Below, one piece after another: positions 1 through 42,620 of a stretch of DNA of 42,620 nt; the first letter of the stretch is position 1; each line of letters starts with the position of its first letter. The notes below the pieces were generated by a model. The model was not told the origin of the DNA. It saw only the letters and a list, made by a program, of their open reading frames with translations, and searched no databases. The stretch lies in the NCBI GenBank assembly GCA_016218495.1, contig JACRDU010000074.1:1-42620 (forward strand). Direction: 5' to 3'. The position numbers and the translations under genes were made by a program. The stretch comes from Elusimicrobiota bacterium. Lineage in GTDB: Bacteria; Elusimicrobiota; Elusimicrobia; UBA1565.

Positions 1-2
1 GA

Positions 3-23
3 GGCCCTCCCCGCGGGAGGGCC
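3..23. terminator. Perfect 9-bp hairpin, possible terminator of an upstream gene
   Basis: The arms GGCCCTCCC (3-11) and GGGAGGGCC (15-23) are perfect reverse complements around a 3-base loop. No T-run follows on the plus strand, so this is at best an atypical intrinsic terminator for a gene lying left of the window. It lies about 100 bases upstream of pilT. The rest of 24-125 holds no gene; TTGACG at 89-94 with TAACCT at 112-117 is a weak promoter candidate for pilT. Confidence 0.35.
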
Positions 24-125
24 GAGCGATCCGTTGGAGGGGAACAACCACGCCCTTAAAAGTGTGTGAACTTGGAGCGGGGTCCACCTTGACGGATGCC
101 GGGATGAGGGCTAACCTTTGACTGT

Positions 126-1244
126 ATGTCCGCCGATATCTACGACATCCTGAAGGCCGCCGTCGAAATGAAGGCCAGCGACATCATGCTGGTCCCCGGA
201 GAGCCGCCCATCGCCCGGATTTCCGGCGAGCTGCGGCGCTTCACGAAGGACCACACCCTGGATGCCGCGCAATGCCAGGAGGTCGTCTATTCGATGCTGG
301 ACCGCAAGCAGATCACGACATTCGAGGATAAGCTCGAGCTCGACTGCTGCTACGCCATCCCCGATGTCGGCCGCTTCCGGGTCAACATCCTGCGCCAGGA
401 GAACGGGATCGAGGCGGTGCTGCGCGTCGTCAACGACAAGATCCCCACGCCCGAGGAGATCGGGCTGCCGCCGTCGGTGGTGCGCCTGGCGAACCTGCCC
501 CGCGGGCTGGTCCTGGTTACCGGCCCGACCGGCTCGGGCAAGTCGACCACCCTGGCCTCGCTGATCGACCACATCAACACCCACAAGTCCAAGCACATCA
601 TCACCATCGAAGACCCCATCGAGTATGTGTACCAGGACAAGAAGAGCATCATCGACCAGCGCGAGGTCGGGATGCATACGCATTCGTTTTCCGCGGCGCT
701 GAAGCATTCGCTGCGCCAGAACCCGGACATCATCCTCGTCGGCGAGATGCGCGACCCCGAGACCGTGGCGCTGGCGCTGGCCGCCTCGGAGACCGGCCAC
801 CTGTGCTTCTCCACCCTGCATACGCAGGACGCGCCGTCGACGGTCGACCGCATCATCGACGAGTTCCCGACCGACCAGCAGACCAAGCTGCGCTCCCAGC
901 TCGCCACGATGCTCACCGCCGTCGTCAGCCAGGTGATGCTGCCGCGCCTCTCGGGCGGGATGGTGTGCGCCCGCGAGATCATGATCCTCAACTCGGCGGT
1001 CGGCACCCATATCCGAGAGGGGAAGATCCACCAGCTGACCGGCGTCATCGAATCCGGGGCCCAGCACGGGATGATGTCGATGGACCAGGCGCTGGCCCAA
1101 CTCATCCAGAAGGGCGAGATATCGCACGAGGTCGCGATGGCCAAGGCGCGCGACCCTCAGAGCCTGCGCGCCCTCATCGGCGCACGGCCGGGCGGCCCCG
1201 CGCCGCAGGCGGCGTCGGCGGCCCCGCCTCCCCGCCCGGCGTGA
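126..1244 (+). CDS. pilT: PilT, type IV pilus retraction ATPase
   Basis: PilT is the hexameric cytoplasmic ATPase that depolymerises type IV pili and powers twitching motility. The 372-residue length fits the family. The N-terminal PAS-like domain (about 1-100) is followed by the RecA-like domain. Walker A GPTGSGKST starts near residue 133, the Walker B segment DIILVGEMRD is at 201-210, and the His box with LHTQDAPSTVDRIID lies near 225-245. The GEMRD sequence and the C-terminal IREGKIHQL element (degenerate AIRNLIRE motif) favour PilT over PilB. The Ala/Pro-rich tail beyond about residue 350 is low complexity. No clear Shine-Dalgarno precedes the ATG; the closest -10-like hexamer, TAACCT, ends 8 bases before it. 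The stop overlaps the next gene's GTG by four bases, so the two are probably translationally coupled. No other pilus gene is in the window. Confidence 0.95.
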   Translation: MSADIYDILKAAVEMKASDIMLVPGEPPIARISGELRRFTKDHTLDAAQCQEVVYSMLDRKQITTFEDKLELDCCYAIPDVGRFRVNILRQENGIEAVLRVVNDKIPTPEEIGLPPSVVRLANLPRGLVLVTGPTGSGKSTTLASLIDHINTHKSKHIITIEDPIEYVYQDKKSIIDQREVGMHTHSFSAALKHSLRQNPDIILVGEMRDPETVALALAASETGHLCFSTLHTQDAPSTVDRIIDEFPTDQQTKLRSQLATMLTAVVSQVMLPRLSGGMVCAREIMILNSAVGTHIREGKIHQLTGVIESGAQHGMMSMDQALAQLIQKGEISHEVAMAKARDPQSLRALIGARPGGPAPQAASAAPPPRPA

Positions 1245-1954
1245 CCCCGGCCGTCCGCGCGTCGCGCGCGCTGGCCGGCGCGGCCGGCGTCCTGCGCTTC
1301 GCGCCTCCGGTCGCCTTCGTCTACAACCCCCTGGAATACGCCTGGGAGCCCCATCGCGCCTACCTCGAGCGTTGGGGGCGGGGGCCGCGCGAGGTGCTCC
1401 TGCTCGGCATGAACCCCGGACCCTTCGGCATGGCCCAGACCGGCGTCCCGTTCGGGGAGGTGTCCTTCGTGCGGGACTGGCTGGGGGTGTCCGGGCCCGT
1501 CGGCAGACCGCCCCGGGAATGCCCGCGGCGCCCGGTGTCGGGCTTCTCCACCCGCCGCAGCGAGGTCAGCGGGGCGCGCCTCTGGGGCTGGGCCAGAGCG
1601 CGCTTCGGCGCGCCGGAGCGCTTCTTCGAACGCTTCTTCGTCCTGAACTACTGCCCGTTGGCGTTCATGGACGAGGGGGGGCGCAACCTGACGCCCGACA
1701 AGCTGCGGGCCGGCGAGAGGTCCGCGCTCGAGGCGGTCTGCGACGAGGCCCTGCGGGCGATGGCCCGGCATTTCCGCCCGGAGCTCGTCGTCGGGGTGGG
1801 GAAGTTCGCCGAGGCGGCCGCGCGGCGCGCTCTGGCGGGCAGCGCATGCCGGGTCGGAAGCATCCTCCATCCGAGCCCGGCCAGCCCGGCGGCGAACAAG
1901 GGCTGGGCCGCGGCCGCCGAGCGGCAATTCGCCGCCCTCGGCGTGCGGCTCTAG
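1241..1954 (+). CDS. SMUG1-type uracil-DNA glycosylase
   Basis: Predicted base-excision repair enzyme that removes uracil and oxidised pyrimidines from DNA. Motif 1, GMNPGPFGMAQTGVPFG at residues 56-72, is essentially the SMUG1 signature, with the water-positioning Asn in MNPG. Motif 2, HPSPASP at 210-216, corresponds to the SMUG1 HPSPRNP loop with its catalytic His. The 237 residues match the family. I chose the GTG at 1241 because it overlaps the pilT stop as GTGA and precedes the conserved region by 55 residues; the frame is also open further upstream but that part only mirrors pilT. The 3' end shares the palindrome CTAG with the convergent kinase gene, each strand reading TAG as stop. SMUG1 is less common in bacteria than family 1 or 4 uracil glycosylases. 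Confidence 0.9.
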   Translation: MTPAVRASRALAGAAGVLRFAPPVAFVYNPLEYAWEPHRAYLERWGRGPREVLLLGMNPGPFGMAQTGVPFGEVSFVRDWLGVSGPVGRPPRECPRRPVSGFSTRRSEVSGARLWGWARARFGAPERFFERFFVLNYCPLAFMDEGGRNLTPDKLRAGERSALEAVCDEALRAMARHFRPELVVGVGKFAEAAARRALAGSACRVGSILHPSPASPAANKGWAAAAERQFAALGVRL

Positions 1955-3447
1955 GACTCCTTCACCGCATCGAGGGCGGCGCTGAACTCCGCGCCGGAGT
2001 GGAACCTGTCCTTCGGGTCGGGGGCGAGGGACCTCGCGATGACCGCGTCGACGGCCGGCGTGAGCTCGGGGGCCAGGCGCGAGGCAGGGGTGTAGATCCT
2101 CTCGCGCTTCTGGGCCAGGAAGTTGGGGCCGGTGAACGGAATCTGGGTCGTCAGCATCTCGTAGAGGCACACCCCGAGCGAGAAGAGGTCCGTCTCGCGG
2201 CTGGCGTGCCCGAGCTCCTGCTCGGGGGCCATGTAGGGCGGCGTCCCCCACGCCGCGGTCCGGGTCGCCTTGGCCACCGTGAGCTTGGCCTGGTGGGCGA
2301 TGCCGAAATCCATGACCTTGACCGCGCCGCCCCGGCCCACCATGATGTTCGACGGCTTGAGGTCGCGGTGGATGACCTTGCGAGAATGGGCGTAGTCGAG
2401 CGCGGACGCGACCTGGCGCACGACGCCCTTCGCCGAGTGGAGGTTCAGGCGCTGGCCATTCCCCAGGAAGGAGGAGAGCGGGCGCCCCTCCACGTATTCG
2501 AACACGAGGTGGAGGAGGCCGCCTTCGCGCAGGATGGAGTGGATTTCGACGATGTGGGAGTGCTTGAGCTGGGCGACGAGGCGCGCCTCGTTGACGAACA
2601 GCTCCAGGTCGTGGCCGGCGTTGAGGAGGTCGTCGGTCATGCGCTTGATGGCGACCTTGCGCTGCAGCGTGAGGTCCACCGCCTCGTACACGACGCCCAT
2701 GCCGCCGCGGCCGAGGATCCGCTCGATGCGGTAGTTCGAGCCCAGCACGTCCCCCGCCCTGCCTTCGGACGGGGGGGAAGGGGCGGGGAGGGCCGCGGGG
2801 GAGGCTCCGCCCGGGGCGGTCCGGGGCGAGGCCGTCACCATGACGGTCGGATGGCCCGCGGGGACCCGCATGTAGAACAGCAGGCCGATCAGGACGGTCA
2901 GGGCGGCCCCGACGATGGAGGTCCCGATGATCCAGCGCTGGCGCGTGTCGTAGGCCTGCAGCGCCGCCCGGTACTTTATCTCGTCGGCGGCGCGGGAGCG
3001 CTCGACGCGCTCGTGGAAGCCGCGCGCCATCCGGCCGAACTCCAGCGCGTCGTTGTACTGGAAATAGGCGGATTCGACCCCGGGAGGCAGGCCTTTCCCG
3101 CTGGTGAAGGCCTGGATCATCACGGCGATGCTGCCGACGTCGGCGTTGGCCCGCAGGGTGTTGAACTCGTCTTCGATCTGGGAGTAGTGGTCGAGGTCCT
3201 TGCTCAGGTCGTTCTGGAGCACGGCGCGGTTCGCGAAGAGCGGGCGGGGGTCCTTCGCCTGCGCATAAGCCTCGGACAGGCGTTCCAGCGACGACAGCTT
3301 GGGCTCCATCACCGTCATTAGGGACTCGATCTCCGAGCGCAGCACGGCCATGCGCTCGCGGGAGGGGTCCTGCGCGGGCTGGGCGTCGGCCGCCCGCGCC
3401 CAGGGGAGCGGGAGCAGGAGGAGGGCGAGCAGGAGCGTCGGCTGCAT
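1951..3447 (-). CDS. Membrane Ser/Thr protein kinase with N-terminal periplasmic region
   Basis: Hanks-type kinase of 498 residues with an unusual order. Residues 1-20 form a signal peptide or signal anchor (Leu-rich, ending ARA-A). Residues 21-168 are a charged, mostly helical region of no recognised family. A transmembrane helix spans about 170-193. A Pro/Ala/Gly-rich linker leads to the kinase domain at about 238-495. Kinase motifs are intact: LGRGGMGVVYEA glycine loop, VAIKR lysine, HRDLKPSNI near 357, DFG near 379, and an APE motif. The catalytic domain is therefore expected in the cytoplasm with the N-terminal part outside, the reverse order from PknB-type kinases, whose kinase domain is N-terminal. 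It is the last gene of a crcB-DUF190-kinase run, three bases after DUF190. Substrate and signal are unknown. Confidence 0.88.
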   Translation of the reverse strand: MQPTLLLALLLLPLPWARAADAQPAQDPSRERMAVLRSEIESLMTVMEPKLSSLERLSEAYAQAKDPRPLFANRAVLQNDLSKDLDHYSQIEDEFNTLRANADVGSIAVMIQAFTSGKGLPPGVESAYFQYNDALEFGRMARGFHERVERSRAADEIKYRAALQAYDTRQRWIIGTSIVGAALTVLIGLLFYMRVPAGHPTVMVTASPRTAPGGASPAALPAPSPPSEGRAGDVLGSNYRIERILGRGGMGVVYEAVDLTLQRKVAIKRMTDDLLNAGHDLELFVNEARLVAQLKHSHIVEIHSILREGGLLHLVFEYVEGRPLSSFLGNGQRLNLHSAKGVVRQVASALDYAHSRKVIHRDLKPSNIMVGRGGAVKVMDFGIAHQAKLTVAKATRTAAWGTPPYMAPEQELGHASRETDLFSLGVCLYEMLTTQIPFTGPNFLAQKRERIYTPASRLAPELTPAVDAVIARSLAPDPKDRFHSGAEFSAALDAVKES

Positions 3448-3450
3448 CTA

Positions 3451-3804
3451 CTAGCGGCGCCGTTTCGGGCCGGGCCCGGCCCGGTACATGACCACGTGGA
3501 CCTTTTCGATGGTCACAAGGCCGTCGGTCACCATCGTGTCGAGGCGTGGGAGGAGCTTGGCGATGTTCTCCTGGGTATCGACGACCTCGACCACGATGGG
3601 CAGGTCCTCGGAGAGGTCCAGCAGCTTCGCGGTGTGGACGTGGGCGTTGCGGCCGAAGCCCATGAAGCCCTTGAGGACCGTGGCCCCGGCCAGGCGGAGG
3701 GAACGGGCTTCCTCGACGATGGCCTCGTAGAGGGGGCGGCCCTTCCACGCGTCGCTCTCCCCGATGAACACCCTGAGCAGCCTCTGGTCGCCTTCCAGCT
3801 TCAT
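3451..3804 (-). CDS. DUF190 family protein (PII-like fold)
   Basis: A 117-residue protein of the DUF190 family, small PII-like ferredoxin-fold proteins often encoded next to CrcB/FluC fluoride channels. The N-terminal strand with LLRVFIGESDAWKGRPLYE and the following ATVLKGFMGFG segment are typical of the family, as is the C-terminal DGLVTIEKVHVVMY strand. The gene starts 11 bases after the crcB stop and is followed three bases later by the kinase gene, so the three are probably co-transcribed. The association with crcB suggests a regulatory or accessory role in fluoride export, but the family's biochemical function is unsettled. The basic tail KRRR is not conserved in any way I can judge. 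Confidence 0.88.
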   Translation of the reverse strand: MKLEGDQRLLRVFIGESDAWKGRPLYEAIVEEARSLRLAGATVLKGFMGFGRNAHVHTAKLLDLSEDLPIVVEVVDTQENIAKLLPRLDTMVTDGLVTIEKVHVVMYRAGPGPKRRR

Positions 3805-3814
3805 CGTCCCTCCA

Positions 3815-4189
3815 TCAGACGGCCCCGCCCAGGATGGCGCCGAGGCGGAAGAGCAGGAACCCCAGCACGCCGCTGCCCAGGTAGTTGAACAGGGCCTTCA
3901 GCGCCTGTCCGTCGGCGGCCAGGTTGGCCGTCTCCAGGATCAGGGTCGAGAACGTCGTGAAGGCGCCGCAGAACCCGGCCATCAGGAACAGGCGGGCGGC
4001 CGGACCCAGGGCGAACTTGACCTCGGCCAGGGCGTTGAAGAGGCCGATGAGGAAGCAGCCGGAGAGGTTGACGGCGAAGGTGCCCCAGGGGAAGGCCGTT
4101 CCGGCGGCCGCGTAGACGCCCTGCGCGACCAGGACCCGGGCCCCGCCTCCGAGGACGAAGCCGGCCAACAGGCTCAGCCAACGCGACAT
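3815..4189 (-). CDS. crcB: CrcB/FluC fluoride channel
   Basis: Small inner-membrane protein (124 residues, four hydrophobic helices) that forms dual-topology dimeric fluoride channels and relieves fluoride toxicity. The family core GFCGAFTTFST and the VNLSGCF element (conserved Asn in helix 2) are present. Two in-frame ATGs exist, at 4201 and 4189. I chose 4189 because it gives the normal family N-terminus and because TATGAT on the minus strand (4202-4197) ends seven bases before it, matching the leaderless promoter pattern seen at many genes here. The ATG at 4201 would start inside that hexamer. There is no room upstream for a fluoride riboswitch: only 35 bases separate this start from the divergent ettA start. 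Confidence 0.93.
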   Translation of the reverse strand: MSRWLSLLAGFVLGGGARVLVAQGVYAAAGTAFPWGTFAVNLSGCFLIGLFNALAEVKFALGPAARLFLMAGFCGAFTTFSTLILETANLAADGQALKALFNYLGSGVLGFLLFRLGAILGGAV

Positions 4190-4196
4190 GGGAGCA

Positions 4197-4218
4197 ATCA
4201 TACATAGATTGCTAGAAT
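4197..4218. promoter_or_regulatory. Back-to-back -10 elements for crcB and ettA
   Basis: On the minus strand TATGAT (4202-4197) lies seven bases before the crcB ATG at 4189. On the plus strand TAGAAT (4213-4218), preceded by an extended -10 TGC, lies six bases before the ettA ATG at 4225. The two hexamers are ten bases apart. Both transcripts would begin at or within a base or two of the start codon. No -35 consensus is visible for either, and a -35 for one would fall on the start site of the other. Confidence 0.6.
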
Positions 4219-4224
4219 GTCCGC

Positions 4225-5913
4225 ATGGCCACCACCGTCGACACCAAGCAGATCATCTTCTCCCTCATCGACATCTCCAAGATCTACCCGCCCAAGCGGC
4301 AGGTGCTCAAGGACATCCACCTCTCCTTCTACTACGGCGCCAAGATCGGCCTCATCGGAGACAACGGTTCGGGGAAGTCCACGCTGCTCAAGATCATCGC
4401 CGGCATCGACTCCGACTGCAAGGGAGAGATCACTCGCTCCAAGGGCTACGAGGTGGGCTTCCTCGAACAGGAGCCCAAGCTCGACCCCGAGAAGACCGTC
4501 AAGGAGATTGTCGAGGAGGGCGTGGCGTCGACCAAGGCCCTCCTCGCCGAGTACGACGCGGTCTCCAACTCCTTCACCGACGACATGGACCCCGACGCGA
4601 TGGAGAAGCTGCTGGAGAAGCAAGGCAAGCTCCAGGAGAAGATCGAGGCCGTCGGGGCCTGGGAGCTCTACAACAAGCTCGAGCGGGCGATGTACGCCCT
4701 GCGCTGCCCTCCGAGCGACCAGAAGGTCGCCACGCTGTCGGGCGGCGAGAAGCGCCGCGTGGCGCTGTGCCGCATGCTGCTGCTCAAGCCCGAGATCCTC
4801 CTCCTCGACGAGCCCACCAACCACCTCGACGCGGAGAGCGTGGACTGGCTCGAGCACCACCTGCGCAACTACGAGGGGACCGTCATAATCGCCACCCACG
4901 ACCGCTACTTCCTCGACCACGTCACCGAGTGGATCCTGGAGCTGCGCGGCGGGATGGGCTACCCCTTCAAGGGCAACTACGCCTCATGGCTCGAGCAGCG
5001 CCAGGCGCGGCTCGCCCAGGAGGAGAAGGAGGCCTCCAAGTTCCGCAAGACCATCGAGCGCGAGCTCGAGTGGGTGCGCTCGGGGGCCAAGGGCCGCCAA
5101 GCCAAGTCCAAGGCGCGCCTCTCCGCCTACGAGGACATGCTGAAGGCCTCGCCGGAGGACACCGAGCGGGAGCTGCAGATCTACATCCCTCCGGGGCCGC
5201 GCCTGGGCGACGAGGTGATCACGCTGGAGAAGGTCACCAAGTCCTTCGGGGACAAGCTCCTGTTCGACGACCTCACCTTCCGGGTCCCCCGCGGAGCCAT
5301 CGTCGGCATCGTGGGGCCCAACGGCGCGGGAAAGACCACGCTGTTCCGGTTGCTGACCGGCCGGGAGAAGCCCGATTCCGGGAAGATAACCCTGGGCGAG
5401 ACCGTCAAGTTCTCCTATGTGGACCAGGAGCGCTCGGCCCTGCCAGCCGGCAAGAACCTCTGGGAGGCGGTCACCGACGGCCTCGACAAGGTCTCGCTGG
5501 GCAAGAAGGAGATCAACTCCCGGGCCTATGTGGCCAACTTCAACTTCACCGGCCCCGACCAGCAGAAGCCGGTCGAGAGCCTCTCGGGCGGCGAGCGCAA
5601 CCGCGCCCACCTCGCGCGCATGCTGCGCGACCCCGGGAACGTGCTCTTGCTCGACGAGCCGACCAACGACCTCGACATCCATACCCTGCGGGCCCTCGAG
5701 CTGGGCCTGGCGAACTATGCGGGCTGCTGCATCATCATCAGCCACGACCGCTGGTTCCTCGACCGCCTATGCACCCACATCCTCGCCTTCGAGGGCGAGA
5801 GCACGGTGCGTTTCTTCGAGGGCGGCTGGACCGACTACGAGGAAGACCGCAAGAAGCGCCTAGGCGAGGACGCCCGCCCCCGCCGCATCCACTACAAGAA
5901 GCTCTCCCGCTGA
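4225..5913 (+). CDS. ettA: EttA, ABC-F translational throttle ATPase
   Basis: ABC-F protein of 562 residues with two ATPase domains, closest in layout to EttA, which binds the ribosomal E site and gates the first elongation step according to ATP/ADP level. Domain 1 has Walker A GDNGSGKST near 44-52, signature LSGGEKRR near 172 and LLLDEPTNHLD near 192-202. The linker (about 240-320) holds the charged helices with KFRKTIERELEWVRSG, typical of EttA. Domain 2 has GPNGAGKTT near 364, LSGGERNR near 453 and LLLDEPTNDLD near 475. The N-terminal YPPKRQVLKDI also resembles EttA. It has no transmembrane part. The transcript is predicted to be leaderless. The stop is followed after one base by the inverted end of the transposon. 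Confidence 0.93.
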   Translation: MATTVDTKQIIFSLIDISKIYPPKRQVLKDIHLSFYYGAKIGLIGDNGSGKSTLLKIIAGIDSDCKGEITRSKGYEVGFLEQEPKLDPEKTVKEIVEEGVASTKALLAEYDAVSNSFTDDMDPDAMEKLLEKQGKLQEKIEAVGAWELYNKLERAMYALRCPPSDQKVATLSGGEKRRVALCRMLLLKPEILLLDEPTNHLDAESVDWLEHHLRNYEGTVIIATHDRYFLDHVTEWILELRGGMGYPFKGNYASWLEQRQARLAQEEKEASKFRKTIERELEWVRSGAKGRQAKSKARLSAYEDMLKASPEDTERELQIYIPPGPRLGDEVITLEKVTKSFGDKLLFDDLTFRVPRGAIVGIVGPNGAGKTTLFRLLTGREKPDSGKITLGETVKFSYVDQERSALPAGKNLWEAVTDGLDKVSLGKKEINSRAYVANFNFTGPDQQKPVESLSGGERNRAHLARMLRDPGNVLLLDEPTNDLDIHTLRALELGLANYAGCCIIISHDRWFLDRLCTHILAFEGESTVRFFEGGWTDYEEDRKKRLGEDARPRRIHYKKLSR

Positions 5914-5914
5914 C

Positions 5915-5949
5915 AACGGTGTCAGACATTCGGAACTTTCGGAAGTTCC
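5915..5949. repeat. Terminal inverted repeat, 3' arm of the transposon
   Basis: It begins AACGGTGTCAGACATTCGG and contains AAC where the opposite arm has TAG. It starts one base (C) after the ettA TGA and includes the hairpin described for the whole element. Confidence 0.85.
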
Positions 5950-5997
5950 GAGAGCCGCGAATATCGGGAGTCTGAGTTTCGGCGACGGCCGACGCGC

Positions 5998-6816
5998 CTA
6001 TGGGTTGATGTGGGAATGGGCGCTGCTGGGGCAGATGCCCAGGAACGCGGCTATCTCGGAGACCCCATAGCCTCTGGCGGCGGCCCGCAGGCAGAACGCC
6101 CGGCGCGCATCGCTCACCCCATGGGTTCTCGTTCTGCTCCGCAGATGCGGGAAATCGATGCCGGTGGACCCGATGACATCCTGCGCGATGTCGGCAAGGG
6201 ACGGGCGGGCCGCCTCCTGGCGCGGACGGACTATTGTTCCCGGTTCGTCATCGTAGCTGGGTTCGAATTCCAGATCGCTCGTGGCGAGCAAAATTTTGTA
6301 GCGGCGGAGCGCTGATTTCTTATCGCGGCCAAGCAGCGAGAACAGCTCATCGAGTGCGAGCATGCTTGAATGGATGGGCCCGACGACTTGGGAATGGCTG
6401 CTCCAGGCCCATTCTGCAGGGTCGGCGACAAGCCCGGCTTTGACAGGGTTGTTGGGGATGTAGGCGAGGACGTTCCGGAGATAGGGTTTGTCCGTAATGA
6501 CCTTCGACTTGAAGCGGCCTTGGAAGACATGACCTAGGCGCCCCCGATGTTTGTTGAAGGCCTTGGCATACCGGGTCTCGAGGCGCTGCATGATGTTGGA
6601 GAGCGAGATGAGGCCGACTTTGACCAGGAGGTGAAAGTGGTTGACCATCAGGCAGTAGGACAGCAGGCACGCCCCGGTCTTGCGAAGCACGTCGTCTAGG
6701 ATGCCGAGGGAGAGAAGGTTCTCCTGCGGGTTGCCGAATATTTCTTGGCTGCCATTGCCCTTCCCCGTCACATGGTTGAGCGATTCCGGCGTGTGGACTC
6801 TCAATAGTCTCCCCAT
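5998..6816 (-). CDS. REP-associated tyrosine transposase (Y1, IS200-like)
   Basis: A 272-residue HUH-type single-strand transposase of the TnpA_REP/RAYT branch. The N-terminus has the family pattern MGRLLRV...LNHVTGKGN; the metal-binding HUH motif is in MVNHFHLLVKV, near residues 58-68. The presumed nucleophile Tyr lies in the helix with YLRNVLAYIPNNPVKAGL. After about residue 190 comes a linker and a C-terminal helix-turn-helix-like segment (RGYGVSEIAAFLGI...SAHSHI) reminiscent of the DnaA-like tail found in some of these proteins. The coding sequence is visibly less GC-rich than its neighbours, consistent with transfer. The reading frame is intact, so it may still be active. Such transposases are usually single-copy genes linked to short palindromic repeats rather than classic insertion sequences. 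Confidence 0.9.
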   Translation of the reverse strand: MGRLLRVHTPESLNHVTGKGNGSQEIFGNPQENLLSLGILDDVLRKTGACLLSYCLMVNHFHLLVKVGLISLSNIMQRLETRYAKAFNKHRGRLGHVFQGRFKSKVITDKPYLRNVLAYIPNNPVKAGLVADPAEWAWSSHSQVVGPIHSSMLALDELFSLLGRDKKSALRRYKILLATSDLEFEPSYDDEPGTIVRPRQEAARPSLADIAQDVIGSTGIDFPHLRSRTRTHGVSDARRAFCLRAAARGYGVSEIAAFLGICPSSAHSHINP

Positions 6817-6863
6817 GAAGCTAGTACGTTTGAGGGGGGAAAATGGTTCCCTGAAAGTGAGAG

Positions 6864-6898
6864 GGAACTTCCGAAACTACCGAATGTCTGACACCGTT
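6864..6898. repeat. Terminal inverted repeat, 5' arm of the transposon
   Basis: Read on the minus strand it begins AACGGTGTCAGACATTCGG followed by TAG. The tetranucleotide GTAG (minus strand 6880-6877) is the type of guide sequence known next to REP hairpins. The rfbH frame reads straight into it and ends on this TAG. Confidence 0.85.
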
Positions 6899-8205
6899 TT
6901 GAAGAAGGCGGCGAAGCGGGTCAGGATGTAGGCGATCCTGGGGGCGTCGATGCCGGGGTAGACGCCGATCCAGAAGGTCGAGCGCATGATGGCGTCGGCT
7001 CCGGCTAGGGTCCCTACCACGCGGTGCGGGAGGCCGGCGAAGTAGGGCTGGCGGGTGATGTTCCCGGCGAAGAGCAGGCGGGTGCCGACCTTAGAATCCT
7101 CCAGCCAGCGGGTGAGGGCCTCGCGCGAGAACGGGGCGCCCTCGCGCACGCTCAGCGGCAGCCCGAACCAGGACGGCTCGGCGCCGGGCAGGGACTCGGG
7201 GAGGACCAGGAACTCCTCATAGGCCTTCAAGCCGGCCGTCAGCGCGGCGAAGTTGCGCCGCCGCGCCGCGACGAAGCCGTCGAGCTTGGGCAACTGGGCC
7301 ACGCCGACGGCGGCCTGCATGTCGGTGGCCTTGAGGTTGTAGCCAAGGTGGGAGTAGGTGTATTTGTGGTCGTAGCCGGGGGGCAGCCCGCCCAGGGTCC
7401 AGCCGAAGCGCTTGCCGCAGGTGTTGTCCTTGCCGGGGGGGCACCAGCAGTCGCGGCCCCAGTCGCGGACGGACTCCAGGGGCCTGAGCAGGCGGCCGAG
7501 GCTGGAGACGATGGCCCCGCCCTCCCCCATCGTGATATGATGGGCCGGATAGAAGCTGAAGGTGCCCGCCGCCCCGAAGGAGGAGACGGGCTTGCCGTTC
7601 AAAGACGCCCCCAGCGCGTCGCAGCAGTCCTCGACCAGCCACAGGCAGCGTTCTTCGGCCAGCTTCGCAAGGGCGGCGGCGTCGAATGGGTTGCCCAGCG
7701 TATGGGCGAGGACGATGGCCTTGGTCTTCGGTCCGACCGCCTCCGCGACGCGTTCGGCCAGGGCGTTGTAGGTCGGAGCCTGCGCGTCCACGAGGACGGG
7801 GACGGCGCCGACTTGGAGGATGGGATTGACCGTGGTTGGAAACGACGCCGCCGTCGTCACGACCTCGTCGCCCGGCCGGATGCGCCGCTCGCCCAGGGTC
7901 GGGGAGGTCAGGGCGGCCAGGGCCAGCAGGTTGGCCGACGACCCCGAATTGACCAGGAGCGCCTTGCGCGCCCCGAGGCGCCGGGCGAAGTCGGCCTCGA
8001 AGCGCTCGGCGAAGCGCCCGGTCGTCAGCCAGAAGTCCAACGACGCTTCCGAGAGGGATTCCAGCTCGGCGGCGTCGAACACCTTCCCGGAGGGGGGGAT
8101 GTAGGTCTCGCCCGGGACGAAGGGCTGCGGGGCGAAGCGGACCGCATGGTAGGCCCGGACGGCGGCCAGCACGGCCTCCCGCGCCTGCGCCTCCGTCATG
8201 CCCAT
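6877..8205 (-). CDS. rfbH: RfbH, CDP-4-keto-6-deoxyglucose-3-dehydrase (E1)
   Basis: PMP-dependent, [2Fe-2S]-containing member of the DegT/DnrJ/EryC1 fold that removes the C3 hydroxyl of CDP-4-keto-6-deoxyglucose, the step that commits to 3,6-dideoxyhexoses of O-antigens. The usual PLP lysine is replaced by His in [14 protein letters not shown] (near 217-230), which separates this dehydrase from ordinary sugar aminotransferases. A Cys cluster, [11 protein letters not shown] near 250-260, fits the iron-sulfur site. 442 residues is normal. The gene overlaps rfbG by ten bases and follows it in one operon. The last six codons (TVSDIR) and the stop lie inside the inverted end of the transposon, so the native C-terminus has been replaced, probably without touching the fold. 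Confidence 0.93.
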
Positions 8206-9278
8206 GCGGCCCCGGCTGCGGCGGCGTCGGCGCGGTAGAGTTCGATCTGGGCGGCGGTGAGTGCGCGCGCGTCGAACACGGAGGACATGGACGCCTTGTA
8301 CCAGGAGATGGACTCGGAAATGGCGCGGCGATGGTCCCAGACCGGGGCCCAGCCGAGCCTCTTGCGGGCTTTCGCGGAGTCCAGACGCAGCGCGGCCGCC
8401 TCATGCGGCCCCGGCGTCCCCGAGGCCTTCCAGGAGGCGCCGTCGCCCCACGCCGCCGCCGCGGCGTCGGCGACCGCCGAAACAGGGACCGAATCCTCGG
8501 ACGGGCCGAAGTTCCACGCCTCCGCCGCCCCGGCTTTCCCGCCTAGGAGGGCCGCTCCCAGACAGAGGTAGCCCGAGAGGGGCTCCAGGACGTGCTGCCA
8601 GGGACGGACCGACGCGGGGTTGCGCACGACGGCCGGCGCGGAGGCGGCGAAGGCCCTGATGCAGTCGGGCAGTATGCGGTCCTTCGCCCAATCGCCTCCG
8701 CCGATGACGTTCCCCGCGCGGGCCGTGGCCAGGGGCATCGAATACGACAGACGGAACGAGGCGGCGGCGATCTCGGCGGCGGCCTTGCTGGAGCTGTAGG
8801 GGTCGTGCCCGCCCAAGGGGTCCTCTTCGGTGCGCGGGCGCGGGGCTTCCGGGTCCCGGTAGACCTTGTCGGTCGTCACCGAGACCAGAGCCCGGACGGA
8901 CCCCGCCCTCCGGGAGGCTTCGGCGACATGGGCGGTGCCCATGACGTTCACCGCGAAGGTCTCGACGGGAGCGTCATAGGAGAGGCGTACGAGGGGCTGG
9001 GCGGCCAGGTGGAAGACGGCCTCCGGGCGGGTCTCGCGGAGCGCTGCTTCGACGGCGTCGAAGCTGCGCAGGTCGGCGCGCCGAGAGCGGATCAGGTTCC
9101 CGAGGCCGAGCTGGGAGAAGAGGTTGGGCTCCCCCTCCGGCGCCAGCGACAGCCCATGGACCTCCGCCCCCAAGCGGGTGAGCCAGAAGGCGAGCCAAGC
9201 CCCCTTGAACCCCGTGTCGCCCGTCACGAGGACCCTTCGTCCGGCGAAGGCTCCGGAGAAGGCTCCGCTCACGGTCAC
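8196..9278 (-). CDS. rfbG: RfbG, CDP-glucose 4,6-dehydratase
   Basis: Short-chain dehydrogenase/reductase enzyme that converts CDP-glucose to CDP-4-keto-6-deoxyglucose with bound NAD, feeding RfbH. The Rossmann motif [11 protein letters not shown] is near residues 18-28, TTDKVY supplies the catalytic Thr-Asp region, and YSSSK near 160 is the Tyr-xxx-Lys pair. The GTG at 9278 is chosen because it overlaps the gdhA stop as GTGA and gives 360 residues, the usual length. A second in-frame GTG at 9272 is possible. The end overlaps rfbH. The cytidylyltransferase (RfbF) that would make CDP-glucose is not in the window. Confidence 0.92.
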
Positions 9279-10711
9279 GGGAAGACGCCGAGCTCGAGGT
9301 AGCTGGTGGCCACCTTCTGAATGGAGCTTACGAAGGCGGCCGTGCGCAGGTCCTTGATGCGGGGGTCGCGGGCCATCACCTCGCGGATCTGCTGGTAGGC
9401 CGAGATCATCGTATCCTCGAGGCCCGAGTTCACGAGGTCGATCTCGTCGGCGCCGTGGGTGATGAGGTTGCGCTCGGAATCGGCGAAGCGCTTGCCGGTC
9501 GAGGATTCGATGGCCGTCAGCATCCGCTCGTAGGCCTTCTGCTCGAAGCGCCGGTCCATGCGCCCGAAGCGGACATGGGACAGGTTCTTGAGCCACTCGA
9601 AGTAGGAGACCGTCACGCCGCCGGCGTTGAGGAACACGTCGGGGATGATGATGGATCCCTTCGCGAGGAGGATTTCCTCGGCCTCCATCGTGGTCGGGCC
9701 GTTCGCTCCCTCGGCGATGATCCGGGCCTTGATCCGGGGGGCGTTGAGGCTGGTGATCTGGTTCTCGAGGGCGGCGGGGACCAGGATGTCGCAGTCGAGC
9801 TCCATCGCATCGGCCCCGTTGGGGATGGTCCTAGCGCCGGGGAAGTTCAGGATGCTGCCGGTGGCCTTGCGGTGCTCGTCGAGCGCCAGGATGTCGAGGC
9901 CCGAGGCGTTGATGACCGCGCCGTTCCACTCGGCGACCGCGATGACCCGGGTCCCGGCTTCGGCCAGGAACTTCGCCGTGTGGAAGCCGACGTTCCCGAA
10001 GCCTTGGACGACCGCCGTCTTCCCGGCAAGCCCGGGGGGCAGGCCGAGCCTGGCCATGTCGTTGGCGTTCCGGCAGGCTTCGGTCAGGCCGTAGACGATG
10101 CCGCGGCCGGTGGCCTCGACGCGGCCCCGGATGCCGCCCTGGGTCACGGGCTTGCCGGTGACGCAGCCGAGGGCGTCGATGTCCTTGGGGTGGAACGCCG
10201 CGTAGGTGTCGGCGATCCAGGCCATCTCCTTGGCGCCGGTCCCGTAGTCGGGGGCGGGGACGTCGAGCGCCGGGCCGATGCAGTTGCGTTTGATGAGCTC
10301 GGCGGAGTAGCGCCGCGTGATGCGCTCGAGCTCCTCTTCGGTGTAGTTGCGCCGGTCGATCTTGATGGCCCCCTTCGCGCCGCCGAACGGGACATCCACG
10401 ATGGCGCACTTGAACGTCATCAGGGCGGCGAGGGCCTCGACCTCCTCCTGGTCGGCGAGGATCGAATAGCGGATGCCGCCCTTGGCGGGGAGCTTGTGGT
10501 GGCTGTGCTGGACGCGCCAGCCGCTGATGACCTCGTAGCCGCGGGAGGTCTTGACCGGGAAATTGACCTTGACCACGACGTTGGATATCTTGATCTGGTC
10601 GAGCAGCCCCTTGGGCAGGTCCGTGAGAGCCCCCGCCTTCTCGACGGCGAGCATGACGTTCTCGTGGAAGCTGAGCATCTTTTCGCCGGCGGGAGCGGCT
10701 GTGGTAGACAT
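9275..10711 (-). CDS. gdhA: Glutamate dehydrogenase (Glu/Leu/Phe/Val family)
   Basis: A 478-residue amino-acid dehydrogenase that interconverts glutamate and 2-oxoglutarate plus ammonia. The substrate pocket KGGIRYS is near residues 76-82 and the catalytic-lysine region with [17 protein letters not shown] near 101-117. The dinucleotide fold follows with [18 protein letters not shown]. The core is close to hexameric family II enzymes; NAD or NADP preference cannot be read with confidence. The ATG has a strong GGAGGA three bases upstream, and a short leader. It heads an operon with rfbG and rfbH by GTGA overlap, an odd metabolic pairing that may reflect simple co-transcription. Confidence 0.93.
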
Positions 10712-10736
10712 GGGTCCTCCGAGGATTCCGCAATCC

Positions 10737-10742
10737 TATATA
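10737..10742 (-). promoter_or_regulatory. Probable -10 of the gdhA-rfbG-rfbH operon
   Basis: TATATA on the minus strand lies about 25 bases before the gdhA ATG, leaving a short leader that carries the ribosome-binding site GGAGGA (10720-10715). No good -35 is visible. Confidence 0.4.
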
Positions 10743-10776
10743 AAGGAAGGGCCTGATTCCAGCGCTTGGACCTTTT

Positions 10777-10785
10777 TGCTACAAT
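10777..10785 (+). promoter_or_regulatory. Extended -10 promoter of hppA
   Basis: TGCTACAAT is an extended -10 (TGn plus TACAAT). It predicts a leader of about 40 bases before the ATG at 10833, with GGTGAG as a close ribosome-binding site. This contrasts with the leaderless pattern of many neighbouring genes. Confidence 0.45.
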
Positions 10786-10832
10786 CTGGCCCTTGAACGG
10801 AAATCCCCCCTTAACGCCGTTACGGTGAGAGA

Positions 10833-13319
<2,487 letters not shown>

Positions 13320-13801
13320 TTGACTCCGGCCGCCGTCTGGCTGGTCACGGCCGCCCTCGCACTAGCGGGGGCGGCCGGCGTCTTCCTGCCGGGCATCCCC
13401 GGCACCCCGCTGATCCTGCTGGCCGCCGTCTTCAGCAAGGTCATGCTCCCCGACGCCCTGTCCTGGTGGACCGTCGCCGGCCTGGCCGCGCTGACCCTGC
13501 TGGCCGAGTGGATGCAGGTCCTGTTGACGCTGGGGGGCGCGCGCCGGATGGGCGCCACGCGCTGGGGCATGGGCGGGCCTGCGCGGGGGCCGTGCTGGGC
13601 CTGTGGGGCGGCTTGCTGGGCATGTTCGCCGGGGCCTTCGCCGGAGCCCTGCTGGCGGAATCCGTGTTCGCCGGCCGGCCGCTCGACCAATCGGCCAAGG
13701 CCGCCCTGGGCGCGGGCCTGGGCCTGGCCGCGTCGCTGGCGGGCCGGGCGGCCATCGCGGCGGCGATGCTGGCGGTCCTGGCCGCCGCCGCCCTCTTCTA
13801 G
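13320..13801 (+). pseudogene. DUF456 membrane protein, single-base frameshift
   Basis: Two frames together make one DUF456-type protein. The first (from TTG at 13320, directly after the hppA stop) encodes VFLPGIPGTPLILLAAVFSK and reaches WGMGG near 13577. The second continues with GACAGAVLGLWGGLLGMFAG and ends at 13801. Adding one G in the GGG run at 13575-13577 restores a continuous 160-residue glycine-zipper membrane protein. Because the site is a short G-run, an assembly or sequencing error is as likely as a real mutation. The stop overlaps the convergent gene through CTAG. DUF456 function is unknown. Confidence 0.75.
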
Positions 13802-14835
13802 GCGGGGCCCATGACGGCGCGGGCCATGCGCGCGGTGTTGCGCGCGTCGTCGAGCCCCCGATGGTGCGCGCCTTCCAGCGGGAGGCCGAGGAGCTCCAGC
13901 GCGCGCTTCATGGTCGGGGGCTCGACCTTGCGCGCCTCCGCGAAGCGCTGGCGAAGGTCGACATGGGACTCCAGCGCAGGCGGGAGCGGCACGCCGTGGC
14001 GCCGGCAGTCCGAGCGCAGCTGGCGAAGGTCGTAGGTGCTCCAGGAGGCGTAGCGAATCGGGCCGGGCCCGCCCCAGTCGGCGAAGGAGGCGAGGACGGC
14101 GGGGTACTCCTGCGCTGCGTCCACCTCCTCCTGGCGGATGCCGGTCAGGCGCAGGCAGAAGGGGCTCAGCGTGGGCTCGTCCTTGGGCCGGATTAACCTC
14201 TGGAACTCGCTGACGGCGGCGAAGTCCGCCCCCAGGCGGACCGCCCCGATCTCGATGGTCTCCTGGCGCTCCAGGACGGTCCCGGACTCCCAGCAGGTGG
14301 CCTCCAGGTCGAAGACCACCAGCGGCGCCTTGCTCCAGCGCCAGGCGCGTTCCAGGGCCGAGGAGACGAACTCCGACTTGGACGCCGTGTAGCGGGCCCG
14401 GTCGTTGTGGAAGCGGTCGGCCAGCCCGCGCTTGAGCGTCTCATACGCCCGGGCGTCCTCCGCGGCGGCGCGCATGTAGTCCCTGAACACGACCTGCTTC
14501 CACCAGAAGTCGCCGCCGGTGCGCACCCAATGCAGGTGGTGCGTGGGGGGGGAACCCTTGCGGAAGAAGTGGCGTCCGGGGATGCCGTATTCCCCCAGGT
14601 AGCGGTAGCCCCTGGCGGCCAACGGGCCGACCACCGTATCGTCGACGACTAGGTCTTCGACCCCGACCATGATGTCTATGGTGGGCTTGGCGGCCATGCC
14701 CGGCACGGCGGTGGAGCCGATGTGCTCGACCTGTCCGATGCGGCCGCCCAGCTCGGCGCGCACGGCGTCCCGCTCCGCCGCGAAGGCGGCCGGCCAGCCG
14801 GCGTCGTAGGAGGACAGCTCGATCAGGTCGTCCAC
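13798..14835 (-). CDS. GrpB-like domain fused to a DEDDh 3'-5' exonuclease
   Basis: A 345-residue two-domain protein. Residues about 1-165 are a GrpB/UPF0157 nucleotidyltransferase-fold domain, with HIGSTAVPGMAAKPTIDI near 37-54 and HHLHWV later. Residues about 172-345 are an ERI1/KapD-like exonuclease: VVFDLEATCWE carries the first Asp-Glu pair, a central Asp lies in STYDLRQL, and HRGLDDARNT near 325 carries the catalytic His and last Asp. The GTG start at 14835 is chosen because TATCCT ends six bases upstream and the GrpB domain begins there; the longer frame overlaps the divergent regulator. GrpB domains occur fused to CoaE in some bacteria, but a fusion to an exonuclease is one I do not know. 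An RNA end-processing role is a guess from the domain types. Confidence 0.85.
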   Translation of the reverse strand: MDDLIELSSYDAGWPAAFAAERDAVRAELGGRIGQVEHIGSTAVPGMAAKPTIDIMVGVEDLVVDDTVVGPLAARGYRYLGEYGIPGRHFFRKGSPPTHHLHWVRTGGDFWWKQVVFRDYMRAAAEDARAYETLKRGLADRFHNDRARYTASKSEFVSSALERAWRWSKAPLVVFDLEATCWESGTVLERQETIEIGAVRLGADFAAVSEFQRLIRPKDEPTLSPFCLRLTGIRQEEVDAAQEYPAVLASFADWGGPGPIRYASWSTYDLRQLRSDCRRHGVPLPPALESHVDLRQRFAEARKVEPPTMKRALELLGLPLEGAHHRGLDDARNTARMARAVMGPA

Positions 14836-14841
14836 GCCGGA

Positions 14842-14892
14842 AGGATAGCCGTCTTGGGGAGGGCGCGCCAGGGGCGGCCCGTTTGGTATCCT
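14842..14892. promoter_or_regulatory. Divergent -10 elements for the GrpB-exonuclease and the sigma54 activator
   Basis: TATCCT occurs on the minus strand at 14847-14842, six bases before GTG 14835. It also occurs on the plus strand at 14887-14892, six bases before ATG 14899, where it is preceded by TGG (extended -10). No Shine-Dalgarno lies between either hexamer and its start. Confidence 0.55.
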
Positions 14893-14898
14893 AGCCCC

Positions 14899-16065
14899 AT
14901 GGACGCGGACCGGCCGCTCATCCTCGTCGTAGAGGACCAGGCGAACCATCGCAAGGTGCTGAAGGCCTTCCTGGAGGCCCAGGGCTGGGCCGTGGAGCTG
15001 GCCAAGGACGCGCGCGAGGGGGCCAGCGCCCTCGAGAAGAAGCCCGCGTTGGTCCTGACGGACCTCAAGATGCCGGGGGGGGACGGCCTGGGGCTTCTGC
15101 GGGACTCCAAGAAGCGCCTCCCCGCCGTCCCGGTCATCCTCATGACTGCCTTCGGCTCCGTCCCGGACGCCGTGGAGGCGATGCGGGCCGGCGCCCACGA
15201 CCTCCTGCCCAAGCCCCTCGACTTCGACGAGCTCAAACGCGCCGTGGGCCAGGCCCTGGCGGCCAGTTCGCTGGCGTCCCGCGAGTGGGTGATGGCGCCC
15301 GCCGGGGGGGAGCGGCCCCTCATCGGCGCCAGCCCGGCCATGGAGAAGGTCTATGCGCTCATCCGCAAGGCCGGCCCCTCCGACGCCACCGTCCTCATAC
15401 TCGGGGAGACTGGGACGGGCAAGGAGCTGGTGGCGGCCGCGCTGCACACCTCCGGCCCGCGGCGCGAGGGTCCCTTCGTCAAGGTCCACTGCGGGGCGGT
15501 CCCCGAGGACCTGCTGGAAGCCGAGCTCTTCGGCCACGAGAAGGGGGCGTTCACCGGCGCGCTGCGCGAGAAGCCCGGGAAGTTCGAGCTGGCCGACGGC
15601 GGGACGATCTTCCTCGACGAGGCCGGCACGATGAGCCCGCGCATGCAGGTGAAGCTCCTGCGCGTCCTGCAGTCGGGCGAGTTCGACCGCGTCGGAGGGA
15701 CGGGGACCCTGAAGGTGGACGTGCGCGTGGTCGCCGCCACCAACGCCGACCTCAAGAAGGCCGTCTCAGAGGGCAGGTTCCGCGAGGACCTCTACTACCG
15801 CCTCAACGTCGTCCCCATCCTGCTCCCGCCGCTCAGGGACAGGCGCGAGGACATCCCGGAGCTGACCCGATTCTTCCTGGCCCGGGCGGCCGAGAAGCAC
15901 TCCCGCCCCGCTCCGGTGCTGGCCGCCGACGCCATGCAGGCGCTGATGGCCGCCCGCTGGGAGGGGAACGTCCGGCAGCTGGAGAACCTCATCGAGCGCC
16001 TGGTCGTCCTGGCGGACGGCTCCTCGATCGCCCGCGCGGACATCCCCGACGAGGCCCTGACGTGA
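14899..16065 (+). CDS. NtrC-family response regulator without a DNA-binding domain
   Basis: A 388-residue sigma54 activator. Residues 1-120 are a receiver domain with the phospho-acceptor Asp near 54 ([11 protein letters not shown]) and Lys in LPKPLDF. The AAA+ domain follows, with Walker A GETGTGKE near 169-176, the sigma54-contacting loop GAFTGA at 216-221 and [14 protein letters not shown] later. The protein ends with ADIPDEALT, immediately after the AAA+ lid, so the Fis-type helix-turn-helix normally needed to bind enhancer DNA is missing. The end is not a truncation by frameshift that I can see: the stop overlaps the next gene as GTGA. Domain-deleted activators such as FlgR of Helicobacter work from solution. 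The ATG at 14899 has TATCCT six bases upstream. Confidence 0.92.
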
Positions 16066-17324
16066 GGCGCATCCCGGCCGCCGGCATCAACCTCTTCCAG
16101 CTGATCTACGTCCTCATCCGCGAATACGAATCGAAATCCGGGCAGAAGGCGCTGAACCTCTCTCTGGGGAACCCCGACGGCCTGCCGCCGGCCGGGCTGC
16201 TGCGGCTGCAGGGGCGCTTCGCCGCGGACCCGCGCTTCGAGCTGCACACCTACGCCGAGGACAACGACCTGGGCGGCTTCGCCCCCGCCATGGTCGAGCT
16301 CCACGGCCGCATCCGGGTGGGGGAGCATCCCCACCTGCGCTGCGTCCCCATCCCCGGCATCAAGACGGCCGGCGCCCTCATCCCGCTGGCCTGCGGCCTG
16401 CACCTCCCCGACAAGGCGCGCCGCCGCTCCTTCCGGGTCGTGTCGAACCTGCCCGCCTACGACGTCATCGGGACCTGGTCCGAAGCCTACCTCGGCGCGG
16501 AGCGCGTCGTCTGGCCGCTGGCTCCCGAGGACGGGATGCGCCTCAGCCTTCCGAGCCTGAAGGCGGCCCTGTTCTCGGCCAAGGTCGACCGCCCGGACCT
16601 CGTCTATGTCATACGGCCGGGGAACCCTGCCGCCGTCGGCGCCACGGCCGCGGAATGGGAAGGCCTCATCGGCTTCTGCCTCGACTCGGGGGCGCGGCTG
16701 GTCAACGACGCCGCTTATGCCGGGCTGACCGAGGACGGCAGCGTCCCGCTGGCCGCCGTGGCCAAGGACCATGCGGGCCTGGAGTGGGCGGAGCTGTATT
16801 CGGTCTCGAAATCCTTCAACGACCCCGGCGCCCGCCTGGGCGCGATGGTCGGGTCGAAGGACTTCATCGAGGACTTCGTCCTGGTGAAGGGGAACACCGA
16901 ATCCGGGCCCGTGCCCCATGTGATGGCGGCCTATGGCGAGTATTTCAAGGACGGCGCCGCCGTGCGCGCCGACCTCGCCGCCTTGCGCGGCCTCTACTCG
17001 CGCCGCCTCGAGTACGTGATCTCCCGCCTCACGGCCGCCGGGCTCGTCCAGGCCTGTCCCACCGAGGCCGGGTTCTTCACCCTCTGGCGCGTCCCCAAGA
17101 GGGTCCTGGGCATCGACCTCGAGACGGACCCCCGCACCAGGGAGATGCCGGCGCACGAGGCCTTCAACCGGCTGGTCATCTCCGAGACCGGGCTGGTGGG
17201 CGTGCACTTCCGGGGCGGCGGCGGCGAGCCGCTGGTGCGCTACGCGGTCTGCGCGGACGTGCTGGCCCCGGACTTCCAACGGCGCCTCGAGGCCGCGCTC
17301 GAGCGGCTCAAGCCGGCCTACTGA
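16062..17324 (+). CDS. PLP-dependent class I/II aminotransferase
   Basis: Fold-type I aminotransferase of 420 residues. The N-terminal LNLSLGNPDGLPP resembles the substrate loop of aspartate and diaminopimelate aminotransferases. NPAAVGA and VNDAAYAGL correspond to the segments around the cofactor Asn and Asp/Tyr, and SVSKSFNDPGARLG near residue 250 carries the Schiff-base Lys and phosphate-binding Arg. VRYAVCAD near the C-terminus may carry the substrate-carboxylate Arg. The GTG start overlaps the regulator stop as GTGA, which argues for coupled expression. Substrate is not determined by sequence inspection. The gene ends directly against the convergent secreted-protein gene with no spacer. 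Confidence 0.85.
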   Translation: MRRIPAAGINLFQLIYVLIREYESKSGQKALNLSLGNPDGLPPAGLLRLQGRFAADPRFELHTYAEDNDLGGFAPAMVELHGRIRVGEHPHLRCVPIPGIKTAGALIPLACGLHLPDKARRRSFRVVSNLPAYDVIGTWSEAYLGAERVVWPLAPEDGMRLSLPSLKAALFSAKVDRPDLVYVIRPGNPAAVGATAAEWEGLIGFCLDSGARLVNDAAYAGLTEDGSVPLAAVAKDHAGLEWAELYSVSKSFNDPGARLGAMVGSKDFIEDFVLVKGNTESGPVPHVMAAYGEYFKDGAAVRADLAALRGLYSRRLEYVISRLTAAGLVQACPTEAGFFTLWRVPKRVLGIDLETDPRTREMPAHEAFNRLVISETGLVGVHFRGGGGEPLVRYAVCADVLAPDFQRRLEAALERLKPAY

Positions 17325-19589
17325 CTAGTCGACGAGGATGGAGGGCTCGGCGAAGCGGGCCCGGTTCCGTGACGCCTCGCCGATGAAGGCCCCGTCGCCC
17401 AGGTCCTTGTTGAGCAGCAGGCGCGCCGTCACGTCCTTCTCGCCTTTGCGCCCCTTCTCGACGTTCACGAAGAACTCCCCGGCTACGTCGGCGGGGTCGG
17501 CCATCTGGACGAGCACCTTCATCGCGGCCTCATAAGCGAGGCCGGCCCGGCCGTCTCCCGCCATCACTTCGAGGAACAGCTTCGCGCGGTCCTCGGGGGA
17601 CGCCGCGGCCCGGGCCTTGGCGAGGTCCTGGATGAGGCCCGTGGCGGTCTGGGCCAGTTGGGAGAGTTCGCTGAGCGCGCCCGAGGCGTTCTCGTCGCGC
17701 CAGCCGTCGTATCCGAGGGCCTTCAGCGCGTCGCGCTCGCGGTAGGAGACCTTTCCGCCCTCTTCGATGCGGAGCAGCGGCAGCACCCGCTTCATCAGCT
17801 CCTGCTCGGCGTAGCCGAGGGCGTTCACATACGAGCGCAGGACGACGTCGGCCGGCGCGCTGACGATGTCCTCCACCGCCTTGCGGCCGAAGACGAGGGT
17901 GAAGGCGGAGATGCCCCGGTGATAGGTCTTCTCCGTGGGGCCGGTGTCCGTGTCGCGGGGGCCGTGGTCGGCGGCCGGCACGGTGAGGCTGTCCTTGGGG
18001 AAGAGCGTCTCGACGGGGAGGGCCGCGCCGTCGTTGGTCCCGTTGCCGCGGGTGCCGATGAGGCGCGTGATGGCGTCGGCTTCCTCCGCCATCCCCCGGG
18101 CGGTGCCGGCGCCGGAACGCAGGAAGCCTTCCTGCCTGAGGAAGACCGCGACGGGCTCCTTGGAGTTCCCCGCGGCGTCGCGGTAGGTCATCACCTGGGC
18201 GGTGCGCTGGGTGTTGTGCTTGTTCATCTCGCCGAGGAAAGGGACGTCGAGCCAGCCGGTCTCCTTGCGCTTGTCCGCCTTGTGGACCTCGTATTGCCCG
18301 CCCGTCTCATCGACGATGAGGACCGTGTCGCGTTCGCGTCCGGAGTTGTTCTCATGGTCGACCAGGATGGGCAGCTTGAACCAGAAGCGCGAGTTCCGGC
18401 GCTCGTAGTCGTCGGCTCCGACGAAATCGGGGCGCCGCCCGAGCTCCTGCGAGTGCCGGTCGACGACCTCGCCGGCCTCCTCCTCGGCGCGGCGGTCTCC
18501 GTTGAGGGCCCGGCCGGCCTTGGAGAGGAGGTCCCACAGCAGGGAGAGCGCGTTGAGGTCGCCGCGCATCAGCTGGCGCAGGGCGGTCATCTGGGCCTGG
18601 TCGCGCGGGTCGAGGATGAACTCGATGAGGATCATGCGGCCGGTGCGCTTGGGCTGTGCCAGGCCGATGCGGGCGGTCAGGTAGCGCGAGAGCGACCGGG
18701 CGACCTGGCGGTTGACGAGCTTCACGAGCTGCTCGACGATGATGGTGTCGACCTCCGGGAAGCCCAGGGCGGCCCCGGGGATGGAATAGACGACCTCGCC
18801 CCCGCGGTTGCGGATGTCGGCCTTGTCGATGCGCAGGCGGAACCGGACCTGGTCTTCGGACAGGCGGAACAGCGTCGCCGAGACCCGCCCTTCCTTGCCG
18901 CGGCCCAGCGAGATGGAGGCGGGCAGCTCGCCCAGCGAAGCGCCGATGCCGGCCCCGATGTGAAGGGTGAGAGGGATGCGCCAGAGCTCGCCCACCTGCA
19001 TGCGGGCGACGCGCTCGGCGGAAAGCGGGAGCGCGGCCTTGAAGTCGAAGACGTTCACGAGGCGTTTGACCTCGTCGCACGACTTCTTGGTGCCCAGGGG
19101 CCGGATGACGGCCGATTCCCCGCTGACGCTGGCGCCGACGCTGAGGCCGACGCCGCCCACGGCGTCCTGGAAAAGGCTCTGTCCCAGCCCGAGCGAGAGG
19201 TCGAGGGAGGCGCGGTCGACGAGGGCGAAGGTCCCCGCCGCGGTGCGCTGGAGCTCGCGGTTGACGGTGACGCCGGCTCCACCCACGCCGTCGACCGCGA
19301 CGGACTGCCGGTGCTTGAGCTTGATGTTCTTGCAAATCTGGTCGAAGGCGTTGTTCTGCAGGCGGTCCCAGAAGCCGGAGCGTTCGGGGGCGCCGGGGTT
19401 GGTGTCGCCGGGCTCTTCGTCGGGCGCGGCGGGCTGCCAGCCCTTGGCCTCGCCCTTGACTTCCGGGACGACGAGGGGGGAGAAGGCCGGGGCCTTGCCG
19501 CGCCTCCCTTCGAACAGGCCGCCGACCTGGGCGGAGGTGGGGGCCGCGGCGAGCAGGGCGCAGAGGGCTGCGGCGAGGGGTCTGAGCAT
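17325..19589 (-). CDS. Large secreted protein of unknown function
   Basis: A 754-residue protein that I do not recognise. Residues 1-21 form a signal peptide (MLRPLAAALCALLAAAPTSAQ). The region about 90-230 alternates short Gly-rich strands (LSLGLGQSLF, VGLSVGASVSG, LHIGAGIGASLGE), suggesting a beta-sheet shell or barrel-like part. A middle segment has VEQLVKLVNRQVARSLSRYL, then an acidic linker. The C-terminal third is helical (LSELSQLAQTATGLIQDLAKA). No lipobox and no second membrane segment are visible. The start at 19589 is preferred over 19622 because it begins the signal peptide and because a perfect TATAAT ends seven bases upstream. It is likely periplasmic or outer-membrane associated. 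Nothing in the neighbourhood hints at a pathway. Confidence 0.75.
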   Translation of the reverse strand: MLRPLAAALCALLAAAPTSAQVGGLFEGRRGKAPAFSPLVVPEVKGEAKGWQPAAPDEEPGDTNPGAPERSGFWDRLQNNAFDQICKNIKLKHRQSVAVDGVGGAGVTVNRELQRTAAGTFALVDRASLDLSLGLGQSLFQDAVGGVGLSVGASVSGESAVIRPLGTKKSCDEVKRLVNVFDFKAALPLSAERVARMQVGELWRIPLTLHIGAGIGASLGELPASISLGRGKEGRVSATLFRLSEDQVRFRLRIDKADIRNRGGEVVYSIPGAALGFPEVDTIIVEQLVKLVNRQVARSLSRYLTARIGLAQPKRTGRMILIEFILDPRDQAQMTALRQLMRGDLNALSLLWDLLSKAGRALNGDRRAEEEAGEVVDRHSQELGRRPDFVGADDYERRNSRFWFKLPILVDHENNSGRERDTVLIVDETGGQYEVHKADKRKETGWLDVPFLGEMNKHNTQRTAQVMTYRDAAGNSKEPVAVFLRQEGFLRSGAGTARGMAEEADAITRLIGTRGNGTNDGAALPVETLFPKDSLTVPAADHGPRDTDTGPTEKTYHRGISAFTLVFGRKAVEDIVSAPADVVLRSYVNALGYAEQELMKRVLPLLRIEEGGKVSYRERDALKALGYDGWRDENASGALSELSQLAQTATGLIQDLAKARAAASPEDRAKLFLEVMAGDGRAGLAYEAAMKVLVQMADPADVAGEFFVNVEKGRKGEKDVTARLLLNKDLGDGAFIGEASRNRARFAEPSILVD

Positions 19590-19596
19590 GGAGAAA

Positions 19597-19602
19597 ATTA
19601 TA
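19597..19602 (-). promoter_or_regulatory. Perfect -10 of the large secreted protein gene
   Basis: TATAAT on the minus strand (19602-19597) ends seven bases before ATG 19589, implying a leaderless or nearly leaderless mRNA. The divergent region up to 19699 also holds a small hairpin, GGCCC/GGGCC with loop CGAA (19648-19661), of unknown role. Confidence 0.6.
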
Positions 19603-19688
19603 GACCGGCCGGGGTCCGTCACGGCAGGTCTTTCGGTCTTTAGAAACGGCCCCGAAGGGCCTATATTGTTGAAGCGGCCGCCGCGTGG

Positions 19689-19694
19689 TAAGAT
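19689..19694 (+). promoter_or_regulatory. -10 of the nitrilase gene
   Basis: TAAGAT preceded by TGG (extended -10) ends five bases before ATG 19700. TATATT at about 19662-19667 is an alternative further upstream. Confidence 0.45.
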
Positions 19695-19699
19695 GGGCC

Positions 19700-20518
19700 A
19701 TGGACCGATTGCCCCTTTTCGTGGAGCCCGTCCCGCTGGACCTGGCTTGGAAGGACCCCGGCGCCAACCTGGACGCGATGGAGGCGGAAATCCGCCGTCG
19801 GCTCGCGGCCGCGCCCGAGGTCCCTCCGGAGTCCGTGCTCTTCCTCTTCCCCGAGATGACGCTGACCGGTTTCGTGACGAAGGACCCCCACGCCTACGCG
19901 GTCGAGCCGCCGGCCCCGCCGGTGGCCGCCCTGCGCGCCCTGGCGAGGCGCCTCAGGACGGGCATAGCGGCGGGGTTCCCGGAAGTGAACCGGGAGGACC
20001 GTCGCAAGCCCCTCAATACCCTGGCCGTGGTGGCGCCCGACGGCGAAATCGCCGGCCTCTACCGCAAGACGCATCTCTTCACCTGGGGGGCGGAGCCGGA
20101 GTCGGCATGCTATGCGGCCGGGGAGAGCGGGACCCTGTTCGACTACCGCGGCTGGAAGGTGGGGCTGGCCATCTGCTTCGACGTGCGCTTCTCGGCCTTG
20201 TTCCACGCCTATGCGAAGGCCGGCGCCGACCTCGTCCTCGTCTCGTCGAACTGGGTGGGGGGGCCGCACAAGACCTACCAGTACCGGACCCTGTGTTCGG
20301 CGCACGCCATCCTCACTCAGGCCTTCGTGGCGGCTGTGAACCGCGCCGGGCGCGACCCGGCCTGGGAGTACGACGGGTCCAGCTATGTCTTCGCGCCCAC
20401 CGGCGAGGACATCTATAAAGGAAGCCCTTGCCGCCTCGACCCCGCCGTCATCGCCGCCGTCCGAAAAATGGCCGTCCGCGTCGCCGACAGACCCATAACG
20501 GTGTCAGACTTTCGGTAG
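19700..20518 (+). CDS. Nitrilase-superfamily carbon-nitrogen hydrolase
   Basis: A 272-residue amidase or nitrilase-fold enzyme with the complete catalytic set: Glu52 in FPEMTLTGF, Lys123 in YRKTHLF, and Cys159 in AICFDVRF. The family hydrolyses carbon-nitrogen bonds of amides such as omega-amides or carbamoyl compounds; the LFTWGAEP and SSNWVGGPHKTYQY segments resemble omega-amidase-like members but do not fix the substrate. An in-frame GTG at 19685 exists, but 19700 fits the leaderless promoter. The last codons (TVSDFR) and the TAG stop belong to the inverted end of a 78-bp mobile-type repeat, so the native C-terminus has been replaced. Confidence 0.9.
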   Translation: MDRLPLFVEPVPLDLAWKDPGANLDAMEAEIRRRLAAAPEVPPESVLFLFPEMTLTGFVTKDPHAYAVEPPAPPVAALRALARRLRTGIAAGFPEVNREDRRKPLNTLAVVAPDGEIAGLYRKTHLFTWGAEPESACYAAGESGTLFDYRGWKVGLAICFDVRFSALFHAYAKAGADLVLVSSNWVGGPHKTYQYRTLCSAHAILTQAFVAAVNRAGRDPAWEYDGSSYVFAPTGEDIYKGSPCRLDPAVIAAVRKMAVRVADRPITVSDFR

Positions 20519-20574
20519 TTTCGGAAGTTTCGATAACATCGAGTTATCGAAACTTCCGAATGTCTGACACCGTT
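20497..20574 (+). repeat. 78-bp REP-like palindromic element related to the transposon
   Basis: Bounded by AACGGTGTCAGAC (20497-20509) and its reverse complement (20562-20574), identical to the ends of the transposon at 5915-6898. The centre is a perfect 16-bp hairpin: 20522-20537 pairs with 20543-20558 around the loop ATCGA. GTAG (20515-20518) lies three bases before the hairpin, the arrangement of a REP sequence with its guide tetranucleotide. The left arm carries a 9-base insert, including TAG, relative to the right arm. It contains no coding capacity of its own and is probably mobilised in trans. It lies between convergent genes. Confidence 0.8.
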
Positions 20575-20575
20575 G

Positions 20576-20768
20576 CTAGGACATCCCGCAGGGGCCGTTG
20601 CCGCAGCCGCCGCCTCTAGGGGGGCAGGCGCCCTCCCCGCAGGGGGAGGATTTCGAGCGGCGTCCCGAGACGGAGGGGATGCGGTCGGAGACCTTCACGA
20701 TGCGGTCTGTCTTGGCGTCGTAGACGTACTTGCCGGTGATCGATTCCTTGAGCTTCGTCTTGGCTTTT

Positions 20769-20776
<8 letters not shown>
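20576..20776 (-). CDS. Small Cys/Gly-rich protein overlapping gcvP
   Basis: A 66-residue protein with a basic N-terminus ([12 protein letters not shown]), a central [19 protein letters not shown] segment and a C-terminal tail with four cysteines ([20 protein letters not shown]). I do not recognise a family. The cysteine spacing could bind a metal or form disulfides; there is no signal peptide. Its ATG lies eight bases inside the end of gcvP, so translation could be coupled. The non-random middle segment and exact overlap argue that it is real. The stop is one base from the REP-like element. Confidence 0.55.
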
Positions 20777-23648
<2,872 letters not shown>

Positions 23649-23682
23649 GTCACCTCTCGGCGCATCGTGGTCGGGAAACCCG

Positions 23683-23688
23683 ATGATA
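23683..23688 (-). promoter_or_regulatory. Probable -10 of gcvP
   Basis: TATCAT on the minus strand, about 34 bases before the gcvP ATG, leaves a short leader with a ribosome-binding site. It lies in the 46 bases between the WD40 gene stop and gcvP. A glycine riboswitch would not fit in this space. Confidence 0.4.
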
Positions 23689-23694
23689 TCGCTT

Positions 23695-26600
23695 TTAGTC
23701 GGCGGGGGGCAACTGGGGAGGTAGGGCGGTCCCCCGCTCGTCGAGACGGAGGCCGGTGGCCTCCTCGACGCGGCCGAGCAGCTCCCGCTGGGTGACTTCC
23801 TCTTGGAGCCAGGGCAGGTCCCAGGCACGCACACGCCAGTTGCCCTCCACCCACAGCCGGCGCCCGTCGGACGTGAAGGCCAGGGCGCCCAGGGTCCCTC
23901 CCTGGCGCAGAGGCCGCCCGGTCGGGGCCCCGGTCTGCGCGTCCCAGAGGTAGACCGTCCCGTCGAGCCCGCAGGAGGCCAGCACCCCTGAATCGGGAGA
24001 GAAGGCCGCGCCGCGCGGGGAGCCCGCATGGCGCAGCGGCGGTCCGACGACGGAGCCCGTCTCCAGGTCGATGAGCCGCGCCGTGCCGTCCACCGAGGCG
24101 GCCGCGGCACGCCGTCCGTCGGGGCTGACCTCCAGGAAGATCAGGGACTCCCCGAAGACGAGGGGGGGGCCGAGCGCTTCCCCGGTCCGGGCGTCCCAGA
24201 CGCGCACGGCCCGGTCGGAGAGCCCGCCGGTGACCAGGCGCCGCCCATCGGGGCTCCAGACCGCCTCGTTGCCGCCCGCGGCGATCTGCACGACGGGCTT
24301 GGGGCCCGGCGGGACGTCCCAGACCTCGACTTTGTCATATGCCGCGAGCGCCAGGCGCTTGCCGTCGGGGGAGAAGGAGAGGGCGGACGGCGGGTCCTTG
24401 GCCGGGATGGCGGGGCCGCGCGGGGCGCCCGTCGCCGCGTCCCAGAACACGACCTCCGCCCTGCCTCCTCCGGCCGCCACCAAGGTCCCGTCGGGGGAGA
24501 TGTCCGCCGCCGGCCTCCCGCGCATCTCCGTCGGGTCGGGGTGGCGCAGCGGGCCCGAGACCTTCTTGCCGGTGCGCGTGTCCCAGACCCAGACCTCGTC
24601 GGAGCCCAGGCCGGCGACGATGACCCGGGAGCCGGAGGCGTCGAAGCGCGCCAAGTCCATCCGGGCCGGGCCGGGTCCGGTCAGCTCCCGGGCCAGGTCG
24701 CGTCCGTCGTCCACGGAGCGCAGGAAGACCCCTTCCCCGGCGACAGAGTAGACCATGGTCTTCGCGTCCGGGCTGAAGGCGGACATATCCCCCCGGAACA
24801 GCGCCGGCGATTCCTGGGGCTCGGGGACGTCCCAGGTCCTGACGACGCCGTCGCGGGAGCCGGTGACAAGGGTCTTCCCGTCCGCCGAGAAGGCCAGCGA
24901 GGTCACCCCCGCCTGGTGCGGGAGGATGGGGCCGAACGGCTCCCAGACCCCGGCGCCCCAGAAGCGGACCGTCCCGTCCTCGCCCGCCGAGGCGACCACG
25001 TGGCCCCGGGGGCTCATGGCGACGGCGAGGATCGTGCCGACATGGCGCATGGCCGGGGGGGCGGGGTTGCCGAGGATGGTGTTCCCGGACCAGAACCGGA
25101 CCACCCCGTCCTCCCCGCCGGTGACCACCGAGGGCCCGCTCTGCGCGGAGGAGAAGACCCGGCCCTCGTGCCGCATCGGGCCGGCGACCAGGCGTCCGGT
25201 GTGAGCGTCGAATTGCATCGCCTCCGAATAGGTCTGCACCAGCAGGCGCGTGCCGCTGGGATCGAAGGAGACGCGCTGGGTGGCCCCGATGAAGAGCCCG
25301 CCGTCGGCGCTGCCGAAGTCGATGTCTTCGGCGATCTTGCGCCCGGTGCGCGTGTCCCAGATGCGCAGCACGCCGCCGCCGACGCTGGCCAGCTTCCGCC
25401 CGTCCGGGCTCAGGTCGATGCGCACGCCCTGCCCGTCGGGCATCGCATGGCGCATCCTCACCCCCGTGGGCTTCCCGGTCCGGCCGTCATGGAGGACGAT
25501 GTTCGGGCCGCCCTTGACCTCGGATTCCATCTGCACCGCGGCCGCCAGGCTGCCGTCCGTGGAGAAGGCGCCGGCCTCGCCGGGGAATTCCGCGAGGACC
25601 CCGCCGGTCTGGACGTCGAGCAGGCTGAGCTTCCCGAAGGTGGTGCAGAGCAGGGCGCGCGCGCCGAACCCGCCGAAGCGGACCGACGACTCCGGCCCGA
25701 TGAACCCCACGCTGAGGCCGCCGTCCGAGCGCGAGAGGGGGAGGGAGGCTTGGGCGTCATAGAGGTGGTACGTGTGCTCGCCGACGGCCAGCAGGCGGCC
25801 GCCGTCCGGCGAGGCGGCCACGGCCTGCACCGGCTCGCCCAGCGTCCACGAGGCGCGGGGCTTCGCGAACCCGGCCAGGACGGCCAGCGCGTCCCGGCGG
25901 GCGGCGGCCGAGGGCTTGAGCAGGTTCGACTTGGCGAAGAGCAGGGCCGAGGCGGTCGGCTGGCCCTGCAGCAGCGCGTTGCGGGCGCGCTCGGAATACG
26001 AGAAGGCCAGCTCGCTGGTCAGCGCCGCGTTCTTGGCCGCGACCTGGTAGACCCCCGTGGCGACGGCCCCGGCGCAGGCGGTCGCCAGGACGGCCGCCGC
26101 GGTGTGCCTCTGCAGGAAGCGCTTGAGGCGGTAGGCCCGGCTGTCGGCCAGCGGGCTGACCGGCAGGCGTCCGCGCCGGGCCTCCAGGTCGGCGAGCAGC
26201 GCGGTCACCGAGCCGTAGGCGGCGCCGTCGGCCGCGCTCCGGCACTTGGCCAGGATGGCCGAGAGGTCCTCGTCGGCGTCCTTGCCGGCGACGGAGGCGA
26301 GGGCGTCGGCCAGGGCACGGAGGTCGGCTCCCGCGTCCGCGGCGGCCTCGTCTCCCGCGCCGGCCCGCCTGGCCTGGCCGAGGTCGGAGATCCGGGCCCT
26401 GCCCTGCTCGTCGATGAGGATATTCGCCGGCTTGAGCCCGCCGTGGATGAGACCCTTGCCGTGGAGGTAGGCCAGCGCCCGGGCGGCGTCCTCGAACCAA
26501 GAGACGGCATCCTGGGGCCTCACGGCCTCGCCGGAGGAGATGCGCCCGGCCAGGGAGCCGTCCTCCATCAGGTCCATCGCGAAGAACGGCGGGTCGGCGG

Positions 26601-26859
26601 ACAGGTCCGCGTCGAGCAGGGAGACCACGTTGGGGTGGCGGTCCAGGCGGACCAACCTCTCCGTGTTGGCGCGCAGGGCCTCCCAGTCGAAGGCGTCCCG
26701 GTCCGTGAACACCTTCACGGCCACCCACTTCCCCGTCCTCTCCTGGTAGGCCTTCCACACCTCGGCCTGGGGGCCGCGGCCGAGCGGGCGGGTGAGTATA
26801 TAGCCCGGCACGCGGGGGGCCGACGGGTGCTGCAGGAAGCCGCGCTTCTCCCCGCTCAT
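23695..26859 (-). CDS. Membrane pseudokinase with a C-terminal WD40 array
   Basis: A 1054-residue protein. Residues about 18-230 have the Hanks kinase fold: glycine loop [18 protein letters not shown] lysine, and [19 protein letters not shown] near 129-147. The catalytic-loop HRD is HGG here, so the proton-accepting Asp is missing. DFG is DLG (ISDLGQ), and the activation segment and APE motif are absent, so catalysis is unlikely. A transmembrane helix ([18 protein letters not shown]) lies at about 250-272. From about 330 to the end come some sixteen WD40-like repeats with SPDG turns and W/F-D ends, enough for two propellers. The fold would put the propellers outside and the pseudokinase inside. 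It starts by ATGA overlap with the HSP90-like gene and is probably its partner. Confidence 0.88.
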
Positions 26860-27986
26860 TTCCGCATCCCCGAGCGCATGCGGGTCAGGAATACCTTCAG
26901 CCCGACGGTCTCCCAGGCCTGCAGGCCTTTGAGGCGGTCGTCGAACCAGCCCTCCGCCAGGACCTCGGCCAAGGACAGCGCGGCGCCCGTCCGGCCTTCA
27001 TAGAGCGGCTTCTCCCACAGCTTGGCCAGCAGCGGGTCGGCCTTGTCCTTGAGAGGGTCGTTGAGCAGGGTCCAGCCCGCCTCGCGCGCCGCCGACAGGT
27101 CTCCCGGGGACCCCCCCGGCCCCGTATCGAGGATGCGGCCGAGGAGCTCCCGTTCCATGCCGGCGGCGGCGTCGCAGAGGGAGTCGAGGTGGGCGTCGCG
27201 CACGGCCCTGGTCTGCGAGGCGTCCAGGGTGAGCAGGGGGCTCTCCAAGAACGCCTCGCTGCGGACGAAACGGCTGGGATAGTCGAAGCGTCCCGCCGAG
27301 ACCCCGTCCAGGTGGACGACGGCCTCGCTGCGGCTGGCGCGGCGCACGCCGCCGGCGCGCAGGCGGATGCGGCCTCCTCCGAGCGCCTCGGGGAGGCGGC
27401 TCTCCACGACCACCCCGGGAGGGCCGCTCCTGCTCACGACTTCCTTGCCGTCGATGCGGACGGAGGCGGGGCACAGGCCCAGCATGTCGGGGGCTTCCTG
27501 GCGCGGCGGGGCCCAGGGGCGGCTGGCGAAGCTGCCCCACATCCCCTCCGCGCTCAGGATGGTGTCGGTCTCCCCGTCCTTGACGGGGACGAGGGATTCC
27601 CCGGCCAAGGCGGCCGCGCTGAGGCGCAGCCGCCCGTCGGCGGGCCCCGAGGTCAAGGACACGCCGCGCCCCCCCAGCCGGAAGGCCCAGAGCAGGCCGT
27701 AGGCCAGGTGCTTGGCGCGGTCCGTGGATTCGCTGCCGAACAGCACGGCGTAGGGGTCGCGCAGGTCCATCTTGGTCAGGGGTTCCCCGTCGAAGCGGAT
27801 CTTGAAGGAGGTCCATCCGGGCCACAGGTCGACGCGGGTGGCGCGCGAGGCGACCGCGCAGCGCACCCAGAAATAGAAGCCGAGGGTCGGGTCGCCGAGC
27901 TGGAAACGCTGGAGCTTGTCGAGGGCCCTGGCGCGGTCTACGCGCAGAGACCCCGTCTCGACGAGGCGGGCGCTCGGGTCCTCCAT
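26856..27986 (-). CDS. Degenerate HSP90/GHKL-like protein, partner of the WD40 pseudokinase
   Basis: A 376-residue protein without signal or membrane segment. Residues 16-110 begin VDRARALDKLQRF, pass through a helix, then strand VDLWPGWTSFKIRFDGEP and TDRAKHLAYGLLWAFRLGG. The order and the FDG motif (65-67) resemble the ATP-binding half of HSP90/GHKL proteins, but the acidic and Asn residues needed for ATP are not evident, so this is an inference. The same module recurs in the giant protein at 38770, with identical spacing from the conserved Lys to FDG. Later segments HLDGVSAG and LTLDASQTRAVRDAHLDSL are shared too. The C-terminal part has a PLYEGRTGAALSLAEVLAE element. It is first in a two-gene unit with the pseudokinase. 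Confidence 0.65.
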   Translation of the reverse strand: MEDPSARLVETGSLRVDRARALDKLQRFQLGDPTLGFYFWVRCAVASRATRVDLWPGWTSFKIRFDGEPLTKMDLRDPYAVLFGSESTDRAKHLAYGLLWAFRLGGRGVSLTSGPADGRLRLSAAALAGESLVPVKDGETDTILSAEGMWGSFASRPWAPPRQEAPDMLGLCPASVRIDGKEVVSRSGPPGVVVESRLPEALGGGRIRLRAGGVRRASRSEAVVHLDGVSAGRFDYPSRFVRSEAFLESPLLTLDASQTRAVRDAHLDSLCDAAAGMERELLGRILDTGPGGSPGDLSAAREAGWTLLNDPLKDKADPLLAKLWEKPLYEGRTGAALSLAEVLAEGWFDDRLKGLQAWETVGLKVFLTRMRSGMRK

Positions 27987-27992
27987 CGCCCC

Positions 27993-27998
27993 AGTATG
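27993..27998 (-). promoter_or_regulatory. -10-like hexamer of the HSP90-like/pseudokinase unit
   Basis: CATACT on the minus strand (27998-27993) ends six bases before ATG 27986. It matches TATAAT at four of six positions. No Shine-Dalgarno is present. Confidence 0.35.
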
Positions 27999-28038
27999 CG
28001 CGGCTGTTTTGAGGCGCGCAAGGGACGCCGTCCTGGGT

Positions 28039-28060
28039 TATAATCCCATGGTTCGGAGGA
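28039..28060 (+). promoter_or_regulatory. -10 and ribosome-binding site deciding the start of the repeat protein
   Basis: TATAAT (28039-28044) places transcription near 28050. GGAGGA (28055-28060) lies five bases before ATG 28066, so that ATG is the start rather than the in-frame ATG at 28048, which begins only three bases after the -10. Confidence 0.6.
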
Positions 28061-28065
28061 CCTAT

Positions 28066-28878
28066 ATGAAAGCCATGACCTTAGGACTCATCCTCGCTTC
28101 GCTCGCCTCGGGAGCCCGAGGGACGACGCTGGAATCGCTCAGCGCGGGTTCGGCCGCCCTGCTGCCGCAGGCCGTCGGGACGCTCCAGCCCGCGCTGGGG
28201 CAGGCCGGCCGCCGCTTCGAGCGCCGCCGCGCCGCCTTCGTGCGGCCCAACGAGCTGCCGCTGCCCTGCGGCAACCTCCCGGTCGTGTCCATCTACAACG
28301 GCACCATCTCCAAGAACGGGGTCGAGCTGGGACGCTCGGCCCAGTCCTATAAGGCCTCCTGCGACGGGACCGTGGCCTGGCTGGACAGCTACGGCCGCCT
28401 TTATAAGGAATCCCGCGAGCTCGGGCGCGCGTCGCGCTACGAGCTGGCGATGGTGACCGGCGACGTGGTCTGGATGGACTCCTACGGCCTCCTCCACATC
28501 AACGACAAGGAGATGGGGCGGGCGCAGCGCTGGGTGATGGCGCATTACACCGGCGACGTGGCCTGGGTGGACTCCAGCGGCGACCTGCATAAGAACGACA
28601 AGGAGCTGGGCCGCTCCTCGAACTTCTCGATCGCCGACCATACCGGCGACGTGGCCTGGACCGACTCCTGGGGAGACCTCTACAAGAACGAGGAGAAGCT
28701 CGGGCGCGCCTCGCGCTGGACGCTCTGCGCGCGGACCGGCGACGTCGCCTGGCAGGATTCCTGGAACGGGCTCTACAAGAACGGCGTGAAGGTCTTCGAG
28801 CGCCCGTCGAGCTGGAACCTGCGCGAGGACGGCCGCCTCATCTGGACCGACTCCTGGGGCCGGACCTACTCGGCCTGA
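28066..28878 (+). CDS. Secreted protein with six 31-residue repeats
   Basis: A 270-residue protein with a signal peptide (MKAMTLGLILASLASGARG). After a spacer of about 55 residues comes a run of 31-residue repeats to the end. The consensus core is DSxGDLYKNxKELGRASxW, then a variable stretch, then TGDVAW. The regular W-D-S-W-G turns and alternating strands suggest a closed beta structure such as a six-bladed propeller or a beta-solenoid; this is inference. A short C-terminal piece (TDSWGRTYSA) restarts the motif and could close a ring. It abuts the convergent MOSC gene with no spacer. No function is assigned; exported or surface binding is plausible. Confidence 0.8.
   Translation: MKAMTLGLILASLASGARGTTLESLSAGSAALLPQAVGTLQPALGQAGRRFERRRAAFVRPNELPLPCGNLPVVSIYNGTISKNGVELGRSAQSYKASCDGTVAWLDSYGRLYKESRELGRASRYELAMVTGDVVWMDSYGLLHINDKEMGRAQRWVMAHYTGDVAWVDSSGDLHKNDKELGRSSNFSIADHTGDVAWTDSWGDLYKNEEKLGRASRWTLCARTGDVAWQDSWNGLYKNGVKVFERPSSWNLREDGRLIWTDSWGRTYSA
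28288..28845 (+). repeat. Six tandem 93-base coding repeats
   Basis: Units begin at 28288 (degenerate), 28381, 28474, 28567, 28660 and 28753; each is exactly 31 codons and ends with a Trp codon. Units 3 to 5 are the most alike. There are no indels between units. Confidence 0.8.
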
Positions 28879-29670
28879 TTAGGCGCTGAGGGCGTCGCCG
28901 ACGCGCAGCACGCCCTCGGACACAGGCACCAGGTTCATCCCGAACAGGACTCCGCCGCCGCGGCGGCGGAAGCCGGCCAGGGTCTTGAGCGGCTCGGCCC
29001 CGGATTCGCCGGTGCGCGGGTCGACCGTGGTGATCGCGCAGCGTTCGCAGGGCTTCGCCGCCCGCAGCGCCACGCCTCCCGCCCTGAGCACCGACCACGC
29101 GTCTTCGCTCCAGGCCGGGCCGCCCCGCACGACGATGTTGGGCCGGAAGCGCTCCGGTTCGAAGGTCCTCCCGGCGCGCCTGCCGAGATCGGCCAGGGAC
29201 TCCTCCGTGACGGCCAGCAGGGGGAACCCGTCGGCGAAGGCGGTCCAATCCCCGGGCCGCCCATAAGGCTCCTCGAGGCGCCGGCGGAAACCCGGGGCGA
29301 TGCGGGCCAGGCGGCATGGCGCGCCGATGGCCGCCGTCAGCCAGGCCGCGGCGGCGTCCCCCTCGTCGAGCGCCGCGCAGGCGTCGCCCCAGACGCTGGC
29401 CGTCACTCGGGCCCGCCCCGGCGCCTCCAGAGAGACGGCCAGGTCGGGGCGTCCCGCGGCGCTCAGGGTCAGGGCGGCCTCAGCGAGGCGGCAGGCGATG
29501 AGGCACATCCGCGGGTGCTTGCGTTGGCTGAGGAAGACCCCGTCCGGGCCGACCACGACCCACTCCCGGTCGAATCTAGGGCCTCGGAACCCGACGCTCA
29601 GGCTGTCCGACTCGATGCCCGCCAGGGACTTCACGGGATAGACGAACAGCCTGGAGACGCTGAGGCCCAT
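28879..29670 (-). CDS. MOSC domain protein (YcbX-like)
   Basis: A 263-residue protein with an N-terminal MOSC beta-barrel (VSRLFVYPVKSLAGIE) and a C-terminal MOSC domain. The conserved Cys lies in KPCERCAITTVDPRTGE, as in YcbX/mARC-type molybdenum-cofactor enzymes that reduce N-hydroxylated compounds. RFRPNIVV and LFGMNLVP also fit the family. No ferredoxin domain follows, unlike E. coli YcbX, so an external electron donor would be needed. The ATG at 29670 is preferred to the one at 29688 because TAGAAT ends seven bases before it and the conserved N-terminus begins there. It is divergent from pip. Confidence 0.9.
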   Translation of the reverse strand: MGLSVSRLFVYPVKSLAGIESDSLSVGFRGPRFDREWVVVGPDGVFLSQRKHPRMCLIACRLAEAALTLSAAGRPDLAVSLEAPGRARVTASVWGDACAALDEGDAAAAWLTAAIGAPCRLARIAPGFRRRLEEPYGRPGDWTAFADGFPLLAVTEESLADLGRRAGRTFEPERFRPNIVVRGGPAWSEDAWSVLRAGGVALRAAKPCERCAITTVDPRTGESGAEPLKTLAGFRRRGGGVLFGMNLVPVSEGVLRVGDALSA

Positions 29671-29677
29671 GCCGGGG

Positions 29678-29699
29678 ATTCTAGCCAAAATGATATGTT
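29678..29699. promoter_or_regulatory. Back-to-back -10 elements for the MOSC gene and pip
   Basis: TAGAAT on the minus strand (29683-29678) ends seven bases before ATG 29670. TATGTT on the plus strand (29694-29699), preceded by TGA, ends six bases before GTG 29706. The hexamers are ten bases apart and the starts 35 bases apart, the same geometry as at crcB/ettA. Confidence 0.55.
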
Positions 29700-29705
29700 C
29701 GCGCC

Positions 29706-30656
29706 GTGACCAGAGAGCTATACCCCGAAATCGAGCCGTACCGCGAAGGCATGCTGAAGGTCTCCGAACTCCATTCCATCCATTGGGAGGAGTGCGGGAA
29801 CCCGGACGGCAAACCCGTCGTATTCCTTCACGGCGGGCCCGGCGGGGGCATCGACCCCTCGCACCGGCGCTACTTCGACCCGAAGCGCTGGCGCGTCATC
29901 CTATTCGACCAGCGCGGCTGCGGGAAGTCCACGCCCTACGCGGAACTGCGCGAGAACACCACCTGGGACCTGGTGGCCGACATCGAGAAGCTCCGGACCT
30001 TCATGGGGGTGGAGCGCTGGGTGGTCTTCGGCGGCTCCTGGGGCTCGACCCTCGCCTTGGCCTACGCCCAGACGCATCCGGCCCGCGTGAAGGCCCTGGT
30101 ACTGCGCGGCATCTTCACCCTGCGCCGGCGCGAGCTGGAGTGGTTCTACCAGGACGGGACCAGCCTGCTCTACCCTGACGCCTTCGAGCCCTACCGGGAC
30201 CACATCCCGGCGGCGGAGCGCGGCGACCTCATGGCGGCCTACCACAAGCGGCTGACCTCCGACGACCGGGCGGTGCGCATGGCGGCTGCCAGGGCCTGGT
30301 CGGTGTGGGAAGGGGCGACGAGCAAGCTGTTCCCGGACCCCGCGCTGATGGCGAAGTTCTCCGAGGACCGCCATGCCGAGGCGTTCGCGCGCATCGAGTG
30401 CCACTACTTCGTGAACAAGGGCTTCTTCGAGCGCGACGACCAGCTGCTGGCCGACGCGGGCCGCCTCAAGGGCATCCCGGGCGTCATCATCCACGGCCGC
30501 TACGACGTGGTCTGCCCGTTCGAGACGGCGTGGCTGCTCAAGAAGGCCTGGCCGGACGGGGAGCTCCTGATATCGGCCGACTCCGGCCACGCGATGGCCG
30601 AGCCGGCCAACCGCACCGCGCTGCTCGACGCCACCGACCGCTTCGCGGCGCTCTAG
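29706..30656 (+). CDS. pip: Proline iminopeptidase
   Basis: An alpha/beta-hydrolase of peptidase family S33 that releases N-terminal proline from peptides; 316 residues. The oxyanion region HGGPGGG is near residue 40. The catalytic triad is Ser111 (GGSWGS), Asp267 (RYDVVCP) and His295 (SGHAMA). DQRGCGKSTP and the helical cap region with WEGATSKL are typical of this enzyme. The start codon is GTG, six bases after the -10 hexamer and with no Shine-Dalgarno, pointing to a leaderless mRNA. It converges on the phosphate transporter gene ten bases further on. Confidence 0.95.
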   Translation: MTRELYPEIEPYREGMLKVSELHSIHWEECGNPDGKPVVFLHGGPGGGIDPSHRRYFDPKRWRVILFDQRGCGKSTPYAELRENTTWDLVADIEKLRTFMGVERWVVFGGSWGSTLALAYAQTHPARVKALVLRGIFTLRRRELEWFYQDGTSLLYPDAFEPYRDHIPAAERGDLMAAYHKRLTSDDRAVRMAAARAWSVWEGATSKLFPDPALMAKFSEDRHAEAFARIECHYFVNKGFFERDDQLLADAGRLKGIPGVIIHGRYDVVCPFETAWLLKKAWPDGELLISADSGHAMAEPANRTALLDATDRFAAL

Positions 30657-30666
30657 AGGCTCCGGC

Positions 30667-31662
30667 TCAGAACACCTGCCGTGCGACCAGGTAGGTCAGC
30701 GCCGCGGTGACTGCGGCGCAGGGGATGGTCAGCACCCAGGCCCAGACGATGCGGCTGGCCACGCCCCAGCGGACGGCGCTCACCCGATGGGTCGAGCCGA
30801 CGCCGACGATGGCGCCCGTGATGGTGTGCGTGGTGGAGACCGGGATCCCGGCCAACGAGCAGATGATGATGGATATCCCCGCGCCCGTCTCGGCGCAGAA
30901 GCCGCCGACGGGCTTGAGCTTCGTCACCTTGTTCCCCATGGTCTGAACGATCTTCCAGCCGCCCATCATCGTCCCTGCGGCGATGACGGCGTGGCAGGAG
31001 AGGATCACCCATGTGGGCACATGGAACTCGCCGGTCAGGTAGCCGTTGGTGAAGAGCAGGACCGTGATGATGCCCATGGTCTTCTGCGCGTCGTTGGCTC
31101 CATGGGAGAGGCTGTAGAGGCCCGCGGACAGCAGCTGCCCGACCCTGAAGAAGCTGTCTACCTGGCTGGGGGAGCGGCGCCGGAAGATCCAGCTCACCGC
31201 CACCATCAGCAGGAAGCCGAACAGCAGCCCGACCATCGGGGAGATGAAGATGAAGGCGATGGTGGTGTAGAGCTTCTTGGTGAGCAGGCAGGCGGGGCCG
31301 GCCTTCATCACCGCGGCGCCGACGAGCCCTCCGATGAGGGCGTGCGACGAACTGACCGGGATGCCCAAGACGATGGTGAGCCAGTCCCAGAGGCTGGCGC
31401 CGATGAGGGCCCCTGCGATGACGGCGTTGTCGATGACGGCCGGGTCGACCAGGCCCTTCCCGATGGTGCCGGCCACATGGACGCCGAAGCCGAAGGCCGC
31501 CACGAAGTTGAAGAAGGCCGCCCAGACCACGGCCTTGCGCGGGGAGAGGACCCGGGTGGACACGACGGTGGCGATGGAGTTCGCCGCGTCGTGCATCCCG
31601 TTGAGGAAGTCGAACAGGTAGGCCAGGCCCGCGATGACGATGACGGCGTGGAGCGGCTCCAT
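30667..31662 (-). CDS. pit: PiT-family phosphate transporter
   Basis: Low-affinity, cation-coupled phosphate permease of 331 residues and about ten helices. Both halves carry the family signature: FDFLNGMHDAANSIATVVST near the N-terminus and SHGANDAQKTMGIITVLL in the second half. The motif usually reads GANDVANA; the first copy here has MHDAANS. GIPVSSSHALIGG and GIPVSTTHTITGA are the paired conserved loops. It follows DUF47 by one base and is probably co-transcribed. A DUF47-pit pair is a common arrangement in bacteria, where the DUF47 protein influences transporter activity. Confidence 0.94.
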   Translation of the reverse strand: MEPLHAVIVIAGLAYLFDFLNGMHDAANSIATVVSTRVLSPRKAVVWAAFFNFVAAFGFGVHVAGTIGKGLVDPAVIDNAVIAGALIGASLWDWLTIVLGIPVSSSHALIGGLVGAAVMKAGPACLLTKKLYTTIAFIFISPMVGLLFGFLLMVAVSWIFRRRSPSQVDSFFRVGQLLSAGLYSLSHGANDAQKTMGIITVLLFTNGYLTGEFHVPTWVILSCHAVIAAGTMMGGWKIVQTMGNKVTKLKPVGGFCAETGAGISIIICSLAGIPVSTTHTITGAIVGVGSTHRVSAVRWGVASRIVWAWVLTIPCAAVTAALTYLVARQVF

Positions 31663-31663
31663 C

Positions 31664-32290
31664 TCAGGCCTGCTTGACGAGGATGGAGTCGATGCGGTGG
31701 GCGATGTGCTCGCACTTGTCGATGGCCGTCTCGACGCCCTCGTAGACCTCTTTCCACTTGATGACCTCGAGGGGGTCGGGTTTGCCCGAGAAGAGCCTGC
31801 CGATGGCGGCTTCGAGCGCCCGGTCGCCGGCGTTCTCGAGCCGGTTGATCTCGATGCAGTAGTCCATCACGCGGCGGGACTTCTCGGGGCTGCGCAGCTC
31901 GGTGACCGCCTTCTTGACGTTCTCGGTGGCGCTGAAGAGCACCTCGACGAGGCCGATGAAGTCGGCCCCGGTCGATTCGATGTGGAAGAGCTGCATCCGG
32001 GTCGCGATGGACTGGATGAGGTCGACGATGTCGTCGTGCTCGCTGGCCAGGGCGTGGATGTCCTCCCGGTCGAAGGGGGTGATGAAGGTCCGGTTGAGCC
32101 GGTCGTAGATCTCGTGGGTGGTTATGTCGGCCTCGTGCTCGATCTCCTGGAGCTTGCGGAAGCGCTCGCCGTCCAGAGACCAGGACTTGGCCATGTCGAG
32201 GAAGAGCTTGGCGGCGTCGAGGTTGTGCTGCGCCTGCTGTTCGAAGAGGTCGAAGAACTTTTCCTCGCGCGGCATGAAAGAGAATCCCAT
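31664..32290 (-). CDS. DUF47 (PhoU-like) phosphate transport regulator
   Basis: A 208-residue all-helical protein of the DUF47/TIGR00153 family, related to PhoU and usually paired with PiT transporters. Characteristic elements are KLQEIEHEADITTHEIYDRLN and TPFDREDIHALASEHDDIVD, which carry the metal-ligand E/D-xxx-D motifs of PhoU-type bundles. The ATG at 32290 has GGAGGA three bases upstream, so it is preferred to the internal ATG of MPREEKF. A Pho-box-like site lies about 85-100 bases upstream, after the histidine-kinase gene. It is likely induced by phosphate starvation through the adjoining PhoB, though this is inference. Confidence 0.93.
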   Translation of the reverse strand: MGFSFMPREEKFFDLFEQQAQHNLDAAKLFLDMAKSWSLDGERFRKLQEIEHEADITTHEIYDRLNRTFITPFDREDIHALASEHDDIVDLIQSIATRMQLFHIESTGADFIGLVEVLFSATENVKKAVTELRSPEKSRRVMDYCIEINRLENAGDRALEAAIGRLFSGKPDPLEVIKWKEVYEGVETAIDKCEHIAHRIDSILVKQA

Positions 32291-32375
32291 TGTTCCTCCG
32301 TGGCCCTGCTGCGGGCGACGGTGAGATGCTACCTGACTCGAAGACGAGACCCCATAGGAGGGGGATGGGCCGCGT

Positions 32376-32393
32376 GTGACGGCCGTGTGACAG
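32376..32393 (-). promoter_or_regulatory. Pho-box-like direct repeat upstream of DUF47-pit
   Basis: On the minus strand, CTGTCAC (32393-32387), four bases, and CCGTCAC (32382-32376) form two direct heptamers at an 11-base period. That matches the E. coli Pho box (CTGTCAT-N4-CTGTCAC type), although the spacer here is GC-rich. TATGGG (32356-32351) is a weak -10 candidate downstream. The site lies between the kinase gene and DUF47, in a gap of 120 bases. Confidence 0.5.
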
Positions 32394-32410
32394 CCGGGCC
32401 GGGCGTCCTC

Positions 32411-33211
32411 CTAGCCCCGGTGGACGGGGAGCGTGAAGCGGAAGGTGGAGCCTTCCCCCACGACGCTCTCGGCCGAGGCCGTCCCGCCGTGGACATCGAC
32501 GATGTGCTTGACGATGGCCAGGCCAAGGCCCGTGCCCCCGAGCTCGCGTGAGCGGGCCTTGTCGACGCGATAGAAGCGCTCGAAGAGCCGCGGCAGGGAT
32601 TCGGCCGGGATGCCCGGCCCGTTGTCGCTCACCCAGGCCGTCACCATGTCCCCCGAAGCCTCCGCTCCCACCCGCACGACGCCGCGGTCGCCGGAGTATT
32701 TGATGGCGTTCTCGATGAGGTTGACGAAGACCCTCTTGACCATCTCGCGGTCGGCGCGCACCGGAGGGATGTCGTGGAAGGGTTCGAGGCGCAGCACGAC
32801 CGACTTCCGCCCGGCCAGGGGCATCAGGACGGCGACGACCTCCGCCGCGGCTTTCCCCAGGGCCAGCGGGGCGAAGACGGGCGGCCGGCGCCCGGACTCC
32901 AGCGCGGCCAGGTTCAGCAGGTCGTCGACGAGGTTCGCCATCCGGTCGGCGGCCGCCTCGATCTCGGCCACGAAGCCGGCCCGGTTCTCGGCGTCCTCGA
33001 GCGCCCCCTGCGACAGAGTCTCGGCGTAGGCCTTGATGGACGCCAGCGGCGTGCGCAGCTCGTGCGAGACGTTGGCGACGAACTCGCGCCGCACCTCGGA
33101 GAGGCGCTTGAGCTCGCCGATCTCGCGCTCCAGCACGCGCCGACGCCACGCCAGCGCGGCGGCGCCGGCCGCGGCGAGGCCCAGCAGCAGGCCGGCGAGG
33201 AAGAGGGTCAT
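32411..33211 (-). CDS. PhoR-like sensor histidine kinase
   Basis: A 266-residue membrane kinase. One N-terminal transmembrane helix (about 1-23) is followed by a short coiled region and the HisKA domain with the phospho-accepting His in VSHELRTPLASIKAYAE near residue 50. The ATPase part has NLIENAIKYS (N box), DNGPGIP (G1), FERFYR (F box) and GGTGLGLAI (G2). There is no PAS or extracytoplasmic sensor domain, so it is shorter than E. coli PhoR (about 430 residues). Its ATG overlaps the stop of the response regulator as ATGA. The position next to PhoU-like and PiT genes makes phosphate the likely signal. Confidence 0.9.
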   Translation of the reverse strand: MTLFLAGLLLGLAAAGAAALAWRRRVLEREIGELKRLSEVRREFVANVSHELRTPLASIKAYAETLSQGALEDAENRAGFVAEIEAAADRMANLVDDLLNLAALESGRRPPVFAPLALGKAAAEVVAVLMPLAGRKSVVLRLEPFHDIPPVRADREMVKRVFVNLIENAIKYSGDRGVVRVGAEASGDMVTAWVSDNGPGIPAESLPRLFERFYRVDKARSRELGGTGLGLAIVKHIVDVHGGTASAESVVGEGSTFRFTLPVHRG

Positions 33212-33891
33212 GTGGTCCGGAAGCGGTAGCCGACGTTCTTGACCGTCACCACGCGCCCGGACTCGGAGGCGAGCTTGTCGCGCAGTCGGGCCACCAGCTG
33301 GTCCACCGAGCGCTCGTCGAGCTCGTGGGACCGGTCGGCTCCGTACAGGCGCTCCAGGACGGCGTCGCGGGTCAGGGCCTTGCCGTCGGCCTCGACCAGC
33401 AGGCGCAGCAGCTTGAACTCGGTCGGGGTGAGCTCCACGGCCTTCGCGCCGACGCGCACCTCGTAGCGCTCGAAGTCGACGGAGAGGGGGCCGAAGCGCC
33501 GCGCGGCCGCGGCGGGGCGCGGGCGGCCGGCGCGCTTGAGGACGGCCTTCACGCGCGCGAGGAGCTCTCGGACGCTGAAAGGCTTGGTCACATAGTCGTC
33601 GGCGCCGAGCTCCAGGCCGAGCACCCGGTCGAGCTCCTCCTTGCGCGCGGTCAGGAAGAGCACCGGCACCTCGCTCTCCTTGCGCAGGGCCTTGCAGACC
33701 TCGAAGCCGTCGAGCCCGGGCAGCATCACGTCGAGGAGGACCAGGTCGGGGAGGACCTTGCGGGCGGCGGCGAGGGCGGCCTTCCCGTCCGAGGCCTCGC
33801 TGACTCGGTAGCCTTCCTTCTCCAGGTTGTAGCGGAGGACCTTCAGGAGCGAGCGCTCGTCTTCGACGACCAGGATGGATTCGCCGGGCAC
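33208..33891 (-). CDS. phoB: PhoB-like OmpR-family response regulator
   Basis: A 227-residue regulator. The receiver domain has the acidic pocket (VVEDE), phospho-acceptor Asp near 53 (LVLLDVMLPGLDG) and Lys in VTKPFSVREL. The C-terminal winged helix runs from about 130, with ELTPTEFKLLRLL and RVVTVKNVGYRF, the OmpR/PhoB pattern. The start is GTG 33891: TAGAAT (33903-33898) ends six bases upstream and lies directly behind the stop of the permease gene, so this operon has its own promoter and its mRNA is probably leaderless. It probably regulates the DUF47-pit genes downstream. Confidence 0.9.
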   Translation of the reverse strand: MPGESILVVEDERSLLKVLRYNLEKEGYRVSEASDGKAALAAARKVLPDLVLLDVMLPGLDGFEVCKALRKESEVPVLFLTARKEELDRVLGLELGADDYVTKPFSVRELLARVKAVLKRAGRPRPAAAARRFGPLSVDFERYEVRVGAKAVELTPTEFKLLRLLVEADGKALTRDAVLERLYGADRSHELDERSVDQLVARLRDKLASESGRVVTVKNVGYRFRTT

Positions 33892-33897
33892 GCCCGG

Positions 33898-33903
33898 ATT
33901 CTA
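33898..33903 (-). promoter_or_regulatory. -10 of phoB
   Basis: TAGAAT on the minus strand, six bases before GTG 33891 and immediately after the permease TAG at 33906-33904. No Shine-Dalgarno intervenes. Confidence 0.5.
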
Positions 33904-36444
33904 CTATTCCTCGCGGCGCAGGGTCTCGAGGGGCGAGGCCGCGTAGGCGCGCGACGCCGCCGGCAGCCCGACCGCGGCGGGCAGCACCAAGGCCGCGCCG
34001 AGCAGGGCCGCCAGGCCCGGGGCGTCGGGCGAGAAGGCGACGTCGAGGCGCAGGGCCAGCGCCGCCCCGAGCCCATAGGCGGCCCCCGCCCCGAGCACGA
34101 AGGTCGCGGCCCCCGCGGCCCCGAACGCCCACAGGTCGGAGGCGACGAGCAGGCGCGTCGGCGCCCCCAGCGCGCGCAGCAGCGCGGCGTCGGCGCGGCG
34201 CTCGCGCTGACCCACCGCCAGCGTCCCGGCCAGGACCAGGAGGCCGACCGCCACGCAGAACCAGGCCAGGCCTTTGAGGGCGGCGAGCAGCACGCGCAGC
34301 AGGGCCGACACCTGGTCGAGGATGGCGCCGGCGTCGATGACGGAGACGTTGGGAAAGCCCTCGGCCAGGGCGCGGCGGAAGGACGCTTCCCGCACGGGGT
34401 CGCGCACCGCCAGCGAACCGATGTGGAACTGGGGGGCCGCGGCGAGGACGGCGGTCGGCACGACGACGAAGAAGTTCGGGCGCATCGCGAGCCAGTCGAC
34501 CCGGCGCAGCGAGGCGACGCGGGCGGGCACGGGCCGTCCTTGGACGTCGAAGACGAGCGTGTCGCCCAGCCCGAGGCCGGTGCGGCGCGCGAAGGACTCC
34601 TCGAGGCTGGCCAGCCCTTCCGCCTCGCCCGGGCCCCAGAAGGACCCCGCGGCCAGGGTCTCGGAGGGGTTGAGGGCGTCGGCGTAGGTCAGGTTGAACT
34701 CGCGCAGCAGGAAGCGCTGGCGGCCGCGCTCCTCCTGGTCGAGGTCCGTCTCCTCGCGGCGCACCAGGGGGGCGCCGTTGACCGACTGCAGGCGGGCGCG
34801 CACGAGGGGGGCGAAGGAGGGTTCCCCGGAGCCCCAGCGGCGGGCCAGGGCGCGCACGCCGTCGAGCTGGCCGCGCTGGACGTCCACCAGGAACAGGTCC
34901 GGCATCCCTGCGCCGCGGCCGGCCGCGATTTCAGCGGCGAGGCTGCGGCGCACGAGGTCCAAGGCGCCCAGCACGCCGAAGCCGGCGGCCAGCGTGAAAA
35001 GGAAGGCCACCGATCGGGCCGGGCGCCGGGCCAGGGAGTTCAGGCCCAGCCGGGCCGCCAGCGGCAGGCCTGGGCGGGCCGCGGCCGCCGCCATCAGCCG
35101 CAGCGCCGCGGCGCAGCCGGCGGCCAGGGCGGCGGCCGTCCCGACGATGGCGGCGGCGAACCAGCGCGCCGTCTCCGGGCTGCCGGTCTTGTGGGCCGCG
35201 AACAGGTAGACGGCGACGGCCGCCCCCGCGAGCAGGGCCAGGGTCCCGCGGGGCGTGGGCGGCAGGCGCTCGGCCTTCTCGCGCAGCACCTCGAGCGGGG
35301 GCACGGCGGCCAGCGCTCGGACCTTGGCCTCCGAGACGGCCAGCGCACAGCCGAGCGCCACGGCCAGCGCCTGCAGCGCGGACCAAGGGTCGAAGGGGGC
35401 GCCCACCGGCAGCTCGAGGCCGAGAAGGTCCTTGAGCAGGCGCAGGGCCGCGGCGGCCAGCAGCCAGCCGCCCAGGGTCCCCAGCGCGCCGGCGAGCAGG
35501 CCGACCATCCCGCACAGGCTGCGGTAGACGGCCGCGGTCTCCGAGGCTTTGAGCCCCAGCGCGCCCAGCAGCGCGGCCGTCTCGAGCTCCTCATCGAGGA
35601 AGGCCGACATCCCGGAGGCCATCCCGCCGGCCCCGAGGAGCAAAGTGACCAGCGCCGTCAGGGTGAAGTAGCCGGTCAGCCGCCCCAGCGCCTGGCGGGT
35701 GGTCGGTTCGGCGTCGGGATAGGCCGTCACGGACACGTAGGGGTCGGCGAGCCGCGCCTCGAGCGCGGCCGCCGCGGCCTTGGCCTCCTTTTCGGGGTCC
35801 CGCGCCGGGGGAAGGGCGGCCAGCCTCTCGTGATGGATGCGGGCGCCGAAGCGGGCCAGCCCGGTCCGTTCCACGAGGCCCCGGGCGATGAAGACTCGCG
35901 GCGCGAGCTGGAAGGCCCGCATCGTCCGGCCCGTGTCCCGGGTGACGAGCCCCGCCACGGACAGGGTCAGGTCCCCCAGGCGAACGCGGTCGCCGGGCTT
36001 GAGGCCGTGCTGGGCCGCGGCGGCCTCATCGACGATGCAGGCGTCCGATTTGAACAGAGCGCCGAAGGCCCCCGGGGGCTCCGTCTCGACCGCGCCGCGC
36101 AGCGGGTAGGCCGGCTCTACGGCGCGCACCGCGGCCAGGCGCGGCACGGCGTCCGGCCGCGCGGCGGTCAGCATCGAGGAGAAGGCGGTCACGGCGGTCA
36201 GGCGGGCGCCCCGGCCGGACAGCTCGGAGAGCGCGGCCTCGGCGGCCGGTGTGAACGGACGCGCGCTGGACAGCTCGAGGTCCCCGCCCAGGATGTCGCG
36301 GGCGCGCGAGGCCACGGCCCGGCCTACGGACGCCATCAGCGCGTCGCCCGCGGCGACGAAGGCGATGCCGACCGCCAGGCAGGAGGCGAGGAAGCTCAGG
36401 CGCCGCCAGCGCCGGCGCGCCAGGCGCAGGGCCAGGCCCTTCAC
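33904..36444 (-). CDS. FtsX/YbbP-type ABC transporter permease
   Basis: An 846-residue permease with two FtsX-like halves. One helix follows the N-terminus (FLASCLAVGIAFVAAGDAL), then a periplasmic domain, three-helix blocks around 280-420, a further segment about 430-520 and a final FtsX block near 740-840 ending with PLETLRREE. The E/L-rich ATPase-contacting loops (ALLGALGLKASETAAVYRS and ADAALLRALGAPTRLLVAS) are as expected for the YbbP group. The GTG start at 36444 overlaps the ATPase stop as GTGA. With tesA and the ATPase it forms the conserved tesA-ybbA-ybbP arrangement. Substrate is unknown; lipid or lipoprotein handling at the inner membrane has been proposed for the group. Confidence 0.9.
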   Translation of the reverse strand: MKGLALRLARRRWRRLSFLASCLAVGIAFVAAGDALMASVGRAVASRARDILGGDLELSSARPFTPAAEAALSELSGRGARLTAVTAFSSMLTAARPDAVPRLAAVRAVEPAYPLRGAVETEPPGAFGALFKSDACIVDEAAAAQHGLKPGDRVRLGDLTLSVAGLVTRDTGRTMRAFQLAPRVFIARGLVERTGLARFGARIHHERLAALPPARDPEKEAKAAAAALEARLADPYVSVTAYPDAEPTTRQALGRLTGYFTLTALVTLLLGAGGMASGMSAFLDEELETAALLGALGLKASETAAVYRSLCGMVGLLAGALGTLGGWLLAAAALRLLKDLLGLELPVGAPFDPWSALQALAVALGCALAVSEAKVRALAAVPPLEVLREKAERLPPTPRGTLALLAGAAVAVYLFAAHKTGSPETARWFAAAIVGTAAALAAGCAAALRLMAAAAARPGLPLAARLGLNSLARRPARSVAFLFTLAAGFGVLGALDLVRRSLAAEIAAGRGAGMPDLFLVDVQRGQLDGVRALARRWGSGEPSFAPLVRARLQSVNGAPLVRREETDLDQEERGRQRFLLREFNLTYADALNPSETLAAGSFWGPGEAEGLASLEESFARRTGLGLGDTLVFDVQGRPVPARVASLRRVDWLAMRPNFFVVVPTAVLAAAPQFHIGSLAVRDPVREASFRRALAEGFPNVSVIDAGAILDQVSALLRVLLAALKGLAWFCVAVGLLVLAGTLAVGQRERRADAALLRALGAPTRLLVASDLWAFGAAGAATFVLGAGAAYGLGAALALRLDVAFSPDAPGLAALLGAALVLPAAVGLPAASRAYAASPLETLRREE

Positions 36445-37118
36445 GCCAGCCGGCCGCGGGCCAGGCGCACGGTCCGGCCCAGGCGTGCGGCCACCTCGGG
36501 GTTGTGCGTGACGAGCACCAGGGCCGCTCCCTTCTCGGCGTTGAGGGCCAGGAAGGACGAGAGGACGGCGGCCGCGGTGTCTCCATCGAGGGCGCCCGTG
36601 GGCTCGTCGGCCAGGATCAGGGCCGGGGCGTGGACGTAGGCGCGCGCGATGGCGACGCGCTGCTGCTCGCCGCCGGAGAGCTGGTGCGGGCGGTGTTCGG
36701 CGCGTTCGGCCAGGCCGAGCGCCGCCAGCGCGCCCAGCGCCCGCTCCCGGGCCTGCGGCCCCGGGACCCCGCAGATCTCGAGCGGGAGCATCACGTTCTC
36801 CAGGGCGCTCAGGGCGCCGACGAGGCGGTGGTTCTGGAAGATGAAGCCGACCGAAACGCGCCGCCAGGCGGCCAGCTCGTCCTCGCTCAGGGCGGTCATG
36901 TCGCGCCCCCGCCAGAGCAGGGTCCCCGCGCTCGGGCGCTCCAAGCCCGCCATCAGGCCGAGCAAGGTCGACTTGCCGGAGCCGCTGGGGCCGGTGACGG
37001 CCATCGACTCCCCGGGCGCCACCGTCAGCGATGCCTCGTGCAGCACGCGCAGGGACCCGCCGGGGGCGGGGTAGTCCTTGGCCACGCCGCGCAGCTCGAG
37101 CAGCGGCGGCGCGCTCAC
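36441..37118 (-). CDS. LolD/YbbA-type ABC transporter ATPase
   Basis: A 225-residue ATPase subunit for the FtsX-like permease. Walker A GPSGSGKST is near residues 42-50, the Q loop lies in FIFQNHRLVGAL, signature LSGGEQQR is near 147, and Walker B LILADEPTGALDGDTA is near 160. VTHNPEVA is the His switch. Length and motifs match the MacB/LolD/YbbA group. The GTG start at 37118 overlaps the tesA stop, and its own stop overlaps the permease start, so all three are translationally coupled. Confidence 0.94.
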   Translation of the reverse strand: MSAPPLLELRGVAKDYPAPGGSLRVLHEASLTVAPGESMAVTGPSGSGKSTLLGLMAGLERPSAGTLLWRGRDMTALSEDELAAWRRVSVGFIFQNHRLVGALSALENVMLPLEICGVPGPQARERALGALAALGLAERAEHRPHQLSGGEQQRVAIARAYVHAPALILADEPTGALDGDTAAAVLSSFLALNAEKGAALVLVTHNPEVAARLGRTVRLARGRLA

Positions 37119-37777
37119 GGCAGGCCCGCCTTGGCCAGGGCCGCATCCACGGTGTCCGCGATGCGGCGGTGACCCGCCGCGTTGGGATGGATGCCGTCGG
37201 GCTGGTTCATCTCCTTGAGCCCCGCGACGCCCTCGAGCAGGAACGGGATGAGCGGGACGCCGCGGCGGCGCGCCAGACGGGGATAGACCTCCGCGAAGCG
37301 CGCGGCGTAGTCCGCGCCGTAGTTCGGCGGAAGCTTCATGCCGGCCAGCACCGCGCGCGCCCCGGAGGCCTGGACGCGGGCAAGGACAGCGTCGATGTTC
37401 TCCTCCATCCGCGCCAGGTCGAGGCCGCGCAGGCCGTCGTTGGCGCCGACGGCCACGACGACGGCGGCGACGTCCGGGGTCAGGCTCCAGGCGATGTTCT
37501 CGAGCACGCCCGCCGAGGTGGCGCCGCTGACCCCCGCGTTGCGCGCGACGGCCTTCAGGCCGCGCCCTTTCCAGCGTTCCTCGACGAGGGCGGGGTAGGC
37601 CTCCTCCAGCGCCACGCCGTAGCCGGCCGTCAGCGAATCCCCCACGAAGAGGACGACGTCCCCGGCCGGGGCCGCGGCCGTCGCCTGAGGGGCCGGGGCC
37701 GTGTCGTCGGCCGCGGGCTTCGCGCAGGCCAGCGAGAGGATGACCGCGGCCCCAGCCGTCAAGGCGCGGACGGTCAT
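37115..37777 (-). CDS. tesA: TesA-like GDSL arylesterase/lysophospholipase, probable lipoprotein
   Basis: A 220-residue SGNH hydrolase. Residues 1-18 form a lipoprotein signal with lipobox LSLAC, so Cys18 is probably lipidated; E. coli TesA has a plain signal peptide instead. Block I FVGDSLTAGYG (Ser near 47) supplies the nucleophile, followed by GATSAGVL, VGANDGLRG (block III Asn) and DGIHPNAAGH (block V Asp-His) near 195. The family hydrolyses thioesters, esters and lysophospholipids in the periplasm. Its neighbours are the ATPase and permease genes, the usual association. The ATG overlaps the upstream gene as ATGA. Confidence 0.93.
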   Translation of the reverse strand: MTVRALTAGAAVILSLACAKPAADDTAPAPQATAAAPAGDVVLFVGDSLTAGYGVALEEAYPALVEERWKGRGLKAVARNAGVSGATSAGVLENIAWSLTPDVAAVVVAVGANDGLRGLDLARMEENIDAVLARVQASGARAVLAGMKLPPNYGADYAARFAEVYPRLARRRGVPLIPFLLEGVAGLKEMNQPDGIHPNAAGHRRIADTVDAALAKAGLP

Positions 37778-38244
37778 TTCTTCTTCTTTTCGGATTCCTG
37801 CTTCGCGTCTTGCGGGGCGGCCATGAAGGCCGACGTGGTGGCGGCCTGACCCTCCATGGCGGACTCGACCTTCTGGAAGGCCGGGCGCACGCGCTGCTTG
37901 CGGGCCGGCGCGGGCGCGGGGGCCGGCTCGGGCGCGGGGGCGGGGGCGGCGGCCTGCGCGGGCTGCTCCGCCGGGGCGGGAGGAGCGGGCTCCTGGGGCG
38001 AGGCGACGGGCAGGGACGACGACGGGACCATGTCGAGCCCGGAGGTCGGGTCGTCCTCGGCGGTCCGGGTGCGCTTCTCGGCCGCCGAGCTCATGTCTCC
38101 GAACTGGGCGTTCCGGGAGTCGAAGCCCGTCAGCTCCGCTTCGCGAGGCTTGAGCATCCTGACCAGGAACCAGGCCCCGACCAGCAGGGCGAAGATGGCG
38201 GCGAACCGGGTGGCGGCCCTGATGTCCAGCGTCCTGACATGCAT
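37774..38244 (-). CDS. Single-pass membrane protein, Pro/Ala-rich, unknown function
   Basis: A 156-residue protein with one hydrophobic segment (AAIFALLVGAWFLVRML, about residues 14-31), a short polar stretch, and then a Pro/Ala/Glu-rich region (about 80-120) ending in a Lys tail (ESEKKKK). The low-complexity region resembles a TonB-type flexible arm, but there is no TonB C-terminal domain. The ATG at 38244 is chosen because it is the first Met before the hydrophobic segment. It opens the tesA operon and overlaps tesA by ATGA. Upstream, only the weak hexamer CACACT is seen. Confidence 0.6.
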   Translation of the reverse strand: MHVRTLDIRAATRFAAIFALLVGAWFLVRMLKPREAELTGFDSRNAQFGDMSSAAEKRTRTAEDDPTSGLDMVPSSSLPVASPQEPAPPAPAEQPAQAAAPAPAPEPAPAPAPARKQRVRPAFQKVESAMEGQAATTSAFMAAPQDAKQESEKKKK

Positions 38245-38299
38245 CACCCTTAGTGTGCCCCGCGTAGCGCCCCCCGTCAAGCCGGGGCGGCTCATTTGA

Positions 38300-38305
38300 T
38301 AGAGT
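38300..38305 (+). promoter_or_regulatory. -10 of the DUF1499 gene
   Basis: TAGAGT preceded by TGA ends five bases before ATG 38311. No Shine-Dalgarno is present. Confidence 0.35.
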
Positions 38306-38310
38306 GGGGC

Positions 38311-38748
38311 ATGTTCTTTTTCCCGATGATCAACGATGTGACGACGACTCCCCTGGAGCCGCCGGCCTACGTCGCGCTGGCTCAGGCCAACAAGGGCCGG
38401 GACCTGGGCTACCCGTCGGGGAACGCCGAGGTGCAGCGCCTCGCTTACCCGGACCTGGCCCCGCTGGCTCTCAAGGCGGCTCCGCAGGCCTGCTACGAGC
38501 GGGTCCGGGCTTTGGCCGCCGCCATGCCGCGCTGGGAGGTCGTCGGCGACGATGCGGCCGCGCGGCGCCTCGAAGCGGTGGCGACGACCGGGCTCCTGCG
38601 GTTCAAAGACGATGTCGTCGTCGAAGTCCGCCCCGCGCCCGGGGGCTGCGCCGTCCATATGCGCTCTAAGTCCCGGCTCGGGCGCGGCGACCTGGGAGCC
38701 AACGCCCGGCGCATCCGGGCCTTCCTGGCCCGCCTGGCGCGTCCCTGA
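38311..38748 (+). CDS. DUF1499 protein
   Basis: A 145-residue protein of the DUF1499 family. The N-terminal part has MINDVTTTPLEPPAYV and YPDLAPLAL, and the C-terminal part has MRSKSRLGRGDLGANARRIR, the family's most conserved segment. No transmembrane segment or signal peptide is apparent. The family has no established role. The ATG at 38311 follows the leaderless pattern. It ends 21 bases before the giant gene but that gene has its own -10. Confidence 0.8.
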   Translation: MFFFPMINDVTTTPLEPPAYVALAQANKGRDLGYPSGNAEVQRLAYPDLAPLALKAAPQACYERVRALAAAMPRWEVVGDDAAARRLEAVATTGLLRFKDDVVVEVRPAPGGCAVHMRSKSRLGRGDLGANARRIRAFLARLARP

Positions 38749-38757
38749 CCCTCCTTA

Positions 38758-38763
38758 TATACT
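38758..38763 (+). promoter_or_regulatory. -10 of the giant gene
   Basis: TATACT matches the -10 consensus at five of six positions and ends six bases before GTG 38770. No Shine-Dalgarno is present, so translation is predicted to be leaderless. Confidence 0.5.
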
Positions 38764-38769
38764 GACGCC

Positions 38770-41700
38770 GTGGACGACGCGTCCTTGTCGCTGGTCGCTT
38801 ATTACGACCCGGACTACCCGTCGGGCTGGGTCCATTCCCCGGAGCTGATTGCCGGGCATATGGCCCAGCGTCACGGCTTCGTCGTCCTGGACGCCCGGCG
38901 GCTGGGCGCCTGGATGCGCGCCGTGGTGGCGGCCGGGACGGCGCCGACGACGGTCTGCGTGCTGACGATGGGCATAGCGCCCGACACCATAGCCGAGCGG
39001 TTGTGGATGTCGACCACGGCGCGCCGCTACCTCGACGCGGGGGGGAGGCTGGTCTGGATCGGAGACGTGCCTTTCTATTACCAGGGGCGCCGCGGCGGGG
39101 CGAAGAAGGAGTGGGGGGACGCCGGCCAGCAGAAGATCCTCGGACTAAGCCATATCTGGGCGGGGGAAGGTCCCCCCGCCGTCACGGAAGCGGGGCGCGC
39201 CTGGGGTCTGGAGCTGCCCGACGCCGCCGAGCGCTGCGCCAAGGCTTCGGCGGTGACGGCCCTGACCCAGGTCGGGGTGCGCGCGGCCAGCTGGCACAAG
39301 GTCTACAATCCCAAGCACCCGCTGCAGGGCTTCCTGCGCTACCGGGGCGGGGCCTTCGGCTGCCCGCATTGGAACGCCAAGTGCAACGAGCTCTACCGCT
39401 TTGCGCTGCGCGGGTTCGCCGAGCCGTTCCGCGCGCCGCGCAGCTGGGACGACCCCTCCCATGACGGCACGGCGCGGGCGGTTTTCTCGGACCCCCGCTA
39501 CCCGGCCTCCTGGTCGCCCGATGCGGAGGCGTCGGCCCGGCGCCTCGCCGAGGCGCACGGCTTCAAGCCGTTGGACGCCGACGCCCTGGCCGCCTGGATG
39601 CGCGCGAAGGTGGCGCGCGGGGCGGCGGGCTCGGTCTGCGCCATCGTGCACGGGGCGGCCCCCGACACGGTCTACGACCGGACCTCGCCGCAGTGCCTGG
39701 CCCGGCGCTACATGGACGCCGGCGGCCGTCTGGTCTGGGCGGGGGACGTGCCGTTCCTGTACCGCGGGCGCCGCGACGGGGGGCACGACGGCAACAGCGA
39801 CACCGGCACGCATGAGGCCGTGCTCGACATCCCGGTGCGCTGGGACTGGGAGGTGGGCGCGGCGCCGTCCTTGACCGAGGCCGGCAAGGCCTGGGGCATG
39901 AGGACGCCGGATGAGGCGGCGCGCTGCGTCGACGCCTCCTGCGTCAGCGTCGTGCTGGCCGGCTCCGGCCCCTACGCTTCCTCCTGGCTCAAGACCTACG
40001 ACAAGGGTACGCCGGGCAGCGGCTTCCTGCGCTTCCGCGGAGGGGCCTTCGCGGGCCCGTCCCAAGCCGACGAGCTGGCCGCCGTCGCCCTTCAGGGGCT
40101 GCCTCCCCCTGCGGCCGGCCGCGGCATCGCCCTGCCCGAACCCGAAGGGAAGTTGGCGGGCAGCGGCGCCTTCGTCGTGGACCGCGCCCGGGCGCTGGAG
40201 AAGATCCGGCGCTTCATGCTGCCCAGCGCCGAATCCTTCATCTTCCCGCTGGCGCGGGCCGCCTCGGCGGTCGGGGCGGAGCTCTTCCGGGTCGAAGACG
40301 CACACGACGGGCGGACCGTCTCCTTCGACGGGCGGGGCTTCCCGGCGGAGCTCCTGGCCGACCCGTTCTCCCCGCTGGTGGCGGGGACGCCGGACGCCGG
40401 GGCGCGTTCCCTGGCCGTGGCGCTGTTGACCGTTATGCGCGCATCTCCCCTGGAGGTTCAGCTGATCGAGTCCCAGGGCGGAGCCGTCAGCGGGGTACGC
40501 ATCCTCCCCGATCTGCGCCTCGAGCCGATTCCTCCCGCGCCGGGTACGGCGTTCGGCACCACAGTGCGCGTCATCGGCAGCAACCTCCCTGGGGCCGCGG
40601 AGCTGATGGACATGCTGCGCCTGCGCGCCCCGGGCTTCGCCGCGCTGGAGCCGAAGTCGCGGGGGCCGGCCGACCCGCTGGCGCGGCGATTCACAGCCGG
40701 GCCGGTGTCGGGGCTGCTGCGCGTGCCCGGACGGCCGGCCGTGGCCAGCCAGCTCGACCTGTGCGTCCACGGGGTCAGCGCGGGGCCGGCCTCCTTGATC
40801 CTGCCCGCCCTGCAGGTGGAGGGCTGGGTCAACGACGACAGGCTCTCCTTGAACGCCTCGCTGTCCGGCGTCGTGCGCGACGAGCACTGGGAGGACCTGG
40901 CTCCCGCGCTTGCGGCCGAGGCGGAGCAGCTGGCTTTGGCGGCCGCCGCTTTCCTGACCGAGTCGCTCCCCCGGCGCCAGGAGGCCTTGGCGGGCTTCGG
41001 CGGGGCCGCGCTATGGCGCCGCGCCTTGGCCCCCGCCGCCCTCGGCGCGGCAGGGCGGGCTCTGGCCGCGGCCGTCGGGGCGGCGACCGACGACGCGGCG
41101 GAGGAGGACCTCGAGGCGCAGGCCAGGGCGGCGCGCTGGCTGCGCGAGGCCGCCGGGCGCCTGCTCTCGGACCTGGACCGTGACCGGCCGGGCGCGCTGC
41201 GCCAGGCCCTATGGGGAGCGCCGCTGCTGACGGGCGTCGACGGGGAGGCGATGTCCTTGCAGACCCTCGAGCTGCGCCGGCGCGCCGAGGGGGTCGTGCG
41301 CTTCTCTGCCCGATACCGGCCGGGGGCCCGGCTCTCCGCCCCCGTGGTCTGGGCCGAGGACGGCGCGGCGGCGGCCCTGCTGAAGAAACTCTTCGGAGAC
41401 GCGGTGGAGGACCTCGGCGCCGACTTGAGCTCCGTCACACCCTCCGCGGCAGCAGGCCGCGCGGGAGCGCTGGAGCGGGCCGGGGCCGGGGCGCCGCTGA
41501 CGCGCCGGCTGCTGGAGCCCGAGGGCGAGGTCGGCCTGCGCGCCGGCCCCGCCGCCGGGATGCGGCTCTTCGGGCTGACGGGAGGCCGCCCGGGCCGCTT
41601 CCGCTCCGTGGCGTCGCTGCTGCGCATCGACGCGGCGCGGGAGGGGGCCCCCGACGATGCGATGCTGGGTGAAGCCCTGGCCCGGGTCGACGCTCTCTAT

Positions 41701-42620
41701 CGCGGGCTGTGTTCCGACGTGGCCTGTCCGGTGGCGCGCGGCTTCCTCGGCACCCTCTTCCATGGCCAGCGACGCGCCGAAGCCGAACTGCGCGAGGCCG
41801 CCGCGCTTGAGCACCTGCGCGACTACCTGCAATGGAGCCTCGAACCGTCGCGCTCGGCCGGGCGCGAATGGGTCCGCGCCGTGCCGCTCTTCGAGTCGTC
41901 GGCCGGCTGGCTGTCCTTCGATGCCGTGGCCGACCTGCGGCGCCGGCACGGCGCCCTGGTCGTCGTCCAGGCCCCCTCCAGCCAAGGCTTCCTGCCCAGG
42001 CTGCACGGAGGTGAGGCCGCGCTGCGCCGGCTGCGCGCCCTCTTCCCCGGGCTGGCCTGGGCGAAGGCGCAGCGATTCGGGAGGACGGTCCTCCTCAAGG
42101 CCCCGCCGCTGCCGCGCTGCGGGCACCAGGCCCCCTTCGGCTGCCTGGCCGAGGGCGAACTGTGCGGGGTGCGCGTGCACCTGGCGGTGAACGCGGCGGG
42201 GGACGCCGTGGCCTACCCGCTGCCCGCCGGCGAGCCCGCCCCGCTGGCCCTGGAGGACGCCAAGGACCTTGCGGCCGACGCCGCCCTGGCCGTGCTGTTC
42301 CGTGCGCCGGCGGCAGTCCAGCCTGGAGAGCATCCTTGGCGCAAGTTCCTTCTGCGCGCCGTCGCGGCCGTCCTGGCCCCGCTGCCCGGGCCGCCCGAAC
42401 GGGGCGCCCTCCTCGAGCTCCTGTCGACGGCGGACCTGTTCCGTTCCCCTTGGGGGCCGAAGAGCCTGCTGGAATTCTCCTGGGGCGGCCCGAGCCTCTA
42501 CGCCCGGCCCGGGCAGGACGCCGAGGGGGCCTCCTCCATCTTGGACGATGCCGACCTGGCCCTGCTGCGCACGCTCTGGCCGCGCGAGGCCAAGCTCCTG
42601 CTGACGGCGGACGAGCACCA
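38770..42620 (+). CDS. Giant protein with duplicated N-terminal module and HSP90-like core (3' end outside the window)
   Basis: Open without interruption to the last base, at least 1283 residues. Residues about 10-225 and 237-455 are two copies of one module at a period of 227 residues; compare RRYLDAGGRLVWIGDVPF (from 85) and RRYMDAGGRLVWAGDVPF (from 312). The module looks Rossmann- or amidotransferase-like, which is inference. From Val470 the HSP90-like core shared with the 26856-27986 protein begins (VDRARALEKIRRF, then FDG at 519-521), with HGVSAG and LSLNASLSGVVRDEHWEDL further on. The remaining part contains several units of the pattern PL-x-G-x-SL followed by D-x-LL-x-LW. No signal peptide or membrane helix is seen. 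The start is GTG 38770, six bases after TATACT. Confidence 0.75.
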   Translation, partial: MDDASLSLVAYYDPDYPSGWVHSPELIAGHMAQRHGFVVLDARRLGAWMRAVVAAGTAPTTVCVLTMGIAPDTIAERLWMSTTARRYLDAGGRLVWIGDVPFYYQGRRGGAKKEWGDAGQQKILGLSHIWAGEGPPAVTEAGRAWGLELPDAAERCAKASAVTALTQVGVRAASWHKVYNPKHPLQGFLRYRGGAFGCPHWNAKCNELYRFALRGFAEPFRAPRSWDDPSHDGTARAVFSDPRYPASWSPDAEASARRLAEAHGFKPLDADALAAWMRAKVARGAAGSVCAIVHGAAPDTVYDRTSPQCLARRYMDAGGRLVWAGDVPFLYRGRRDGGHDGNSDTGTHEAVLDIPVRWDWEVGAAPSLTEAGKAWGMRTPDEAARCVDASCVSVVLAGSGPYASSWLKTYDKGTPGSGFLRFRGGAFAGPSQADELAAVALQGLPPPAAGRGIALPEPEGKLAGSGAFVVDRARALEKIRRFMLPSAESFIFPLARAASAVGAELFRVEDAHDGRTVSFDGRGFPAELLADPFSPLVAGTPDAGARSLAVALLTVMRASPLEVQLIESQGGAVSGVRILPDLRLEPIPPAPGTAFGTTVRVIGSNLPGAAELMDMLRLRAPGFAALEPKSRGPADPLARRFTAGPVSGLLRVPGRPAVASQLDLCVHGVSAGPASLILPALQVEGWVNDDRLSLNASLSGVVRDEHWEDLAPALAAEAEQLALAAAAFLTESLPRRQEALAGFGGAALWRRALAPAALGAAGRALAAAVGAATDDAAEEDLEAQARAARWLREAAGRLLSDLDRDRPGALRQALWGAPLLTGVDGEAMSLQTLELRRRAEGVVRFSARYRPGARLSAPVVWAEDGAAAALLKKLFGDAVEDLGADLSSVTPSAAAGRAGALERAGAGAPLTRRLLEPEGEVGLRAGPAAGMRLFGLTGGRPGRFRSVASLLRIDAAREGAPDDAMLGEALARVDALYRGLCSDVACPVARGFLGTLFHGQRRAEAELREAAALEHLRDYLQWSLEPSRSAGREWVRAVPLFESSAGWLSFDAVADLRRRHGALVVVQAPSSQGFLPRLHGGEAALRRLRALFPGLAWAKAQRFGRTVLLKAPPLPRCGHQAPFGCLAEGELCGVRVHLAVNAAGDAVAYPLPAGEPAPLALEDAKDLAADAALAVLFRAPAAVQPGEHPWRKFLLRAVAAVLAPLPGPPERGALLELLSTADLFRSPWGPKSLLEFSWGGPSLYARPGQDAEGASSILDDADLALLRTLWPREAKLLLTADEH

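Follow-up and report, generated by a model that had tools for sequence, protein, structure and literature searches.

Two outward -10 elements in the 35-bp gap between crcB and ettA of an Elusimicrobiota genome: very likely overlapping promoters for leaderless mRNAs

In E. coli and other prokaryotes, bidirectional promoters share or overlap a single symmetric -10 element, and their start sites lie mostly 10, 18 or 23 bp apart (PMC12825309). For five of them in E. coli, whose start sites are separated by 10–23 bp, the two directions competed only once transcription was increased (PMC12825309). Leaderless genes carry a different published signature, TANNNT about 6–7 bp before the start codon (PMC3160421, PMC12340547), and such TA-led genes are best known in Actinobacteria and Deinococcus-Thermus (PMC3160421, PMC12340547, PMC3898074). 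The divergent genes crcB and ettA described here share features with both systems. Like bidirectional promoters, their predicted promoters point outward and are too close for simultaneous binding by two polymerases; unlike them, the gap holds two separate -10 hexamers 10 bp apart with predicted starts about 35 bp apart (PMC12825309), and it thus falls outside the strict definition, in which one symmetric -10 is shared. In common with known TA-led genes, crcB and ettA have TANNNT at 6–7 bp, no Shine-Dalgarno sequence, a high-GC genome and coexistence with Shine-Dalgarno-led genes, whereas they differ in belonging to Elusimicrobiota, in start sites that are predicted from sequence and in a signal that most genes of the genome lack. 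In the literature searched, we found leaderless genes reported for no member of Elusimicrobiota, which is not proof of absence; beyond the locus itself, the point of wider interest is the predicted use of leaderless transcription by part of this phylum.

The stretch of DNA analysed here (the window, 42,620 nucleotides) is contig C38 of a 4.15-Mb genome in 165 contigs, and the nearest relatives that bear names are Elusimicrobia MAGs. The features at and around the gap are as follows.

1951–3447, minus strand: serine/threonine kinase gene (PF00069)
3451–3804, minus strand: DUF190 gene, directly downstream of crcB (PF02641, 136.8 bits)
3815–4189, minus strand: crcB, fluoride channel family (PF02537, 82 bits; TIGR00494, 75.1 bits, below the cutoff of 80.45); starts in relatives align to 4189
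4193–4213, no strand assigned: inverted repeat AGCAATC-N7-GATTGCT, with a weak extension to 4185–4221 (12 of 15 pairs)
4202–4197, minus strand: TATGAT, putative -10 hexamer of crcB, 7 bp from the ATG
4213–4218, plus strand: TAGAAT, putative -10 hexamer of ettA, 6 bp from the ATG and preceded by TGC (extended -10)
4225–5913, plus strand: ettA, energy-dependent translational throttle protein (ABC-F), 562 aa (TIGR03719, 885.6 bits, cutoff 806.75; NF008775, 879.7 bits)

The sequence at 4185–4230 is GACATGGGAGCAATCATACATAGATTGCTAGAATGTCCGCATGGCC. The start codons of crcB (4189–4187, minus strand) and ettA (4225–4227, plus strand) enclose a gap of 35 bp (4190–4224), within which the two hexamers point outward with 10 bases (4203–4212) between them. 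Both genes have the TANNNT placement of leaderless genes. The ettA hexamer is an extended -10 (TGC-TAGAAT), whereas that of crcB has no TGn extension. On both strands, no match to a -35 partner was found for either promoter, and no GGAG-like Shine-Dalgarno core was found in AGAATGTCCGC before ettA or in GATTGCTCCC before crcB. The usual distance from a -10 element to the start point is 7 bp. RNA starts would be expected at about 4225, the A of the ATG, for ettA, and at about 4190/4189 for crcB, where 4190 is one base before the ATG. The preliminary description of this DNA had read two outward -10 elements at 7 and 6 bp, 10 bases apart, from the 35-base gap and had seen no space for 5' untranslated regions, and the sequence bears it out on these points. 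Its term "mirror-image" holds only loosely, since the two hexamers differ in spacing (7 and 6 bp) and the sole real dyad (4193–4199/4207–4213) is out of register with them. An in-frame ATG at 4201 was considered as the crcB start and disfavoured: in four relatives (G019, G018, G035 and G020) the first residue of CrcB aligns with 4189, and with a start at 4201 the -10 would lie across the start codon.

Genome statistics were obtained from 949 kb (0.95 Mb) of stretches from the same genome, comprising 727 genes. Genes and starts were predicted with a simple purpose-written codon-usage gene finder, not a published one, and TANNNT was counted at each distance from the predicted start codons. The hexamer stood at exactly 6 bp in 70 genes and at 7 bp in 30 genes, compared with about 3 genes per position elsewhere or further upstream. 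Taken together, 100 of the 727 genes (13.8%) had it at 6–7 bp against 7.4 expected (1%), about 13 times the background, and at these rates any one such hexamer has a chance of about 7% of being spurious. About one gene in seven had a -10 in the leaderless position, rising to one in five where at least 20 bp were free upstream; most genes were without the signal. Alignment of the upstream sequences gave an extended -10 motif, TGC-TA[TG]AAT, with a faint TTG-like signal near -35, which by its sequence is a normal sigma-70-type promoter so positioned that transcription would begin on the start codon. Shine-Dalgarno-like cores preceded 20% of genes, indicating that the genome mixes both modes. The ettA -10 matched the genome motif at the same place, and the crcB spacing of 7 bp was the second commonest in the genome. 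Judged by sequence, a -10 placed 6–7 bp upstream is the leaderless signature and is genome-wide here, a point missed in the preliminary description, so that the absence of a 5' untranslated region is normal in this genome. Such an element also helps start-codon annotation, because it marks the true start. Within this genus the enrichment was about 13-fold in G000 and about 20-fold in G001 (19% of genes), and it was also clear in G010 (14%, about 8-fold). It was weak (2- to 4-fold) in three other genomes, and G143, of another family, showed no clear enrichment (7 against 5.0 expected).

Based on the roughly 13-fold enrichment of TANNNT at 6–7 bp, each of the two hexamers is very probably a real promoter element. 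The ettA element could be followed in relatives. Across the three genomes of the genus, and in many further members of the order, a hexamer stood 6–9 bp before the ettA start, again with no Shine-Dalgarno sequence; examples are TTGCTATCAT (G001, G004), TTGCTAGACT (G002) and TTGTTATGAT (G003), and TAGAAT or TATAAT in G010, G018, G007 and others. From these comparisons the ettA promoter appears to be old, being conserved in relatives with other neighbours. Other relatives have ettA directly after a same-strand gene, and the family of G143 has three or four ettA genes with purine-rich, GGA-containing leaders instead. Four genomes of genus g5 (L034, L035, L037, L038) have ettA starting about 14–21 bases past a same-strand tRNA-Met gene, so that the ettA mRNA may receive its 5' end through processing of the tRNA.

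The crcB side of the gap, by the same comparisons, appears to be lineage-specific. In G002 of the same genus (L057), the same kinase gene (833–2416) faces ettA (at 2814) with no crcB–DUF190 between them, indicating that the pair was either gained in this lineage or lost in that of G002. Conservation of the 35-base gap in relatives, proposed earlier as a check, fails: crcB lay beside ettA in 0 of 38 relatives, among which no divergent pair with the same neighbours and a similar gap was found, and the two genes do not form a conserved unit. DUF190 follows crcB directly in the loci of 12 relatives, and orientation and spacing predict that the two genes share an operon here. CrcB was about 61% identical to several copies from family f2 compared with 50–54% to same-genus copies, which had no DUF190 in the fetched loci, and the CrcB tree, with weak support, did not group the three copies of the same family (f1). 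Horizontal acquisition of crcB–DUF190 stays a suggestion, as the tree is too weakly supported to prove transfer.

The gap is very likely made up of two overlapping outward sigma-70-type promoters, each giving a leaderless mRNA that would start on the start codon or no more than one base away. Under this model, ettA would have an old extended -10 promoter retained in relatives; only in this lineage would crcB–DUF190 lie between ettA and an ancestral kinase gene, and crcB would use TATGAT on the opposite strand of the same short gap. Such tight packing would be possible because leaderless genes need no 5' untranslated region, with the upstream contacts of each polymerase falling on the start region of the neighbour. 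We would expect little or no competition between the promoters unless one were strongly activated.

A stronger claim, in which the gap works as a bidirectional switch with mutually exclusive firing, polymerase on one promoter blocking the other and fluoride export being coupled inversely to EttA, is improbable in our view. Start sites predicted about 35 bp apart imply overlapping RNA polymerase footprints, as expected from general knowledge of promoter footprints, and mutual exclusion is sterically plausible. However, even at the shorter start-site distances of the E. coli bidirectional promoters (10–23 bp), no competition was seen at the basal level (PMC12825309), and the crcB–ettA pairing is conserved in none of the 38 relatives. 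A regulatory switch is thus possible but unlikely. We also know of no functional link between crcB and ettA.

The packing of other divergent genes bears on the same question. Leaderless-type hexamers were present on both sides in 21 of 84 divergent pairs when nearby alternative starts were allowed. The tightest gaps were 19, 23, 33 and 35 bp, several of them built alike, with the -10 elements overlapping, nearly adjacent or 8–10 bp apart. The crcB–ettA pair belongs to a class of such pairs in its genome, where its gap is ordinary and of known kinds, and the compact arrangement is probably not a special switch. It is conceivable, though doubtful, that in this subgroup of Elusimicrobiota an expanded leaderless transcription packs divergent promoters into gaps of 19–45 bp where polymerases compete, giving a genome-wide antagonistic control undescribed in the phylum. 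Three more divergent pairs with leaderless-type -10 elements on both sides lie in the window at 14835–14899, 19589–19700 and 29670–29751, the last only with an alternative start. Elsewhere in the same genome (L071, 7511–7549), a divergent pair has a perfect palindrome, ATTGTATACAAT, formed by two abutting opposite-strand TACAAT -10 elements, which comes close to the shared -10 bidirectional promoters of E. coli.

It is also unlikely that ettA alone has a promoter here, with crcB–DUF190 transcribed from elsewhere or weakly and TATGAT a chance hexamer. The crcB-side promoter is the less certain of the two in sequence, having neither a TGn extension nor a -35 match (the latter also missing on the ettA side), and its hexamer has no orthologous promoter or conserved counterpart for comparison. 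Against a chance origin, TANNNT at 6–7 bp is expected in about 1% of genes but seen in 13.8%, and crcB has no upstream gene on its own strand from which it could be read.

We give equally little credence to the dyad AGCAATC-N7-GATTGCT (4193–4213) as an operator through which a repressor would shut off both promoters together. The dyad fills the interval between the hexamers, touches both and, falling outside both RNAs, could act only as DNA. Compared with shuffles, with 733 upstream regions of real genes and with the genome as a whole, it was not convincing: an equally good perfect arm occurred in 1–2% of shuffles and 4.5% of the real upstream regions (2.6–4.5% for a dyad as good), the genome held no other exact copy and a single one-mismatch copy (near the control count), and the conserved extended -10 of ettA, TTGCTA, accounts for most of the right arm. 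The dyad was thus neither clearly above chance nor repeated across a regulon, and no operator is claimed.

The preliminary description had seen no space in the gap for a fluoride riboswitch, an element commonly linked to crcB in other bacteria, and the absence was confirmed: at gathering cutoffs no Rfam family was found in the window, and the fluoride riboswitch (RF01734) had no match in the window, the locus region or the whole genome. Among the 38 relatives, 15 have RF01734, and in seven fetched loci it lies about 13–40 bases upstream of crcB, but no match was found in this genus, represented by three genomes. The present locus resembles riboswitch-controlled crcB loci in its DUF190 gene directly after crcB, an order of genes shared with relatives from the same order, and differs in that its genome has no RF01734 match, whereas in relatives such as G027, G036 and G037 a riboswitch immediately precedes crcB. 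It is an example of a fluoride exporter gene without the riboswitch that is present in relatives. In two genomes of the same family (G004 and G007; L130 and L132), fluoride riboswitches were present and no CrcB was found with this query; these riboswitches may control another fluoride exporter.

On the far side of ettA, the window contains a pair of 35-nt inverted repeats (5915–5949 and 6864–6898, 94% complementary), the first of which begins just past the ettA stop codon. Between them sits an open reading frame on the minus strand (5998–6816), which may encode a REP-associated-type transposase, and the whole segment (5915–6898) looks like a small mobile element.
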